Part shown: piece by piece, positions 1 through 62,920 of the stretch
Layout: every line of letters begins with the position of its first letter
How positions within the stretch are numbered: the stretch's first letter is position 1
DNA from: a virus
DNA: 62,920 bases
IMG/VR virus record: IMGVR_UViG_3300017783_003723
Location: 1 to 62,920 of that record
Strand: one strand, 5' to 3'
The notes under the pieces: generated by a model
Seen by the model: only the letters and a program-made list of their open reading frames with translations
What the model was told of the DNA's origin: nothing
The model's database searches: none
Position numbers and translations under genes: made by a program

Positions 1-3000
1 TTCACTACCAACTAGTTTTTCTCCGTCAAAGAAACCATACATTCTAGTGTTGGGTTTTAATCTTTGTCCGACAAAGAAGAGCAGTTTTTCTCTCATATAC
101 ATATCTAAAGTAGCCGATATTAACTTTTTACCTATGTCTACTTGTTGATGACTATGAACCGACGAGGATGCCGTAAGCATTCGTTTAGTTGCGGTAGCCG
201 TCATGGTCGTACTATTTGATATTGTTTCCCCTTTTATTTTTCCCGTTACCGAAGTAATTGTGTCTGCTCCAATATAAGCATCCATAGATATAGTACCACT
301 GGTTTTAACATCTACTCTGGTACGACCACCTTGATCGCTCCCCCCAGCATCAATGGTAGTGCTAGTATTTGCGTCTTGATAAACGCCGTTATGAACCATG
401 GCTTCTGGGGGATACATTATAGTTCCACCGGTATCGCCGCCGGTCCGACCGGTAATAATTTCGTTTTCCGGTATGCTTCTTTCAAATGGCTCTACTACTT
501 TGTCGTTAGTTGACGATGCAAAACTTATATCATAGTCTGCTATAATTCCAGCGTTGTTAATATCATTTGCTAAAATCTGACCAAATGTATTAAGGCTATT
601 GTCATTAACATATCTAGTTCCAGCATCTTGTGGCAATTCAGAATTAGAGCCTCTAGGCGAAACATCTAAATCTCCTGCCCAATCAAACAATAACTCGCCT
701 ACACAATTTCTTGGTTTAGACGAAAATCTGTTTTCTGAAAATACTGTCTTTGTAAAAGGAAGAGTAACAATTTCTGCTGATTGTTTTATTCCAGTAGAAG
801 TAGTATCATTCAGTTGTAATCCTATGTGGGTTTGATCTCTTGCAGGACCAACTCTTCTGAATATAGGATCAATAGCACATTTAAATCCAGGATCTCCTAC
901 ATCACTAAGAGAATGATCTGAAAAGGTATTAATAAAAATACCATTTTTAAATCTAGTATTTCCATCTGCATCTTCTATGTTCATGTTTTGTTGTTCTTGC
1001 TCCATAAGAGAAAGTGCAGTGTAGTATTCTAATCGATTAATTCTTGTTTCGATTCTACTAATGTCCGACATAGAATATCTACGAGCTAACGTCAGCTTTC
1101 TACCTACTACATTTGGATGTCTTGTAATAGCTCCGAGAAATGGAGATACACTAGGATATGGAGGAATACCTATACCTGCAATTGACATTCCTTCTGAATC
1201 CGGAATTACAGGCACTTGAGGATTAAGAGAAGGAACACCTTTAATTACATTAAATTTTCCTGTAGGTGTAATCGTTACTACATCTTGTCTAGCAAGATAA
1301 AATTCTACATCAGTTGTAAAATTGTGTATGGGTGATGGGTGTTGTAGTCCGTCAGAAGGAGGATTAATAGTATTACTTCTGGTTGGATTTTCAGTTGCGG
1401 CAGCCAAATTAGCTGTTGCTGTAATCGCAGTATTAACAACATAAGGTCTAAAGTCAATACAGTCTTGTAATCTATAAGGTCCTGATTTTGATCTATATAC
1501 AGGCATCTGATATGAAAAAATACCAGTATTTCCCGTATCGTCTATTGGATATGAATCAATTGCAAAATAAGTTCCACCAGTAGCCGCATAGTTTGGTGTG
1601 AAACATTTAAGTTTTACAACTATTTTTTTATTGGTAGTAGAAATTGGTTTTGTATCACTCTTAACTAATTTACCGTGACCATAAACATTGTCTGTTTGAC
1701 CAGTATCTAAAACAAAATTGGCTTGCACATTATTTGTTGCTTCTGAATAAGTTGAACCCACATAAACTTCATCTATTTGGAAAACATCAGATATTCCTAA
1801 ATCCCATGGACCGTTTGCTCCACCAAAATTTGTAGCAGTATCGATTTTAACATAAACATTAGATACTAAATTTTTTGGTGTTGGTTGAGCATCAACATTA
1901 ACGACTTTTACAAACATTTTTGCCGTAAATGCTCCACTAACAGTTCCTAAATCGAAACTGATTGCACCAGTACTAGCACTTGTAATCATAGAAGGAGTTA
2001 GTGGAATTACTCTTCCTTCTTGAGTTGCAGTACCATTAATAGTTTCAGCCTGAGTTGCTACCGCTATGAAATTTTGATCGATGATTGTTTGTGTAACACT
2101 TCCTGAATATGGAAATTGAGAAGTTCCTGTAGTACTTATGGTTGTAGTACCATCAGAAGCAAAAGTTACATCAAATTCTTCTTGATAGAAGTATTGTGTA
2201 TCATAGCTACCACCACCAGCTGCCGCAAGAGTTTTTGCATTTGAGTATGGAGCCCTAAAGATTAATTTGTTTTGTGTTTGTTCTTTAATTTTTGCAATTG
2301 CAGGACTACCCTCAAGAACTATATCAGCAAATCCACTATCAGTACTATTTGAATAGTATAATCCTTGAGCGTCTTCAAGTTTACCTTTTGTTATTGAAAT
2401 ATCATACAAGTATATTCTATATTTACAAGTTGATGTACCAATAGTACCAGATTCGTAATATAGATTTTTAATTTTTGCTTGACCAATAATATTACTAGAT
2501 GTTGGTGCGGCTGTAGAACCATAACCACCACCAGATGCCGCATTTTTTGCGGTGTCATAAAGTGTTACTAAATCTCCATCTTTAATATTCCAAGCACCGA
2601 CAAATTCATCTACAATGAAATAGTTTCCGTATCCTGTTGATATAGTTTGACCTTCTTGAATTGTTGTCGTTGTTGCTTTATCAATATCTACTACTGTTGG
2701 AGTTCGAAAATTATATCTATATCCACCAACATATGCAGTACCATTACCAATAATACACGCTAATTTTTGCGAGTTTCCTGGTCTGTCAGGATCGTCAGAC
2801 GCAAATTTACCATTATTAAAAGAAGTTTTAAGATGCTCTTGAACCTGCAAAGTAAATGGTTCAACCATGTAGTTACCAGATTCTTCATGCGTTCTTTCAG
2901 CAAGAATTCTACCCAGTTCAGCAAGAGCGCCAGCATCGTCTGGAAGTTTTTGATAATAACTACCGTCTATAATTTTGTCAACAGCAACGAAATCTTCGTC

Positions 3001-3840
3001 GGCTTCTAACACGAAATTGTTATCGACTGTAAGTGCTTTTTTGGCTATTGTTGTTGCAATTTTAAATCTATCTGCACCCGGTGCGTTGTAATTAAATGAA
3101 CCAGATGCGGGATCAAGTAGAGATGCATCAGAATCAGAATTTACTACAGATTCAGTTACTTTAAGACCTACGTAGAAACTTCCATCAGTTTTATATTTGT
3201 CTAATAAAATTTCTTGTCTGTTGTGAGTTACAAATTGTTTTTTTGCAAAAAATACACCGTCTGCAATTACGAAAAACAATCCATAACCATAATAGTTTAA
3301 AGATATGTCAGTATTACTTGTTGTATTATCAACTACAAATGTTTTATTATTTCTGGCAGTTACAGTTGATGATACAGTAAGAGTTTCTCCTTTGTCAAAG
3401 TGAATCGAACTACCCTCAGATCCAGCGCCAGTAGGATTACCACCAATGTAAGCTAGGTAAAAAGTTTTCTTATCTCTATTATCAGAGTCAGTACCAGTTT
3501 GCGATGATAAAATTTTTGCTGTGATTCCAGTAACTGATCCTGTAATCGTATCTCCCACATATGTTGATAGATCGGCATCTACAACGGTAGTGCCAGAAGC
3601 GTCAACATCATTGATTTTAATATATGGTTTACGTAAAATTGTGGACTCACCACCAAATACTCTTTGACCATCTGAAAGAGCAAACCTAGCAGAATTGTTG
3701 ATAGCGTTAGAAAGATATGACTGAAGTTGAGTTAATTCTCTTGCCTGTACGGCTACACCAGGTTTGAAAAGAACTCTTTCAAACTGTTTTGATGCATCAA
3801 AATCGTCATAATATGGTGATACGTTAAGGTCTAGTGCCAT
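1..3840 (-). CDS. Large tail fibre/baseplate structural protein, DUF4815-type (3' end beyond window)
   Basis: A minus-strand reading frame starts at ATG 3840 and stays open for 1280 codons to the left edge, so the C-terminus is missing. The N-terminus has the pattern ALDLNVSPYYDDF followed by KQFERVLFKPG and QARELTQLQSYL, which I recognise from DUF4815 structural proteins of T4-like marine phages. Near the window edge the motif LKPNTRMYGFFDG appears, a phrase common in long fibre proteins of these phages. It lies just downstream of gp8, where T4 keeps genes 9-12, so a fibre or fibre-attachment role is inferred. An AGGACA ribosome-binding sequence precedes the ATG. The assignment to a particular T4 gene is not possible from sequence alone. 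Confidence 0.85.
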   Translation of the reverse strand, partial: MALDLNVSPYYDDFDASKQFERVLFKPGVAVQARELTQLQSYLSNAINNSARFALSDGQRVFGGESTILRKPYIKINDVDASGTTVVDADLSTYVGDTITGSVTGITAKILSSQTGTDSDNRDKKTFYLAYIGGNPTGAGSEGSSIHFDKGETLTVSSTVTARNNKTFVVDNTTSNTDISLNYYGYGLFFVIADGVFFAKKQFVTHNRQEILLDKYKTDGSFYVGLKVTESVVNSDSDASLLDPASGSFNYNAPGADRFKIATTIAKKALTVDNNFVLEADEDFVAVDKIIDGSYYQKLPDDAGALAELGRILAERTHEESGNYMVEPFTLQVQEHLKTSFNNGKFASDDPDRPGNSQKLACIIGNGTAYVGGYRYNFRTPTVVDIDKATTTTIQEGQTISTGYGNYFIVDEFVGAWNIKDGDLVTLYDTAKNAASGGGYGSTAAPTSSNIIGQAKIKNLYYESGTIGTSTCKYRIYLYDISITKGKLEDAQGLYYSNSTDSGFADIVLEGSPAIAKIKEQTQNKLIFRAPYSNAKTLAAAGGGSYDTQYFYQEEFDVTFASDGTTTISTTGTSQFPYSGSVTQTIIDQNFIAVATQAETINGTATQEGRVIPLTPSMITSASTGAISFDLGTVSGAFTAKMFVKVVNVDAQPTPKNLVSNVYVKIDTATNFGGANGPWDLGISDVFQIDEVYVGSTYSEATNNVQANFVLDTGQTDNVYGHGKLVKSDTKPISTTNKKIVVKLKCFTPNYAATGGTYFAIDSYPIDDTGNTGIFSYQMPVYRSKSGPYRLQDCIDFRPYVVNTAITATANLAAATENPTRSNTINPPSDGLQHPSPIHNFTTDVEFYLARQDVVTITPTGKFNVIKGVPSLNPQVPVIPDSEGMSIAGIGIPPYPSVSPFLGAITRHPNVVGRKLTLARRYSMSDISRIETRINRLEYYTALSLMEQEQQNMNIEDADGNTRFKNGIFINTFSDHSLSDVGDPGFKCAIDPIFRRVGPARDQTHIGLQLNDTTSTGIKQSAEIVTLPFTKTVFSENRFSSKPRNCVGELLFDWAGDLDVSPRGSNSELPQDAGTRYVNDNSLNTFGQILANDINNAGIIADYDISFASSTNDKVVEPFERSIPENEIITGRTGGDTGGTIMYPPEAMVHNGVYQDANTSTTIDAGGSDQGGRTRVDVKTSGTISMDAYIGADTITSVTGKIKGETISNSTTMTATATKRMLTASSSVHSHQQVDIGKKLISATLDMYMREKLLFFVGQRLKPNTRMYGFFDGEKLVGSE

Positions 3841-3849
3841 TTTTTTGTC

Positions 3850-5475
3850 CTAAAATTTAAATACGACTTTAATAGTTTCTGTTTGATCAACATCTCTGAC
3901 AACAGGTCGTCTATTGTCAATGTAAAGGATATCTCCTGAAAATACATCTATCTCTGGGTTTGTAATACTATTTATACTCAAATTTCCAGTTGATGTTGTC
4001 TCGTTTGTTAATGTTGACGTAGCAGTTATATTGCCATATATTCGTTGTAAGTATATTTGATCGTATGCGGCGTTGTCATCAGAATCTACTTTTTGTATTA
4101 CAATAAATTTTCCACCGTCAGATGATGTTATAACATCGTCTAAACTATACTCGCCTGTGTTTGATACTGAAACTATAAAACATGGAGTTGCAGTTGTATT
4201 GGTAAACAATGTGCTACTTCCATATTGTGTAATATTTTTTATGATACCGATCTGTCTAAAATCTTGACCAGCAGGTGGTGATGAGAGTGGATCTCCAACA
4301 ATGATATCATCATTATCATTTGCAAATGATACATTTACGCCAAGATTTGTAGCAAACAATTCTTTTTGTGCGTGTGCTCCATGACCGTTAATAGGAGAAG
4401 CCACTGCTCGGAATATTGCACCACTACCAGTACCTAAAGTTTGTGTAACAGTAATATCAGCAAAAGTGTATCCTGTTCCTGGTGATACTATAGTAACTGA
4501 CGTAATTTCTCCTCTTGCATTAATAGTTGCAGTAGCAGTTGCTCCTGTTCCATCACCAGTAATAGTGATTAATGCATCACCGGAAGTATAGTCTACTCCA
4601 GTATTGGTAACTACAATACGATCAAGAGTACCTGCTACTGCTTGTGATTCAACGTTTGACTGTAGTGTATCTGTCTCTGTTGATCCTAAAGTAGCTGTAG
4701 CGGCAGCACCAGTGCCTCCACCACCAGTAAACTTAACAAAAGCGAATGAATATCCAAAACCTTCTGTATCTAAAGTAATTCCTGTTACTGCTCCACCAGT
4801 TAATGTAGCAGTTGCAGATGCTCCTGTTCCATCACCTTCAATAGTGACAATAGGCGCACTAGTATATCCAGAACCACCAGCAGTTACCGTTAGGGTATCA
4901 ATTTCTCCATTTACATCAAATGCTGGTTGACCAGAACCAGAAGCCTTTCTTACAGGAAGATAATCATCCGTTAAGAACTTACCTCTATCTGCCACAGCAA
5001 CTTGGTACATGAATTTCCATTTGTACCCGTCATTTAACTCAAATACTTCTGAGCCTGTACTGGTTGGTTTTCTGATACTCTGAGCACCACTATTATTTTC
5101 AATACATTTATATACATTAAAATCACTTGTCATCACATAAAACAATGATGATGCCAAAGATGTAGCTCCACTAGTTGCAGTATTTGATGCTGTATAACCA
5201 TCGTCATACTGATCATAAACCGTACCACTTACCCAATCTCTGCGCGTGGCAAGAAGACAGCAATCTGCTCCTTGAACTCTTTTTACAAAGAGAGCATCGC
5301 GCCTAACATCAGAAAGTTGTGTTTGTGCGTCTTCAGGAATAGTTGGTACCAGGTCATCTGTCCAGGGTAATGGTCTACTCGCATAAAAATAAAAGTAGTC
5401 ATTATTGTTAAATACATCCCTATAGAATGACCTAGCGTTTTGTACTCTAGCCTGATTTGTAAGTAGTAAAGTCAC
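3850..5475 (-). CDS. 8: Baseplate wedge protein gp8-like, with inserted glycine-rich beta repeats
   Basis: 541 aa, starting at GTG 5475 with an upstream TAGGTA ribosome-binding sequence. The N-terminal part, with SFYRDVF, WVSGTVYDQYDDGY and VMTSDFNVYKC, matches the gp8 wedge family of T4-like marine phages. The end of the domain, GHGAHAQKELFATNLGVNVSF, is also typical. T4 gp8 is 334 aa. The extra length comes from about three or four copies of a GxGYTSAPxVxIxGDGTGAxAxATL repeat at roughly residues 190-345. In T4, gp8 links the baseplate wedge to peripheral components. It sits downstream of the 1165-aa protein in T4-like gene order 6-7-8. Confidence 0.85.
   Translation of the reverse strand: MTLLLTNQARVQNARSFYRDVFNNNDYFYFYASRPLPWTDDLVPTIPEDAQTQLSDVRRDALFVKRVQGADCCLLATRRDWVSGTVYDQYDDGYTASNTATSGATSLASSLFYVMTSDFNVYKCIENNSGAQSIRKPTSTGSEVFELNDGYKWKFMYQVAVADRGKFLTDDYLPVRKASGSGQPAFDVNGEIDTLTVTAGGSGYTSAPIVTIEGDGTGASATATLTGGAVTGITLDTEGFGYSFAFVKFTGGGGTGAAATATLGSTETDTLQSNVESQAVAGTLDRIVVTNTGVDYTSGDALITITGDGTGATATATINARGEITSVTIVSPGTGYTFADITVTQTLGTGSGAIFRAVASPINGHGAHAQKELFATNLGVNVSFANDNDDIIVGDPLSSPPAGQDFRQIGIIKNITQYGSSTLFTNTTATPCFIVSVSNTGEYSLDDVITSSDGGKFIVIQKVDSDDNAAYDQIYLQRIYGNITATSTLTNETTSTGNLSINSITNPEIDVFSGDILYIDNRRPVVRDVDQTETIKVVFKF
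3969..3976 (-). promoter_or_regulatory. Possible T4-type late promoter inside gp8
   Basis: An exact TATAAATA octamer lies on the minus strand about 130 bases upstream of the DUF4815-type gene. In T4 this octamer is the whole late promoter. It is inside the gp8 coding region, and in DNA this AT-rich several chance copies are expected, so support comes only from its placement before a structural gene. Confidence 0.35.
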
Positions 5476-5495
5476 TATTAGATACCTAAACTATA

Positions 5496-5948
5496 TTAAG
5501 AATCAGCTACAGTTACGGTCCAAGTAATCTTCAACGTATCCGCGGCACCTTTGTTAACCACTGCAAAAACAGTGCGACACAATAATGTTCCACCACTTGA
5601 TGCATTCAATACACCGGCTTCAACTACTGCACCAGTACCAGTACCAGCTGGAAAATCTCCAATATACTGTACAGATGAATTGGTAACAGTAGTAGATGTT
5701 AATGCAACTCTACCCAATTCTGTTCCAAGTGCTGTATCAGCAGAGGCTGCGGCAGTACTGCTTGATCCAATTGCCATGTGTGACATTGCAGTTGGAGCAG
5801 AAGATGCACCCAATCTACTTGCGATGTGGTCTAGACCATCGTCTACTACCACGTTGGTAACCGAACGCTCTTCTTTCAAAGAACCATCTGGTCCATAAAG
5901 TGCTACGTGCAACTTGCCTGTAGCGTTTAGTTTTAACTTGCTGTCCAT
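5496..5948 (-). CDS. Small virion structural protein, probably tail fibre related
   Basis: 150 aa, ATG at 5948 preceded by GGAGAT. The start, LKLNATGKLHVALYGPDGSLKEE, reads like the first strands of a beta-rich fibre or tip domain, and the rest is Ala/Ser/Thr-rich and beta-predicted by eye. It lies between gp8 and the gp7-position gene and has its own TATAAATA late promoter 40 bases upstream, which supports a virion role. I recognise similar short proteins in marine myoviruses but no assigned function. Confidence 0.65.
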   Translation of the reverse strand: MDSKLKLNATGKLHVALYGPDGSLKEERSVTNVVVDDGLDHIASRLGASSAPTAMSHMAIGSSSTAAASADTALGTELGRVALTSTTVTNSSVQYIGDFPAGTGTGAVVEAGVLNASSGGTLLCRTVFAVVNKGAADTLKITWTVTVADS

Positions 5949-5987
5949 TTTTATCTCCTATGGGTTTTTACGAACATTTTACAATTC

Positions 5988-5995
5988 TATTTATA
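5988..5995 (-). promoter_or_regulatory. T4-type late promoter TATAAATA
   Basis: An exact TATAAATA octamer on the minus strand sits in the 51-base gap between the gp7-position gene and the 150-aa gene. The octamer ends 39 bases before ATG 5948 and leaves room for a leader with the GGAGAT ribosome-binding site. An intergenic position directly upstream of a virion gene makes this more convincing than copies inside genes. Confidence 0.7.
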
Positions 5996-5999
5996 ACAC

Positions 6000-8900
6000 T
6001 TACGCAATGCTTCTTACTTCAGATGCGACATAATCTTCTAAGAAGTAATCAGTACTATCAACAAAATCTGTTTTTATAACTGATCCAGATTCATTTGCGT
6101 TTGATGTATCTGTTTTATTTATACTTGGGAATTTCAACACATTTTCAGATGTTTCTATAGACTCTGTAGGTAACATACCTACATCTTTTCCTGTCAAGAC
6201 ATCTTGTGATGAGTAAGTATCTGTATATGTTGTGGTAACATTCATCACATTTATTGGGTCAGCAGTTGAAACTATTTCTGTTGGACCCAAACCAATATTT
6301 AATAATTCTACATTGTCGGCAGTTGTCAGTGAATCATTTACCGCTCTAACTATAATCAGAGTAACCACAGCACTATCTTGAACATTGAATGTATCTGCTA
6401 TAATTCCTGATTGCCATTCGACTGAAGGTACATCTGAATAGTGCACCCTATCACCAGCATTATTTGAGTTGGCTTCTGAAGTTTCATCTGTATAGTCTTC
6501 AGCAAAGTAATTTGTCGCGTATGCACCAAAAGTTAGCTGATCAAAATGTTTATCAAAATGAAGTACTACAAGAGGAACACCAGCAGTATAATTACCATTA
6601 TCATTTGCAAAGTAATCTACCGCATATTCAGAATCGGTGTCTTCAAACTGATAAGAATCTGAAAGTGGTTTACTGGTTTCAAGTGCAGTTAAATCATCTG
6701 CATCATAAGTATCTGCCAATACACTTTCAATAACAAATAACGGAGCATTATCATCAACTATACTGTTGTCAATCAGAACAGCTTCTACATCGAATACAAG
6801 AGATCCGTGGAATGGATTAACTTCATCTGTATAAACAGTTTCTATATCTTTAGCAAGTAACTCAGTAAAGTCTGTAATATCTACTTTATTAAGACCTGGC
6901 TCCATAGAATAGTATGGCTCAGATGTTGCATATGTATCTGCTTCTGAAGGCAAGTGCATATCTTTTGCAACCGTTTCACTTACAAGAACTTCTTCTATAT
7001 CTGGCATAACCACATAGAAGAATAGATCAGTATCAACAGAAGTAACGGTATTAAAATCAATAGCATTTTTTATCTGTAGATCAGAGAATGCTACCATACC
7101 AGATGGATGAGCCGCTCGTTTTACAAATTCACCCCATTCTGATTTAGGTCTTTCCGATCTAATTTGATATGAGAATGCTTGATATAATCTACTATCTTGT
7201 ACTTTATTTGCATCGGATAAGAATCCACGAGTGTCTTCAAAGATTCCGGGATAAACTGCATTATACCCAGTAGTACAAGTAAGAGTTGTTGTATAACCTA
7301 AAGGAGATACAATATTAAAGTCGAATGTAGATGACTGGAATCCAACTCCGATAGCAATTACATCTAGTGCCGTTGGGAAATTATCTGTTCCAACTTGTGC
7401 GACTTTGACAAATGCGCGATTGGCAATACCAGTTAATGTGTAATCTTCACCAAAATAATCTAATGCGTAGGGACTTAACGTTGCATTTTCATCGACTTGA
7501 AAAGATTGTCCAACAGCAAAGCCTCCATTTGCCTCACCTGTTGTTGACTTTACTGCAACTTTATGTAAAATTCTATTTGGTATTGCTCTTTTACTGTTTG
7601 CATCAGTTCTGTCATCAGTTGGCAAACTTATGTAAGCCGCTTGGAAATAAAGTGATTCTCTCAATTGAGGAATATGATTATATCCAACTCCATTTTTATC
7701 GTCTACAAAAACTACAGACGTTGCTTTGCCATCCGTAACTCGTACAAGAGGCTCAGCAACTTGTGTAATTGTATCACTTGTGTCTGCTGTTACAATTAAC
7801 GGATGATTTGCTGAGTATTGTTCACCAGCACTATCGATGGTAATCGAAAATATTTTACCATCTGTAATTGTTGCAATATTAAATGTCAGCGCGGCGCCAC
7901 CACCATTTCCTAATCTTGTATCAGGAATAGTAATAGTCTCACCAGGAGCATAGTTATCTCCTACTGTGGTAATCGATACTGTAGCTTGACCAGTATTATC
8001 AACGACCACATTAAATTCTGCACCAGTACCATTTCCGTTTGTTGTATATTCTGTAGTGTCTATAACATAAGTGCCAGTAGTTCTACTAGCATCTGCTCCA
8101 CTTAAAGAATTTATCGTAGCAATTTTACCACCAAGTACGGGAGTATAAGTTGCTCCTGTTCCTATACTTGGAATTACAAAATCATCGGGTAATTCTAAAG
8201 TAAGTTCATATGCTTGCGGCACAGTGTAAGAAATTTTCTTAACCTGCTTGACAACCGTTTCTCTTTCTTTTCTAGTAGTAACTGATCCAGTAGATTCAAA
8301 GTAACTTATAATAACTGCTTTACCTTCAAACTCCGTGGGGTCATATATTGTACCACCAGTAGCAGGTAAGAATATATTTTCATATACTTTAACGACATAT
8401 TCCCTTGACCAATTATTGTCTGATGGTCTTAGAACAAGAGAATTAGGAACGAAAACTTCGATGTTTTCGTTGTACATTATCTTAAATAGATTTTCTATTG
8501 CTTTTTTAGTACCCTTAGAAGTATAGAAATCTGTTATGTGTTTAACAAGAAGATTTTTATCTGCTTGCATGGTAACAGGAAAATCTTTACCATAATCTTC
8601 AAAAAATTCATCTAAGAAATCAGTACTTGTTTCTTCTAAATTATCTTTAAAGTCAACATCTAATCTATCTTGTATGGTATTAATAACATTCGTAGGAGAA
8701 ATTCCAAAAGATGTGGTATTAGATTCAAGATACTCGTAATACTTTTTAATGAACGTAGCAAATAGAGGATATTCATCACGAACAAATTCTGGTATTTGAT
8801 TTGTTACAGTAGTAGATATTTTTTCTGGATAATAACTATTTTCTTTACCAACTTGATCTAATTCTACAGTTGCAGTAAATCCACTACCACCATTAATTTT

Positions 8901-9497
8901 TGTAACAGTAAACGTAATGTCATCTTCTTCACCTGTACCACCTATAGTAATAGCACCTACAGAAAGAACTTCTCCTATTCTATAATCTTCTCCTCCAGTA
9001 GGTAAAATCTTAACAATGTCTCCATTTTCTACTACAATATCAACAGTAAGTCCTGTTCCTATTCCATCAGATGATGTAGTTGCAATACCAGTATAAGTGC
9101 CATCATCTCTTAGTATGTCAGTAGTTGAAGTATTTGTTAATAGACTAGGAGTACCTAAAAGCTGTACAGTTGGTGCTGTGATATATCCGTCACCAATATT
9201 GGTAATATTAATTGCAGTGACTTCACCAGAAGAACTTAGTGTTGCTGTGGCTGTTGCTCGTACTAAATCATCGCCGGGTATTGTACTTGTTGGCGCACCG
9301 ATTAATACTTTTAAATCTGCTACAAGAGTAGTTGTAGTTTGTCCAAAATAAAGAACATAGTTTTCTCCAAAATAGTCAATAGCATATTGCTGGTCTCCAG
9401 AAGTCAATACATTTGAATTGCCTGGCTGAAATCCACTACCGCCGTTCGTGACGGTAATATTTTTTAAGAATTTTTGAAATCTAGGAGCTACACTCAT
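6000..9497 (-). CDS. Very large baseplate/tail structural protein in the gp7 position
   Basis: 1165 aa. The start overlaps the gp6 stop as TAATG at 9497. Residues about 230-360 hold a conserved segment (EFVRDEYPLFATFIKKYYEYLE, then TSKGTKKAIENLFKIMYNE, then VFVPNSLVLRPSDNNW) that I recognise from large structural proteins of T4-like marine phages. The flanks carry glycine-rich beta repeats like those in gp8. The C-terminal third contains several copies of a YAxDYFxEDY motif. Gene order 25-PAAR-6-this-x-8 matches T4 25...6-7-8, so it may do the job of gp7 in the wedge. That equivalence rests on position, not on visible similarity to T4 gp7. Confidence 0.75.
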   Translation of the reverse strand: MSVAPRFQKFLKNITVTNGGSGFQPGNSNVLTSGDQQYAIDYFGENYVLYFGQTTTTLVADLKVLIGAPTSTIPGDDLVRATATATLSSSGEVTAINITNIGDGYITAPTVQLLGTPSLLTNTSTTDILRDDGTYTGIATTSSDGIGTGLTVDIVVENGDIVKILPTGGEDYRIGEVLSVGAITIGGTGEEDDITFTVTKINGGSGFTATVELDQVGKENSYYPEKISTTVTNQIPEFVRDEYPLFATFIKKYYEYLESNTTSFGISPTNVINTIQDRLDVDFKDNLEETSTDFLDEFFEDYGKDFPVTMQADKNLLVKHITDFYTSKGTKKAIENLFKIMYNENIEVFVPNSLVLRPSDNNWSREYVVKVYENIFLPATGGTIYDPTEFEGKAVIISYFESTGSVTTRKERETVVKQVKKISYTVPQAYELTLELPDDFVIPSIGTGATYTPVLGGKIATINSLSGADASRTTGTYVIDTTEYTTNGNGTGAEFNVVVDNTGQATVSITTVGDNYAPGETITIPDTRLGNGGGAALTFNIATITDGKIFSITIDSAGEQYSANHPLIVTADTSDTITQVAEPLVRVTDGKATSVVFVDDKNGVGYNHIPQLRESLYFQAAYISLPTDDRTDANSKRAIPNRILHKVAVKSTTGEANGGFAVGQSFQVDENATLSPYALDYFGEDYTLTGIANRAFVKVAQVGTDNFPTALDVIAIGVGFQSSTFDFNIVSPLGYTTTLTCTTGYNAVYPGIFEDTRGFLSDANKVQDSRLYQAFSYQIRSERPKSEWGEFVKRAAHPSGMVAFSDLQIKNAIDFNTVTSVDTDLFFYVVMPDIEEVLVSETVAKDMHLPSEADTYATSEPYYSMEPGLNKVDITDFTELLAKDIETVYTDEVNPFHGSLVFDVEAVLIDNSIVDDNAPLFVIESVLADTYDADDLTALETSKPLSDSYQFEDTDSEYAVDYFANDNGNYTAGVPLVVLHFDKHFDQLTFGAYATNYFAEDYTDETSEANSNNAGDRVHYSDVPSVEWQSGIIADTFNVQDSAVVTLIIVRAVNDSLTTADNVELLNIGLGPTEIVSTADPINVMNVTTTYTDTYSSQDVLTGKDVGMLPTESIETSENVLKFPSINKTDTSNANESGSVIKTDFVDSTDYFLEDYVASEVRSIA

Positions 9498-11410
9498 TAG
9501 TCAGCTACTCTTGGTACCATTGTAACCGTTACTCCGGCTCTTATATTATTCAAACTATCAACTGAACTTTTGTCCAAATTCAAAATAATATTTCTTGCTG
9601 GTAAAGGAGTAACTGCAAATTTTTGTTCTTCTGAAGTTCTAATTAAAACGTCAGTAGAAATATCTTTAGATCCTTCATGTGGTGTTGCACTAACTCTTAT
9701 ATCAGGCACTGCACCATTAACAGATGCTACATTAATTGATGGTATGTCAAGTGCACCCGTATCATAATCAATAGTTCCTAAATTTTCTAATAAGATGGTG
9801 TTAGAATCAACGTCACGTAGTTCTAAAACTCCTAAACCAGAATAAACTGGAGCGATAACATCAGCATTAGGTTTATCTACTATTGAAACTTTAGAATATG
9901 TTACATTGTTTATGATTACATTAAAGTAATTTGTTCTAATAGAATTAGGTAATATTTTATTGTTGAATTTAGGTTCGTATCTAGTGTTATTATTTAATAC
10001 TGGAATAAGACGTTTTTGAATACGTAACTCAATATTGTTACCTATAATAGACTTAGATACATTATTGATTCTATTGGTTATAAATGAGTAATAGAAATTT
10101 TTCTTCAGAGCGTTTAGTGTACCAGCAAAATAACTTTGTACTTCAGCAATGATTAATGCTTCTAGTGCAGAAGGAGATTGTGAAGTTACTTTAGGGTCAT
10201 ATGTTGCTGAAATATTTAAACCAACAAAAGTGAACTCTGGATCTACAAACTGGGTATCCATTGTAATAGGTTGTTTTAAGGCAATTACATCATTCTTGAG
10301 AGTGTTCTTTTCTTCTGTCGTAATCGTAAATCCGTCTTCTGGTTGTAAAGATACAAAAACTCTTCCGTAAATAGGAGGATCATTGTCTTCACCACCCCAA
10401 GCGGTAACGGACTTAATGTTTGGATTTGCGGCTTTAATAACAGTTTCATAATCTGTTCTTGTTACGATTCTATTTTTTACTGCATTATATCTAGGAGCAG
10501 TGAATCTGATACTTTCAACATCTTCTCTAACAGCTCCACCACTTGCGGCTGTTGTTACTGTTCCAACAATACTTTCATTTGCTCCTGATAAATTTTGTGC
10601 GTTCCTAAATGCTCTAGCACCATTTGGATTAGAACCACTACAAACAACATAATCTACTGTTACAATATTTCCTATTTCTAGTTTTTTACCTAAAACACCG
10701 TCACCAAAAGATACTTCATAAAATCCAGAAGTTGCTTCTTCAATATAAAACACTTTTGATGTGTCTGTTACATCCAAAATTGTATCTGAAAATACATATG
10801 TATCTGTAACACTACTATTTGTGTTTGCTTTTACTGTTACTTGAATTGTAGTGGTGTCTACATTATTATTTGGTAAAAGTATTGGACCTTGTAAGTTAGT
10901 AGCAGTAATAATTTCAGATGTTGTTGTACGCCTACCTTCAACTAATTCAATTCCTGTTGCAACAAACTGTTCAGTACCTGCAGAATTAAAAGTTTTTGTA
11001 ATTGTTTTATCTGTTGAAGGTGAGAAAGCATATGATTTGCCATTTACAGATGTAGTAAATACTGTGGATTTTGGAATAAATAATGTATTAGAAGTGTATG
11101 TAGGATCTGGTGTAATAGTAAAATCAACATATGCTTTTGCAGACCTTGCTGATCTAGGAGTATATCCCATAGTCTTTGCAATTGAAACAACGGAATTTCT
11201 TTTTACTGCGGAATCAATAAATGATTCATTCGCAATCATGTGAGCCATAACTGCATTGTAATGTGTATTATATGCAAGAAGATCAATTAAAACAGACAGT
11301 CCAGAAGCATCAAAGTTGTAATCAGAAAACTCTTCTTGTGATTGAAGGTGAGTTTTTAGATTTGCTTTTACTTCTTCAAAGTCTAAATTTGTGACGTTTT
11401 TGATTGCCAT
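9497..11410 (-). CDS. 6: Baseplate wedge protein gp6
   Basis: 637 aa, close to the 660 aa of T4 gp6. The N-terminus, with NLDFEEVKANLKTHLQSQ and DASGLSVLIDLLAYNTHYNA, is the hallmark of the gp6/baseplate J-like family, and RNSVVSIAKTMGYTPRSARSA follows as expected. gp6 dimers form the ring that joins the wedges around the hub. ATG 11410 is preceded by a purine-rich GAGAGAAGAG sequence. It lies between the PAAR protein and the large gp7-position protein and is translationally coupled to the latter by a TAATG overlap. Confidence 0.92.
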   Translation of the reverse strand: MAIKNVTNLDFEEVKANLKTHLQSQEEFSDYNFDASGLSVLIDLLAYNTHYNAVMAHMIANESFIDSAVKRNSVVSIAKTMGYTPRSARSAKAYVDFTITPDPTYTSNTLFIPKSTVFTTSVNGKSYAFSPSTDKTITKTFNSAGTEQFVATGIELVEGRRTTTSEIITATNLQGPILLPNNNVDTTTIQVTVKANTNSSVTDTYVFSDTILDVTDTSKVFYIEEATSGFYEVSFGDGVLGKKLEIGNIVTVDYVVCSGSNPNGARAFRNAQNLSGANESIVGTVTTAASGGAVREDVESIRFTAPRYNAVKNRIVTRTDYETVIKAANPNIKSVTAWGGEDNDPPIYGRVFVSLQPEDGFTITTEEKNTLKNDVIALKQPITMDTQFVDPEFTFVGLNISATYDPKVTSQSPSALEALIIAEVQSYFAGTLNALKKNFYYSFITNRINNVSKSIIGNNIELRIQKRLIPVLNNNTRYEPKFNNKILPNSIRTNYFNVIINNVTYSKVSIVDKPNADVIAPVYSGLGVLELRDVDSNTILLENLGTIDYDTGALDIPSINVASVNGAVPDIRVSATPHEGSKDISTDVLIRTSEEQKFAVTPLPARNIILNLDKSSVDSLNNIRAGVTVTMVPRVAD

Positions 11411-11435
11411 GTTTTTTCTCTTCTCTCTTTATTTT

Positions 11436-11443
11436 TATTTATG
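11436..11443 (-). promoter_or_regulatory. Possible late promoter variant upstream of gp6
   Basis: CATAAATA, one base from the TATAAATA late consensus, lies on the minus strand 25 bases before ATG 11410 and overlaps the stop of the PAAR gene. Position is right for gp6, but the first base differs from consensus. Confidence 0.4.
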
Positions 11444-11750
11444 CGCCAATTATGACAGTAGGGTAAGGAGTTGTAGTGACAATTCCCCCACATGAAGCCA
11501 CTGAACCTACCATAGCCACGGCTCTCCCATTTATTGTTACCGTACTAGATCCTGTACTTACTGTTATCGGTGCCACGTGCGGGGTCGAGGAAGTTCCGCT
11601 GTGTGGTGCCACGACATCCCCAACACATACTATATAAGTTGTTCCAGCTTTGACAGTCACGTTGGCTAGTGTGACCGCGCCAACTCCAAATGGAGTCACA
11701 TGGGCTTCATCTGCGCCAGCGGTTGCAGGTCCAACTAGTACACTAGGCAT
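11439..11750 (-). CDS. PAAR-repeat tail spike tip protein
   Basis: 103 aa. The protein carries the repeated HxTPFGxG...VxVxG and HxxPI...VxINGxxVAxVG pattern of PAAR proteins, with histidines and a late cysteine (SCGG) suited to bind a metal at the cone tip. T4 has an equivalent, gp5.4, at the tip of the gp5 needle. The start shares one base with the gp25 stop, so the two are coupled. The presence of gp5 nearby fits a complete membrane-piercing spike. Confidence 0.9.
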   Translation of the reverse strand: MPSVLVGPATAGADEAHVTPFGVGAVTLANVTVKAGTTYIVCVGDVVAPHSGTSSTPHVAPITVSTGSSTVTINGRAVAMVGSVASCGGIVTTTPYPTVIIGA

Positions 11751-12145
11751 TATCTTAACCTCGACAAGACTAAATCCATTTCTTGTAAATCTTTAATACC
11801 TAATATGTAATAATATACATAAATGCGATATTCGTTATCTTGTTGATTCGCAAGTACTTGTACTCTTTTTACATCAACTCTAGGTTCGTGATTTGAAATT
11901 GCTTGTTGTACTAATTTTTGCAATGCACTACCAGTAGTATCATCTATTGGCTCAAACATCAACTGGCGTATCTGAGATCCCCAATTGGGTTCAAAGGGTC
12001 TTTCATTCAGATTGGTATAGATTATATTTTTCATTGCCTGACGAACAGCATGGACATCAAATTTTTTGCCAATGTCCTTAGATATAAAGTTCTTTGTAAA
12101 CTTCATATCGATGTCTTTATAGAGTCTTACAGGTTCTTTTCTCAT
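11750..12145 (-). CDS. 25: Baseplate wedge protein gp25 (lysozyme-like GPW fold)
   Basis: 131 aa, similar to T4 gp25 (132 aa). LYKDIDMKF, then IIYTNLNERPFEPNWGSQIRQLMFEP and a NHEPRVDVKRVQV segment match the gp25/GPW family, which anchors sheath and wedge. The first residues align with the T4 N-terminus (LYSDID), so the ATG at 12145 is kept as start. Only five bases separate that ATG from an exact TATAAATA late promoter, which would put the A of ATG at +1. The message from that promoter would then be leaderless. Confidence 0.92.
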   Translation of the reverse strand: MRKEPVRLYKDIDMKFTKNFISKDIGKKFDVHAVRQAMKNIIYTNLNERPFEPNWGSQIRQLMFEPIDDTTGSALQKLVQQAISNHEPRVDVKRVQVLANQQDNEYRIYVYYYILGIKDLQEMDLVLSRLR

Positions 12146-12150
12146 AGTTC

Positions 12151-12158
12151 TATTTATA
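12151..12158 (-). promoter_or_regulatory. T4-type late promoter abutting the gp25 start codon
   Basis: Exact TATAAATA on the minus strand in the 21-base gap before gp25. The octamer is followed by five bases and then ATG, matching the T4 distance from octamer to +1. An AGGAG lies upstream of the octamer and would be lost from this transcript, though it would be present in read-through messages. Confidence 0.6.
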
Positions 12159-12166
12159 ACTCCTAA

Positions 12167-12811
12167 TTACCATCCATAGCGATTTTCGCCTTCTTTAGAT
12201 ATATTTCCTGTGCCGCCTTCCGGAAGCACTGCTCTGATACTTCCTAAACTATCTTTAATCTGTTTGACTGCAAGTTTTCTACCTTCTTTTGATAGCAAAG
12301 ATTTTGCTTCAATGTTAGGTCTTGATCTAACTTCGATTTCTGAATTTCCTCTACCACGTAACTCCATTTTCTTTTCGCCAGTTTCTGGATCAGTAACTTC
12401 TTTGTAAGTAGGAACCAAATCACATAGTTTGTTTAAATCTCCTTGTAGGTCCCGTAGAAGATTTGTTATGTTTTCTGGATCTTTCAATAAGTCTATATCA
12501 GCATCTTCATACTTTTCTTTAAGTCTTTCTACTTCACTTAAAAATAAGACTCCCTGGTTTGCAAGTGAAACTATGTCTTTAATTTCTTCTGGTAAAGCCT
12601 TTTTTAAATCTGCTAAACTAGTAAGTTGTGGAAACTGTGTCTGTAATTGTAGTTGTATTTCTGCATAGACTGCCGCCAACTCCGCATCAATGATACCAGG
12701 AATTGAATTGATCTTGTTTTGAACAAGTTGCATTTTGTCCTGAATAATGGAGAAGCCTTCGTCTAGCTTGTCAGCTAATTCTCCTAATGCTCCTATTTGA
12801 CAATCTGCCAT
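12167..12811 (-). CDS. Unknown helical structural-module protein next to gp5
   Basis: 214 aa, starting MADCQIGALGELADKLDEGF. The first 140 residues are heptad-rich and look like long helices or a coiled coil, with a CDLVPTYKEV segment in the middle. The C-terminus is charged and ends in GENRYGW. It lies between gp25 and gp5 in the baseplate gene block and is followed within 21 bases by gp25. I recognise this gene as a regular neighbour of gp5 in marine T4-like phages, but no function is known to me. A baseplate or assembly role is inferred from position. Confidence 0.65.
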   Translation of the reverse strand: MADCQIGALGELADKLDEGFSIIQDKMQLVQNKINSIPGIIDAELAAVYAEIQLQLQTQFPQLTSLADLKKALPEEIKDIVSLANQGVLFLSEVERLKEKYEDADIDLLKDPENITNLLRDLQGDLNKLCDLVPTYKEVTDPETGEKKMELRGRGNSEIEVRSRPNIEAKSLLSKEGRKLAVKQIKDSLGSIRAVLPEGGTGNISKEGENRYGW

Positions 12812-12822
12812 TCTTTTATTCC

Positions 12823-14589
12823 CTAGTTAAGTTTAATTGCTGGTGCTGAAAGTTTAATAAGAGTCGTGCTAGTAAGGGTAGTTGTTGTACCCAGAATATT
12901 CGTAGCTGCCGAACCAGTGATATTAATAACTCCCGCTGAAGTAATATTATATGTTCCAACACCGGTTGTCTCAGTTATATTACCAACTGCCACCATCCTA
13001 TTCACATTACCAAGCATAATTTTCTCATCGTATGACGTTCCATCAAATGCAGTGACAGAATTCATAATACGTTTACCTACTATTTGTCCTGGTAAAGGTG
13101 GAATAACAGGTACTATACCAATCGCTTCTAAGTGACCCATAGTTCCCATTGTATTAATATACGCAGACTGTAGTGATACTGTCGGGAATGTACCGTTAAA
13201 GTTTGGTGTTAGTTTTGTTGCGAGAGTTACATCACCCGCAGTAAGTACTTGGAAATCACCATATGTAATAACGGGTTCTATACCAGATTCAGTGAGATCC
13301 ACGCCAAATGAAGGCAACGTTGCAATCTTATAATCTCCACTAACTGTAACATCCGTACCTAAAGCATAAGTAGTTGTGTTCTTTCTTCCAATTGCTTTGA
13401 TATACTCACCAGCAATTCTCTTAGAGACTACTCCTTGTCCTTGACTACATTGTATGGTTTCCCATTGATTGGCCACAACAAGACTAGATTTATCAGTTAA
13501 GGTCTCTTCAATTCTATTTCCTTGTGTCTTACTTACTTTACTACCACGAACAGTTTCAAAAGAATGACCTAGTATGTCTTCATACTTGTTACCTAAAACA
13601 TTAAGATTATAATCACCCTCTACTGTAATATTAAAGTCTCCCTTAACAAGTAGATTCTTATTACTAATAACGATTTCATAATCTTCAGATTGAATTCTTA
13701 CTGATCTGGTACCATCTGGTTGTATCTCTTCATATGTACCAGAGTTGTGCATCTGGTGAATTCTTCCTGCACCAGGAGTATCATCAACTTCAAATATGTG
13801 TCCTGTTTCTGTCTCAGTCACTTTGTTATGTGGATATTCTGAAACTGATTTCTCCACTCCTTGTGGGTGTGGCTCTTCCCAAAATTCTTGTGTATATTTG
13901 GGTGGTGGTGTTGGAGTCGCCAGCGGATTTCCGTTTTTATCTAAACCAGGATGAAATAAAGAAGTTTCGTTTTCTTCATACACAGTCATTTTTGGTGCAA
14001 ATGCTTTACCAATCTTTCTACCATCATCAACATCAGCAGAACCTATACGAATATCTCTCTTTGCCTTTAATGAGAAATGTTCTTCTGCTACATCTCCGCC
14101 CCTAGAAAGTCTAGAAGAGTCTGCTTCTTTTAATACATTTTTACCTTCATCATATTCTTCACCAAGTTCATCTTTCTTTTTTTGTCTAGGATACACACCG
14201 TTTGGATCATAGAACCCAGTTTTATCTCTATCGAATTCTATAACTTTACCGTCACCGTCTTCTGGCAAATATGACATAGAACCCCAACTACCCATAATAA
14301 TTGGAATTTGTCCATCTGGTCCATCAGCAAAAAATCCAATAACTGCACTACCTTCTACAAGACCAGAAGTATTTGTTCCTACTCCTGATATACCCGCAGA
14401 GGTAACTGGTTGCATAGGAATAGCCCACGGTAATTCTTCTGTTGGCATCTTAGTTTTATCATTTGTATGATAGCCAAAAATTCGAACTTTATATCTTCCA
14501 AGTTTATCGGGGTCATATCTATCTTCAACAATTCCTTGCCACCAAGTAAACTGTGGATATATTCCTTGTTTTTTAGTTTTAACTGACAC
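12823..14589 (-). CDS. 5: Baseplate hub spike protein gp5-like (OB-fold plus beta-helix, no visible lysozyme domain)
   Basis: About 588 aa. An OB-fold of the gp5/VgrG type opens the protein (QFTWWQGIVEDRYDPDKLGRYKVRIFGYH, then the GSAVIGFFADGPDGQIPIIMGSWG strand). A middle linker with a HIFEVDDTPGAGRI segment follows, then repeats such as GDFNITVEGDYNLNVLGN typical of the triple beta-helix needle. T4 gp5 carries a lysozyme domain between these parts; I see no lysozyme motif here. The listed GTG start at 14589 has a good GGAG six bases upstream; ATG 14607 and TTG 14616 are in frame alternatives. The start overlaps the end of the gp27-like gene. Confidence 0.85.
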   Translation of the reverse strand: MSVKTKKQGIYPQFTWWQGIVEDRYDPDKLGRYKVRIFGYHTNDKTKMPTEELPWAIPMQPVTSAGISGVGTNTSGLVEGSAVIGFFADGPDGQIPIIMGSWGSMSYLPEDGDGKVIEFDRDKTGFYDPNGVYPRQKKKDELGEEYDEGKNVLKEADSSRLSRGGDVAEEHFSLKAKRDIRIGSADVDDGRKIGKAFAPKMTVYEENETSLFHPGLDKNGNPLATPTPPPKYTQEFWEEPHPQGVEKSVSEYPHNKVTETETGHIFEVDDTPGAGRIHQMHNSGTYEEIQPDGTRSVRIQSEDYEIVISNKNLLVKGDFNITVEGDYNLNVLGNKYEDILGHSFETVRGSKVSKTQGNRIEETLTDKSSLVVANQWETIQCSQGQGVVSKRIAGEYIKAIGRKNTTTYALGTDVTVSGDYKIATLPSFGVDLTESGIEPVITYGDFQVLTAGDVTLATKLTPNFNGTFPTVSLQSAYINTMGTMGHLEAIGIVPVIPPLPGQIVGKRIMNSVTAFDGTSYDEKIMLGNVNRMVAVGNITETTGVGTYNITSAGVINITGSAATNILGTTTTLTSTTLIKLSAPAIKLN

Positions 14590-15988
14590 TGGTATCTCCG
14601 TATGCATCTCTGACAATATTTAATGTCATTTTATGCTCAGATGGAGTGATATCGTGTAACACACCAGAAACTGCCCATATACCAGATATTTTAGGATCAA
14701 AAAGTTCCTCTCTGGACATACCTTTTGTTTTTTCTCCAACACTTGGAAAATTAAATCTAATTAGACTACCCACTTTCATATCTGTTTTGCCTGGTACTTC
14801 AATACGCATACTAATTCTTTTCAATTCTGCCTTTGCAGTATTTCTATAAGTTAAGTTTTCAAAATAATTTAAATTATATCCAAAATCAGAATCATTGTAC
14901 AAGTTTGATGCGCCTATTCTAACATTCATTATTGCCGCTGGAGAGAATATTGGCTTTGCTTCTATAGGACTATCTTCTGATAGATGTACAAAGTCATCAT
15001 ATGATTTAGGTATTTTATTTCTTCCCTCTTCTTTTGAAGTATAATCAAATACCATATGATAGTTTTGTTTTGTAATCATATCAATTCCAACTGTTGTGCT
15101 ACCATAATAACCAGATTGCTGATTGTCTAATTCGTTAAAATAGTTTTTCATATCACTTGAAAGAACAGTACTATATTGAGGTGATACAAAAGGACTTGTA
15201 TACTTAAAATTTCCTAAACTTTTTCTTTCGCCTTCTAAATGCTCACCATAACCAGAAGGTAATAAGTTGTACTCGTCATACAACAATTCTCTGTTTTTTT
15301 GTTCTACTATAAGTTCGGTTAAAGAACCCATTACAAATTCTGTTCTTGTTTCAAAAAACAGACTATTGGGCATTACTAATTTACCACCAACATCTGCAGG
15401 ATCAATATTTTTTGCAATAAATTCCATGCACTCAAATGCAGACCAATTTGTTGCAGTGAAAGTAAAATTATTTGATTTATGTGGTGTTCCTAAAATTGTT
15501 AAAGGAGTTTTATTCTTAAAAATTCCATCTCTATCTCTTATTCTTTTTTCTTGAATAAAATCTTCATACATATCTTTTGCCATTTCCTCAGTAGACCCTT
15601 TAAACCTTCGAGAAAATTTAGTAGATAAATCTTTCATACCTTCAATAGATATTAAATTCAATACAAAATATTGTTTTCTATCATCTTTAACTAACCTATC
15701 AGATACAGAAAATATAGAAAATGTTTTATGATATGCCTCTTCATCGTCCAAAAAAGGTGAGCGAACTTTCATTGTAACCGTACTGCTTCCAGATATATCA
15801 AGTCTTCCTAATATATTAGCAGAATCACTAATAGCCATTTCTACAAACAAACAATGTTGAAAGATATTTTCATATATCTTTATGTTTTGAAAAAACTCAC
15901 GCAAATCAATAACCACATTACCCGCAAGAGTAATGTAAAGTTCATCTATATCTATTGCTCCTGCGCCGTCTGGAGTTTCTCTAGCCAT
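14579..15988 (-). CDS. Baseplate hub protein, gp27-like
   Basis: 469 aa. The fold clues are a beta-rich N-terminal part (ITLAGNVVIDLREFFQNIKIYENIF), then LDISGSSTVTMKVRSPF and a middle segment FTATNWSAFECMEFIAKN that resembles the conserved helix of hub proteins of the gp27/gpD family. It directly precedes gp5 and its stop overlaps the gp5 start region, as expected for the gp27-gp5 hub complex, which they form in T4 as trimers. Sequence similarity to T4 gp27 (391 aa) is not obvious to me by eye, so the name is based on pattern and position. Confidence 0.7.
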   Translation of the reverse strand: MARETPDGAGAIDIDELYITLAGNVVIDLREFFQNIKIYENIFQHCLFVEMAISDSANILGRLDISGSSTVTMKVRSPFLDDEEAYHKTFSIFSVSDRLVKDDRKQYFVLNLISIEGMKDLSTKFSRRFKGSTEEMAKDMYEDFIQEKRIRDRDGIFKNKTPLTILGTPHKSNNFTFTATNWSAFECMEFIAKNIDPADVGGKLVMPNSLFFETRTEFVMGSLTELIVEQKNRELLYDEYNLLPSGYGEHLEGERKSLGNFKYTSPFVSPQYSTVLSSDMKNYFNELDNQQSGYYGSTTVGIDMITKQNYHMVFDYTSKEEGRNKIPKSYDDFVHLSEDSPIEAKPIFSPAAIMNVRIGASNLYNDSDFGYNLNYFENLTYRNTAKAELKRISMRIEVPGKTDMKVGSLIRFNFPSVGEKTKGMSREELFDPKISGIWAVSGVLHDITPSEHKMTLNIVRDAYGDTSVS

Positions 15989-15992
15989 TTAA

Positions 15993-16499
15993 TTATTTCT
16001 TTATAAGTTGTTTAAATTGCCCTATAAACTGCTGGACATATTCTGGTTTCAAAAGTTGAATTTCTGATTTATCATCATTCAATCTAGCTTCATAATCGTA
16101 GTTACTCACAGAAACAATTTCACCAGAAGATACTTTCGCTTCATCGTAATCTGTTTGCACTGTCCTATCTGCACTAAATGCATAATGGTGTGTACCATAA
16201 ACTTCATTATCTCCATACTTATCTTTACACATAGAAATAAGATCATCATGGCTTTTTGGCCATTCTTTATGCATATTGGTAATATTATTTGCTAGAATAA
16301 CAATCCAATGATACTGAGCATTTTCATATAGTCTATATGCAATATGTTCCGGTTTCTCACCATCTTGAACTGTATATGTATCAATATAGGCTAAATTTTT
16401 AAAAAGATCATTTACTGCAACTCTTCTAAAAATATCAGGATAATTAATAAGTTGTCCTTCAACTTCGATAGCCGCTATTGGAAACTGACTAAAAAACAT
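15993..16499 (-). CDS. 53: Baseplate wedge protein gp53
   Basis: 168 aa (T4 gp53 is 196 aa). The order of motifs is that of the gp53 family: FSQFPIAAIEV at the start, FRRVAVNDLFKN, then DGEKPEHIAYRLYENAQYHWIVILANNI, a LysM-like stretch typical of these wedge proteins. It completes the wedge and contacts gp6 and gp25. Start ATG 16499 shares one base with the gp48 stop. It lies between gp48 and the gp27-like hub gene. Confidence 0.9.
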   Translation of the reverse strand: MFFSQFPIAAIEVEGQLINYPDIFRRVAVNDLFKNLAYIDTYTVQDGEKPEHIAYRLYENAQYHWIVILANNITNMHKEWPKSHDDLISMCKDKYGDNEVYGTHHYAFSADRTVQTDYDEAKVSSGEIVSVSNYDYEARLNDDKSEIQLLKPEYVQQFIGQFKQLIKK

Positions 16500-17737
16500 T
16501 ATTGATTATCTCCTTTAATATTTGCATCGGCTTCTTTCGTTGCATCTTGGGTATTATTTGCTTCAGCATCTTGTCCTTGATTACCACCGGAACTATCTAC
16601 ATCGAATCCTTCTGTTGGATCCCAATCATTAAAATGTTCTCTTGTGATAAGTGCAAGTTCTCTAAACTGCATTTCTACAGTTATCTCAGTTGGTGCACCG
16701 CCTGTATTTTGAAAAGTTGTTAATGCTCCACCTGCACCAAAATCAACTTTCATATTGACCAATGCACAGTCAGCAATTTTTGTTAACCACTTGTTTGTTG
16801 CACCTCTATACTGATATTCGATTTCGAAAGTAGAGGGGTACATGATAAAGAAATCACCAGTTTGTTCTGGATGCATATGTTCTCTAAATGTAGAAATGAT
16901 TTTATATGTCGATGCAAGTTCTGCCGCATTTCTTGGAATAAATTTAAATGTATACGCAAATGATCTAAAGTTCATTCCTTTAAATAACTGCTGTTTAAAT
17001 GGATTTGGTATCTTACCAGTTTGTAATTCAATTGCATCTTGCAGTCTAAAATTAAACCCCGCGGCTTGTGTGATATTAGACATACCAGTAAGAAGTCTTA
17101 TAGCACGTTCTCTACCTTCTCCCTCACCAGATTGGATACTTTTTATTTGATCCACTAGAGACTGTCCAGAATTTGCCATAGCACCAGCTAATCCAAATTC
17201 TACGTCTGTCCAACCAGCGGCATATTCTTCTTGCGGAGATTGTGGTGTATATAATTTAATTATCTTCTCTGTTCTTACTATTGGATTAATTTCTCCTGCG
17301 TATTTCGCAACTTTTTCTGTAAGTTCTCCAACTTTTTCCGCAGTAGATTCAACAATACTAGTGCCTCCATCATCTCCACCCAAATTGAATAGGTCAGCAA
17401 TTGCGGCACCCAAACCTACTCCAATGGCAGCCGCGGGTTCCTTAAGTGCTGTGCCAATGGCAGCGGCTCCTGCTCCTACACCTAATATCCTTCCTACCAT
17501 ACCATCTTCAATTGCAAGATTCTGAGATCCAACAGCAACTTCTATTGGTTTACTTGAACCCAAAGAACCACCTTTAAGAGTTGAAGACTTTGCTCTACTA
17601 AGAATAGTGAATCTAGTAGAATGTACATACATAGGATCTTCTATGTTATCTGTCTTATCAACCTCATGGGGATATGAAAGAACTAATTGTCCTTTATTTT
17701 CTGGAGTAACATTTTCTGCGTTTGTTGTCTTTGCCAT
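16499..17737 (-). CDS. 48: Baseplate tail-tube cap protein gp48
   Basis: 412 aa (T4 gp48 is 364 aa). The C-terminal half has FRSFAYTFKFIPRNAAELASTYKIISTFREHMHPE, followed by a tube-like beta segment YPSTFEIEYQYRG; this pattern marks gp48/tail-cap proteins. The N-terminal region (residues about 80-130) is Gly/Ala-rich and hydrophobic. A charged, Asn/Asp-rich tail of about 30 residues ends the protein. gp48 sits on the baseplate hub and, with gp54, starts tail-tube polymerisation. The gene follows the 190-aa protein with no gap and overlaps gp53 by one base. Confidence 0.85.
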   Translation of the reverse strand: MAKTTNAENVTPENKGQLVLSYPHEVDKTDNIEDPMYVHSTRFTILSRAKSSTLKGGSLGSSKPIEVAVGSQNLAIEDGMVGRILGVGAGAAAIGTALKEPAAAIGVGLGAAIADLFNLGGDDGGTSIVESTAEKVGELTEKVAKYAGEINPIVRTEKIIKLYTPQSPQEEYAAGWTDVEFGLAGAMANSGQSLVDQIKSIQSGEGEGRERAIRLLTGMSNITQAAGFNFRLQDAIELQTGKIPNPFKQQLFKGMNFRSFAYTFKFIPRNAAELASTYKIISTFREHMHPEQTGDFFIMYPSTFEIEYQYRGATNKWLTKIADCALVNMKVDFGAGGALTTFQNTGGAPTEITVEMQFRELALITREHFNDWDPTEGFDVDSSGGNQGQDAEANNTQDATKEADANIKGDNQ

Positions 17738-18310
17738 TTAAATCATTTCCCTGCTGTCTCTATACACCTTTTGTCGAGATGCTTTGTTGAAGTCTTCTAC
17801 TGGCAAGAATATTGCGGCTTTCCAGTCTTGTGGATTAATCTTCAAAAATCTAGATTGCATCTGCGTAGTCAGATATCTTTTTACACAAGGCTTAACTTCA
17901 GGAAATCTAGAAGCATTTTTTAACATATCCCAATTATAACCCATCTGAGAATCGCTAGATAAAGTTCTGCTATCAGCAGTTTCTAACAACTTTCCTAATA
18001 ATTGAGCCCTTAGTCCATATGGAAGATAGTGTAAATTCATACCATAAAATCCACCAGGAGATGGTTCTATAGGTAAACACAGTGGGAAACTATCCCAGTA
18101 TGGTAACGTATCTTTATGTTTAGCATCATACTTGAACATATACATACTTCCCATTTCTAATTTCTGTGTAAGTTCTCCTATACCAGAATTTAGAGTAGAT
18201 GATGCAGATGTAATACTTTTTGATACTTCACGGACCTGTCTCATATACCAGTCGAAACTTTTCTTCTGATCGTTTGAATTGGCTCGTATCTGTTCAAATG
18301 GATTAGGCAT
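17738..18310 (-). CDS. Conserved structural-module protein of unknown role
   Basis: 190 aa. The central segment YMFKYDAKHKDTLPYWDSFPLCLPIE followed by GGFYGMNLHYLPYGLRAQLL is a conserved block I recognise from proteins of T4-like marine phages that sit among head-completion and baseplate genes. Its stop abuts the gp48 start. DNA end protector (gp2 position) or tail completion are possible roles by synteny, since T4 has 2-4-53 together, but I cannot confirm either. An exact TATAAATA lies six bases before ATG 18310. Confidence 0.65.
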   Translation of the reverse strand: MPNPFEQIRANSNDQKKSFDWYMRQVREVSKSITSASSTLNSGIGELTQKLEMGSMYMFKYDAKHKDTLPYWDSFPLCLPIEPSPGGFYGMNLHYLPYGLRAQLLGKLLETADSRTLSSDSQMGYNWDMLKNASRFPEVKPCVKRYLTTQMQSRFLKINPQDWKAAIFLPVEDFNKASRQKVYRDSREMI

Positions 18311-18316
18311 ATATAG

Positions 18317-18324
18317 TATTTATA
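18317..18324 (-). promoter_or_regulatory. T4-type late promoter abutting the 190-aa gene start
   Basis: Exact TATAAATA on the minus strand in the 18-base gap between two genes. Six bases separate it from ATG 18310, so the predicted +1 falls at the base next to the start codon. This is the same arrangement as at gp25. It probably drives the 190-aa gene and gp48-gp53 downstream. Confidence 0.65.
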
Positions 18325-18328
18325 CTCG

Positions 18329-19390
18329 TTAAAACTTATTATTGATCCAATCTAAAATTACTTTTTGTTCTTCTTCTTGATCTTTTTTAAAGAGTAAGGA
18401 TAATAAAGATCGATTGTGTTCAAGTCTATTGGCTAAAGAAGTTGTGAGTAACATCGTGTTTAATTGGTTTAGTGGTATTGAAGATAGTCGTTTCAATTCG
18501 GCAAATATCATATCACATCGTTTGAAAAGATTATCTTCGTTATCGTAATCATGGTTAACAATCTCATCAAACATATCATATCCCATGCTTCTTAGGTGTT
18601 GTACTATTCCTGGAGCTCCTAATATAATGGGTATTTGGTGCATATAGAATGCCTTAGTTGTTTTCTCTGTTATAAAGAGTCTATCTGTATCTGTAAATAC
18701 TCCATCATAGTATCGTGATGTATTCATACCGATAGAAGATTCCAGTACTACATTGAACATAGCAGTAGAGAACTCGTCAAAGTAACTGTGCTGATCTTCT
18801 GATTTATGACCAAGTGTTACAGGAAATCTACTCATCTCTTCATCTGATAATGATATACACTGGAGTTTCATGGGCTCTATGTCTCCCCACCCACATGATA
18901 CTATACCCTTATTGTATAATTCTGTATCGTTTAATATATTATTCGTGAAGTATATTCTTTCTTCTCTAGCCATTCTTGCTAAACTAATAAAAACTTTTGT
19001 TCTCTTTCGTTCAGGTATTAAGTTTGGTCCGGGGTAGCAATATTGTAATGATCTATCTGTAAAATGCTGAATATTATTGTTGAATTTTTCGTATTGTGCT
19101 TTTCCTACTAAAATAGGAGGCAATTCTCCTCCATCTATAAACAAAATACGTTTGTAACCCACATCAAGCAAAAGATTAAACACAACATTCCAATGTATAG
19201 AATGTAATGCTTCGTATAAAAAAGTGACGATTATGTTTTCTGTTAAGGGTAACACCTCAATAGCTTTTCTAACATGATCACTCAAATCCCGTTCGAAAAT
19301 TTTCTCACAACCTAGTACACAAGTATTTGGAATATCTTTGAACTTATCGTGCGTTTTATTCGTATTATACATTTTTTCAGAATAAGTCAA
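18329..19390 (-). CDS. Glycosyltransferase-like protein (GT10-like C-terminal motif), inserted in the structural block
   Basis: 353 aa. Residues about 245-300 contain LFITEKTTKAFYMHQIPIILG followed by LRSMGYDMFDEIVNHDYDNE. The TEK...K...PI..G core recalls the donor-binding part of GT10 fucosyltransferases and is shared with three other proteins in this window. The N-terminal half is not recognisable. Its start overlaps the gp4 stop, and it separates gp4 from the 190-aa structural gene, which are neighbours in simpler T4-like genomes. This looks like a late-acquired accessory gene. Whether it decorates virion proteins, DNA or host glycans is unknown. Confidence 0.6.
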   Translation of the reverse strand: MTYSEKMYNTNKTHDKFKDIPNTCVLGCEKIFERDLSDHVRKAIEVLPLTENIIVTFLYEALHSIHWNVVFNLLLDVGYKRILFIDGGELPPILVGKAQYEKFNNNIQHFTDRSLQYCYPGPNLIPERKRTKVFISLARMAREERIYFTNNILNDTELYNKGIVSCGWGDIEPMKLQCISLSDEEMSRFPVTLGHKSEDQHSYFDEFSTAMFNVVLESSIGMNTSRYYDGVFTDTDRLFITEKTTKAFYMHQIPIILGAPGIVQHLRSMGYDMFDEIVNHDYDNEDNLFKRCDMIFAELKRLSSIPLNQLNTMLLTTSLANRLEHNRSLLSLLFKKDQEEEQKVILDWINNKF

Positions 19391-19827
19391 TATTTTATTC
19401 CTAGTTCTTTTTCAGTTATAATCTTAAACTCCCAATTTCTATCGGCACAAAACTCTCTAGCAGATTTCCATTTCGCTTGATTTACCGCATACTGTGCTAC
19501 TTCATTAAGAAATCTTTTTGTTTTTCTTTTTGGTATAGAAGGTTCTCTAGTAAATCTTTCTGGCTTTACTTCTATCAGGTATGTCTTATTTCGTATCTTG
19601 ATGCAAAAATCTATATAATAACGATGTATTCTTTTGTCTAATGGAGATCGATATGGTATGACAACCTCTTCAGAAGACCACTCAGATACATCATCATTCA
19701 TATCACACCAGTTCATGAATTTTACTTCATAACCAGATCGATAGACAATATTCTTCACATTACCCGAATATTTATTGGGGTTTTTAGGAATAAACTTGCC
19801 TTGATGTAATTCTTTATTATAAGTCAT
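19387..19827 (-). CDS. 4: Head completion protein gp4
   Basis: 146 aa from ATG 19827 (T4 gp4 is 150 aa). KFIPKNPNKYSGN, IVYRSGYEVKFMNWCD, SEWSSEEVVIPYRSPLDKR and HRYYIDF...LIEVKPERF match the gp4 family, which has a nuclease-like fold with the D-x(n)-EVK acidic pair. In T4 it is needed to close packaged heads. A longer frame back to 19887 exists, but it would start upstream of the GATAAATA late promoter at 19862, and homologues begin near this ATG. It is divergent from the gp54-like gene. Confidence 0.9.
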   Translation of the reverse strand: MTYNKELHQGKFIPKNPNKYSGNVKNIVYRSGYEVKFMNWCDMNDDVSEWSSEEVVIPYRSPLDKRIHRYYIDFCIKIRNKTYLIEVKPERFTREPSIPKRKTKRFLNEVAQYAVNQAKWKSAREFCADRNWEFKIITEKELGIKY

Positions 19828-19834
19828 ATAAATA
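19827..19834 (+). promoter_or_regulatory. T4-type late promoter for the plus-strand tail genes
   Basis: Exact TATAAATA on the plus strand. The octamer ends 39 bases before ATG 19874 and gives a leader of about 34 bases. It overlaps the first codon of gp4 on the other strand and faces a minus-strand near-consensus late promoter at 19862, so the two late operons start from a shared divergent region. Confidence 0.7.
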
Positions 19835-19861
19835 GTTCTTGTTAATAAACATACTAAGGGA

Positions 19862-19869
19862 TATTTATC
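19862..19869 (-). promoter_or_regulatory. Probable late promoter for gp4
   Basis: GATAAATA, one base off the late consensus, on the minus strand 34 bases upstream of ATG 19827. The divergent partner on the plus strand is an exact match. Confidence 0.45.
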
Positions 19870-19873
19870 AACC

Positions 19874-20590
19874 ATGACGACAGACACATCACCAACAAAT
19901 AATCAGCCAGATGCGAATTCTCCTGAACCAGCAAAGGTTGAAAAAAGAAAACCTAAACCCGTATTTGATCTTCGGGATATGGTTACAAAGGTTAGACGAA
20001 ATGATTTAGCCCGAGCAAATAGATTTGCTGTATATATCCAAGCTCCATCAGGTCTTCCTGGAAGTAGAGATGTTTCTCTCTTATGTGAAGAAGCCGCAAT
20101 TCCAGGACTACAATTAGTATACAATCCAGTAAAGATTGGATCTTGGACAGAGAATCGCGTAAGTAATCTAGAATTTTATGGTGATACAGCGTCTTTTACA
20201 TTCTTCTGTGATACTGATTGGGAAGTCAGAGAGTACTTTGAAAAGTGGATGATGAATAGTGTAAACCCATATTCTAAAGAAGTTTCATTTTATAATGACA
20301 TGATAGGTGAAGTAACTGTCTATGCACTTGACAGAATTAATGGCATCATAGGCGAATGGTGCTTGAAAGAGGCTTTCCCTAGAGTTATATCGCTTACACC
20401 AATATCACATTCTGGTGGTGAAGGTGCGGCTCGGTGTACGGTAACATTCTCATACAAGAGATGGGTACCATATGAGAAGGGTGATAGAAGAAGTATTCTT
20501 GGACAAATACTAAACTTACGTTTTGGTAGTCTTGAGAGTCAAATAAAAAACAGTTTATCGAATGCGTTTGATGATATATTAGATATTTAA
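19874..20590 (+). CDS. 54: Baseplate tail-tube initiator, gp54-like (gp19 tube fold)
   Basis: 238 aa. A disordered Pro/Lys-rich start is followed by NRFAVYIQAPSGLPG, a LLCEEAAIPG strand, FYGDTASFTFFCDTDW, YFEKWMMNSVNP and a final SGGEGAARCTVTFSYKRW. These are the landmarks of the T4 gp19/gp54 tube family. Length is above gp19 (163 aa) and below T4 gp54 (320 aa). Position just before gp26 and the tape measure, away from the sheath genes, favours gp54 over the main tube protein. gp54 caps gp48 and seeds the tube. Confidence 0.8.
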   Translation: MTTDTSPTNNQPDANSPEPAKVEKRKPKPVFDLRDMVTKVRRNDLARANRFAVYIQAPSGLPGSRDVSLLCEEAAIPGLQLVYNPVKIGSWTENRVSNLEFYGDTASFTFFCDTDWEVREYFEKWMMNSVNPYSKEVSFYNDMIGEVTVYALDRINGIIGEWCLKEAFPRVISLTPISHSGGEGAARCTVTFSYKRWVPYEKGDRRSILGQILNLRFGSLESQIKNSLSNAFDDILDI

Positions 20591-20605
20591 TAATTAGGAG
20601 TTATA

Positions 20606-21313
20606 ATGAGCATACCCCAAAGTGACCAGCGACTTTTTGAAATTGACGTACTGTCCCGAAGAAAGTCGTATAAGTTCAGACCTTTTCTAGTAAAGGAAGA
20701 AAAAATACTAGTAATGGCAACACAGTCAGATGATCAACTTGATCTTGTGAAAGCAATTCAACAAGTAATTACGAATTGTTCTTTTGGAGAAATTCAAGGT
20801 GATGAAATACCAATCTTTGATCTACAGAAAATTTTTATGGAGCTTAGATCACAATCAATCTCACCAAAGTTTGAAGTAAACTTTGTATGTGGACATTGTA
20901 ATGAGACTCAGCCAGAAGAAATTGATATGAGAAATTTTGATATTCAAGAGAAAGAAGATCATATCAATCCTATACAAGTTAATGATTCTACAGCAGTAGT
21001 TATGGGATATCCAACAGCAGAAGTTCTAATGGAAATTGGAAAAGCAGAACAAGAAATGGATATCTATCATGCGTCTGCTAGTTGTATTGAAGAAATTCAT
21101 ACTAAAGATGATGTTCTAATGGCTTCAGATTTGTCCATAGAAGACAGAGTAGAGTTTATTGAAAATTTGTCTCTTGAAGAGTTTGGCGCATTCAAACAGT
21201 TCTTTTCTACTATGCCAGTTCTTGAAAAAGAAATTGAATTTACTTGTAAGAACAAAGAGTGTGAAAAGACCAGTACGTTTTATATGAATGGCTATTTGGA
21301 TTTTTTCGTCTAG
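20606..21313 (+). CDS. 26: Baseplate hub assembly protein gp26
   Basis: 235 aa (T4 gp26 is 208 aa). KFRPFLVKEEKILVMA, followed by AIQQVITNCSFGE and a FDLQKIFMELRSQS segment, is the recognisable core of the T4 baseplate gp26 family. Two Cys pairs, CGHC near residue 94 and CKNKEC near residue 217, could form a zinc ribbon. A good AGGAG lies before ATG 20606. The last codons contain a TTTTTTC heptamer two codons before the stop, which would shift ribosomes into the following 51-aa chaperone frame. Co-transcribed with the gp54-like gene 15 bases upstream. Confidence 0.88.
   Translation: MSIPQSDQRLFEIDVLSRRKSYKFRPFLVKEEKILVMATQSDDQLDLVKAIQQVITNCSFGEIQGDEIPIFDLQKIFMELRSQSISPKFEVNFVCGHCNETQPEEIDMRNFDIQEKEDHINPIQVNDSTAVVMGYPTAEVLMEIGKAEQEMDIYHASASCIEEIHTKDDVLMASDLSIEDRVEFIENLSLEEFGAFKQFFSTMPVLEKEIEFTCKNKECEKTSTFYMNGYLDFFV
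21301..21307 (+). other. Candidate -1 programmed frameshift site (T TTT TTC)
   Basis: The heptamer fits the X XXY YYZ rule in the gp26 reading frame (codons TTT TTC). A -1 slip avoids the gp26 stop at 21311-21313 and continues CGT CTA GCC ... into the 51-aa ORF without any stop. The fusion would be about 293 aa. No ribosome-binding site precedes the downstream ATG 21331, which favours frameshift expression. A strong downstream stem-loop is not visible. Confidence 0.6.
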
Positions 21314-21330
21314 CCCTCTCACATGAAACT

Positions 21331-21486
21331 ATGGAGAATTTCTTCAAAACTAACTTTCTATTAATGCAAGAGCATAAATACAGTTTAACAGAGATCGAAA
21401 GTTGGGTTCCATGGGAGAGGGAAGTATATGTAAGTATGCTAATCGATCATCTAAAAAAGAAAGCGGATAAACAAAGGAAACAATAA
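21331..21486 (+). CDS. Baseplate hub/tail assembly chaperone ORF (51 aa), likely expressed as a gp26 frameshift fusion
   Basis: 51 aa from ATG 21331: ENFFKTNFLLMQEHKYSLTEIE followed by SWVPWEREVYVSMLIDHLKKK. I recognise this as the small conserved protein that follows gp26 in T4-like marine phages. In T4 the gene after 26 is 51, an assembly catalyst, but the lengths differ greatly. The open frame extends upstream through SHET and ALS back to the TTTTTTC heptamer in gp26. The stop overlaps the tape-measure start as TAATG. A pair of overlapping frames just before the tape measure is the layout of the lambda G/GT tail assembly chaperones. Confidence 0.75.
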   Translation: MENFFKTNFLLMQEHKYSLTEIESWVPWEREVYVSMLIDHLKKKADKQRKQ

Positions 21487-23090
21487 TGCTACCACAAGTA
21501 CTATCTAAACTAGCAACACCAGTATTAAGAGGTGCAAGTTCGCTTGCAAGAGGTGTAGGTGGTGTAGCGAAAACAGGTGCCACATTTGGTGCAGGTATGT
21601 TAGCCGGAAGAGGTAGCAGTACTAACAACGTAATTCCTTTCAATTCTATGGCTAGAGCAAACCTAGCATCGAACAATCCTGGTGAAGTTGGAAACGTAAC
21701 AGCAAGTCCAGGACTTGCCAATAACAATGGAAGAAATACTAGTGTAAATGCAAATGTATTAGAATCATCTAATGATTCACTACAAGACATTGAAAATGTT
21801 TTGATCGACATCAAAGAAGAACTAAAAGATATTAATAAAAATACAGAAGTAAAAGAAACATTTACAACTAAAGAAAAAACAGAAGAAGAAATAAAAGCAG
21901 GATTTTCTATGCCTGCAATACCACAAAAAGCAAAGAGCGTAGGTAAAGGTGCTCTTGGTGGTTTGGCAGGGATGGCTGCATTAAATATGATGTTTGGATC
22001 TAATGAAGCAAATGCTGGTGAAGTTAATGCAACACCACAACAACCAGCAGACTTTGATCTACTAGATTCAACTAAAGCAGTAAAAGTAGTAGGCAATTCA
22101 AGGATGACTGGTGGAGCACTTAAAGCCGGCGGAGATATACTAACAAGCAAACCAGTTACGAATTTAGCCAGTCAAACTGGAGACGTTTTAAAAAAAGCAA
22201 CTAGCAATGTTATGGGACTTGGCGTTGATGGTAAACCTGTTACGACAACTAGTCCAGCAGTAAAATCTTTGTTAAACAAAACAAAAAATGTTGCGAATGT
22301 TGCAGGTACAGTGGCAAACAAAATTCCTTTAGGACCTATCATTGCAAAAATTGTGGCTACAAAAGGACCAGGTCTTGTTTCTAGAGCAATTCCTTTTTTA
22401 GGAACTGTTGCTGGTGGTGTATTAGGTGTGAAAAAACTTATAGAAGGTGACATGGTCGGTGCAGGACTAGCCGCTACTGCACTTGCTCCTGGTGTAGGTA
22501 CTGTGGGTACTTTGGGTGTTGCTGGTTATGAAATTGCAAGAGAAGCGTATAATGAAGTTCATGGAGAATATCCAGAAGGTGATCCTAAAGTAAAAGAAAG
22601 AATGCCAGAACTTCTTGAAGAAGCAACTAAACAAGTTACAGAGTTTGTAGAAACCGAAATAAAAGCAAGAGCAACACAGAAAAAAGATTTAAGCTCCGCA
22701 AAAGATAGTGGTCTGTTTGATAAAGACATAATTGGTAATAGTGAAGTAAATGCTGATATGATTGGTGATGCGACTACAGGACAACTACAAGCGATTATTA
22801 AAGATGACGATATCAGCGATGAGAATAAAGCACTCATAACATCAGAACTTGAAAGCAGAAGTAATGTAACACCTCTTACCACACAACCAGCGGTTGATTC
22901 TGTTCCACTACAACAAAACACAGAAGAAGTAGAAGCACTACAACAACAGCCAGCAGAGCCTATAGTTATTAATCAGCAAAGTGGTAATAGTGCTCCAGCG
23001 CCAGCACCAGATGTTCATGTAGCAGTAAGTTTAGGAGATCCTTTATCTCCTGATAGTCCTGGTTCTGCTAGATTTATTTCAAGAGACTAA
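21486..23090 (+). CDS. Baseplate hub/tail tape-measure protein, gp29-like
   Basis: 534 aa, in the size range of T4 gp29 (590 aa). It is Ala/Gly-rich with several hydrophobic helical stretches (about residues 150-170, 265-300 and 300-350), a short coiled coil near residues 95-125 and a Pro/Gln-rich C-terminus. This composition suits a tail-length ruler, and it follows the gp26/chaperone pair exactly where tape measures sit. Clear sequence similarity to T4 gp29 is not visible by eye, so the call rests on composition and position. Its 3' end overlaps the convergent radical SAM gene by 12 bases. Confidence 0.7.
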   Translation: MLPQVLSKLATPVLRGASSLARGVGGVAKTGATFGAGMLAGRGSSTNNVIPFNSMARANLASNNPGEVGNVTASPGLANNNGRNTSVNANVLESSNDSLQDIENVLIDIKEELKDINKNTEVKETFTTKEKTEEEIKAGFSMPAIPQKAKSVGKGALGGLAGMAALNMMFGSNEANAGEVNATPQQPADFDLLDSTKAVKVVGNSRMTGGALKAGGDILTSKPVTNLASQTGDVLKKATSNVMGLGVDGKPVTTTSPAVKSLLNKTKNVANVAGTVANKIPLGPIIAKIVATKGPGLVSRAIPFLGTVAGGVLGVKKLIEGDMVGAGLAATALAPGVGTVGTLGVAGYEIAREAYNEVHGEYPEGDPKVKERMPELLEEATKQVTEFVETEIKARATQKKDLSSAKDSGLFDKDIIGNSEVNADMIGDATTGQLQAIIKDDDISDENKALITSELESRSNVTPLTTQPAVDSVPLQQNTEEVEALQQQPAEPIVINQQSGNSAPAPAPDVHVAVSLGDPLSPDSPGSARFISRD

Positions 23091-24581
23091 TTTTCTTTCT
23101 ATATAAGAATCTATTTGAGCATTAATATGCTCTGTTCTTCTTTCTAAATGATTCAATTCAGCAAAGTCGCTCCACTTAACAGTAGGATCGATAAAGAACT
23201 TATCATACATAAACGGATCAATACCATTTTTAAGTTTGGCTTGACTCCATTCTTCAACAGCAAATTTAGTAACATCATACAAACTTAGATTTGGATTTTT
23301 CCATTTTAAATAATACTCATAATTATCCACATACTCATAAAGATTTTTAAAGTATGGATTGAAACTTTTACTCCAATCTATATCACACTCTTCTGGGAAA
23401 GTAGTCCTTTCATATCCAAATTTTGCCCAATCTTTATCCATGGCAGAGTTGTGATTTAATGAAGTACCATTTTTATCTAAGTCTTTGATCATTAATATAT
23501 TTAAATGGAAACTATTTTGTTGCCAATACTTTTCTAACCAGTCTTTTGTTTCTCTAAGTGTATCTAACGTTTCGTGTGGTAAGCCAGCAATCAAAGATAT
23601 GTGTCCTTTATAAAAGCCAGCATTCTTTCTGAAATAAGAATCTACTGCTAATAGACCATCTTGTATTCTGCCACTATTCATTCCTTTACCAATTGATTTC
23701 GCTGAAGGCAAGTGCATAGACTCAACACCATAAAAATGAGAAGTGATTCCCATATCTATCAAGTTATCCCAATCTTGTATTCTGGATACCATCAAGTCTG
23801 CTCTAATATAAGCAGTCATCTTAGGTTTGAATGGAAGTCTTCTACAGGCAGCCGCGTACTTAGCAATCTTATCACTTGAATCATTAAATGTTTCATCTAG
23901 AACCATGTAGTGGGTAGTTCCCCATTTGTCATAGTTTCTTAACATCTCATCATAAAAATATTGTTCTGAAGTTGTATGGTCATCTTTCACACCAAGAATA
24001 GGAAAACTACAGAAAGAACATTTGAACTTACATCCTCTCGCCATTTCTAATAATAGTATCTCTCTTTCATGAATGAAATCTCGTTCTTCATACTGAACAG
24101 AAAGGTCTTCTTTAGGAAATGCCTTGTAGTTCGTGTATGCATTTATAAGATTTCCTTCGTGTATCGGCTCTGGTCCGCCTCTGAAATGGTCTATAAGAGC
24201 CAATATAGCATACTCACCATACCCATATACATACCAATCACAGGGTAGTTCTTTCATTGTTTGATTCTGACTACCGATAACTTGTTTGATGTGTGGATAT
24301 TTTTCTTTGAGCCAATGAACGAACTCAACCAATTCTGGTGTACTAATCATAAACGTAGAACTAAAGCCAAAGAAAAGAGTTTCGCTATCAACTTTCTTTG
24401 TTGTGAATTCTTTTAATTGATCTAAAGACCATCGATGAATATAATCAACAACCTCAATATCATAATCATGTTTACGTAGAAAGGTAGCAATCTTATGTGC
24501 GCCAGATGATCTACGAATGCTTACCATACTGGCGTCCATTCCCATATCTTCTAACAAGCCACCAAATATTATTCCGTGCAT
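23079..24581 (-). CDS. B12-binding-type radical SAM protein
   Basis: 500 aa. The N-terminal 150 residues look like a cobalamin-binding Rossmann-like domain (GFSSTFMISTPELVEFVHWL, then VIGSQNQT and VYGYGEYAILALI). The radical SAM cluster-binding motif CKFKCSFC is at residues 184-191, preceded by LLLEMARG, followed by a DETFNDS strand and a SLIAGLPHETLDTL segment typical of this class. The signature B12 DxHxxG motif is not seen, so cofactor use is uncertain. It stands alone between tape measure and gp32 and differs in architecture from the seven radical SAM genes at 39-49 kb. Substrate unknown. Confidence 0.8.
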   Translation of the reverse strand: MHGIIFGGLLEDMGMDASMVSIRRSSGAHKIATFLRKHDYDIEVVDYIHRWSLDQLKEFTTKKVDSETLFFGFSSTFMISTPELVEFVHWLKEKYPHIKQVIGSQNQTMKELPCDWYVYGYGEYAILALIDHFRGGPEPIHEGNLINAYTNYKAFPKEDLSVQYEERDFIHEREILLLEMARGCKFKCSFCSFPILGVKDDHTTSEQYFYDEMLRNYDKWGTTHYMVLDETFNDSSDKIAKYAAACRRLPFKPKMTAYIRADLMVSRIQDWDNLIDMGITSHFYGVESMHLPSAKSIGKGMNSGRIQDGLLAVDSYFRKNAGFYKGHISLIAGLPHETLDTLRETKDWLEKYWQQNSFHLNILMIKDLDKNGTSLNHNSAMDKDWAKFGYERTTFPEECDIDWSKSFNPYFKNLYEYVDNYEYYLKWKNPNLSLYDVTKFAVEEWSQAKLKNGIDPFMYDKFFIDPTVKWSDFAELNHLERRTEHINAQIDSYIERKLVS

Positions 24582-24594
24582 AATAACCCTAAAG

Positions 24595-24621
24595 AAAAAA
24601 AAGGGGAGCGCAAGGCTCCCC
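24595..24621 (-). terminator. Rho-independent terminator after gp32
   Basis: On the minus strand GGGGAGC, a five-base loop, GCTCCCC and a run of eight T follow the gp32 stop by about 20 bases. The seven-base GC-rich stem is identical to that of the terminator at 57773. Confidence 0.9.
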
Positions 24622-24643
24622 TCTAAACACTTGACAGAACTAT

Positions 24644-25561
24644 TTAGTCCTCATCAGCCAACTTCGAAAAGTAGGATAATGCATCATCATCAGTAGATGC
24701 TGATTCCACAGTTGTGGCAGGATCGGGTGTTTTGTTGTTGTTTACGAACAGATCATCTTCAACATCACCAGTTTGGGCAGCCACACTTGCCGCTGGAGCA
24801 GGGACAGCTTTACCACCAAGCACTTGTTGCAATTTAGTTTGCAATGCTTCGTATGATTTGAAGTTTTTAGGATCAGTAATCTCAGCAAGAGAATACTGCT
24901 TTGCCCAGATAGCTTCGATACCTTCATCGTTATCTGCTACTGGAACTGGAGATGCTTCAAACTCAGACTTGTCATAGTTTCGGTAACCCTCAACTTGACG
25001 AATCTTCAATTTAAAGTTTACTCCTTCCCAGAAGTCAAATGGGTTAAGAGGAGTCTCATCTTCAAACTCTGGTTTCATTGCTTCGGAAATCTTATCAAAG
25101 ATTTTCTTACCGAACTTATAAAGGAATACTTGTCCTTCATTCGCAGGGTTACCGGGGTCTTTTACAACCACAATGTTTGCATAGTAAGCCAGTCTACGTT
25201 TCTGTTTACGTGCAGTTTCTTTGTCAGCGTCTACGCCACTGTTCCAAAGTTCAGTATTTAACTCAGACACTGGATCTTGTTGACCAAGAGTAGTCAGAGA
25301 GTTTTCGATGTACCACTTGCCAGTTGGTCCTTGAAAGCCGTGATTCCAAATTCTTGCCCAAGGAAAATCTTCTCCTTTTGGTGCAGGCAAAAATCGGATA
25401 ACAGCATAACCATTACCAGCTTGATCGACAGTGGGTTTCCACTCACGACCATCATCACGGGATTGTGTTGTGGTAGTAGTGGACATTTTTTCAACTTCTT
25501 TCATCAAAGAGTTGAAATTACCGCGGGAATTGCGGAGGTCAGAAAGTGAATTAAAAGACAT
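24644..25561 (-). CDS. 32: Single-stranded DNA-binding protein gp32
   Basis: 305 aa (T4 gp32 is 301 aa). The order is typical: a basic N-terminal LAST-like region, REWKPTVDQAGNGYAVIRFLPAP, FPWARIWNHGFQGPTGKWYIENSLTT, KQKRRLAYYANIVVVKDP, GQVFLYKFGKKIF, PFDFWEGVNFKLK, and an acidic C-terminal tail rich in Asp for partner binding. It coats ssDNA in replication and recombination. The protein has no cysteine at all, so the zinc site of T4 gp32 is absent. A GGAG site precedes the ATG. gp59 and gp33 lie upstream, as in T4, and a strong terminator follows. Confidence 0.93.
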   Translation of the reverse strand: MSFNSLSDLRNSRGNFNSLMKEVEKMSTTTTTQSRDDGREWKPTVDQAGNGYAVIRFLPAPKGEDFPWARIWNHGFQGPTGKWYIENSLTTLGQQDPVSELNTELWNSGVDADKETARKQKRRLAYYANIVVVKDPGNPANEGQVFLYKFGKKIFDKISEAMKPEFEDETPLNPFDFWEGVNFKLKIRQVEGYRNYDKSEFEASPVPVADNDEGIEAIWAKQYSLAEITDPKNFKSYEALQTKLQQVLGGKAVPAPAASVAAQTGDVEDDLFVNNNKTPDPATTVESASTDDDALSYFSKLADED

Positions 25562-25581
25562 ATATATTTCTCCTGTTTACG

Positions 25582-25773
25582 TTATGTACTTGATTTGCGA
25601 TGTATTTTGTGTGTATGGTAACATAGTTCATCATAAACTTCATCATCATACGATCCATCATCATATAATAAGTGCTTGTATTTGTCAAGTTTGGTTTTAC
25701 CCTCGCTCTCTACTCTACGAACACGCTTTTCTTCGTCACCACACTGGGATGTGCGATTACGTTTCTTGCCCAT
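25582..25773 (-). CDS. Small basic hypothetical protein upstream of gp32
   Basis: 63 aa. The first half is Lys/Arg-rich with one Cys, and the middle has a DDGSYDDEVYDELCYHTHK acidic/His segment. No family recognised. An exact TATAAATA late promoter sits 15 bases before ATG 25773 and the gene fills the whole space between gp59 and gp32, which supports it being real. A TTGACA-N17-TATGAT promoter for gp32 lies inside it. Confidence 0.55.
   Translation of the reverse strand: MGKKRNRTSQCGDEEKRVRRVESEGKTKLDKYKHLLYDDGSYDDEVYDELCYHTHKIHRKSST
25660..25688 (-). promoter_or_regulatory. Candidate sigma70-type promoter for gp32
   Basis: TTGACA, a 17-base spacer and TATGAT on the minus strand, about 100 bases upstream of gp32. 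It lies in the coding region of the 63-aa gene, so chance similarity cannot be excluded; the spacing equals that of the other early promoters in the window. Confidence 0.45.
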
Positions 25774-25788
25774 CTTACAGTATACTCC

Positions 25789-25796
25789 TATTTATA
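25789..25796 (-). promoter_or_regulatory. T4-type late promoter before the 63-aa gene
   Basis: Exact TATAAATA on the minus strand, next to the gp59 stop. It is followed at once by GGAG, so the ribosome-binding sequence lies between the octamer and the expected +1. Confidence 0.5.
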
Positions 25797-26373
25797 CTAG
25801 TTTTAAGGACTGTGCTACAGACTTCATTTTGTCTGTAACCTTAACGAACGGTCGATACTTTTTGACTATCAATGATAAGTCACTGATAAAAACATCATCC
25901 GTTTCGCTATCTACGAAATTGAAAATCTTATCTAATATTACAAGAGTTTCAATTGTGATCATTTTAGCAAAATATAATCTAAAAGTCAAGGGGTGTTTAG
26001 AACTTTTTTCATAAAAAGGATTGTTTATGTTATTCTTTTCCATTTCCAATAACAAGGCATCAACGTCTTGTGTAAAAGTATATTCCCGCTTTGATTTTCT
26101 AATAGACCACTGCTTGTATATTCTATTGGCTTCAACATCAAACAACCCACCCCATTTTTCACCACTAACAAAGTTGGCTACTAAGAAGTCTATGATCTCA
26201 CTTCTACTATAGTCTCTGGCTAACTTTCTTATAACAGTTAGGTCTTTACGTTTGAGAAATGTTTCTTGCTTTACTTTGACTGCACCTTTAGTCTTTGTAA
26301 TGTCGTAATCTTTCTTTGTGAAATGTAACTTCAGTGCAAGGTAAAGTTTATATACTTCAAAGGGTTCTACCAT
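25792..26373 (-). CDS. 59: Helicase loader gp59
   Basis: 193 aa from ATG 26373 (T4 gp59 is 217 aa). VYKLYLALKLHFTKKDYDI near the start parallels the T4 pattern VYKLYLMIKQHMNGKYDV, and FRLYFAKMITIETLVILDKIFNFVD parallels its C-terminal helices. In T4 gp59 loads helicase gp41 on gp32-coated forks. The frame extends to a GTG at 26406, but homologues start at this ATG, which lies one base after the gp33 stop. Order 33-59-32 is as in T4. Confidence 0.88.
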   Translation of the reverse strand: MVEPFEVYKLYLALKLHFTKKDYDITKTKGAVKVKQETFLKRKDLTVIRKLARDYSRSEIIDFLVANFVSGEKWGGLFDVEANRIYKQWSIRKSKREYTFTQDVDALLLEMEKNNINNPFYEKSSKHPLTFRLYFAKMITIETLVILDKIFNFVDSETDDVFISDLSLIVKKYRPFVKVTDKMKSVAQSLKLV

Positions 26374-26374
26374 A

Positions 26375-26656
26375 TTAAATAGGTAACTTAAATGTCTTGT
26401 TACCACCTTTTAGTAAGTTTAAATCTTCTGCTTCTGCTTTAATTTTTTCTTTCAGTGAAGGAGATAATAGTTTCTTTACACTCTCCACATCAATGTCTTT
26501 AGCACCACAATAATCAACAATAGCATCAATAAAGCTACCCGAGTTGTGTGCCAGTCGCTCAATGTGCTGTGAAAACTCATTTGAGGACTTGAACTCTTTT
26601 GTTATCAGATATGGATCTGACATGGAAAGGCTATTTACATCTACTACTTTAGGCAT
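26375..26656 (-). CDS. 33: Late transcription coactivator gp33
   Basis: 93 aa (T4 gp33 is 112 aa). SSNEFSQHIERLA, SFIDAIVDYCGAKDIDVESVKKLLSPSLKEKI and AEDLNLLKGG match the gp33 family of T4-like marine phages. gp33 bridges host RNA polymerase and the sliding clamp and, with gp55, activates TATAAATA promoters, many of which occur in this window. The ATG overlaps the end of the epimerase gene by eight bases. The sigma factor gp55 itself is not in the window. Confidence 0.88.
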   Translation of the reverse strand: MPKVVDVNSLSMSDPYLITKEFKSSNEFSQHIERLAHNSGSFIDAIVDYCGAKDIDVESVKKLLSPSLKEKIKAEAEDLNLLKGGNKTFKLPI

Positions 26657-27536
26657 TGCGTTTATCTATCTCCTGTAATTTATTTTTAACTTCAAAATAT
26701 TTCTTTGCTTCATTAAACTTTTCTTTCCAAAATTTAATGTAGTCAATAACATCATAGTTTGATTTCATAAAAGGTTTTTCACATATGGTATCTTGTGCTT
26801 CTCCTTTTCTATCAAACTCATATACTACAGGGTGCTTAAATGCATCTGCAATTTCTTCTATGGAGTAAGGATCACCTCTACCAAAATGTGTTTGTTTTGG
26901 TTTTTTCTCCATCATTAATAAATTTAACATACCATCTACTACATCGTATACATGAGTAAAATCTCTAGTCTTCTTTCCTGTACCAAAAATTCGTAGTGGG
27001 TTTCCTGTTTGTACAGCAGTTTTAAATGATCGTATTACCGTACTATGTTCACCATAATTTGCTTCTCTTGGTCCATACACATTATAAAAATACATTATAT
27101 GTGAAGTAACTCCATAAAGTTCTTGATACATATTAAGAATATCTTCACTCACTGCTTTAGAAAGTGTGTAAGGATTAGATGTTCTATCAGTGTATATTGT
27201 ACTAGAACTTGAGGCAAAATACAAGGGGCAATTGAATTTTCTTGCCATTTCAGCAACATGAATTGTGGGATCAATACCATTGCGTAATGCAAGAAGTGGT
27301 TTTTTGTTTGCAAGACGAATTCTTGGAGTATTTGCTAAATGAATTATTCCATCACATTTACCTTTGATATCCACACTACAAACTTCTTGTTTTACATACT
27401 GGACATTATCATCTTTAATTTTAAATTTTCCAGATCGTTGATCGTCAACGACAATGACATTGTTACCAGTGACCACTAAGGCTTCTACCAAATGTGATCC
27501 TATAAATCCGCAGCCACCAGTAACTATAAAGTTCAT
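26649..27536 (-). CDS. NAD-dependent nucleotide-sugar epimerase/dehydratase (extended SDR)
   Basis: 295 aa. The N-terminal GGCGFIG (residues 7-13) is the NAD-binding turn, and Tyr123-x3-Lys127 in NPYTLSKAVSE is the catalytic pair; YFYNVYGPRE and TRDFTHVYDVVDG are typical of GalE/RmlB-like extended SDRs. It probably interconverts UDP- or dTDP-sugars. It lies between gp33 and the SleB hydrolase, with no gap to the latter, so it is an accessory gene inside the replication block. It may supply sugars for the glycosyltransferases elsewhere in the window, though the actual substrate cannot be read from sequence. Confidence 0.85.
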   Translation of the reverse strand: MNFIVTGGCGFIGSHLVEALVVTGNNVIVVDDQRSGKFKIKDDNVQYVKQEVCSVDIKGKCDGIIHLANTPRIRLANKKPLLALRNGIDPTIHVAEMARKFNCPLYFASSSSTIYTDRTSNPYTLSKAVSEDILNMYQELYGVTSHIMYFYNVYGPREANYGEHSTVIRSFKTAVQTGNPLRIFGTGKKTRDFTHVYDVVDGMLNLLMMEKKPKQTHFGRGDPYSIEEIADAFKHPVVYEFDRKGEAQDTICEKPFMKSNYDVIDYIKFWKEKFNEAKKYFEVKNKLQEIDKRNA

Positions 27537-28103
27537 TTAATATCCACTATAAAATATATGATTATCTACATAAGCAACTCTTTGTAGACTACTTGCCCAA
27601 TATGGGTTGACATAGTTTGCATGATAGTGTGTTGAACCATGTGTGTTGTCTTTATGTAATCCCATAAGTACTTCTTCAGCTATTACATAGATTTTATTGT
27701 ACACATTAATCTCATGAACCTCATCACTCTTACCGTCACAATACCAACTAAATTGGCAAGCATTTCTAATAGGTACTTCTTTGTTTCTTTTTTCTTTCCA
27801 CCAACTACTCATTTTAGCCTGGTAAACAACTCCACATATTGTACTAGGAAATCTTGAATCTTCTGCACGATTCATTGTAACATTTGCAACTGCGATTTGT
27901 CCATCTACAGACTCATTTCTCGCTTCATGATATATGTTCAATGCCATGCAATGAATTTCTTTTGTATCAATTTGTGGAACTATAACCTCAATCTTAACTG
28001 GGTCTACAGTATCGTATACCCTTACTTCTTCTACTTGAGTCTCATTTACATAAAACAATGTGACTAATATAGGGCTAATTGTTAGCAAAGTCGATTTTAG
28101 CAT
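27537..28103 (-). CDS. SleB-like cell wall hydrolase, membrane-anchored or exported
   Basis: 188 aa. A hydrophobic N-terminal segment (residues 4-19) could be a signal-anchor. From residue 48, HCMALNIYHEARNESVDGQIAVA with Glu60 as likely catalytic acid, then VTMNRAEDSRFPSTICGVVYQ and a final HYHANYVNPYWA match the Hydrolase_2/SleB family of peptidoglycan hydrolases. It is the best candidate for the phage endolysin, and the N-terminal segment suggests SAR-type or Sec-dependent export. ATG 28103 has an AGGA site upstream and directly follows the tmRNA gene. Confidence 0.85.
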   Translation of the reverse strand: MLKSTLLTISPILVTLFYVNETQVEEVRVYDTVDPVKIEVIVPQIDTKEIHCMALNIYHEARNESVDGQIAVANVTMNRAEDSRFPSTICGVVYQAKMSSWWKEKRNKEVPIRNACQFSWYCDGKSDEVHEINVYNKIYVIAEEVLMGLHKDNTHGSTHYHANYVNPYWASSLQRVAYVDNHIFYSGY

Positions 28104-28129
28104 ATAGTTTATCCTTTCTTGCTATAAAA

Positions 28130-28382
28130 GTGGGACCGTTGGATTACAAGGTGGATCCCATACCCCGACTAGCTTATGCGGCTAGTGCAAATACCTCATC
28201 GTTGGCATTTATGGTTTTTGTTGCGTTCACGGTAGCTTCCGCACCGATTCTCCACGTGTTTTCAGTTGCCTGTCGAACCTAACTCACCCCCAACATAAGA
28301 ACACTCGTCAAAATGTGCTTATGGTGGAGGTGTCGGGAGTCGCACCCGAGTCCAAACTTCCTATTCACGCTTCATCAAATCC
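28130..28382 (-). ncRNA. ssrA: tmRNA, circularly permuted two-piece (alphaproteobacterial type)
   Basis: On the minus strand the acceptor piece comes first. It ends in a T-arm TCGGG-TGCGACT-CCCGA, the stem strand CACCTCC and a templated ACCA (3' end at 28322). After a 30-base self-complementary spacer (28292-28321) the coding piece begins GGGGGTGAGTTAGGTTCGACAGG at 28291; its GGGGGTG pairs with CACCTCC to rebuild the seven-base acceptor stem with one G-U. Then follow a tag frame ending ALAA-TAA, with the stop in the loop of an ACTAGC/GCTAGT hairpin. The helix joining the two pieces (CACG with CGTG, CAACT with AGTTTG) also forms. Outer ends are approximate. tmRNA rescues stalled ribosomes with SmpB. 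Confidence 0.9.
28174..28224 (-). other. tmRNA tag-peptide reading frame
   Basis: Sixteen codons plus TAA, starting at a GCA resume codon: ATKTINANDEVFALAA. The ALAA end is the protease-targeting degron recognised by ClpXP in bacteria. The resume codon position is inferred from the usual Ala start; the true first residue could differ by a codon. Confidence 0.8.
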
Positions 28383-28407
28383 TGTAGTAGTATTTAGTAC
28401 TTTTAAA

Positions 28408-29070
28408 TTAGTCAATCTCACCAGCTTCAAACATTCTTTTGCTTTCTAGTAAGTAATCAACATAGTTATCACGTTTTTCAATAAAAATTGATGGTTGTTC
28501 ATCATCTACTGACATCAGTATCACAGTTCTGTTGATAGGAATACCAGTCAACTCTTCATACATGATCGCATATGCGGCACACTGTGCAAAGTAACTTGAA
28601 ATCTGTTTATGTGTTTTTACCCTGCGAGAGGTTTTGAAGTCTATAATAGACAACTTACCATCAAATTCTGCAATACAATCGCACTGACCAGCAATGCCAA
28701 GATGCTTACTAAACATGAATGGTTCTACATGATGGATGTTATCGATACGCTCTACAACAGGTCTAAACGTGTTCCAAGTCTCTTGTTCGACTAGGGTCAG
28801 TTCTGGTAGAGGTTCGTTGTTGATATAGTCTTCACATATCTTGTGAATTTTGGTACCACGTGTGGATGCTTTCTTGCTTATCTTGTCTGCTTGTTCAGAC
28901 CCAACACGCTGTCTCCATTCGTACAAGCCCTTCTTGCCACGACATGAAAGGACAGTAGTGATAGACGGGAATCTATCACCACTATCGGTACAATACATAC
29001 GCTTTCCATCGATATTCTTTCTGGAAAGTTTAGGAAGTTCTGGTAAATCTAAGTGATTAAATATTTTCAT
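28408..29070 (-). CDS. PD-(D/E)XK exonuclease, RecB/Cas4-like
   Basis: 220 aa from ATG 29070. The core AGQCDCIAEFDGKLSIIDFKTS gives Asp131, Asp144 and Lys146 of the PD-(D/E)XK site, and FAQCAAYAIMYEELTGI with Gln follows as in RecB-family nucleases. TRGTKIHKICEDYI is the usual upstream helix. A longer frame to 29091 would begin upstream of the promoter -10 at 29077, so the internal ATG is chosen. That ATG coincides with the predicted +1, so the mRNA may be leaderless. Role probably in recombination or host DNA breakdown. The tmRNA follows 26 bases after the stop. Confidence 0.88.
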   Translation of the reverse strand: MKIFNHLDLPELPKLSRKNIDGKRMYCTDSGDRFPSITTVLSCRGKKGLYEWRQRVGSEQADKISKKASTRGTKIHKICEDYINNEPLPELTLVEQETWNTFRPVVERIDNIHHVEPFMFSKHLGIAGQCDCIAEFDGKLSIIDFKTSRRVKTHKQISSYFAQCAAYAIMYEELTGIPINRTVILMSVDDEQPSIFIEKRDNYVDYLLESKRMFEAGEID

Positions 29071-29076
29071 AAGACT

Positions 29077-29105
29077 ATTATAGCAAAACAATAGCCGAAT
29101 GTCAA
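29077..29105 (-). promoter_or_regulatory. Consensus sigma70-type early promoter for the exonuclease/tmRNA unit
   Basis: Minus strand TTGACA (29105-29100), 17-base spacer, TATAAT (29082-29077), preceded by an A-rich AAAAAAAGG stretch like an UP element. Six bases separate TATAAT from ATG 29070. It lies in the 83-base gap after PhoH. Confidence 0.88.
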
Positions 29106-29153
29106 CCTTTTTTTACGGTTTACGTAATATTTAAAGTCAACAAAATCAATAAC

Positions 29154-29918
29154 TTAGCTACCATGTGCATCCTCATAGCGCATTCTAGCCATTATATACT
29201 CACGGACAAACTTGCTCCTTACAATATCATCCGCAGTAAATTCGATTATTTTAAAAGATTTCATATCTTCAGCAATTACCATAAATTTCTGTAATCCAGA
29301 CATATCACCTCTATGCTTGTATAGGTCTGATTGTCTAAAATCACCACACAAAACTATTTTACTATTTTCTCCCAGCCTTGTCAAGACTGAATTTAGCTCC
29401 ATATCGTTCATGTTCTGGCATTCATCTACAATTACAATAGAATCATCCAATGTTATTCCTCTGACAAACGAGGTAATCATCCATTCTACGGCTTTAGTAT
29501 CGATAAGTCGTTTCCATGCACCTTTCTTCTGTGGAATAAGTTTTTCGCACATATCTATGTATGGTTGCATATAAACAGCAGATTTCTCATCTTGATCGCC
29601 GGGCAAGTGACCGATATCACGGCTAGCAACTGCCGAGCGAATAATAACTACTTTTTCGTATTGTGTGGATGGATCTAGAACTTCCTCTAATGCCTTGTAG
29701 AGGGCTATGAAGGTTTTTCCTGTACCGGCTGAACCATGAAGTAACATGGCTTGGGCACCTTGAGAGTATTGTGAGAAGAATTGACCTTGAGTTTCTGTCA
29801 TTGCTCCTATTGTTTTGAGGTCATCAATCTTAATTTTACATTGATTGTTTTTTTGGGGTTGGCGAACTTCATCTTCGTACTGTGATATAACTTGAAGATT
29901 AGATTTTCGTCTGGGCAT
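29154..29918 (-). CDS. phoH: PhoH-family ATPase
   Basis: 254 aa. Walker A GSAGTGKT at residues 62-69, the PhoH-specific RSAVASRDIGHLPGD after it, and Walker B IVIVDECQN near residues 161-169. FRQSDLYKHRGDMSGL and the last domain with FVREYIM complete the family pattern. PhoH-like ATPases, some with RNA helicase features, are common in marine phages; the actual role is not settled. AGGAT precedes ATG 29918. It lies at the end of the long accessory operon and is followed by the early promoter of the exonuclease. Confidence 0.92.
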   Translation of the reverse strand: MPRRKSNLQVISQYEDEVRQPQKNNQCKIKIDDLKTIGAMTETQGQFFSQYSQGAQAMLLHGSAGTGKTFIALYKALEEVLDPSTQYEKVVIIRSAVASRDIGHLPGDQDEKSAVYMQPYIDMCEKLIPQKKGAWKRLIDTKAVEWMITSFVRGITLDDSIVIVDECQNMNDMELNSVLTRLGENSKIVLCGDFRQSDLYKHRGDMSGLQKFMVIAEDMKSFKIIEFTADDIVRSKFVREYIMARMRYEDAHGS

Positions 29919-29949
29919 ATGTTGTAATCCTACTAGGTTAATGAATAAG

Positions 29950-30258
29950 TCAGTGTGATTGTAGTGATGATATAGGAATTACTTCGATTGAATTAACAAT
30001 TTTAAATATCGCCTCCTTTGCTTTTGTTGAAATGATTTTGTTGTCCAAACAAACATTCATTCGGACCATAACAAATACAGGATCCATATTCTTTAGATCC
30101 TTTCTTGCGTATTTTTTTGTGGAATCTTGATCTTCGCAGATATTAACACAGAAGAGAACCAATTCTATTTGATCCTCTGTGTATAAGTTGATTCTATAGC
30201 CAGATGGTTCATATTCTGGCAATCTAGTTATCTTTGGAAACTGAATAACATTGCTCAT
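29950..30258 (-). CDS. Hypothetical protein
   Basis: 102 aa, MSNVIQFPKITRLPEYEPSGYRINLYTED at the start, then a mixed helix/strand region with a RKDLKNMDPVFVMVRMNVCLDNKIIS segment. No family recognised. It is four bases after the SGNH-like gene and 31 bases before PhoH, so it belongs to the same transcript. Confidence 0.6.
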   Translation of the reverse strand: MSNVIQFPKITRLPEYEPSGYRINLYTEDQIELVLFCVNICEDQDSTKKYARKDLKNMDPVFVMVRMNVCLDNKIISTKAKEAIFKIVNSIEVIPISSLQSH

Positions 30259-30262
30259 AATT

Positions 30263-31153
30263 TTATTTAGCTTTTTCTGGTTTTAACAACTTTGTTAGTT
30301 CTTCTGCATACTTGTCATGTGAGTATTTATTAGGATGACGACCTGGAGAATGTGTTTTTTCTCTTAATTTAATACCTTTTTTAGTTAATGCGTGAAAATC
30401 TTTATGGTCTACATTAGGATTCAAACTTTCTGTATACCATAAAAATGAAGAATTTCGCATTTTTCCTGGTACTAACAAAGACATTCCATTCATTTCTCTA
30501 GCAATAAGATCAATGATTTTTCTGAATTGCCAGTCATCTTTTATCTTTTTCTGCACTTTAAGAACATCTGGGTTATAGGGTCTATAGTCTGCCATTAGAT
30601 TCCAAGTAGGATGTTCAAAGCTGGGTATGAAATAAAGTGGCGCACCAACAGACTTACACATAAGCATTATTTGTTGCATCAAAAGAAAATAATTATATAA
30701 CATCTTATAGTCATTATAATGTTCTAAAATTTCTGGTGTATCTTCAGCCCATGAGTGTAACTGTTTTGATAATGGTTTACCATCTAAAGGATCGAAATAC
30801 ATCACTCGGGTCAACAAAGTAATACAAAAGAATACGGCATGATTTCTCTGTATTCTTCCTTTCATTATATCTTCAAGTAGAATCCAAGCACTGTGTTCAT
30901 TTGATAATCCATACCTAGCATTATTAATATGATCTACTCCTAGATTATTACATACAGTAGCAACCCAACATTCTTTTTTGTCGGCTCTGATTACCCTATG
31001 TAATTCTGGACCTTCAAGAAGTTGAACAATTCTATGCTTTTTGTCCAAAGTTGCTGGATGTGTTATCTCGTGACCAGCTGGCATAGAACACCCATAAGCA
31101 TGGACAGTCTCTATGTCTACAACTCTAGTCTTCATATGTAACATTTCAGCCAT
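30263..31153 (-). CDS. SGNH/GDSL-hydrolase-like protein
   Basis: 296 aa. HAYGCSMPAGHEI near residue 18 resembles block I of SGNH proteins (GxS), and the C-terminal SPGRHPNKYSHDKYAEEL resembles block V, where the catalytic His lies. The central part is aromatic-rich and unlike bacterial esterases. I recognise this as a recurring marine-phage protein without assigned substrate. It overlaps the upstream GT10-like gene by one base and is the last gene of the sugar cassette. A role in acetylation or de-acetylation of a glycan is possible. Confidence 0.6.
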   Translation of the reverse strand: MAEMLHMKTRVVDIETVHAYGCSMPAGHEITHPATLDKKHRIVQLLEGPELHRVIRADKKECWVATVCNNLGVDHINNARYGLSNEHSAWILLEDIMKGRIQRNHAVFFCITLLTRVMYFDPLDGKPLSKQLHSWAEDTPEILEHYNDYKMLYNYFLLMQQIMLMCKSVGAPLYFIPSFEHPTWNLMADYRPYNPDVLKVQKKIKDDWQFRKIIDLIAREMNGMSLLVPGKMRNSSFLWYTESLNPNVDHKDFHALTKKGIKLREKTHSPGRHPNKYSHDKYAEELTKLLKPEKAK

Positions 31154-32352
31154 TAAATTAATTTCCTCTTAGATAAATTCCAAACTTGTTTTCTATTATG
31201 TTCTAGTATTCCTTCCATATCATTTAACAAGAACAATAATTCGTCCCAATCTTTTTTTAATATATCGTTTGCTATGTCCATTACCATAGCAAATCTTTTA
31301 CCATGATCTAATTCTTCATCATAAGACTCATCCCAATAATTACCAAAAGTCTGAAATCCTAATCGTCTAACTTTGTCTAATGTTTTTGCTGGAGCTAAAA
31401 GAACAAAAGGTCTTTTCATTAACATAGGCTTTAAAGTTTTTTCTGACCAAAATCTAGTACTGGTATCCCATAAAGTTTCTGGAACAACTGTAAGAAAAGA
31501 GTCTCTAGAAAGAGAAATAGTTTTAACTTGTTCATGTCCTGCTATATCACTAATATTACCTACATCCCAAGTTAAATCTGATTCTAAAAACTTCTTATAG
31601 TTATTCTGAATAAGAGTTTTATATTTTTCTGGTAAAGTCTTATATGTAGGTAATGGAGGATTTAAAACTTTATCAGTATTCGTAAAAGATATCATTCTCT
31701 CTAGTTCTTGAAATCTATGTTTTTCATAATAAGTTAGTTTGACATCTTCTTTATCTACCAAACAAATGGCTGCCAAAGCCCTATGAATATCAGGCTTTTT
31801 GCTACAACAACACAGTTTGTAAAGCATATCTTTAGTGGGTTTATACTCTCTAAGTAAATTGTGAGAGTGTGGTGCATATGAATGTGTCCAAATATTATAG
31901 TAATGGTACCTATCGGCTTGTATGTTGCTGTGGTAGTAGCTTAAAGCCCCATACTCACAGTCGTATATCTGATAATCTTCTATACAAGATTCTGCGATCA
32001 AGTATGAAATAAGAAGACCCTCATGAGTCTTACCTTTTAATTCATCTATAACAAGATCAAGTTCTTGCCATGGTGTATGTGCATCATCATTAAATACAAT
32101 TAATTTTTTAGGAGAACATTTTTTAATGTGATTAACAATAGTGGAATGACCATTGCTATACTTGTAACCTTTAATGTACACTATCATAGTGTCACTCTGA
32201 AAGTTAAAAGCATTGTCTACAAGCCAGTGGTATTGTTCTTCTACTGGTCTATCATCTAGATAATGATTGCCCAAAGTTTCTTTATTGTGAACAAATATAG
32301 TTTCAACATCGTTGTATATACATGATACAAAATTATAATGATCGAATTGCAT
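31153..32352 (-). CDS. GT10-like glycosyltransferase paralogue 2
   Basis: 399 aa from ATG 32352; a GTG at 32403 in frame is inside the upstream gene and less likely. The C-terminal motif reads FWSEKTLKPMLMKRPFVLLAP then KVRRLGFQTFGNYWDESYDEE, the same layout as three other proteins of this window, with Ser replacing the usual Thr of TEK. The N-terminal 150 residues contain a VFNDDAHTPWQELDLV segment of unknown meaning. It overlaps SGNH genes on both sides, so all are co-translated. Donor and acceptor unknown. Confidence 0.6.
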   Translation of the reverse strand: MQFDHYNFVSCIYNDVETIFVHNKETLGNHYLDDRPVEEQYHWLVDNAFNFQSDTMIVYIKGYKYSNGHSTIVNHIKKCSPKKLIVFNDDAHTPWQELDLVIDELKGKTHEGLLISYLIAESCIEDYQIYDCEYGALSYYHSNIQADRYHYYNIWTHSYAPHSHNLLREYKPTKDMLYKLCCCSKKPDIHRALAAICLVDKEDVKLTYYEKHRFQELERMISFTNTDKVLNPPLPTYKTLPEKYKTLIQNNYKKFLESDLTWDVGNISDIAGHEQVKTISLSRDSFLTVVPETLWDTSTRFWSEKTLKPMLMKRPFVLLAPAKTLDKVRRLGFQTFGNYWDESYDEELDHGKRFAMVMDIANDILKKDWDELLFLLNDMEGILEHNRKQVWNLSKRKLI

Positions 32353-33034
32353 CGTTAATTTTTGCGCCCCATAATTTATGTCCTTTCTCGCTAGGATGAC
32401 CACAAAATTGAAAGTTGTCAGTCTTAGGAAAATCTAATTGTATTTTATCTCTTTCAAAAAGAGCAAGTTCCCAATTTGGATATACGTCTTCTTTTTTATG
32501 AAACAACATTTTTGATATTTCTTTTCTTTCATTTGATAATAAACCAAATTCAAAAGTTGGAACATTATACATGAATTTATAACCGTTGTCATTCGCAAGA
32601 TATTCTAAACAAGATATATCCATTTTATGTTTGACATTACCAAAATTGTCGCCAAAAACAGAAAAGTGTAGTACTTTAGTTTGTAGAGATTCTACTTGTT
32701 GAATGTGTTCATACATTTTATTTTGAAAATAATCCAAAGAGTTGTTACGATAGAAATCATCTAATTCTTTAGAACCATCCTCGTTAATATTTTCTGCCCA
32801 CCAAACTGCGGGATCACCTCGACTATCTTGAATTCGCAACATACTTGTCCATCCTACAATTATAAGATCATAGGATTCTTTTCTACAAATATTACGAACT
32901 TCTTGAGAGATAATTGAGTTACTATCGCCGGACATAGCAACAGAAGTTATATCAGTTTCATCTAAATAATGCCACCAAGAATGATCTACATTCCAACCAT
33001 GAGTCCAACTATCACCTGCAACTAATATTCTCAT
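32333..33034 (-). CDS. SGNH/GDSL hydrolase-like protein
   Basis: 233 aa. GDSWTHGW (residues 7-14) is block I with the nucleophile Ser, SGDSN near residue 36 fits block II, and CGHPSEKGHKLWG near the C-terminus gives the block V His. These are esterases or acetyltransferase-associated domains acting on sugars in many glycan clusters. The start overlaps the carbamoyltransferase stop by one base. Confidence 0.75.
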   Translation of the reverse strand: MRILVAGDSWTHGWNVDHSWWHYLDETDITSVAMSGDSNSIISQEVRNICRKESYDLIIVGWTSMLRIQDSRGDPAVWWAENINEDGSKELDDFYRNNSLDYFQNKMYEHIQQVESLQTKVLHFSVFGDNFGNVKHKMDISCLEYLANDNGYKFMYNVPTFEFGLLSNERKEISKMLFHKKEDVYPNWELALFERDKIQLDFPKTDNFQFCGHPSEKGHKLWGAKINDAIRSL

Positions 33035-34458
33035 TAAAAAACTCGTACATCATATTCCGTTTCAAAATCTATTGCGTCTTGTCTTGAATTTACAATAGGC
33101 ATACCCTTTATATTTAAACTTGTATTCAAGAGCAATGGACAACCAGTATCTCTTTCCCACCTTGTCAATAGATCATATAGTCCTCTATGAGATTTTTTAG
33201 TGACAGTCTGTACTCTACTAGTTCCATCTTTATGCACAATTGCGGGGTACTTATCAGGGTCTTTACACTTGACCACGTGTTGCATATAAGGAGAATGAAA
33301 ATTAGTATCTACATCAAAACATCTGCTTGCATTTTCTTGTTTTACTATAGGAGCAAATGGTCTAAACTCTTGACGTTGTTTAATCTTGTTTACTTTGTCT
33401 TGCATTTCTTTGCCTCTTGGGTCAGCGAGTAAACTTCTATTGCCCAATGCTCTGGGACCAAACTCTGCTTTACCATGTGCAACACCAGCAATACCAGTTT
33501 CTTTCAATTCTTTAAGTAAGTTTACTACGGGGTATTTACCATATATTGTATGACCAGTGTATACAGTAAATGGCACAACTTTCTTTTTATGTGCAAGAAT
33601 AGCACCCAGTGATGATCCAGCGTCTCCTGGATTAGGCATTATCCAGTGATCTTTAAAGTAATCTGGTATAAGTCTATTTGCAAGACAGTTTAAAGCGCAC
33701 CCACCCATAAACACTAATTTGTTTTGATTTGTAATTCTTTTAACTTTTTGTAGCATCATCTTAAATTCAGATTCATAAACTGCTTGTACTGCCGCGGCTA
33801 CATCGAAATAATCTTGTTCTGTAAGTTCTGGCATCCACCAAGAAACACCCTTATGTAAGTTGACATCAGAATACCATACATCTAATACTTCTGAATGAAA
33901 TCTATTAGGATTACCATAGGCTGCCATACCCATAAGAATATATTCGTCTTCGTTTGGCTTTAGTCCAATTCTACTTGTAAATGCAGAATAGAATAGTCCA
34001 AAAGATTTAGGATAACTATCAGACCAAACTAGGTGTTCATTATTCCAAATGCTTGTAGTAGTCCACTCACCTATAGCATCGATAACAAGAGTAGCACAAT
34101 CACCAAATGGTCTAGTATAATATCCGGCTGCCATATGACTTCTATGATGATTGCCCCATTTTATAGGAGCAGTAATACCATATTGTTTTAAATATTTTTT
34201 AGGACTTAACCACGCTCTAGGTTGTTTTGCCCATTTCTTTCTTGTCCATTTTAACAATGGATTTTCGTACCAGTAAACAATACTTGGTTTACCCCACTTG
34301 AGCGCCGACGTTATAAGACTATCATCTAAATCTTTGTCGTTCTTTAATCTACTGTATCTTTCGGAATGAGATGCAAATATTATTTCATCACCACGCATTA
34401 CAGTAATAGAAGCATCATGCGTACCTGCACTAATACCCCATTCAACTCTATTAGTCAT
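33034..34458 (-). CDS. Carbamoyltransferase, NodU/TobZ-like
   Basis: 474 aa. GISAGTHDASITVM near the N-terminus, WGNHHRSHMAAGYYTRPF (residues 101-118, with the metal-binding His residues), MGGCALNCLANRL and the C-terminal AEFGPRALGNRSLLADPRG with FRPFAPIV match the NodU/CmcH/TobZ family, which forms carbamoyl-AMP and moves the carbamoyl to a hydroxyl. Members are often 550 aa or more; this one is shorter but keeps both domains. Acceptors in other systems are sugars, antibiotics or, in some viruses, 5-hydroxymethylcytosine. The gene starts within the stop region of a 37-aa ORF. Confidence 0.9.
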   Translation of the reverse strand: MTNRVEWGISAGTHDASITVMRGDEIIFASHSERYSRLKNDKDLDDSLITSALKWGKPSIVYWYENPLLKWTRKKWAKQPRAWLSPKKYLKQYGITAPIKWGNHHRSHMAAGYYTRPFGDCATLVIDAIGEWTTTSIWNNEHLVWSDSYPKSFGLFYSAFTSRIGLKPNEDEYILMGMAAYGNPNRFHSEVLDVWYSDVNLHKGVSWWMPELTEQDYFDVAAAVQAVYESEFKMMLQKVKRITNQNKLVFMGGCALNCLANRLIPDYFKDHWIMPNPGDAGSSLGAILAHKKKVVPFTVYTGHTIYGKYPVVNLLKELKETGIAGVAHGKAEFGPRALGNRSLLADPRGKEMQDKVNKIKQRQEFRPFAPIVKQENASRCFDVDTNFHSPYMQHVVKCKDPDKYPAIVHKDGTSRVQTVTKKSHRGLYDLLTRWERDTGCPLLLNTSLNIKGMPIVNSRQDAIDFETEYDVRVF

Positions 34459-34564
34459 ATATAAAAGGATCTCTTTCTTGTAGTTCTTTAATACGCTTTC
34501 TGTATTCTCTTTTGAGTTTCCATCTCAAATAAGGCGCCCTAATTTTGTCCCAGATTGCTTTCAT
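34451..34564 (-). CDS. 37-aa basic protein coupled to the carbamoyltransferase
   Basis: ATG 34564 with a GGAGAAC site upstream; the protein starts MKAIWDKIRAPYLRWKLK and ends DPFIYD. Lys/Arg make up about a third of it and it would form one amphipathic helix. It starts one base after the GT10-like gene and its stop overlaps the carbamoyltransferase ATG by eight bases. I recognise very similar small proteins next to accessory genes in marine phages. Function unknown. Confidence 0.7.
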   Translation of the reverse strand: MKAIWDKIRAPYLRWKLKREYRKRIKELQERDPFIYD

Positions 34565-34565
34565 T

Positions 34566-35816
34566 TTAGTTCTCCATTTGTTCAAACATTGATTTGTTTT
34601 CTTTTACTTTATTATCTATGTTCTGTTCGCTAAAAAATAAATCATGATTATAGATAACTTTGTTTTCTACTTTGTTAATTAATTCATCTTTTTCATCTTT
34701 TGATTTAGCGCACCAGTTTCTAAGTTGATTTATTACCGCATTAAAACGTTCTGCTGGATTTAAGATGTTATCATAAGACTCGTCAAACAATTCAGAAAAA
34801 GTATGATATCCCATATCTCTCAATCTAGATAAACTACCATGTTCTCCTATTAACAAGAATGGTTTATAGTGAATAAAAGACTTAAAAATTTTCTCTGTTA
34901 AAAACCCAGAGTTTTCCATAAAATGAGTTTCTGTGATTAAGTTAATATATGATGTGTTGTATAAATTAACAGGATCATTTGAAAAGAAATATGCTGAATC
35001 AACTGTGTGCTTCTTCATTTCAAAGTTTTCAAAATGATCTAACTGAGCACCACTAAGCAACTTATAAATTTCAACGTAATCTTCTTTATCTGCTTCTACA
35101 ATATCACTGGGATATTTATTTAAGTAAGATTCTCCTAAAAAACTAAAAGCACCTTTGTCAAGAAGTTGTAGTCTATCAAGTTCACTATATAATGCCATTC
35201 GATGTGTTCTAACAATCCTATTTAAAGCAATATAATCATTTTGTTTTTCTTGATTTTTATATTCTGCGTTTGTTTCATTTTGTCGTAAAGAAATGTTTTC
35301 AAACTCTGATACATTAAATATTCTTTTTATACCATCTCTTGCCCAAATTTTCTCGTCTACTTTTAAGTTAGCAGTAAAAACATAAGCATCAATATCTTGC
35401 ATATTGTTATAATCAAGATGTACTTGTATTGAAGGTAAAAACTTCTCTGCTGGCCATCCTTCTCTATGATTTAGTATCAACAACTTTAATTTTTTGTCTC
35501 TTAAAAGTTGTTGTGTATTATAAGGTATAGTATCAATGATAGTTCCCATGCCATTATAGTTAGAGATAATAAGTTGCTGTATAGAAAGTACATAGACGTT
35601 CAAGTAATCATTTTCTTCCCAATCTGATAAAAAACGAGTTTCTATATCAAGATGTTTACTTAAAGGCTCAACGTAATCTACTATACCCAAACATTTTTGC
35701 CAATAATCATAAGAGGCTTTATCAAAGGCAGGTGATGCTTTTAACCAATCATCATATTCGGGAATCCATGAATTAACTTCATCCTGTTTATCATACCAAA
35801 AAATTATTTTTTTCAT
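34566..35816 (-). CDS. GT10-like glycosyltransferase paralogue 3
   Basis: 416 aa from ATG 35816, which follows the methyltransferase stop by one base and has AGGAT upstream. Residues about 295-360 read INLITETHFMENSGFLTEKIFK, then KPFLLIGEHGSL and LRDMGYHTFSELFDESYDN. The ITE...F.TEK..K...P.L..G order resembles the GT10 donor site. An N-terminal segment mentions no known fold. Operon partners (methyltransferase, nucleotide-sugar dehydrogenase, carbamoyltransferase) suggest assembly of a modified sugar. Confidence 0.62.
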   Translation of the reverse strand: MKKIIFWYDKQDEVNSWIPEYDDWLKASPAFDKASYDYWQKCLGIVDYVEPLSKHLDIETRFLSDWEENDYLNVYVLSIQQLIISNYNGMGTIIDTIPYNTQQLLRDKKLKLLILNHREGWPAEKFLPSIQVHLDYNNMQDIDAYVFTANLKVDEKIWARDGIKRIFNVSEFENISLRQNETNAEYKNQEKQNDYIALNRIVRTHRMALYSELDRLQLLDKGAFSFLGESYLNKYPSDIVEADKEDYVEIYKLLSGAQLDHFENFEMKKHTVDSAYFFSNDPVNLYNTSYINLITETHFMENSGFLTEKIFKSFIHYKPFLLIGEHGSLSRLRDMGYHTFSELFDESYDNILNPAERFNAVINQLRNWCAKSKDEKDELINKVENKVIYNHDLFFSEQNIDNKVKENKSMFEQMEN

Positions 35817-35817
35817 T

Positions 35818-36588
35818 TTAAATCCTACGTGTTTTAACAAGAAGGTGCCAACCCAAGTACTCTTTTACTGCTTCACGCATAACTTCAGACATTGATTCAA
35901 ACCATGGTTCAAATTCAAAAATTCCTTTTTTGTACTTCTCTACATTATACATGAAACAATGTGCTTGACGCAACCTTTCAATTTTCCAAAAGTCATCTTT
36001 CAATAAGAGTTCTATTTCATTCCTCGTGAATGCTTCAGCATATGGACAATCTGCTTGGGCTTCAAACTGATCCAATCCTTTACGAATCATAGAATATTTC
36101 CAACTGTCTTTAGCATACACCATAAATCTGAATTCTCCATTAAGATTGATCACATCATGAATGTTTTGTATGGATTGTTCTATGTTTGGATAATGATGTA
36201 ATACGCCATAGCTATATACCAAATCAAACTTGCCAAGGTTTTCCAGATTTTCAGTAGCACTTCGATTAATAAACTTACCCTTTAATCCTTGTACATCAGC
36301 CCTTTGTTCACAAATACGCAAACTTTCGTCACTGATATCAATGCCAGTATATTCTGCTCCGTGTCGCATAAACTGCTCTGCATCAGTTCCGATACCACAT
36401 CCTACTTCTAAAACACGTTTGCCTCGCCACAGATGAAACCCTGCAAAATCTAATATATGTGGTTCAGCTTTGTAGCGTTTAGTGGTTACACTGTCAAAAT
36501 ATTCTACAGTACCGAAAGGTTCTTTACTATGATTGATATTACAGGGTTGAGCATTCCAATAGTCTTTTATTTTTTGCTCAATAGTCAT
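35818..36588 (-). CDS. Class I SAM-dependent methyltransferase
   Basis: 256 aa. VLEVGCGIGTDAEQF (residues 59-73) is motif I for SAM binding, YTGIDISDESL motif II and FDLVYSYGVLHHYPN motif IV/post-I, as in Methyltransf_11-type enzymes. The last 80 residues form a family-specific domain. The start overlaps the dehydrogenase stop by four bases (ATGA). In this cassette a sugar O- or C-methyltransferase is likely, but the target cannot be read from the sequence. Confidence 0.85.
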   Translation of the reverse strand: MTIEQKIKDYWNAQPCNINHSKEPFGTVEYFDSVTTKRYKAEPHILDFAGFHLWRGKRVLEVGCGIGTDAEQFMRHGAEYTGIDISDESLRICEQRADVQGLKGKFINRSATENLENLGKFDLVYSYGVLHHYPNIEQSIQNIHDVINLNGEFRFMVYAKDSWKYSMIRKGLDQFEAQADCPYAEAFTRNEIELLLKDDFWKIERLRQAHCFMYNVEKYKKGIFEFEPWFESMSEVMREAVKEYLGWHLLVKTRRI

Positions 36589-37730
36589 TGCATTCTCGTA
36601 TTACCATAATGTACTACTTTGTTTGTATCACTTGTGAATTTTCTCCAAGGGTCAAATATAACTTGATGTTTACCAAGTTCTTCTGCCGTAGTTTCTTCTG
36701 GGTGTACAAGAACAATGACATCTGCTTCTGCAATATCATCTACCACTTCACCTTCCATTTCTTTTACATACTCTTGTACTAATAGACTGTAACTACCAGC
36801 AGTGTATGAAACACCTGGTTTATAACTGTCTGAAGTAAAGTAAATCTTATCTCCTAAATTAAGTATAGCCGATGCCATATTTGATGCTTGCATATCTCTT
36901 GCTTTCATTATTTCTGCAAAAAGATCATAGTTCAAATCTAAATTATCTGCCATATATCTTAATGCAATATTATCTCTTGGGTGACAAGCACCGCCATCTC
37001 CCATTCCAGCTTTCATGTAAGAAGGACCCATAATTCTTTGGGTACTATCTTTAAGTGCATTGGTAACAACGTCTACATTAATATTGCCCTGTGTTTCTGC
37101 AACATCTTGTATCATGTTCACAAGACCGATCTTGGCACTAATAAACGTATTGTAAAATACTTTAATACATTCACACTCATCCCATGTACCCACAACATAG
37201 CGAGGATCATTTTCCATAATAGTTGCATAGAAGTAAATAAGTTCACCAGCTTCTTTTGTTGTCTCTCCCGTTTCTGTTCCTATCATTACCATTTCTGGAT
37301 TTACCATATCCCACGCTACTGTGCCCATAGCAATTAAATATGGATTATATACAAACCTAGTGTTAGTAACTAATGGTACAAACTCTCTACGTACAGTGCC
37401 CGGCAACACAGTGCTTATAAGAACCAACAATTGATCTTTATTCATGTGTTTGTTTGCTTCTTTTATAACATCAATTACAATGTCATATGAAAAGTCTTTT
37501 GGTGGTAAATGATATGTTGGTGCGCTACCATCATATGCTGGATCATGTGGTGTAGGCACAGCAATGAATACAATGTTTCTATCTTTAACAACCTCTTCAA
37601 TAGAATCTTTCATTTCTACAGTAGTGTCTACATCGGCTACATCATATGCAACTACATCATGTCCTTTTTCTGAAATTACTTCTCCACATGGCTGACCTAA
37701 TTTACCAAAACCAATAAACCCAATTCTCAT
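36585..37730 (-). CDS. UDP-glucose/GDP-mannose-type 6-dehydrogenase
   Basis: 381 aa (family usually 400-450). The N-terminal GFGKLGQPC is the NAD-binding loop. FYNTFISAKIGLVNM with Lys200 and GDGGACHPRDNIAL with Cys249 are the catalytic elements, and FVYNPYLI...MVMIGTETG the central-domain signature. The family oxidises C6 of nucleotide sugars to uronic acids. It overlaps the methyltransferase and the GT10-like gene by four bases each. The enzyme would make the charged sugar for this cassette. Confidence 0.85.
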   Translation of the reverse strand: MRIGFIGFGKLGQPCGEVISEKGHDVVAYDVADVDTTVEMKDSIEEVVKDRNIVFIAVPTPHDPAYDGSAPTYHLPPKDFSYDIVIDVIKEANKHMNKDQLLVLISTVLPGTVRREFVPLVTNTRFVYNPYLIAMGTVAWDMVNPEMVMIGTETGETTKEAGELIYFYATIMENDPRYVVGTWDECECIKVFYNTFISAKIGLVNMIQDVAETQGNINVDVVTNALKDSTQRIMGPSYMKAGMGDGGACHPRDNIALRYMADNLDLNYDLFAEIMKARDMQASNMASAILNLGDKIYFTSDSYKPGVSYTAGSYSLLVQEYVKEMEGEVVDDIAEADVIVLVHPEETTAEELGKHQVIFDPWRKFTSDTNKVVHYGNTRMQ

Positions 37731-39337
37731 CTGAGTACTCCTCCAATATATCTAAAATAGTTATTCTGTCTTCTTTTCAAGTTATTATATTTGCCTATAA
37801 AATGTTCATGATTGTGATGTAGTTTTTTCTTAACACTATCATAGATTTCTCTTTTATCTGCATCTGATTTTTTACTCCAAGTGTATGCTTGATTAACAAC
37901 AGCATTAAATCTTTCTTTATCATCTGTCATTAAATCATAAGACTCATCAAACATTTCTGGAAATGTCTCATACCCCTCATCTTGTAAAAAAGCCAAAGTT
38001 CCAGGAGATCCTAACATGAGTATTGGATGAAAATATGCAAGGGGCTTAAAAGTTTTTTCTGTAATAAACATTGTTCTATTGTATGGTTCTTTACGCATAT
38101 AAAGAGCAAATTCTGGGTTATCATAAAAAGGTAAACCAAAATTAGTTTCGGTTACAAGACTAAAGTAAGACTCTTCAAAATATTTCTTATTAAGTATTCT
38201 ATCATCACTAATAACTTCTTCATGGGCATCCATTATAATACGTCTTTTTAATCTATTTTTGACAAACATGGTTTCAAACCATTCGACTTGTTGTTCATTT
38301 TCAAAGAATTGTTCTTTGATATACGTGTGTAAGTTTCCTCTACCTGTAATAGTATCCGTTGATTCACCTCTAAATAATAAACTAATGAAGTTATCATGCA
38401 TTCCTAGTCTATGAAGTTCCGATATCATTGCAATTCTATGTGGTCTTATTCTAGCATTCATACACATAAAATCTTTTTTCTTTGATTCTGAATTAGGAAC
38501 ATTTAACATTACTTCTGCTTCAGACAAAGGTTTTAATGTTCCTTCAGTTGCATATTTTGCTGGTTTACCTTCTGGCATCCATCTACCAGTTCTGCTTAAA
38601 TATTGAATTAAGTATAACAACTGAAAATATTCAAAAGGAACTATGTTCTTAAATTTAAACTGTGCAGGAATTTCAGGATTCACTTCACACCATTGTTCAT
38701 AATTTTTGTTAAATTTTAAATCAGCACAAGAAATTGCAATTTTACTATCAGCAAGTCCATGACCTATAATAGACTGAGAAAGTTTTTTTATCCATTGATG
38801 CTCATCACAACCAAAAGATTCTCCCATAAGAAGTAAGAACAAAGAGAGTTTTTTATCTGCAATCAACTCTCTTGCTTTAACAGATATATTTGATATACAA
38901 TTACCAAACATTTTTGGAAACTCTAACCACAAATCTATAGGATAAATGTTTACATCATTTTTACCGAAAGTTTTTGAAGCAGATTCATAGTCTTTAACAT
39001 CATATATTCTAACCGTACCGTTTATGTGACCTATCAGGGGTGCAATAGTATCGTATAAAACTTTATTATCACTGCCATTAGGTGGATAAAGAAGTTCGCC
39101 ATTACCATTTGGGTTCTCTATTCTTTCTTTGGATCTATCAAAGAATAAATTAAAAGAAACTTCAGGATATTCAGCACGTTCATATCTACCAAAAGCAGGT
39201 ATAGGCAAAGTGCCAGGCTCTCTATGAGAAATCTCTTTTGTGGAATTCTGATCTTCTAACAACCAGATCATATGCTCCAACAAAGATATTATTTTTTCTC
39301 CTTGATCGAAAGATATTGGAGGATTATCCAGTGCCAA
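37727..39337 (-). CDS. GT10-like glycosyltransferase paralogue 4
   Basis: 536 aa, the longest of four paralogues. Residues about 435-490 read MFITEKTFKPLAYFHPILMLGSPGTLAFL and then EGYETFPEMFDESYD; this is the clearest copy of the motif. FSLVTETNFGLPFYDNPEF before it corresponds to the region that binds the nucleotide in GT10 enzymes. An ARIRPHRIAMISELHRLGM segment in the middle is shared with paralogue 3 (NRIVRTHRMALYSELDRLQL). The start overlaps the first radical SAM gene by 14 bases, joining the sugar cassette with the radical SAM array. Confidence 0.65.
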   Translation of the reverse strand: MALDNPPISFDQGEKIISLLEHMIWLLEDQNSTKEISHREPGTLPIPAFGRYERAEYPEVSFNLFFDRSKERIENPNGNGELLYPPNGSDNKVLYDTIAPLIGHINGTVRIYDVKDYESASKTFGKNDVNIYPIDLWLEFPKMFGNCISNISVKARELIADKKLSLFLLLMGESFGCDEHQWIKKLSQSIIGHGLADSKIAISCADLKFNKNYEQWCEVNPEIPAQFKFKNIVPFEYFQLLYLIQYLSRTGRWMPEGKPAKYATEGTLKPLSEAEVMLNVPNSESKKKDFMCMNARIRPHRIAMISELHRLGMHDNFISLLFRGESTDTITGRGNLHTYIKEQFFENEQQVEWFETMFVKNRLKRRIIMDAHEEVISDDRILNKKYFEESYFSLVTETNFGLPFYDNPEFALYMRKEPYNRTMFITEKTFKPLAYFHPILMLGSPGTLAFLQDEGYETFPEMFDESYDLMTDDKERFNAVVNQAYTWSKKSDADKREIYDSVKKKLHHNHEHFIGKYNNLKRRQNNYFRYIGGVLR

Positions 39338-40589
39338 TTATATTCTCCGTAACATCTTTCACTATATCACTTATAACCGGATATAATTTTCTCCAGTTTG
39401 TATTTCTTCGTAAGTCAATTGCATCTAAATATTTTTCAAATGCAATTACTTGTGGTACATTCAGAGTGCTTGTATTCATTCCTTTAAGAATGCCCTCTAA
39501 ACATTCTTTTTGTTCTTTATCATTGGGATCAGTAATTTTAGAGATTGCTTCTTCTAAGTAGAAAGCAATTTTATCGCCAAATATATAAGGATCTAAACAT
39601 TCTGGTCTAACAATTGTATTCGAACTAATCCATAGTCCAGCTTTATATTCTTGACGCAAACTATAAATCTTATCAATGAAATCACCTAAAGTAGGTACAG
39701 TAATTGCACTGATCGTCATATGTATATTGACTGGTACGCCTTGAGATAAACAATATCTTAAATTTGTTTCCCAATTTTTTAAGTCCATTCCATAACGGGC
39801 ATACTCTGCTTGAGGTCCCCAACAATCTTGACTAGCAACAATATGAAACTCTCGTATCTTCTTTTTGGCAATCAGATCATTTACTTTTTGAATCTTCTTT
39901 TTAAATTTTTCTTCGTCATGTTTTAAGTTACTAAAAATTCTCCAAATAAGATTTGGATTAGGATGTTTATCAAAGAAGTCTAAACACTGATCAAATTCTT
40001 TTTGATACATTGGCTCACCACCAAGTGTCTGAAACTCATATAGATGATGAGAATTTTCTACCATCCATTCCCAAAATTTTTGTAGATATAGAGGATAGTT
40101 ATCCACACTTTTGTGTATCATATAACTAGGATTAGCGGCAATAGGTCCATGCTTTTTATATTCTGCTTCAATAACAGAACTAAACTGAGGAGTACAATAT
40201 GTACACGCTTGATTACAAACGTTGGTAAAGTAAACTTCTAATAAACGTGGAGTAACTTTAGTTGCTTTAAGATCGCCCGCAACAATTTCTGGTGGTATCA
40301 AATCTTTCTTATTGATCCAAGCAGTTCTCTCACTAGAGCCACCAGCATCTTCAATCTTTTTACAATACTCACAACCATTCCCTGGCCATAAGCCATCAAG
40401 CATCTTCTCTCTGTCACCAACTTTACCAGGAAGATTATGAAAGTCTTTAATGGTACTTAAATCAAATTCCCAGTGGTTACATCTATGACAACTCGTTGAT
40501 GTACCCTTTGATAAAAATATTGTACTCCAAGACCATTTAAACTGACAAGAAGTTGCCGTCTTAATAGGAAAAATTACATCATCACTCAT
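39324..40589 (-). CDS. Radical SAM protein 1 of 7 (twitch-domain type)
   Basis: 421 aa. The cluster motif CNQACTYC is at residues 125-132, after LLEVYFTNV. Before it lie Cys15, CHRC (34-37) and CEYC (73-76), likely to bind auxiliary iron-sulfur or zinc. QTLGGEPMYQKEF is the GGEP motif of SAM binding. The C-terminus has RRNTNWRKLYPVI, a weak form of the tail motif shared by the array. Substrate unknown. Overlaps the next gene upstream by four bases. Confidence 0.88.
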   Translation of the reverse strand: MSDDVIFPIKTATSCQFKWSWSTIFLSKGTSTSCHRCNHWEFDLSTIKDFHNLPGKVGDREKMLDGLWPGNGCEYCKKIEDAGGSSERTAWINKKDLIPPEIVAGDLKATKVTPRLLEVYFTNVCNQACTYCTPQFSSVIEAEYKKHGPIAANPSYMIHKSVDNYPLYLQKFWEWMVENSHHLYEFQTLGGEPMYQKEFDQCLDFFDKHPNPNLIWRIFSNLKHDEEKFKKKIQKVNDLIAKKKIREFHIVASQDCWGPQAEYARYGMDLKNWETNLRYCLSQGVPVNIHMTISAITVPTLGDFIDKIYSLRQEYKAGLWISSNTIVRPECLDPYIFGDKIAFYLEEAISKITDPNDKEQKECLEGILKGMNTSTLNVPQVIAFEKYLDAIDLRRNTNWRKLYPVISDIVKDVTENIIGTG

Positions 40590-41803
40590 TCAATTATCTC
40601 TTTCATGTTTATATGTTCTGGGAATGCCTCAAAGAAATTCTCATCTCTTAATTCATCTCTTCGCGTTACTATCTGGTCCCAACCCCCTTTTATTCTTCTA
40701 GAGTCTCCTTCTTTTGCCCACATAAAATTAATCAAGGCAACAAGATTTCTAGCCAACAAAGAATCATCTTCGAATCCCATGCTAATGTATTTATCATAGG
40801 TTTTTCTGATTCTTTTTTCAAGTTCTTCTTTTTTCCAATCAGGAACACTTTGAGTTGAGAAGTGTATTGGTTGTTCTAACACATTAATGTTAATTCTTAC
40901 TGGATCTAAGAATGTAAAATCATCTACATCGTTAGGATTCGCACTATCAGCACAATAATCTATAAAATCCATTGCAGTATACAGATTAGCCCATCCAACA
41001 GTACAAGTTACTCCCATATAAACGTGCGGAGTTTCTTTCTTAACTTTCTTAATGTTTTCTACCAATTTATCCCACTTAGTACCATTTCTCCAATACTCTG
41101 CTCCTTTTTCCATACCATCTAAACTTAACAAGAGTTTTACATCACTAAACTTTTTCCAATATTCTGTTATATGTCTTTGTTTATATTTCATGGTACTAAA
41201 ATTTGTATTATATACAAGTTTCATATCAGTGCGGTTCAATTCTTCTAGTCTGTCTAATATTTTCCAATGTTCCCATTGAATTAGTGGTTCACCACCAGCA
41301 AAATAAATCTTTTGTGCGTCTGGTAAATAAGGATAAACTTGATCAAACAAATCTTCTTCTGTCTTACCAGCAAAGATAAGGTCTTGTGAAGAACCTTTAT
41401 CTTCGTTATGAATCGAACTACTGTATTCATGATAACATCCACGACATTTGAAGTTACAAAAATTATTGAATCTAAAATCCATATACAATAGATTTACATC
41501 TGCATTTTCATCTATTTCAGCAAATGCTTTGAATTCATCATTAAGACCTTCTCTCAAAGAGTGAATATTAGAGTTTTCAAAATTGATACAAGTACTACAA
41601 TTTTTTGCTATTTCAGGTGTAATCTCTCCCGCAATAAAATCTCTTCTCAACGTCTTATATTCATCACTGTGCCATATCTCTTCTATAGTCTTTTCTTTTA
41701 AAGAACCATAAGTAGTATTGCCAACACAACAAGTCTTTACTTCACCGGTCGTATGAGCATATAGATGAACGAATGGCGCTACACAGAAAAATTTATCAGA
41801 CAT
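40586..41803 (-). CDS. Radical SAM protein 2 of 7
   Basis: 405 aa. CNFKCRGC at residues 116-123 is the cluster motif and YFAGGEPLIQWEHW the GGEP motif. The N-terminus FFCVAPFVHLYAHTTGEVKTCC and a later CSTC give an auxiliary Cys set different from protein 1 (SPASM-like segment placed at the N-terminus). The C-terminus LRDENFFEAFPEHI fits the shared R..NF...FPE tail. Start overlaps the neighbouring stop by eight bases. Confidence 0.88.
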   Translation of the reverse strand: MSDKFFCVAPFVHLYAHTTGEVKTCCVGNTTYGSLKEKTIEEIWHSDEYKTLRRDFIAGEITPEIAKNCSTCINFENSNIHSLREGLNDEFKAFAEIDENADVNLLYMDFRFNNFCNFKCRGCYHEYSSSIHNEDKGSSQDLIFAGKTEEDLFDQVYPYLPDAQKIYFAGGEPLIQWEHWKILDRLEELNRTDMKLVYNTNFSTMKYKQRHITEYWKKFSDVKLLLSLDGMEKGAEYWRNGTKWDKLVENIKKVKKETPHVYMGVTCTVGWANLYTAMDFIDYCADSANPNDVDDFTFLDPVRININVLEQPIHFSTQSVPDWKKEELEKRIRKTYDKYISMGFEDDSLLARNLVALINFMWAKEGDSRRIKGGWDQIVTRRDELRDENFFEAFPEHINMKEIIE

Positions 41804-42989
41804 AAAGGTACACCATATCGTATAGTTCTGGAAAAGTTTGTTTAAAGTTATTGTTTCTCAGTTCATCCATTTTCAAGGTCTTCTGATAAAACTCTGTCAT
41901 ATTATCAGAACTTTTGCCTTTTGTCAAGTAATCAATTACTGTTTGATTAGGAAATTTAGCAACAACAGCATCTTTTATTTTTTGTGGCAACAATGCAGGA
42001 TCAAGATAAGATGGATCAGTAACAAAGTTCATAGAAATATATGGAGCAAAAGAAAAGTATTCGTGAAACTCTTTCATGTATAATATGTTGTATGTAGATA
42101 CCGTTTGCATTATGTTATATGAAATATTATCTGCTTCACATACCTTTTTTATCCATTCTAAAGTTTGTGTAATAACATCCCACTTTGATGGGTGTCTAAT
42201 AAAAGAATTTCTTTCTTCTAAGCAATCGATTGATATCATAAGTTGTACGTGCTTAAAGTTTTTCCAAACTTCTTCATATGTGTGATTAATAACTGTGCAG
42301 TTAGTAGAATATACTAACGTAATATCTTTCGATCTACCAGACTCTACAAGATCAATTAAAAACTGTTTATGTTTATCAATGAGAAGTGGTTCTCCTCCAT
42401 TAATGTAAACATATCTAAGAGTATCAGAATGTTCTAACAACTTTTCCCAAAAATCAGTATCAAGTGGCCAGTTAAAAAGATTCTTATCATAAGAAAGTGG
42501 GTTATCTGGATTTACAGTATTCCAATCTTTTATCCAACGGCTAGTTGACAATGGGTTGCAAGAACGACACGCTAAGTTACAGTGATTACCCAAACGTAAC
42601 TCAACAAATTCATATGAGACATCATTTATTGTACCGTCTTTATTTGTTATCTCTATCGCTCTAAATTCATTGAAGTTTAATCTATCAGATTCATACTGTC
42701 TCTTTGATTTTATTCCTACTTTTTCTAAATCAAAACATCTCGTACACTGAACAGGCTCTTCACCATTAAGCATTTGTTTTCTAACTTTACTAAACGAATC
42801 ACTGTTCTGTATTAAGTCAAAATCATATTTGGTTGTATGTAGTGTTTTTGGCTTTCTTTGATTGAATTCATCTGTATCAAATGACTCAGAAATACCTTGT
42901 GTATGATCTGCTTCACAACAAAGTGTCAATTCACCTTGTGGGTGAGTTGCTAAATGTGTCCATGGCAAAGGGCAAAAAGTTTTACTCAT
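41796..42989 (-). CDS. Radical SAM protein 3 of 7
   Basis: 397 aa. CNLACRSC at residues 137-144, INGGEPLLIDKHKQF as GGEP motif. The N-terminal FCPLPWTHLATHPQGELTLCC and QCTRC repeat the auxiliary Cys arrangement of protein 2. C-terminal LRNNNFKQTFPELYDM is a clear copy of the shared tail. It overlaps the sulfotransferase-like gene by eight bases. Confidence 0.88.
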   Translation of the reverse strand: MSKTFCPLPWTHLATHPQGELTLCCEADHTQGISESFDTDEFNQRKPKTLHTTKYDFDLIQNSDSFSKVRKQMLNGEEPVQCTRCFDLEKVGIKSKRQYESDRLNFNEFRAIEITNKDGTINDVSYEFVELRLGNHCNLACRSCNPLSTSRWIKDWNTVNPDNPLSYDKNLFNWPLDTDFWEKLLEHSDTLRYVYINGGEPLLIDKHKQFLIDLVESGRSKDITLVYSTNCTVINHTYEEVWKNFKHVQLMISIDCLEERNSFIRHPSKWDVITQTLEWIKKVCEADNISYNIMQTVSTYNILYMKEFHEYFSFAPYISMNFVTDPSYLDPALLPQKIKDAVVAKFPNQTVIDYLTKGKSSDNMTEFYQKTLKMDELRNNNFKQTFPELYDMVYLYV

Positions 42990-43539
42990 TAAAATATTCC
43001 TCTGCGTCTACTATTTCAAGATCATAGTCTGGAATATCCAGTAAATCTGGTGTATCATGTTTATCATATTTTTCGTGTTTATCTTCTCTATCTTCAAGAA
43101 ACATAATTTTACCACCAAACTCTTTATACCAAATTTTTTGAAGTTTAAGATTATTAATAATAGTTCTTATTATCACTTTATTATCATAATCGGTAAGTGT
43201 TTTTCTTGTATCTGGCAATTTTTTTCCTGGATGCCACCAGTCAAAAGCCCAAGAATACATCATAGAATTAACTTGGGCTCTTATGTCTTTTCTTAAACAA
43301 AAAATTAAATCATCAGCACATTCAAGATATTCTTTTTTAAATAACGATTCATTATGGCCAATATTATCAGGCATTATTTTATATAATTTTATATCAGAAT
43401 CTGGCTTTTTATAACCACCATTGAAGCCGTGACACCATTCACCCGTATATTGTGAAAAGAACTTGAGTCCAGTTTCTCCATGTAACTTTTTAATCAGCGT
43501 AGATGAACCAGTTCTATAATTTGCAATAACAACTATCAT
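42982..43539 (-). CDS. Sulfotransferase-like protein
   Basis: 185 aa from ATG 43539, which overlaps the stop of radical SAM protein 4 as ATGA; an upstream GTG/ATG at 43554 is less likely. IVVIANYRTGSSTLIKKL (residues 2-19) resembles the P-loop that binds the 5'-phosphosulfate of PAPS. CLRKDIRAQVNSMMYSW resembles the 3'-phosphate-binding segment with Arg and Ser. Small phage sulfotransferase-like proteins of this kind are recognisable, but acceptor is unknown. It interrupts the radical SAM array. Confidence 0.6.
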   Translation of the reverse strand: MIVVIANYRTGSSTLIKKLHGETGLKFFSQYTGEWCHGFNGGYKKPDSDIKLYKIMPDNIGHNESLFKKEYLECADDLIFCLRKDIRAQVNSMMYSWAFDWWHPGKKLPDTRKTLTDYDNKVIIRTIINNLKLQKIWYKEFGGKIMFLEDREDKHEKYDKHDTPDLLDIPDYDLEIVDAEEYFNE

Positions 43540-44840
43540 ATAGAATCCCACCAAATCTTTGCATCATTAGAAAGTGTATCTCTAAAATTTAGGTCATCAT
43601 TTCGTATACTATCAATATACTCCATATGTCCTTTGCCACTTTTTATTCCTTGTTTATAAGTATCTGGCCACTGCTCTTCAAAAGTTTGTCTATTCAATAG
43701 ATTCACAAGAGATGTTTTATAAACATGAGTCTTATCTGTCATTCTGGGTTCGATATATTCTAGCAGTTCTTGTACAGTATCTTCCAAAATGCTTTTAGGT
43801 AAACACAGAGGACTCATAACAACACTAGGATCAAATGCAAAAGTAAACTTGAAATACGATTTTACATTAAGTTCAGTAACAACATCAAAGAGTTCTTTAA
43901 GACCAAATAATCCTGGAGTAGTAAGAGTAACATCAAAGACCATGGCATCATTACCAAAATTATTAATAAGCGGTAAACCACGTTTGAAGTTTTCCAACCA
44001 CTCTTCCCATTTGAGTCCGGTTCTAATATATTCCCCAACCTTTCCTACTCCATCTATACTCGCACATAAATTAACGTGCTTAAATTTAGGAAGAAGATCA
44101 AACAATTCTATACCCTTATAAGATACTCTACTTAAATTTGTGTTGTATCTAAGAGTAACATCTTTTGCTTGACCATCGTAAACTAATTGTTCTAATATAG
44201 TCCAATGACGTTCCCACATAAGAGGTTCGCCACCAACCCAATAAATTTCTTCAATACGTCTTTCATCTACTGCGGCTTGAAGTTCTTCTTCTAAAACTTC
44301 TTTTTGAAATGTGTCTATATTTTTTCTAGTTGCTGGTTCTAACCAAGGTTGATCTTGTAAGCGACCGTTCTTTTTATTTTCTGCTTCCCAACTACTAGAC
44401 AGTTGGTCCCCACACATTCTACACTTAAAGTTACATAGATTAGATATGCGGTAATCATAAGAAACAGGAAGATCATTATAATGACCGTCTGGTTCAGTTT
44501 TAGCAATTATATCTTCTACTTTATGTGGAAACAATGTTTCTGTAAAGTACTGTTTATATGTATGTAGATTTAATAACTGACTATTGCATACCTCACATTG
44601 TGATATCTTTTCACCAGCAAGTATACGCTTACGTATATCTTTCATATACTCGCTGTTCCAATGTTCTTTTAATGTATCTGGTTCGAACTTACCAGCTTTA
44701 TCACCAGAGTCAATATATTGTTTTTGAAAAGAAGCGTCTTCTCTACTAGCACAACACAAGCGCCTTTCACCTTGAGGACTTACATACGTATGAGTCCAGG
44801 GTGCAACACAAAAATATGGAGATAACTCATTCTTCGTCAT
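43536..44840 (-). CDS. Radical SAM protein 4 of 7
   Basis: 434 aa from ATG 44840 (a longer frame to 44861 exists). CNFKCRMC at residues 136-143; YWVGGEPLMWERHW is the GGEP motif. N-terminal YFCVAPWTHTYVSPQGERRLCC and QCEVC match proteins 2 and 3. The C-terminus is divergent, ending NDAKIWWDSI. Overlaps radical SAM 5 by 14 bases. Confidence 0.87.
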   Translation of the reverse strand: MTKNELSPYFCVAPWTHTYVSPQGERRLCCASREDASFQKQYIDSGDKAGKFEPDTLKEHWNSEYMKDIRKRILAGEKISQCEVCNSQLLNLHTYKQYFTETLFPHKVEDIIAKTEPDGHYNDLPVSYDYRISNLCNFKCRMCGDQLSSSWEAENKKNGRLQDQPWLEPATRKNIDTFQKEVLEEELQAAVDERRIEEIYWVGGEPLMWERHWTILEQLVYDGQAKDVTLRYNTNLSRVSYKGIELFDLLPKFKHVNLCASIDGVGKVGEYIRTGLKWEEWLENFKRGLPLINNFGNDAMVFDVTLTTPGLFGLKELFDVVTELNVKSYFKFTFAFDPSVVMSPLCLPKSILEDTVQELLEYIEPRMTDKTHVYKTSLVNLLNRQTFEEQWPDTYKQGIKSGKGHMEYIDSIRNDDLNFRDTLSNDAKIWWDSI

Positions 44841-46341
44841 ATGATGCCAAAGGCTTATCAATGTTTTTACTATCTGGTTTTAAAACCCAACCTTCCTCAT
44901 CTGCAATTTTCTTTAAGTCTGGATCATCAGCATATTGGCGTGTACTGTCTCCGTCAATCATTTCTTTTAATGGAATAGTTTCTGTAGTAGGAATAGTTTC
45001 TACCCAGTCTGTAAGTATTTTAGGAAATACAGATAATGACAACCCTCTTCTTTCATCATATTGAGCGTAGAAAGTTTTAAAGTCTCTCCACAATGTCATC
45101 TTGTCACTTGTACGTCTGTGTGGTGCGTCAACAGTAACAAGATAGTCAATAAGACGTTCTATACTAGCCCGCTCAAATTCATGCCACAGTTTTAAGTCTT
45201 TCTTTTCTTCCCACCAATCTTGTAGTTGCTTTCGACAATGATCTTTAATATGATCTGGTAAAGCAAGCGGTGACTGAAAACTAGGAAAACGTAATAAGTT
45301 CAAACTAACAACAGGAGCCTTTAGTCCAGTATGAATTTTCATATCATATACATCATCAAGAAAATCAGTAATACTAAACAAGCATAAACTATTAATGGTC
45401 ATCATAATATTACAACCACTAAGTTTACCATGAGTCAGTATTTTGTAAACATTGTTTTTCCAAGTTTCATAATGTAGACCGTCACGAATGTAATCTGCTT
45501 GTAATCCGGTTGCTTCACAACTAGTATAAAGATGAAACTGATCTACCTTCTGTGTCTTCTCAATCATTGAATCAATAAGAGAATCTTTTGCCATCAAGTT
45601 TGAATTAATAGCAAATCTCATATCTGTTTTGTTTTCACCAAACCAATCAAATAGTTTCCAGACTTGATCTGACATTAAAGGCTCACCACCAGTAACACGC
45701 AGTTCTTCTAGACTTTTAGATAGACCATCATTCCACCATTCCCAAAATGCAGTTACATATGGGTTCTCTTCTCTTTTACCATATGGTTCTGCCCATGCAC
45801 CATCATGTTGAAATGCACCAGCACCATCAGATACTAGATTTTGATAAGGACCTTTTTTGGTTATATCTTTTGCCCAAGTAGTACTAAAACTTGAGTTACA
45901 ATAAGAACAAGCCAATTGACAAGTACGATCAAAAGAGATTTCAAATGTTTTTAAATCAACACTTTCATTGTAATCCATTTCATGTGCTTTTTTCAAGTCA
46001 TCTTCAGTATAGATTATTGACTTGTATACACGGTCACTAACAGCATCAGTTTCCATGTCTTCAACTTTCCAGCAATACTCACACTCTCTAGGTCTTTCGC
46101 CACGTTGCATCATTTTACGCATGGCTTTCTTATGCTTTGTATTATGAATAGCAGACGGATCTACTGTAATCTCTTCTAATGGAATTTTGTGAGCGGGTGG
46201 GTGATGGCAAGATGCAGTAGTGCCACTGCCTAGCCATGTGGTAGCATTATACCATTTTGCACCACAAAAACTTTTAGATTTTGTATCAAGAATATCTTTA
46301 CGGTATTTAATTAAATCATTATCTTTAGTCAATGTCAACAT
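44827..46341 (-). CDS. Radical SAM protein 5 of 7
   Basis: 504 aa from ATG 46341; an upstream in-frame start would lie inside the 75-aa gene. CQLACSYC at residues 141-148 and LRVTGGEPLMSDQVW. N-terminal SFCGAKW, SCHHPPAHK and ECEYCWKVED mark the same subtype as proteins 1, 6 and 7. The C-terminus has YDERRGLSLSVFPKI and then about 50 extra residues, the longest tail of the set. Confidence 0.87.
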   Translation of the reverse strand: MLTLTKDNDLIKYRKDILDTKSKSFCGAKWYNATTWLGSGTTASCHHPPAHKIPLEEITVDPSAIHNTKHKKAMRKMMQRGERPRECEYCWKVEDMETDAVSDRVYKSIIYTEDDLKKAHEMDYNESVDLKTFEISFDRTCQLACSYCNSSFSTTWAKDITKKGPYQNLVSDGAGAFQHDGAWAEPYGKREENPYVTAFWEWWNDGLSKSLEELRVTGGEPLMSDQVWKLFDWFGENKTDMRFAINSNLMAKDSLIDSMIEKTQKVDQFHLYTSCEATGLQADYIRDGLHYETWKNNVYKILTHGKLSGCNIMMTINSLCLFSITDFLDDVYDMKIHTGLKAPVVSLNLLRFPSFQSPLALPDHIKDHCRKQLQDWWEEKKDLKLWHEFERASIERLIDYLVTVDAPHRRTSDKMTLWRDFKTFYAQYDERRGLSLSVFPKILTDWVETIPTTETIPLKEMIDGDSTRQYADDPDLKKIADEEGWVLKPDSKNIDKPLASYDEE

Positions 46342-46552
46342 CCGCTTCTGTTTTAATAACAACTCTAGCACCACATGGTAATAATGGTTTATCATTACCA
46401 CCATATATAACCTCACTGGGACCATGTATCTTTACACTATGCCCGTAAGTATTTTTTCTTCCTTCTTTTACAGTTAAGACGGGTTCATTTGTTCCATGCT
46501 TTTTGTTAGCACGAATTTTATGCATATTAACGTGAATGTATTTTACTGCCAT
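46325..46552 (-). CDS. 75-aa conserved small protein inside the radical SAM array
   Basis: 75 aa from ATG 46552, which overlaps the stop of radical SAM 6 as TAATG; the gene overlaps radical SAM 5 by 17 bases. It begins MAVKYIHVNMHKIRANKKHG, has a NTYGHSVKIHGPSEVIYGG middle and ends CGARVVIKTEADVDID with a single cysteine. It looks like a small beta-rich protein. I recognise close relatives in marine T4-like phages, without function. Its tight coupling to two radical SAM genes makes it a possible partner or substrate. Confidence 0.75.
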   Translation of the reverse strand: MAVKYIHVNMHKIRANKKHGTNEPVLTVKEGRKNTYGHSVKIHGPSEVIYGGNDKPLLPCGARVVIKTEADVDID

Positions 46553-47937
46553 TACCATTTCTCCATATCTGTAATCAATTCAGGAAAAGTTTCTTCAAAA
46601 TTCTTTCCCCTACGTCTATCATATTCACGTATAAAGTTTGCAAAGTCTTCTCTGTATTTATCAGCGACTGGCTCCGTTCTCAGATAATCACACAATCGTT
46701 TTATTTGATCAAACTCTTCTAAGTAGAGTCTAGCAAATTTATCTGGTGAATCATACTTCAACCACCCCTCACAAAATACTTCTAGTTTGTTTGCCATTGT
46801 TTCACGATAAACAGAAGACAATAAAGTACATTGTAAATGTGGTGGATAACGTAAGTAGTTTACACTTAAAGGTATTCTATTATGTGCCAAATTCTGATTA
46901 AACTTGATACGTAAGTCCATTATATCTTGAACGAAATCTTGCATTGTAGATATTGATAATATGTTTACCGTTGTCATTATAACAACTCGACAGTTGGTTT
47001 CTATCAACATACGTTCTATGTTTTCTATCCATTCATTATATACAATACCGTCTCTGGCATACTCCGCTTTATTACCAGTACTTTCTGCACTTGTGAATAT
47101 CTCGACTTCAATGCCATGCGATTCAAGTCTTATAACAGACGCAATAAGTCTTTCAATCAGACGCGGGTCTGTACCTAAGTTACTATTGATTCCTATTTTA
47201 AGTTCTGGATTTTCATGATGGTGTTCTACAATATAATCAACAGTTCGCCAAAAATCTTTTGACATTGTAGGTTCGCCACCAGTTATACGAAATACTTTTA
47301 GATGCTTGAATGCATCAGGGAACCATTTCCAAAAAGCATCAACATATGGGTTAGGTTCACTATTCTTGAATGGAAACTTACCAACTTCTTTTAAATAATT
47401 CAAATCATGTGAACCAAACTTAACTGGATATATTCCGTCTTTCTGAATGTCTTGCATCCAAGTAGATGATATTTCAGGTGAGCAATATGCACAAGCAAAA
47501 TTACAAGCATTACTAAATGATACTTCTAGATAAGTAGGATATACATCATCGTAAGGATCACTATTTGCTATTTCATCTATTTTATCCCATGCCCACCAAT
47601 CAGCAGTTTTATAATGTCTATCAGAAAAGTATTCTTTATCTAGGTCTTCGATCTTCCAACAATAGTCACATTCTTTAGGTCTATCACCACAAAGCATCTT
47701 ATCTCTTTGAGTTTTCTTATATTGACTATTATGCAGGGCGGCAGGATTCTCTAGAACTTCTTCTACGGGAATCTTATGGGGTGAAGGATGGTGACATGAG
47801 TGATTATAACCATTCTGTAACATCAGAGTAGTTTGTAGCCATTTGGCAGAACAAAAAGAAGGGCTTATATCATTTATCTTAATTCGTTTTTCTTTTAATT
47901 CATCTATCCAATATTCATTCGTTCCTTTTTCAGCCAT
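46552..47937 (-). CDS. Radical SAM protein 6 of 7
   Basis: 461 aa. CNFACAYC at residues 145-152, FRITGGEPTMSKDFW as GGEP motif. N-terminal SFCSAKW, NHSCHHPSPHK and ECDYCWKIED; C-terminal EYDRRRGKNFEETFPEL. It is closest in layout to proteins 5 and 7, suggesting recent duplication. Start overlaps the upstream stop by eight bases. Confidence 0.88.
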   Translation of the reverse strand: MAEKGTNEYWIDELKEKRIKINDISPSFCSAKWLQTTLMLQNGYNHSCHHPSPHKIPVEEVLENPAALHNSQYKKTQRDKMLCGDRPKECDYCWKIEDLDKEYFSDRHYKTADWWAWDKIDEIANSDPYDDVYPTYLEVSFSNACNFACAYCSPEISSTWMQDIQKDGIYPVKFGSHDLNYLKEVGKFPFKNSEPNPYVDAFWKWFPDAFKHLKVFRITGGEPTMSKDFWRTVDYIVEHHHENPELKIGINSNLGTDPRLIERLIASVIRLESHGIEVEIFTSAESTGNKAEYARDGIVYNEWIENIERMLIETNCRVVIMTTVNILSISTMQDFVQDIMDLRIKFNQNLAHNRIPLSVNYLRYPPHLQCTLLSSVYRETMANKLEVFCEGWLKYDSPDKFARLYLEEFDQIKRLCDYLRTEPVADKYREDFANFIREYDRRRGKNFEETFPELITDMEKW

Positions 47938-49258
47938 TACACATCTCGTAAAAATACTCTAGTTCAGGAAAAGTCTCGATGAAGTTTGTACCTCTTCTTT
48001 TGTCGTGTTCATCAACAAATGCTCTGAAGTCTTTTCTGTGTTTGATCAATTCGTTACCAGTAAATCTATTTTTTTCTACCCACTGTAGTACTCTCTCAAA
48101 CTTAGCATACTCGCCTGAGTTAAATTTAGTAACATCATTGTCATCTACATGAGTACTCATATAATACACCAGTTCACGTAGGTTGTCAAGTTGTTTATCG
48201 TCTGTAATCAATGCAGATAAATGTTTTGGATAAACCATATGTGGTGTATCTAAAAGAAAAGTTGCATCTCCTTTAATCCAAGAAAGTCCTTTAAAGTCCA
48301 AGATAACATCAAGCAATTCTTTGTAATTTGGAATACTCATGAAGTTAAAAGTAGACATAATACCAACGTCTATCTTGGCATCTACTAGTTTTTCTAGATT
48401 GCGCTCAAACATATCAACTTTTAATCCATGTCTAATATACTCTGCTTGAGGTCCCCAACTGTCTATACTAGCATACACTTTAGGTTTTTTCATATCTTTC
48501 ATTGTATCGATAATTCTTTCTACTCGTCTATCAGATACACAAAGATTACTATTTACGTTAAACTCAATATTTTCTCCGTTAGGATGATTTCTAATAAACT
48601 TAGCAAGTTTAAATGTGTTCTCACTTAGCAGAGGTTCACCACCAGTAAGTCTAATTGTGTGTAGATGCATCACTGCTTGTTTTATCCATTCCCAAAACTT
48701 TTTAGTCATAGCGTTATCATCACCTGTATATAATGTTTCTCTGCCATTTAAATTATATCCACGAGAACTTTCATCTGATATTACATCCCATGGACCATCA
48801 TTTTTAATTTCTTCATACCAAGAAGAACTACTTTGAGTTCCGCAATAAGAACATTTTAATTGACATTTAGTATTGAAACTCATTACTAGATACTTTGGAT
48901 ATACGTCAGCATTTCTAGGTAACGATGCAGTCTTTACTATAATGTCTTTGTCTTTTAATGTATGAATAGGTGCTAGTGTTATTCTTGGTGACCAAGAACC
49001 AGCATCTTCTGCTTTCCAACAATATGAACACTCAGATGGTCTAACACCATCAAGCATTTGATTACGTACTTCTTTCTTCTGTTCTGTATTGTGAAAGTCT
49101 TCATCTTCGTTTATATGTTTCATTGGAACATGAAAGCAAGAATGACTTTGTGCAGAACCTAAATGCATCTCTAGGTGTTCCCACTTCAATACACACATTG
49201 AAGGAGAAATCTTATCATAGTCTTCTTTTATCTTTTCATAATATTCCAATGGGGTCAT
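47930..49258 (-). CDS. Radical SAM protein 7 of 7
   Basis: 442 aa. CQLKCSYC at residues 132-139, IRLTGGEPLLSENTF. N-terminal SMCVLKWEH, SCFHVPMKH and ECSYCWKAED; C-terminal HDKRRGTNFIETFPELEYFYE. SIDSWGPQAEYIRHGL in the middle is shared nearly word for word with proteins 1 and 6. First radical SAM gene to be transcribed in the operon; overlaps the methyltransferase-like gene by four bases. Confidence 0.88.
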   Translation of the reverse strand: MTPLEYYEKIKEDYDKISPSMCVLKWEHLEMHLGSAQSHSCFHVPMKHINEDEDFHNTEQKKEVRNQMLDGVRPSECSYCWKAEDAGSWSPRITLAPIHTLKDKDIIVKTASLPRNADVYPKYLVMSFNTKCQLKCSYCGTQSSSSWYEEIKNDGPWDVISDESSRGYNLNGRETLYTGDDNAMTKKFWEWIKQAVMHLHTIRLTGGEPLLSENTFKLAKFIRNHPNGENIEFNVNSNLCVSDRRVERIIDTMKDMKKPKVYASIDSWGPQAEYIRHGLKVDMFERNLEKLVDAKIDVGIMSTFNFMSIPNYKELLDVILDFKGLSWIKGDATFLLDTPHMVYPKHLSALITDDKQLDNLRELVYYMSTHVDDNDVTKFNSGEYAKFERVLQWVEKNRFTGNELIKHRKDFRAFVDEHDKRRGTNFIETFPELEYFYEMCNG

Positions 49259-49866
49259 ACTTTAACGCCCTTGATAGTATATCTCTGAAAGATGCCATCT
49301 GGTCCAGGACAATCTGTAACAATCTTCTCAATAACTTTAGTGCATCGATTTATTTCTTTAAAATGATTAATGTCATCTGCAAGTCTGATATGTTCTGGTA
49401 TTACTAGATTATTACCTTGTATAATATACTCAGTATCTAATGGTATATTATCATACCAAGCATCATAAGTTTTTTGATCAACGTGTTCTGTACTTGTATT
49501 GATAACTAGATCAGGACGAATCTTATACTTATATGTTGCCATATCGCCTGTGTTAGCAACAATACCACCATCAAAATTAAAGTATCGATTAATTACAACT
49601 TCACACTTAGGATCGATATCAACAGATACTATGGGGTGATGTGATCGCCTAGAATCTGTAAGTATCTGTGCTAACAACCCATACCATCCACCAAAAATAT
49701 AACATTGATATATGTCCATAGAATCAATTAAGTCTAATACTATTTGTTTGCTTTTTAATTGACTTTCCCAAAAGCATTCGTAATATCTTTTAGTTACTTC
49801 TGGGTTATCTACATTATCTCTGAGAAAGTTGAACCAACTTACTACAACTTTATCACTTATGTGCAT
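49255..49866 (-). CDS. Methyltransferase-like protein
   Basis: 203 aa. CYIFGGWYGLLAQILTDS followed by IVSVDIDPKCEVVINRYF looks like the SAM-binding Rossmann start of class I methyltransferases (Gly-rich turn, then acidic residue in VDIDP), and DLVINTSTEHVD like the following motif. The Gly-rich loop is unusual (GGWYG). The product may act on the same substrate as the radical SAM enzymes downstream. Overlaps both neighbours (4 and 14 bases). Confidence 0.65.
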   Translation of the reverse strand: MHISDKVVVSWFNFLRDNVDNPEVTKRYYECFWESQLKSKQIVLDLIDSMDIYQCYIFGGWYGLLAQILTDSRRSHHPIVSVDIDPKCEVVINRYFNFDGGIVANTGDMATYKYKIRPDLVINTSTEHVDQKTYDAWYDNIPLDTEYIIQGNNLVIPEHIRLADDINHFKEINRCTKVIEKIVTDCPGPDGIFQRYTIKGVKV

Positions 49867-50497
49867 TTATTATTTCCTTTTCTGATACACTAGGTTTTAT
49901 TCTACCATTATGTTCATACCAAACAACATTACTTGGTGGTTGCCATACATAACCATCTTCAAGTGTCCAGTAATAAACATACTGTAATAAGTCAGACCTT
50001 TCATCGACTTGAAATAATAGCCTTGTATCAAGAGTCAAGTCCTGATACCAATCTGAAGTCCACATCCATTCCATCTGTTTCTGTAACTCGGTAACTGCTC
50101 CACCAAATCTTCGTTTTTGATACATTGCATTAATTGCTCTGTTACGAATATCATGCGTAAAGAAAAATACTTTAAACCCATTTTCTTTTGCCCACATAAT
50201 TTGTTTAGGTGCATGAAGCAATCCTAACCAAGCAGGTCTAAATTCAGTGGCAATGTGAAGTCTGCAACCTCTTGCGGCTACAGTTGGATCACCAGTGTAA
50301 TGACTTGGCTCTATAACACTCAATGAAGCCAGCTTGCCATCAACATAATTTAAAAACGTCTGACCAGTCTTGTCTGGGTCATATTTGTCATATGCCAGAC
50401 TGTCATTACCTTCTTTAAAAGATAACTCTCTAAAGTTCTCTATCTGTTCTCTTTTTATTTTAGAGCCATCATACTCTATGATACTAATTTCAAACAT
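49853..50497 (-). CDS. Possible GNAT-like acyltransferase
   Basis: 214 aa. A central QTFLNYVDGKLASLSVIE beta hairpin, then GCRLHIATEFRPAWLGLLHAPKQIMWAKENGFKVFFFTHD and NRAINAMYQKRRFG resemble the GNAT order of strand, helix and late Asn/Tyr helix. The R/Q-x-x-G-x-G/A coenzyme A loop is not clear, so the call is tentative. Overlaps the oxygenase gene by 22 bases. Confidence 0.45.
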   Translation of the reverse strand: MFEISIIEYDGSKIKREQIENFRELSFKEGNDSLAYDKYDPDKTGQTFLNYVDGKLASLSVIEPSHYTGDPTVAARGCRLHIATEFRPAWLGLLHAPKQIMWAKENGFKVFFFTHDIRNRAINAMYQKRRFGGAVTELQKQMEWMWTSDWYQDLTLDTRLLFQVDERSDLLQYVYYWTLEDGYVWQPPSNVVWYEHNGRIKPSVSEKEIINAHK

Positions 50498-51177
50498 TCT
50501 ATATCTTCCTGACTCTTCAATGTAGCTAATAATGCAATGCGTGGTTCGGTACCATTATTTACTACGCCATGTTTAAATCCTGTATTCAAAAACCAAACTC
50601 TCCCGTCTGCTGGCAGATTATGTTCTTGATACTCACCGTTTACCCAAAACTGATTGATACATTCGTCAGTACCAGATATAGGACAGACTATTCTAACACC
50701 ATAAGATGGATCATAATCAATGTGTGGTTGTAAACTCATACCTGGTGCAAGAAAGTGTAGTCTAGCACGACAAACTGGTGCAGAAAAGTGTCCTGCTAAT
50801 GCTTCTTCAAAGTAAGTACCCTTACAAGCATCAGTCTGATAATCCCACAACATCTCATTTGCAGTTGGTGGTAAGTTATCACCCTTCGCTTTCTTATTAC
50901 GAATTCTATCTCTAAGAGTAGCACCCAAATCTTCAAGTTCAAAGTCATCAGCTTTTGCCATATTCTCTGGTGACATTACCATCAGGGGAATCTCTTTTAA
51001 GTTTGCATATGCATTATCAACAAAAGATGGATCATGTAATTTTGTTATGCCGGGATTAGCTTTGTAGATGTCTTCCCATAGATGTTCTATCTTAGCAAGT
51101 TCTTCTTTAATCTTATCCAAGTTAAATCGTATTCCTGGAATAGGAGCAACAACAGGCAAATCTCGTTTCTTTAGCAT
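50476..51177 (-). CDS. 2-oxoglutarate/Fe(II) oxygenase, aspartyl/asparaginyl hydroxylase-like
   Basis: 233 aa. His152-x-Asp154 in MSLQPHIDYDPSYGVRIVCPI, His203 in TGFKHGVVNNG and Arg213 in EPRIALLA give the HxD...H iron site and the oxoglutarate-binding Arg of the Asp/Asn beta-hydroxylase cupin family. The reaction would be hydroxylation of a protein or small-molecule side chain. Unlike TET/JBP enzymes, no DNA-binding features are seen. Start overlaps the stop of the 232-aa gene. Confidence 0.8.
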   Translation of the reverse strand: MLKKRDLPVVAPIPGIRFNLDKIKEELAKIEHLWEDIYKANPGITKLHDPSFVDNAYANLKEIPLMVMSPENMAKADDFELEDLGATLRDRIRNKKAKGDNLPPTANEMLWDYQTDACKGTYFEEALAGHFSAPVCRARLHFLAPGMSLQPHIDYDPSYGVRIVCPISGTDECINQFWVNGEYQEHNLPADGRVWFLNTGFKHGVVNNGTEPRIALLATLKSQEDIECLKLVS

Positions 51178-51869
51178 AGTTCTTTCCTCATATTGACAGA
51201 ATCAAATGCATGAGCCATAAAATTATTATTAGTAAGTCCGTCTATCCAATGAATACCCTTACATGAATTAAAGTGTATCAAGAGTGCTTCACCCTTTTTA
51301 GGAAATCTTATACTTTTAACATCTCCTTCTGGATAAGTCAATGGTGCTTTTAATAGCTTGTAGATTCCTTCTTCTTCCACATAGAAAATTTTGAACTCTT
51401 CTATAACGTCATTTTCTAGATGTATAGGATAGATAATCGTGAAAGTGTCTTCGTATGTTTTGCCATCAATCTCTGTAGGTTGATGTGCGTGTTTAAAGTA
51501 GCTATCTGATTTAGGTCTGTAGTCATTGTTACCCATCAAGAAACTAAAAGTACCTTGATATGTTTCTACATATTCTTTAATAAGACTGGTAGAGTTTGCA
51601 TGGACATCTGAAGAGAATTGACAGTCTTCAATGCTGATTAGTTTGTCCGATTGTTCTGTTATTCTTTTCTGGTCATAGCTATCCCAAATAAAGTAATAAC
51701 TTCCTGCAATGATAATAGCTTTTTCCCAGTCCGTAAGATGCTCATGGAGCAAAGCCATGTCATCTTCATTTGCAATTGGATGTGCTTCTAGTTGATTGCG
51801 ATACGGGTGTGTTCTACAATAATCATAATCAAATCTATCAGCCACAAAGGGTACATATTTAAAATTCAT
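51171..51869 (-). CDS. Unknown protein, possibly cupin-like
   Basis: 232 aa. The C-terminal half, with YFKHAHQPTEIDG, TFTIIYPIHL, GEALLIHFNSCKGIHWIDGLTNN and FMAHAFDSVNM, has the spaced His residues and beta-strand rhythm of a double-stranded beta-helix. It may be a second oxygenase-like protein, but no HxD...H set is clear. It lies between the desaturase and the oxygenase and overlaps the latter by seven bases. Confidence 0.55.
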   Translation of the reverse strand: MNFKYVPFVADRFDYDYCRTHPYRNQLEAHPIANEDDMALLHEHLTDWEKAIIIAGSYYFIWDSYDQKRITEQSDKLISIEDCQFSSDVHANSTSLIKEYVETYQGTFSFLMGNNDYRPKSDSYFKHAHQPTEIDGKTYEDTFTIIYPIHLENDVIEEFKIFYVEEEGIYKLLKAPLTYPEGDVKSIRFPKKGEALLIHFNSCKGIHWIDGLTNNNFMAHAFDSVNMRKELC

Positions 51870-51871
51870 AT

Positions 51872-52603
51872 CTAAGCAGTTTTATCAATAAGTCTGATTA
51901 ACTGTCCTCCAATATCGAATCTATGCCATAGAATTTGTCTATTGCCATGATCGTGGTGTGCTTTATGGAATCCTTCACCGAGTGTTATAAGACCTAACCA
52001 AGTATCACTGTGCGCTTCTTTACCTCTATGGGAATACGTAAATACCAAAGAGCCAATTAACTTAGCGGCACCTGCTGGTGCTAACCATGCATATATTAAA
52101 GCAAGAGGATCTATCACAAACAAGAGAGCGGCCCATGCTCCTATAACTTGCCAGTAATATTTTACTTGATCTCTGCATAATTCTTTTTTGAGTAAGTCTC
52201 TTGCATATTTGAAATTGATATTAATTAGGACTTGTCCAAAGTATGCAAGAAGCCACCCTCTATGGTGTGGAGAGTGTGGATCTTTTTCTGTGTCAGCATA
52301 TCTATGATGTTCTCTGTGATTGGCTGCCCAGGTAATTGCGGGACCAATCATCATAATATGAGCAAAGAATAACATTAAGTATTCTATAAATTTAGGACAC
52401 TTAAAAGAATTGTGTGACCAATATCGATGATATCCCATTGTAACACCTAACATCATGCCACAATACATAATTACAAATGGTATCCATTCCCATGCATGAG
52501 CATACATGATCATTGGTATCAATGATAGTTGTGCGACCAATTGTCCTATAAGTAAAGTTATAGGTGCCCAAGAGTTGTTTTGTTTTAGTACCGCTTTTCT
52601 CAT
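51872..52603 (-). CDS. Fatty-acid (acyl-lipid or acyl-CoA) desaturase
   Basis: 243 aa. Three His boxes: HRYWSH at residues 59-64, HREHH at 96-100 and HKAHH at 213-217, with hydrophobic segments at about 15-55, 70-92 and 150-190, matching delta-9-type membrane desaturases with a diiron site. It would introduce a double bond in host fatty acids and thus alter membrane fluidity. The family usually has about 280-330 aa; this is compact but keeps all boxes. Second gene after the consensus early promoter at 52998. Confidence 0.9.
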   Translation of the reverse strand: MRKAVLKQNNSWAPITLLIGQLVAQLSLIPMIMYAHAWEWIPFVIMYCGMMLGVTMGYHRYWSHNSFKCPKFIEYLMLFFAHIMMIGPAITWAANHREHHRYADTEKDPHSPHHRGWLLAYFGQVLININFKYARDLLKKELCRDQVKYYWQVIGAWAALLFVIDPLALIYAWLAPAGAAKLIGSLVFTYSHRGKEAHSDTWLGLITLGEGFHKAHHDHGNRQILWHRFDIGGQLIRLIDKTA

Positions 52604-52962
52604 TTTGCCATCCGCGAAATCTCTTCTGCTTGTTTCTGGTTTGTTACAGGAACTGCATTGGATTTATGCATTGTCGCTATACCCTTAATTAACGTACCCG
52701 TATAAACCATTTGCTCTTTCTTATGACATGAACCATTCACATCATCTCTACTCTTGTATTTATCACGGTGCTCCAAAGACCTCTGGTGATTTGCAGAAGT
52801 TTTTGGCTTGTATTCAACGAACTCTTTTTTCTTGGGTTTAGCATCTGGATCGATGCCCAGTTTTTTGAGATGCTTACGATGAGCCTCTTCTCTTTCTCGC
52901 CAACCTTTACCTCTAGGCTTCTTTTTGCGGGTTGAAGAGTTGTATGTATGGATTATACGCAT
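52600..52962 (-). CDS. Small basic hypothetical protein, first gene of the long accessory operon
   Basis: 120 aa, Lys/Arg-rich: KKKPRGKGWREREEAHRKHL at the start, KPKTSANHQRSLEHRDKYKSRD in the middle and ATMHKSNAVPVTNQKQAEEI at the end. I recognise this C-terminal phrase from small proteins of T4-like marine phages; no function assigned. Strong basic character suggests nucleic-acid binding. It overlaps the desaturase by four bases and follows the early promoter at 52998 with a leader of about 30 bases. Confidence 0.7.
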   Translation of the reverse strand: MRIIHTYNSSTRKKKPRGKGWREREEAHRKHLKKLGIDPDAKPKKKEFVEYKPKTSANHQRSLEHRDKYKSRDDVNGSCHKKEQMVYTGTLIKGIATMHKSNAVPVTNQKQAEEISRMAK

Positions 52963-52987
52963 ATAGACCTCTCACAGATTGATTCAT

Positions 52988-52995
52988 TATAAATA
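52988..52995 (+). promoter_or_regulatory. T4-type late promoter for the plus-strand secreted-protein operon
   Basis: Exact TATAAATA on the plus strand, about 119 bases before ATG 53115. It lies just downstream of the minus-strand early -10 at 52998-53003, so early and late divergent transcription start from the same few bases. Confidence 0.65.
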
Positions 52996-52997
52996 GC

Positions 52998-53026
52998 ATT
53001 ATACAGTATAACTATAGGAATGTCAA
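52998..53026 (-). promoter_or_regulatory. Consensus sigma70-type early promoter of the long accessory operon
   Basis: Minus strand TTGACA (53026-53021), exactly 17 bases, TATAAT (53003-52998). It precedes the basic 120-aa gene, desaturase, oxygenase and radical SAM array, which follow with overlaps or small gaps for over 20 kb. Confidence 0.9.
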
Positions 53027-53114
53027 GCGGAAGTTGCTCTTAATTATAAGTGATTTGATCAGATTATGGTACAGTTCAGTAAGACTGTAATTAAACTTAT
53101 CTTTAGGAGAGAAC

Positions 53115-54230
53115 ATGAAGCGCGTTCACATAGGCGTTATTTTGGCTGTATCATTGTCGTTGGTTGCGACAATGGCGTTGGCGCAGGACACAACTACCAC
53201 TATTAACAATACGACTGATACCACGTCGGATGTTACTTCCAATAATACCAACACGAACACCAACACAAATACGTCTACCAATACTAACACTAATACCAAC
53301 ACAACCAATTACACTGGTTCGAACACCAATACTAATACTAACACAAATGTTAATACTAGTACGAACAACAGCACCAATACCAACAATAATACAAACACTT
53401 CCACAAACACAAATAACAATAATAACAATAGTACCATAAATAGTACTTCTAGTAACACAAACGTAAATACCAATTCCAATACGAACGTAAATACGAATAC
53501 AAGTACTTCCACAAATACAAATAACAATACTAATGTCAATACGAACAATAGTACGGTAAACAGCACTTCAAATAATAACAACACAAATAATAGTACTGTA
53601 AATTCAACTTCGAATTCTACCTCTAACTCTAATTCTAATGTGAATCAAAGTGTTAATAGTGACAGCACAAGTAATAACACTAACACTAACAACAATAATT
53701 CTACATCGGAATCAACATCCGAAGTAAAGAGCGAGAATACGAATAATAACAGAAACGAAAACATCAACAAGTCAGAGACTACTATCAAGTCTCCTCCACC
53801 TAGTGCAATTGCACCTAGCATTGGTTCATCATACTCACAAGATTTATGTACTACTGGTGTCAGTGGCGCAGTTCAAACACAGATTTTTGGATTGGCGGCT
53901 GGTAAGTCAGTTAGAGATATGAATTGTGAAAGAATCAAACTGTCCAAAACAATGTATGATATGGGCATGAAAGTAGCCGCAGTATCTTTAATGTGTCAAG
54001 ACGAAAGAGTTTGGGAAGCAATGAGAATGGCAGGTACTCCTTGTCCGTTCCAAGGCGAGATTGGTGATGACGCATTAAAAAGATGGCAACAATCACCAGA
54101 AAGAATGCCAGATGGTGTATTCGACAAACAGAATGGAAAGAAACTAGCATCAAACAAAAATATGGAATATAGAGTTTGGGCTAAACAAGATTTCTGTAGA
54201 GAGTATCCTGATGAAGACGTTTGCGAGTAG
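53115..54230 (+). CDS. Secreted Asn/Thr/Ser-repeat protein with conserved C-terminal domain
   Basis: 371 aa, ATG with AGGAGAG upstream. A signal peptide of 23 residues (VHIGVILAVSLSLVATMALA) with AxA cleavage is followed by nearly 200 residues made almost only of Asn, Thr and Ser. The C-terminal part (about 235-371) is ordinary: LCTTGVSGAVQTQIFGLAAG, DMNCERIKLSKTMYDMGMKVAAVSLMC and AGTPCPFQGEIGDDA with six or more Cys likely to form disulfides. I recognise this layout in other T4-like marine phages, function unknown. Late promoter control suggests a virion or lysis-stage product. The end overlaps the next gene by 20 bases. Confidence 0.8.
   Translation: MKRVHIGVILAVSLSLVATMALAQDTTTTINNTTDTTSDVTSNNTNTNTNTNTSTNTNTNTNTTNYTGSNTNTNTNTNVNTSTNNSTNTNNNTNTSTNTNNNNNNSTINSTSSNTNVNTNSNTNVNTNTSTSTNTNNNTNVNTNNSTVNSTSNNNNTNNSTVNSTSNSTSNSNSNVNQSVNSDSTSNNTNTNNNNSTSESTSEVKSENTNNNRNENINKSETTIKSPPPSAIAPSIGSSYSQDLCTTGVSGAVQTQIFGLAAGKSVRDMNCERIKLSKTMYDMGMKVAAVSLMCQDERVWEAMRMAGTPCPFQGEIGDDALKRWQQSPERMPDGVFDKQNGKKLASNKNMEYRVWAKQDFCREYPDEDVCE
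53184..53760 (+). repeat. Low-complexity AAY-ACN repeat tract (Asn/Thr/Ser)
   Basis: Nearly 580 bases of irregular AAC/AAT and ACN/AGT codons with few other codons. Both Asn codons and several Thr codons alternate, so the protein repeat is kept more strictly than the DNA. Confidence 0.85.
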
Positions 54231-56586
54231 TATTTTATTAAGTCTATTACTATTACTGCCTTTACCAGTTTTAGGACAACCAGACTTACTTAGCCCAGGT
54301 GATATGACTCAAGTTATGGATGGTCCGACATTTGATGATAGTACTGTTCATATCAACTTGGGTCACAGCTTTTCATATTACGGAGGAACTTTTACTGACA
54401 CTTGGATGTCCAGTAATGGTTTCTTAATGTTCTATGATCCTACAACGGGTGTAGGTAATAATAGTTACAACAATAGTAGGTGTTGTAACGGGTTAGACTT
54501 AGCTAACAGGGCAAACATAGGATCATACAGCTACATGATTGCTCCATTATGGACTGATCTAATAGACAAAACTATTGGCGCAAATTCTGGTTACTTTTAT
54601 GAAACAAGTGATCAAGGATCTTCATTCTTGTGGTACAATCTTCACGAATATTATAATAACAACACCAACACATTTCAATTAAATCTTCATACTGATAATT
54701 CATTTGATTTCATTTATGATGAAGTTGACATTACCAACCATAGTGTTTTTGTAGGCTTTACTGGAGACGTAACTCAAGACAAAGATGAATTAAATCAATT
54801 AGCATTCGCCACAGCACAAGCTGATTTTGACGAATTCGATATCGACTTTCATGATGAAACTGTGCCTGGTGGTAGAGCGTGGTATGGTAATGACGGTGGT
54901 TACTCTTCAGGACCAGATTGTTCTAATCCATTAAATGACTCATCATGCACTGGATATGCCGCCGCATATTTTGCACAACAATGTACAAATGATCCATTAT
55001 ATGATTCTGGTTGTGATGGATATGATGACGCAGTATTTGATCAAGACTGTATCAACGACCAACAATTTTCTGAATTTTGTCCCGGCTATGTTGACGATAG
55101 CTTTTTTGATGATGAATGGTTACCAGATACTGGACAAGATGATGGTCAAATTACTGGTATGGAAGACAGCGATCCATTTTCCAGTGGTAGTGATGATGGA
55201 ATGGATGACGGATCATCATTTGAAGATAGTTTCGGAGTATCAGAGGAGGAATTTTATGGCTATAATACCGAGACCGAAGATCAATTTGGAGGAAATGCAG
55301 AGGAAGATTTTGGAGCAACAGGGTCCGTATCAAGCTACGGAGAAACATCAGAAGTCTTTCAAGAAAGCGGAATGGATGAAGAAAACTTCGACTTTCAAGC
55401 CGCACCCAATTTTGAATCCACCGAAGATGACTTTCAAGAAGTTGGAACCTATTCAGTGGTAATGATAAGACCAGATGAATTACCTGATACATCAGAACCA
55501 GTAAATGAAGAAATGTCAACAGCAAATGAACCAATAGTAGAAGAGCCATTTTTTGAAGAGCAATTTGAAGAGATTCAAGATTTCGAAAGAAGTTTAGAAG
55601 AGCAATTCGATGAAGAGCGGGCTTTAGAGGAAGAAGAATTGGAGTTGGACAGAGAAATTGATGAAATAAGCCCAGAAGAAGTTGATGAAGAACTAACAGA
55701 AGACCTAGAACCAGTAGAAGCGATTGCAAAAGCACCAAAAGAAACTAGAAAAGGTGGAAACAGAAGCGCAGTAGCACTATCTTTATCAACAACAAGCAAA
55801 TTAATTTCAAATTTAGAGCAAAAATCTTCTAACAGCGCATCAACTAGTGGCGGTAACGGCAATACTGGGACAGGGTCAAGTCAAAATGACGGAAATGTTT
55901 CTAATAATAGACAAAATAACGGTAATGTACAAGATATGAAACAAAATTCCGGTCAATCAAATCAAAATCAACAACAAAATAGCGGTGGATCTTCAGGATC
56001 GCAAAATAACGGCTCAAATCAGTTTGCAGACGGCTCAAATAACGGTTCATCAACGTTTCAAGCGAGCGAAACCGGTAATATTGGTACTCAAGACTACACA
56101 TCAGCCGCAATATTTGGTAGTGATGCTCAAATGTACACAGCAATCACTGGAGAGAGCGGAGGAGACTCAGGTGAGGGAAGTTCCAGTACTCAGATAAGCA
56201 TGAATATAGAGCAAGTTACACAAAACGTTGCTTTGGGCGACTCTGCACCTATAGGATTTGCTATCATCGAACCAGTAACCGATATGCTTATGAATGAAGT
56301 AGTACAAGAGAAGTCTCTAGCCGAAAGAATGGCTAAAGCCAACCGTGAAGCAAAGAAAGAAAAGTCTAACCCTGCCGCAATCGGGCAAACAGCCGCTTTA
56401 GAAATAATAGCGACTGGTGTAGACTTGACATCATACTATAATAATGCAATAACGGAACGTGAAATGGTTTACTTACAAGAACAAGTGTATACGGGAAAGA
56501 CTTTATCAGATAACAACAGAACGATCTATGACCTGACTAAAGAGAATCACGGTACGCTACAACAACTAATAAGGAGTCAATACTAA
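54211..56586 (+). CDS. Secreted nidogen-like protein with Cys repeats and acidic stalk
   Basis: 791 aa. A signal peptide of about 22 residues is followed by a nidogen-like beta domain (HSFSYYGGTFTDTWMSSNGFLMF, MIAPLWTDL, NTFQLNLHTDNSFDFIYDEVDI, VFVGFTGDV; about residues 40-190). Then three short Cys repeats of the form C..D..Y..GC.GY...F.Q.C (230-290), a long Glu/Asp/Phe-rich stretch (300-540), an Asn/Gln/Gly/Ser linker (545-640) and a helical C-terminus. Probably an extracellular adhesin or virion surface fibre. I recognise related phage proteins; function unknown. Stop and next start overlap by one base. Confidence 0.75.
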   Translation: MKTFASSILLSLLLLLPLPVLGQPDLLSPGDMTQVMDGPTFDDSTVHINLGHSFSYYGGTFTDTWMSSNGFLMFYDPTTGVGNNSYNNSRCCNGLDLANRANIGSYSYMIAPLWTDLIDKTIGANSGYFYETSDQGSSFLWYNLHEYYNNNTNTFQLNLHTDNSFDFIYDEVDITNHSVFVGFTGDVTQDKDELNQLAFATAQADFDEFDIDFHDETVPGGRAWYGNDGGYSSGPDCSNPLNDSSCTGYAAAYFAQQCTNDPLYDSGCDGYDDAVFDQDCINDQQFSEFCPGYVDDSFFDDEWLPDTGQDDGQITGMEDSDPFSSGSDDGMDDGSSFEDSFGVSEEEFYGYNTETEDQFGGNAEEDFGATGSVSSYGETSEVFQESGMDEENFDFQAAPNFESTEDDFQEVGTYSVVMIRPDELPDTSEPVNEEMSTANEPIVEEPFFEEQFEEIQDFERSLEEQFDEERALEEEELELDREIDEISPEEVDEELTEDLEPVEAIAKAPKETRKGGNRSAVALSLSTTSKLISNLEQKSSNSASTSGGNGNTGTGSSQNDGNVSNNRQNNGNVQDMKQNSGQSNQNQQQNSGGSSGSQNNGSNQFADGSNNGSSTFQASETGNIGTQDYTSAAIFGSDAQMYTAITGESGGDSGEGSSSTQISMNIEQVTQNVALGDSAPIGFAIIEPVTDMLMNEVVQEKSLAERMAKANREAKKEKSNPAAIGQTAALEIIATGVDLTSYYNNAITEREMVYLQEQVYTGKTLSDNNRTIYDLTKENHGTLQQLIRSQY

Positions 56587-57041
56587 TGGCAGAAATAGAA
56601 ATAGGAGGCGTCAAATTTAAAGGCGGTAGAATGGTAGCAATTGCGATGGCGTTGTCATCTGCGGTTGGTGTTCTATACGGAGGATTTGAGGTCTATAAAG
56701 ATTACATGGACATGAAAGAACAGATACAAGAGTATGTTGCTCCTGATCTGTCAGCAATTAACCAATCAATTGCAGTATTGGAAGAAACTGTAGAGAGTCA
56801 GAATACAATCATTGAAGCATATGAGACTAAGATAGGATCAATGCAGACTAACCAAGATGTTATGAGGGAAAGTATAAATAGAATTGACGGTGATCAAGAC
56901 AGTTTGACAAACGACATCAGAGATTCCGATAAACGTTTGTATGAACTTGAGAGAGACACCGGTAAAGAGTTGATTGATATCCGCAAACAGATAACAGAGC
57001 AGATAGAGATCGCATTAGAAAACCCACTAGCAGGACAATAA
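56586..57041 (+). CDS. Membrane-anchored coiled-coil protein
   Basis: 151 aa. After a short EIEIGGVKFKGG start, a hydrophobic stretch MVAIAMALSSAVGVLYGGF (residues 15-33) could span the membrane; residues about 40-145 form a heptad-rich coiled coil with Gln/Asp/Glu. It resembles a spanin-like or scaffold layout but has no lipobox. One-base overlap with the nidogen-like gene and one-base gap before the next gene show co-expression. Confidence 0.7.
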   Translation: MAEIEIGGVKFKGGRMVAIAMALSSAVGVLYGGFEVYKDYMDMKEQIQEYVAPDLSAINQSIAVLEETVESQNTIIEAYETKIGSMQTNQDVMRESINRIDGDQDSLTNDIRDSDKRLYELERDTGKELIDIRKQITEQIEIALENPLAGQ

Positions 57042-57042
57042 C

Positions 57043-57774
57043 ATGGCTGGAGCCAGTGCAGAAAGACAAGAAAACAAATTTGTTTCATCTATTAACAACC
57101 TTGTTAAAAAGAATGGGGTTGCTATAAAGATCAAAGCTGGTGGCACAACAATTAAGAATGTCACCAAAGCAGATAAGTTTCAAGGAAGACAAGTATCTGG
57201 CTCGGAGCCATATATTGATGTTCAACTAACTTTACATAACGGTAAGAAAGTTGGATTATCTATGAAAGGTCCATCCGCACCATCACTTGCTGGTGGTGGA
57301 CTAAAGGGTATCAATCTAGCAGTTCCGGGACTGGCAGATAGATTTATGAAAGGCGCATTTAAACACCTAGAAAAGAAGATCGAACCGGGTGATAAAGTTC
57401 CTGACGTATATGGTGAAGTTGCTGGAATGTTTAAAGAAAAGATTGTAGTCGGTAATAAAGATATGGGTGGACCTATAGACTTTATGTATATTGGTGCAAT
57501 GGATCCAGTAACCAGATACGATAAGAACACTAACTGTTTAGAATTTACAAATGGTAAATTAACTGAAGCAAAGAAATACGCAAAAGAAAAAAGATTATAT
57601 TTCCGTTTACGTGCAAGGAGGGTTGATCAAGTTTTCGATCCTAACGCCAAAGACTCAAAGGGCATTCCTAAAATCTACAGTAAATCTCCTAGCAGAGGAG
57701 ACAGTGCTGGTAGAATTATGGTAACAGATAGTGTGCCAACAAATGCCAGAGAAAACACAATTACCGTAAGATAA
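57043..57774 (+). CDS. Conserved protein of unknown function, last gene of the plus operon
   Basis: 243 aa with no signal peptide. ASAERQENKFVSSINNLVKKNG at the start and VQLTLHNGKKVGLSMKGPSAPSLAGGGLKGI are striking. ENxFV...N plus DVxL...GKKxxLSMKG is compatible with a PD-(D/E)XK nuclease-like core, but I cannot confirm it. Its stop overlaps the T-run of the terminator of the facing gene. Confidence 0.6.
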   Translation: MAGASAERQENKFVSSINNLVKKNGVAIKIKAGGTTIKNVTKADKFQGRQVSGSEPYIDVQLTLHNGKKVGLSMKGPSAPSLAGGGLKGINLAVPGLADRFMKGAFKHLEKKIEPGDKVPDVYGEVAGMFKEKIVVGNKDMGGPIDFMYIGAMDPVTRYDKNTNCLEFTNGKLTEAKKYAKEKRLYFRLRARRVDQVFDPNAKDSKGIPKIYSKSPSRGDSAGRIMVTDSVPTNARENTITVR

Positions 57775-57797
57775 AAAAAGGGGAGCCGAAGCTCCCC
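57773..57797 (-). terminator. Rho-independent terminator with TTCG loop
   Basis: On the minus strand GGGGAGC-TTCG-GCTCCCC followed by seven T. It ends the 92-aa gene. The stem is the same as in the gp32 terminator. On the plus strand only TTG follows, so its effect on the facing operon is probably weaker. Confidence 0.9.
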
Positions 57798-57826
57798 TTG
57801 TGCTGTAAGTTGGTGCGATAGCTAAA

Positions 57827-58105
57827 TTATGACTTAGCTTGTGCCGCTAGAGCCTGATAACCAGCCGCGATTACAGCACGACTTGGAGTGCCTAATCGAT
57901 ACTTAGATACACCAGCGCGACCGCGCGAGTCTTTCGACCCAGTGTTAAGATAGATAGGATAACCTTTCATTCGTAGGCTAGATACCGTAGCGGTAGGGTT
58001 GCCGACTTGAAAGCGTGATTTCAATTGACCCGCTGAGAGTTCTTCACCTGCTGTGAAGGCTGCCAGTACGCGGTCGGTTTTAGTTGTTACAGTTTGAGTT
58101 GTCAT
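57827..58105 (-). CDS. Small winged-helix-like DNA-binding protein
   Basis: 92 aa. TKTDRVLAAFTAGEELSAGQLKSRFQVGNPTATVSSLRMKG looks like helix-turn-helix with the recognition helix at NPTATVSSLR, then YPIYLNTGSKDSRGRAGVSKYRLGTPSR as wing. I recognise close relatives in marine T4-like phages. It is a one-gene early unit with consensus promoter at 58171, a GGAGAT site and a strong terminator, which suggests an abundant early regulator. Confidence 0.75.
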   Translation of the reverse strand: MTTQTVTTKTDRVLAAFTAGEELSAGQLKSRFQVGNPTATVSSLRMKGYPIYLNTGSKDSRGRAGVSKYRLGTPSRAVIAAGYQALAAQAKS

Positions 58106-58170
58106 AGACGATCTCCGTTTTTCAATAATAAAGTTTAATAGTTAAGTTAAATTTCCAACTTACAATACAC

Positions 58171-58199
58171 ATTATAACAGGTATAAAAGTATTTGTCAA
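58171..58199 (-). promoter_or_regulatory. Consensus sigma70-type early promoter for the winged-helix gene
   Basis: Minus strand TTGACA (58199-58194), 17 bases, TATAAT (58176-58171), with an A-tract (AAAAAAAGGG) upstream. Leader about 60 bases. Confidence 0.9.
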
Positions 58200-58207
58200 C
58201 CCTTTTT

Positions 58208-59146
58208 TTAAGTTATTTTCTCTTCCAGGGTAACTAATTTCATACCGTAGTTATTTACTTTGTTTTCGGGTAATTTTACTCCTTGTTTTACCCTGAGTTT
58301 ATTTTTCTTAAATGGTGAGTAATCAACATAATGATGCCACCTTCCGTAACGCCAAACTACTCTGGCAACATCTGGGTGCATATCTTCCAGCATTTGTGAT
58401 TTATTTATGGTGCCATCAGTGTTGTATCTTTCACCTTTGTCTTTTACTTTCTGAGCAACTTGTTCCTCGCTCAGTCCTTCTTCCATGCCCTCCTTGTGAT
58501 AGAACTCAGTTGAATTACCACCCTTTACAGTTTGTGTGGCAACTTTGCCCTGTAAGAATGCGTTAAATTGGACTGTACAGTCTCCGTCTTTAAGGACTCG
58601 CAAGCAGATGTCCGTATCTTCGTTATATCTACCTCGCCATCTGTGAGAACAATCATTCCTAATAAGAAGGCAAGAGTAAATACGAGTGTTCGCCACAAAA
58701 GGCGGATAACTCTGATTGGGTGCAATAAAAAAGCGGTACTGAGGACCAGCAATATAAAGATTATCGTATCGGTCAAAGAAATCCTCCATTACTCTAAAGA
58801 ACACACTAGAGCCAACACGTATTCTAATGTTATCATTGAATCTATAAAACGATTGTATATTATCGTCTAAGACCCAGTGGGCATCAAATCCGTTTTTCAT
58901 AGAATGGTCCCAACACCAATTGCGGGCTCTACCTGGTCCATCACCATGATTACTAAACGGAAGTGTGAGAAGAGTTGCAGTAGTAATATTAAACTCTTCT
59001 AACGCGGTAACATAGTTATCATAGTCTTGTGGTTCAATCGCAATGTAATGTTGCGTGTCCATCTTATCAAGACTTCTAGAAGTAAACATGGACTCATGTC
59101 TGTTCTTAGATACTATGTAAATAGGATATTGGTTCTCACGATTCAT
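58208..59146 (-). CDS. GT-A glycosyltransferase, TET-associated (TAGT)-like
   Basis: 312 aa. PIYIVSKNRHESMFTSRSLDKM at the start, SNHGDGPGRARNWCWDHS, HWVLDDNIQSF with the acidic Asp-Asp pair for metal/nucleotide binding, LYIAGPQYRFF and RYNEDTDICLRVLKDGDCTVQF make a GT-A pattern that I associate with TAGT-type glycosyltransferases of phages, thought to glycosylate hydroxymethylated DNA bases. No TET/JBP or hydroxymethylase gene is in the window, so a DNA target is inference. Start overlaps the 127-aa gene region by 11 bases. Confidence 0.75.
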   Translation of the reverse strand: MNRENQYPIYIVSKNRHESMFTSRSLDKMDTQHYIAIEPQDYDNYVTALEEFNITTATLLTLPFSNHGDGPGRARNWCWDHSMKNGFDAHWVLDDNIQSFYRFNDNIRIRVGSSVFFRVMEDFFDRYDNLYIAGPQYRFFIAPNQSYPPFVANTRIYSCLLIRNDCSHRWRGRYNEDTDICLRVLKDGDCTVQFNAFLQGKVATQTVKGGNSTEFYHKEGMEEGLSEEQVAQKVKDKGERYNTDGTINKSQMLEDMHPDVARVVWRYGRWHHYVDYSPFKKNKLRVKQGVKLPENKVNNYGMKLVTLEEKIT

Positions 59147-59507
59147 CAGAATCTTCCTGCATCCAACGTAACAAAGAATTTGGTGTAATCGATTGTTTCG
59201 GATACCAAATACTCTTTGTCTTTTTAGTCAAACCAGTTTCTACTAGTTTTGCAAATTCTTGGTAATCTTCTTCATTGCGGAAATGAACATATATGGTCTT
59301 ATGTGGACCAGCATCTTTCTTATGTTCGTATTCTGGCATATCAACCCAATGTTCTTTTACTGGGTTCACACTACCACGTAAATCTTCTTGATCAACACCA
59401 AGAACATCAGATAAAGAAGGAGCCATGTATTCAGTCGCTTTCTTACCTAGAAAGTTTTCATACTCGCCACTTTCTTCTACTTCTGGTTTGGGTGTGTCAT
59501 CTGACAT
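59136..59507 (-). CDS. Small protein coupled to the TAGT-like glycosyltransferase
   Basis: 123 aa from ATG 59507. Acidic N-terminus; the core EHWVDMPEYEHKKDAGPHKTIYVHFRNEEDYQEFAKLVETGL then KTKSIWYPK is a phrase I recall from proteins associated with ParB-like domains in phage DNA-modification loci. Its 3' end overlaps the glycosyltransferase start by 11 bases. Possible partner that presents DNA or regulates the enzyme; not known. Confidence 0.6.
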   Translation of the reverse strand: MSDDTPKPEVEESGEYENFLGKKATEYMAPSLSDVLGVDQEDLRGSVNPVKEHWVDMPEYEHKKDAGPHKTIYVHFRNEEDYQEFAKLVETGLTKKTKSIWYPKQSITPNSLLRWMQEDSDES

Positions 59508-59758
59508 TATAATCTCCACTTGAACATTAATAAAGTGGGCAGTTTAAGCGTCTTGCCCAGGACCCTCAGTGATAACGATTGCCGGTGTTGTGAGAGAGGT
59601 GGCAACCGAAGCATTTTTATAGACATACTTAGGTCTCTATGGTTTAACGTCGGCACTACTTATCTTCGTGGAGACGGAGCAGTTTAAAATGGTACAGGGT
59701 GGAGTCTACTACTCAGGACTACAACCGGGTGTTCTAATGCTATTTATAAACCCATAAC
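59508..59758 (-). other. Unexplained, GC-richer non-coding stretch; possible structured leader RNA
   Basis: About 230 bases between the late promoter at 59741 and the 123-aa gene contain no convincing minus-strand gene. Local inverted repeats are visible, for example TGGGCA...TGCCCA at 59532-59557 and TTGCC...GGCAA around 59579-59606. No tRNA T-loop or known riboswitch consensus recognised. Open frames without good starts exist on both strands. Confidence 0.35.
59741..59748 (-). promoter_or_regulatory. T4-type late promoter upstream of the non-coding leader
   Basis: Exact TATAAATA on the minus strand, about 235 bases before ATG 59507, in a region without long genes. Confidence 0.5.
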
Positions 59759-59857
59759 TTATAAATCTACCTCTAACTCAATAATAGCGGACTGTTCACC
59801 GCGAGTCTTGAGTCTACACAATTCTGGATCTTTTTCAACAATCCAACACAGACACAA
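59759..59857 (-). CDS. Possible 32-aa protein (TTG start)
   Basis: A frame with protein-like composition, CWIVEKDPELCRLKTRGEQ then SAIIELEVDL, ends at 59759. There is no ATG; TTG 59857 is the best start, and the frame stays open about 20 codons further upstream. It may be a remnant of a longer gene or be coupled to the 22-aa ORF. Weak call. Confidence 0.3.
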   Translation of the reverse strand: MCLCWIVEKDPELCRLKTRGEQSAIIELEVDL

Positions 59858-59882
59858 AAGGCATAGGTTTAATACTATACGT

Positions 59883-59951
59883 TTATAGTGTAACGAGAAG
59901 TCCTAAACACGCTACAGCTACTCCGACTTCAAGAATCTCTTCTATATTCAT
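59883..59951 (-). CDS. 22-aa membrane micropeptide
   Basis: ATG 59951 with GGGAG upstream, peptide MNIEEILEVGVAVACLGLLVTL. An acidic start and a 14-residue hydrophobic run suit a tiny membrane peptide. A near-consensus early promoter lies 27 bases upstream, giving a short leader. Such peptides in early phage regions often act on host membranes or enzymes, but nothing specific is known here. Confidence 0.45.
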   Translation of the reverse strand: MNIEEILEVGVAVACLGLLVTL

Positions 59952-59977
59952 TTTGCGTCTCCCTATTGTTATATGCC

Positions 59978-60006
59978 ATTATAACTTAAACAGTTTTAAA
60001 AGTCAA
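59978..60006 (-). promoter_or_regulatory. Near-consensus sigma70-type early promoter
   Basis: Minus strand TTGACT, 17-base spacer, TATAAT (59983-59978). It sits between the 218-aa secreted protein gene and the 22-aa ORF and fits the set of four consensus promoters. Confidence 0.75.
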
Positions 60007-60034
60007 GTGGCAATCGTATTTATCGTCAAAAAAA

Positions 60035-60685
60035 TTACATATCTGGAGCGCATACTCGACAATGCTTAGAATAATCGCCATCGATATATTCATAAGGAGT
60101 AGTTTGCTCAATAATAAATCCCTGTGTGGCTTTGTTCCATACCAGCTCGACATTATATAGGACATTATCAACTGAAACACCTTCTAATATCATAGCATTT
60201 TCAGCCGTATGGAATCGATCTACTGTTTGTAGATTTATACTTGAAGAATCACTGATAAACTCACCAGTAAATCCATCTACACAGAACTCGGACGTTATAA
60301 CGTTATAACTACCTTCAACAGTATATGCTACAACTTGCATGGTATGAAACCCAGGCGATAAACTCTTGAAGTTTACTGTTTGTGCATAACCAGAATATCT
60401 AGAACTTACTGCATCGGGATATGCGTTCTCAACATCACCTCGCTGTCCACCAACAGGAACAATAGAGTAGAACTGTTCATCAATATAGATTTCTACTGTA
60501 TCAATTTGTTCAGTTGGATGTAATGCCCATCCTCTGATCTCACTGATCTGACCTATCTCAGCCCTATAAAAAGGTTGCTCAAGCATTATGCGTAAATCAT
60601 CATCTTTTCCAATTGCAACAGAATCAGCAACACCAATACTTGCAACAACCGCGGTGGTTGCTACTGCCAGTTTAGTCAAATTCAT
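60035..60685 (-). CDS. Exported beta-sandwich protein
   Basis: 216 aa from ATG 60685; the frame reaches 60781 but the internal ATG starts a signal peptide (LTKLAVATTAVVASIGVADSVA). The mature part has EQPFYRAEIGQISEIRGWALHPTEQIDTVEIYIDEQFY, GQRGDVENAYPDA, SSRYSGYAQTVNF and a LSPGFHTMQVVAY strand, an Ig-like or carbohydrate-binding-like beta-sandwich seen in exported marine bacterial proteins. It is followed by Cys-containing HCRVCAPDM. Overlaps the 72-aa gene by 14 bases. Confidence 0.65.
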   Translation of the reverse strand: MNLTKLAVATTAVVASIGVADSVAIGKDDDLRIMLEQPFYRAEIGQISEIRGWALHPTEQIDTVEIYIDEQFYSIVPVGGQRGDVENAYPDAVSSRYSGYAQTVNFKSLSPGFHTMQVVAYTVEGSYNVITSEFCVDGFTGEFISDSSSINLQTVDRFHTAENAMILEGVSVDNVLYNVELVWNKATQGFIIEQTTPYEYIDGDYSKHCRVCAPDM

Positions 60686-60890
60686 CGTACTGTTCCTCCA
60701 GAACGGCATCCGTCTTTGTGATAAAATTTGTAAATCGATGTCCTGGTGCGACACCATCATCTTGTAAACTTTTCCACTCATACTTAGATCGGTCTGGTAT
60801 GTAAGGAACTAATTGTCCTACTTTATTCGCATACCATTTATTAGGATCATCGCAAGAGATGACTCGTAAAGCAAATCTAGGCACCAACAT
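60672..60890 (-). CDS. Small SH3-like hypothetical protein
   Basis: 72 aa. FALRVISCDDPNKWYANKVGQLVPYIP resembles the strand-turn-strand start of small KOW/SH3-like proteins of phages, then a YEWKSLQDDGVAPGHRFTNFI part. No known function. Its start overlaps the membrane protein stop by one base. Confidence 0.6.
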   Translation of the reverse strand: MLVPRFALRVISCDDPNKWYANKVGQLVPYIPDRSKYEWKSLQDDGVAPGHRFTNFITKTDAVLEEQYDEFD

Positions 60891-61084
60891 TATGAGTACT
60901 TCTTATTAAAGTCAGCCGCCGCCCAAGCCATAAGAGCAAGTCCAACAGTAGACCATAATACAAGACTAGAGATAGTTGGTGCGGGACCAGCTAAACAGTC
61001 AGCCGCTCGATGGCACTCTAACCAAAAATCTTGTTCACCAACTGCACCAAATACTAAGAATAATCCAATTACTAATCGTATCAT
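60890..61084 (-). CDS. Small two-helix membrane protein
   Basis: 64 aa. Hydrophobic segments at residues 3-16 and about 38-56 flank a loop with two Cys (CHRAADCLAG) that could face the periplasm. Ends AADFNKKYS. Overlaps the peptidase-like gene by four bases. Function unknown. Confidence 0.6.
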   Translation of the reverse strand: MIRLVIGLFLVFGAVGEQDFWLECHRAADCLAGPAPTISSLVLWSTVGLALMAWAAADFNKKYS

Positions 61085-61545
61085 AATAACTCTCCATTCA
61101 TTGATATTTCTACCTCAGTTAATACTTCTAAGGCATATTTGTTTTCAAGTCTAAATGCTTCTTTTTCCCAAGGTTGTTTTCTATAAGGAGTAGATACGGG
61201 AACTCTACTCTTTTTCCACTGAGCCGTACCCCTTATTAAATCTTCTCTTATCTCACCCAATACATATTGCTTTACATGGATGAACTCATGACATACGGTA
61301 CGAATAAATGTAAAGAGATCAACTTTTTTATCAATCTCTACGATAAGATCACGAGGCTTGTATAATACATCACCGTGTTCTGCAACATAACATAGACCAT
61401 TAAGACCATCTTGAACTTTACATATTTTTACTAAAACTTCTAACGATGGAAATCTGGTCAATTTCAGGCGCCGGCACATATACATACTAGCAGTATCGGC
61501 TACATGGCGCTGAAATTTTGTTCCTCCATGGACATATAGTTTCAT
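61081..61545 (-). CDS. SprT-like zinc metallopeptidase domain protein
   Basis: 154 aa. RTVCHEFIHVKQYVLGE holds the HExxH zinc motif at residues 86-90, and EKEAFRLENKYALEVL downstream could supply the third ligand Glu. Size and pattern recall SprT-like or phage minimal metallopeptidase proteins. Overlaps the 88-aa gene by four bases; part of the early unit from promoter 61842. Confidence 0.75.
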   Translation of the reverse strand: MKLYVHGGTKFQRHVADTASMYMCRRLKLTRFPSLEVLVKICKVQDGLNGLCYVAEHGDVLYKPRDLIVEIDKKVDLFTFIRTVCHEFIHVKQYVLGEIREDLIRGTAQWKKSRVPVSTPYRKQPWEKEAFRLENKYALEVLTEVEISMNGELL

Positions 61546-61808
61546 AGAGTTTTTACAATCTTAGCAGGCTTACTGCGGTCATAAACCAGTTCAGCCAAAG
61601 TACCGTTTACAAAGGCGTGTTGGGGGCAGTTGAACTCAAACATACCAACTTCATCAAAGCCGTACAACACCATACCTTCTTGATATGGGTCAGTACCAGC
61701 TTCGTATTCAACGAGGTCGTAACCAGCAGGGATTCCACCAGTATACTCAGCAATAGATGGTATCTCTATTACAGCAACAACGGACTCTTCACTAAAACTT
61801 GTACTCAT
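61542..61808 (-). CDS. Hypothetical protein, first gene of an early unit
   Basis: 88 aa, acidic. VVAVIEIPSIAEYTGGIPAGYDLVEY and FEFNCPQHAFVNGTLAELVYD are the only striking parts. No family recognised. A GAGAGAGG site precedes ATG 61808 and the promoter at 61842 gives a leader of about 27 bases. Confidence 0.6.
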   Translation of the reverse strand: MSTSFSEESVVAVIEIPSIAEYTGGIPAGYDLVEYEAGTDPYQEGMVLYGFDEVGMFEFNCPQHAFVNGTLAELVYDRSKPAKIVKTL

Positions 61809-61841
61809 ATCTAGCCTCTCTCAATCATTCAATATATACAT

Positions 61842-61870
61842 ATTATACGATATTTTAGGGTGGTTGTCAA
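61842..61870 (-). promoter_or_regulatory. Consensus sigma70-type early promoter
   Basis: Minus strand TTGACA (61870-61865), 17-base spacer, TATAAT (61847-61842) in the gap between the cupin gene and the 88-aa gene, with an A-rich stretch upstream. Confidence 0.9.
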
Positions 61871-61924
61871 GTTTTTCTTTGGCTGTAAGTTATTGATATA
61901 TAACAGCTTTTAAAATAATTTAAA

Positions 61925-62254
61925 TTAATGTTCTCTCTTACCAGGGAACATACAGATAAAATACATATCCTCGTTACCTTCATTGAGGACCTGGTGGTGT
62001 TCACCCTTCTCTATAAAGCATACATTTCCAGATTGTACTGGTGTTGCATATTCCTCATCAATGATAATTCTGCCATTACCCTTTATAAAGAAGTAAACCT
62101 CTTCTTGGTCATCATGCTTGTGACCACCAGTTTTTTTGCCTGGATACAGTAACGTGGAACTCACAACCATATCCTCACAAACTTGATCTTTAACAACATA
62201 GGTATCAGTATCTTTTACTATCTTACCGATATTATCTATTCCCATAAATTTCAT
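61925..62254 (-). CDS. Cupin-domain protein
   Basis: 109 aa from ATG 62254, preceded by AAGGAGA. GGHKHDDQEEVYFFIKGNGRIIIDEE and VQSGNVCFIEKGEHHQVLNEG are cupin motifs 1 and 2 with the metal-binding His, His, Glu and a later His. A small single-domain cupin, perhaps a sugar isomerase or sensor. It follows the ligase by ten bases. Longer frames upstream overlap the ligase and lack a good site. Confidence 0.78.
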   Translation of the reverse strand: MKFMGIDNIGKIVKDTDTYVVKDQVCEDMVVSSTLLYPGKKTGGHKHDDQEEVYFFIKGNGRIIIDEEYATPVQSGNVCFIEKGEHHQVLNEGNEDMYFICMFPGKREH

Positions 62255-62264
62255 TTGTTTCTCC

Positions 62265-62920
62265 TTAGTCTGCTCTGGCACCGACACCCCAATCAATAAC
62301 GACAGGGAATCTTGGAACTCCATCTGGAGTTTTCTCAAAATATCTAACGGTAACCCAATTTGGTTTTACTGGCTGATTCAGCAATTCTTTCAAGACTGCT
62401 TGGTTGCCTCTAACACCACTATTGAAAGTTCTACCATCACCCAACTCTAGTTGAAAGTGTTTGGCATATCCTTCCCAATTTCCAGATCCTTCTAATACTT
62501 CTACTACATCAAACTCTTCAGTGATAAACTCTTTTCTCTTGAGGAGATTATTACTTCTTTTGTTTTCGTATACAGAATCATTTCTGACCATCTGTCCTTC
62601 ATAACCCTGTTCGGTGTATTTAGAATATAACTCATCAAGTTCTTCTTGGTTGTCACATTTTTGAGTATCAACAACTACAACAGGACTTTTAAAAGACTGT
62701 GCTTTAATAATTGTGATTCTATCCCAGAATGCTAGTTCTTGCCAATAAGGTGATGTACCAGACATATCATAGACATGATACTCAACAAGCCTTTGACACT
62801 CTTGTGCTTCTTCTGGTGTCGGCTTGATTCGGCGTACCAGACTCGTAATTTTATTGAAGTCTGCTTTCAATTCATGATTATATAATTCACCATCAAGAAT
62901 TGCATCAGGGTATTCTTCAA
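62265..62920 (-). CDS. ATP-dependent DNA ligase, C-terminal two-thirds (5' end beyond window)
   Basis: The frame is open to the right edge, so the active-site KxDG lies outside. ILDGELYNH at the edge is nucleotidyltransferase motif III, GYEGQMVRND motif IV and LLKRKEFITEEF motif V; the OB-fold part follows with VEVLEGSGNWEGYAKHFQLEL and VTVRYFEKTPDGVPRFPV. Members seal nicks in phage replication and repair. T4 gp30 is the functional analogue, but this shorter type is common in marine T4-like phages. Confidence 0.9.
   Translation of the reverse strand, partial: EEYPDAILDGELYNHELKADFNKITSLVRRIKPTPEEAQECQRLVEYHVYDMSGTSPYWQELAFWDRITIIKAQSFKSPVVVVDTQKCDNQEELDELYSKYTEQGYEGQMVRNDSVYENKRSNNLLKRKEFITEEFDVVEVLEGSGNWEGYAKHFQLELGDGRTFNSGVRGNQAVLKELLNQPVKPNWVTVRYFEKTPDGVPRFPVVIDWGVGARAD

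Follow-up and report, generated by a model that had tools for sequence, protein, structure and literature searches.

Late transcription in bacteriophage T4 is a textbook system, and the cI gene of phage lambda is a single repressor gene under the control of a host-type promoter. The T4 late octamer occupies positions -13 to -6, according to an excerpt of PMC1524935, and mRNAs that begin with a 5'-terminal AUG and have no Shine-Dalgarno (SD) sequence, including the lambda cI message, are translated in Escherichia coli (PMC4965119, in excerpt). In Mycobacterium tuberculosis, a large class of leaderless mRNAs is found beside the leadered ones (excerpts of PMC4633059 and PMC3898074), and T4 gene 25, at the 26-25 junction, has a split ribosome-binding site, in which a distant SD sequence is combined with a hairpin (PMC3014915, in excerpt).

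AR9 was rejected as a leaderless phage precedent, its untranslated regions being 26-491 nt long in the available text of PMC5312081. The available text of the Melnitz paper (PMC9004378) contains the word “leaderless” solely in the title of a reference. The same text reports 15 predicted late promoters for Melnitz, along with a coactivator, a sliding clamp, and a sigma70-like gene, and a survey of the pelagimyophages reports, in the portion available, that late-promoter prediction was unsuccessful (PMC7029224). A full-text literature search, which covers few subscription papers, recovered no published report of a systematic pairing of T4-type late promoters with leaderless mRNA among the matches listed. 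Both ingredients, the T4-type late promoters and leaderless phage mRNA, are known, and their systematic combination was not found in print.

The locus described here lies in a viral DNA fragment of 62,920 nt (IMG/VR record IMGVR_UViG_3300017783_003723), the whole of which is referred to as the window. On the minus strand, the sequence upstream of and into gp25 reads 5'-TAA TT AGGAG T TATAAATA GAACT ATG AGA AAA-3', and the range 12143-12158 comprises the octamer and the ATG of this gene (Table 1). The sequence-only reading had proposed a late promoter placed in such a way that the gp25 mRNA would be leaderless, and the arrangement on which it rested (the octamer, five bases, and the ATG) is exact. 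The octamer is a perfect match to the T4-type late promoter sequence, with the start site inferred from its position, and the start codon is AUG, as is expected of a leaderless mRNA. As the T4 octamer lies at -13 to -6, the A of the gp25 ATG would be +1, which agrees with the earlier proposal. The AGGAG was also correctly placed upstream of the octamer, and is predicted to be missing from a transcript starting at 12145 and present on a read-through mRNA, and no SD sequence is found between the predicted +1 and the start codon. It appears highly likely that this octamer is a working gp55-dependent late promoter that begins a leaderless late mRNA at the A of the gp25 ATG, and that it represents one case of an arrangement found in marine T4-like phages.

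Table 1. Features of the gp25 and gp2 start regions and of the neighbouring genes in the window.
Feature	Coordinates	Strand	Basis
TATAAATA, putative T4-type late promoter octamer of gp25	12151..12158	(-)	direct reading; ortholog spacing
GAACT, five-base spacer, predicted -5 to -1	12146..12150	(-)	direct reading
Start codon (ATG) of gp25, with the predicted +1 of transcription at 12145	12143..12145	(-)	direct reading; offset-5 base preference
AGGAG, Shine-Dalgarno-like, 14 nt from the gp25 ATG, upstream of the octamer	12160..12164	(-)	direct reading
gp25, baseplate wedge subunit, 131 aa	11750..12145	(-)	phrog_261, E 2.5e-43
PAAR-motif protein, next gene on the predicted gp25 transcript	11439..11750	(-)	phrog_281, E 8.4e-9
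gp6, baseplate wedge subunit, farther along the predicted gp25 transcript	9497..11410	(-)	phrog_219, E 1.3e-154
TATAAATA, putative octamer of gp2, 6 nt before the gp2 ATG	18317..18324	(-)	sequence; ortholog spacing
gp2, DNA end protector, 190 aa	17738..18310	(-)	phrog_429, E 8.5e-56

The late cluster of the minus strand is ordered gp2, tail tube cap, baseplate wedge subunit, tail protein, gp5, an ORF of no known family, gp25, PAAR, and gp6, and octamers precede the late virion genes gp25 and gp2, the latter of which is a probable second near-leaderless late gene. In the phage collection, the nearest relative of the window gp6 is found in Pelagibacter phage HTVC008M, and those of gp25 in HTVC008M, Methylophilales phage Melnitz, and Pelagibacter phage Mosig, all three of which are filed under Kyanoviridae in their records; a DNA-level search of the same collection with the region returned no match. 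The PAAR-motif gene separates gp25 from gp6, which adjoin directly in HTVC008M and Mosig, and its protein is only 49% identical in the record G001, versus 92-93% for gp25 and gp6, as if it had been exchanged separately. Between the head-closure gene and gp2 there is an ORF of 353 aa (18329-19390, minus strand) without a PHROG match. Of the ten other records searched, G002 alone contains it at full length, and it has short, weak matches to stretches of the window near 34.6-35.0 and 37.9-38.2 kb. A homology search with the T4 protein as the query recovered gp55 homologs in 10 of the 11 records searched, six of them of the marine type: these are G001, G002, G003, HTVC008M, Mosig, Melnitz-2, Syn9, S-PM2, and RB49, with T4, the source of the query, counted as well. 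The same search found no gp55 homolog in the 62.9-kb window fragment.

Taken by itself, the window stays within chance, and it is the comparison with its relatives that exceeds it. The octamer occurs 10 times in the window against an expectation of 8.8, and its enrichment was rejected as proof of a promoter. The pattern TATAAATA-N4-6-ATG is found twice, at gp25 and gp2, against 0.63 expected, which is equalled by 18 of 100 shuffles, and ATAAATA stands exactly 5 nt before an open-frame ATG at a single site, with 0.10 expected (p 0.09).

In complete or long records, the spacing was counted from ATAAATA to the first ATG that opens at least 50 codons, and the count expected at offset 5 is 0.15-0.28 per record in ten records (the relatives together with T4, RB49, Syn9, and S-PM2). 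In HTVC008M, such an ATG follows at exactly 5 nt in 9 of 45 sites (0.17 expected, p 1e-13), and at 3, 4, or 6 nt in none. The same spacing is found at 6 of 56 sites in Mosig, 6 of 38 in the IMG/VR record G003, 3 of 42 in Melnitz-2, 3 of 62 in the IMG/VR record G002 (plus one site at 4 nt and one at 6 nt), and 2 of 41 in G001, and at 0 of 65 in T4, 0 of 31 in RB49, 0 of 38 in Syn9, and 1 of 59 in S-PM2. The geometry that the sequence-only reading had suggested seeking in related phages thus recurs at many genes. All nine of the HTVC008M ATGs are annotated CDS starts. Some belong to virion genes, which encode the tail tube cap, a gp25-type wedge subunit, a baseplate wedge initiator, gp2 (the DNA end protector), and a putative tape measure protein; the others encode CsgF, a 2OG oxygenase, a transcriptional regulator, and a hypothetical protein whose gene comes after that of the major head protein. 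The transcript starts predicted for this phage include 31132 (gp25), 18916 (gp2), 19456 (tail tube cap), and 49760. In Mosig, three of the six ATGs lie in the part of the record viewed, and all three are annotated starts. The phrog_385 transcriptional regulator has an identical start, CATAAATA-AACAT-ATG, in HTVC008M and G003 (L117 2360 and L159 5192), and a number of small proteins of 52-67 aa, whose cysteines form a CxNCG-type pattern close to the N-terminus, also begin 5 nt after ATAAATA (L220, L224, L225, L227, L238, L250, and L258).

When the open-frame filter is removed, ATG is found at offset 5 in 36 cases over 266 sites in six records (HTVC008M, Mosig, Melnitz-2, G003, G002, and the window, the gp25 loci of the last two being near copies), against a mean of 5.96 at offsets 13-59 and counts of 4, 3, 8, and 8 at offsets 3, 4, 6, and 7. 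There is no rise at this offset in either GTG (2, mean 2.68) or TTG (2, mean 4.60) in these records, although other A+T-rich triplets are also more frequent just after ATAAATA, such as ATA, which is found 18 times at offset 5 and 27 times at offset 3 (mean 8.66). The corresponding ATG counts at offset 5 are 4 in 96 sites for T4 and RB49 (mean 2.47) and 3 in 97 for S-PM2 and Syn9 (mean 2.36). Open-frame cases at offset 5 number 28 for ATAAATA, and at most 7 for each of the other 20 permutations of its letters. An unfiltered pattern count over 19 records, which has no open-frame requirement, found a match in 17; the matches at offset 5, compared with the reversed control, number 2 vs 0 in T4, 2 vs 0 in RB49, 2 vs 1 in S-PM2, 1 vs 1 in Syn9, 0 vs 2 in KVP40, 0 vs 0 in Cr30, 1 vs 1 in ACP17, 3 vs 3 in P-SSM2, and 1 vs 2 in S-RIM32. 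A spacing of 5 is also the mode of the overall histogram (71 cases among the 425 nonredundant sites that have an ATG no more than 60 nt away, from 645 raw), which is biased toward gp2 and gp25, as the loci were fetched around these genes, a bias from which the whole-record counts are free. Gaps of 0-3 are found at 13 of the 425 sites and gaps of 10-12 at eight, so that the two spacing classes are not perfectly separate.

The survey of orthologs, in which the starts were assigned automatically, represents a test without selection on the motif. For gp25, 105 hits provided 101 usable loci, of which 63 are nonredundant (<85% identity), with L201, L253, S-PM2, and L012 being dropped because they had no ATG or were too short. 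ATAAATA is located 4-9 nt from the ATG in 48 of the 63 orthologs (4 nt in 7, 5 nt in 20, 6 nt in 2, 7 nt in 1, 8 nt in 17, and 9 nt in 1), and at 16-17 nt in four (16 nt in 3 and 17 nt in 1). In 11 orthologs, among them T4, RB49, and Syn9, the 60 nt upstream do not contain the motif; L274 was assigned to this group by the choice of a later ATG, its gap being 5 from the upstream ATG. The gap-8 class (17 of 63, L210-L277 and Mosig) mostly reads TATAAATA-TTA(C/G)Y-RNN-ATG, which predicts a 3-nt leader, as at the Mosig gp25 (start 89800), while the predicted leader of the Melnitz gp25 is 11 nt long and begins with AGGAG. For gp2, 90 hits provided 82 usable and 45 nonredundant loci, several with doubtful starts (L053 and RB49, for example); the motif is found 5 nt from the start in 15, at 4 nt in 2, and at 6 nt in 2 (19 of 45 at 4-6 nt), elsewhere in 2, and is absent from the 45 nt upstream in 24. 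In both genes, the spacers and flanks are variable, while the octamer and its distance persist, and at several gp2 loci the octamer overlaps the final Lys-stop codons of the upstream gene, which is a possible coding constraint. On a quick gp25 tree with many weak forks, built from 58 of the 63 rows (L274, L013, L014, L015, and L016 were omitted for doubtful starts), the spacing classes require 11 changes, in comparison with a shuffled mean of 24.9, which suggests that the spacing class is inherited, and has probably been switched several times.

The position of +1 can be approached through the base located five positions after the motif. The leadered promoters (gap of at least 13) of six records have 73 A, 17 G, 16 T, and 4 C at this base (n=110), and those of a wider nonredundant set have 174 A, 59 T, 48 G, and 13 C (n=294). 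A purine is found at this offset in all 17 gap-8 orthologs of gp25, as assessed by eye, and in 14 of 16 cases among all genes with gaps of 8-9. In all four gp25 orthologs with a gap of 16-17, the predicted leader starts exactly at offset 5 with AGGAG (three) or AAGGAG (one), which would place the SD sequence at the very 5' end of these leaders. Six sites with gaps of 12-18 (L030, L019, L034, L025, and one each in G002 and G003) have an SD-like stretch before or across offset 5, and outside the predicted leader. In the first four of these, which encode small basic proteins of 61-71 aa with MxKKK/MGKKR-like beginnings, this stretch comes directly after the octamer and before the predicted +1, an arrangement that the model does not explain. 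The gap of 6 in the window gp2 and that of 4 in 7 of the 63 gp25 orthologs would each require a one-base shift of the start. On balance, the A of the ATG appears to be +1 where the gap is 5.

The spacing is also related to the presence of an SD sequence, in that a match of at least 4 within -18 to -4 is found at 7 of 28 genes with a gap of 5, compared with 91 of 110 with a gap of at least 13 (Fisher p 1e-8), and at 482 of the 738 ORFs that reach 120 aa or more in these records. The AGGAG of the window probably serves a read-through mRNA from the upstream gp2-gp5 cluster. A general rule of dual use for an AGGAG above the octamer is unsupported, given that SD matches of at least 4 are found there in 25 of 89 sites with a gap of 4-6 and 54 of 294 with a gap of at least 13 (p 0.053), and a match of at least 5 in the 12 nt above the octamer is found at six of the 89. 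Four gap-5 octamers (HTVC008M 6280 and 75559, and Mosig 106670 and 24964) are preceded by a terminator-like hairpin with a long stem, which ends 6-22 nt above the octamer, so that read-through should be weak at these sites. As a feature of the class, terminators were rejected, since a permissive rule finds them at 5 of 46 leaderless sites, compared with 67 of 1000 random stretches and 5 of 112 sites with a gap of at least 13.

The geometry, its recurrence, the spacing, the base preference at offset 5, and the scarcity of SD sequences are seen directly in the DNA, while the promoter activity, the start site, and leaderless translation are inferred from them. The best reading of these sequence comparisons is that these phages position gp55-type late promoters in such a way that one class of their mRNAs is leaderless, or nearly so, to which the gp25 mRNA of the window, and probably that of gp2, would belong. 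In the proposed mechanism, the gp55 polymerase would open the DNA at the octamer and start at the A of the gp25 ATG, producing a late mRNA with a 5'-terminal AUG and no leader, on which the ribosome (presumably 70S, with the initiator tRNA) would start without SD contact, and the AGGAG above the octamer would be of use only to the longer mRNA that reads through from the gp2-gp5 cluster. The octamers of the marine T4-like phages lie mostly either at least 13 nt from the ATG, usually with an SD sequence in the leader, or 4-9 nt away, with a predicted leader of 0-4 nt and the AUG only. A broader proposal, which might equally turn out to be right or wrong, is that the marine T4-like lineage, together with some others, uses one promoter type to make two classes of late mRNA, SD-leadered versus leaderless or with a 3-nt, AUG-only leader, that are distinguished by the octamer-ATG distance alone. 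The repeated switching in gp25 would then imply that leaderlessness is selected, perhaps as a form of regulation that favors late translation when the host initiation factors or 30S subunits are limiting.

Other readings of the gp25 start region must be weighed against the leaderless one. The gene may be translated only from a gp2-gp5-gp25 read-through mRNA by way of the AGGAG, with the octamer being an accident of an A+T-rich spacer, as might be expected from an octamer count at chance level in the window, the start of gp25 only 21 bases after the preceding ORF of the same strand, and the conservation of the AGGAG in the close relatives L003-L010. The usual SD spacing is shorter than 14 nt, however, and the gp25 of HTVC008M, among others, has the octamer at 4-9 nt with no AGGAG above it, in addition to which the spacing in the relatives is exact and specific to the motif, all of which makes this reading improbable.

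It also seems quite improbable, if slightly more so, that the ATAAATA at -13 to -6 acts in translation rather than as a promoter, as a ribosome site of the A+U-rich, non-SD kind within a leadered mRNA. The heptamer does sit at the position of an SD sequence, at genes where SD matches are rare (7/28), but other starts have it at a distance of 13-60 nt, in most cases followed by an SD sequence and with an initiator-like A at offset 5, and permutations of equal composition have no spike. The enrichment of ATG, and not of GTG or TTG, at offset 5 also argues against a ribosome site, as do the open-frame cases, which number zero in T4, RB49, and Syn9 and one in S-PM2. A split ribosome-binding site of the T4 style, in which a hairpin between the AGGAG and the ATG would shorten the 14-nt spacing, has a precedent in the device used at the T4 gene 26-25 junction (PMC3014915, in excerpt), and AGTT and AACT could pair between these two elements. 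A stable hairpin was not found at this locus, given that the predicted structure has an energy of -0.8 kcal/mol (z -0.02 vs shuffles) and takes up the last two bases of the AGGAG, and the pairing letters are absent from HTVC008M and L011, which leaves this reading with very little probability.

If the marine phages of SAR11-like hosts do start a class of their late mRNAs at the AUG, such sites could be missed or discarded in promoter searches designed to find the octamer well ahead of the gene. The orthologs of gp25, some leaderless and others leadered, would then provide a natural comparison for studying the conditions under which leaderless translation is favored, and the reasons for it.

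Compared with the known systems, the arrangement in the window shares with the T4 late promoters, which depend on gp55, gp33, and gp45, both the octamer upstream of late structural genes and the predicted distance to the start. In T4 and RB49, by contrast, there is no ATAAATA located 5 nt from an ATG that opens at least 50 codons (0/65 and 0/31), whereas here the start codon coincides with the predicted start site. Such an ATG is found within 60 nt at 34 of the 65 T4 sites, always at least 12 nt away, and 44 of the 55 such sites with a gap of at least 13 in T4 and RB49 have an SD match. The window gp25 and T4 gene 25 are the same gene, and both have an unusual start region, but the hairpin device of T4 is not shared by the window. 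The leaderless mRNAs of M. tuberculosis are those of host genes, unlike the phage late transcription considered here. The likeness to lambda cI lies in the 5'-terminal AUG and the lack of an SD sequence, which are predicted here from the geometry, and the difference is that in the marine phages a promoter of the phage sigma type would govern a whole class of genes, late structural ones and others.
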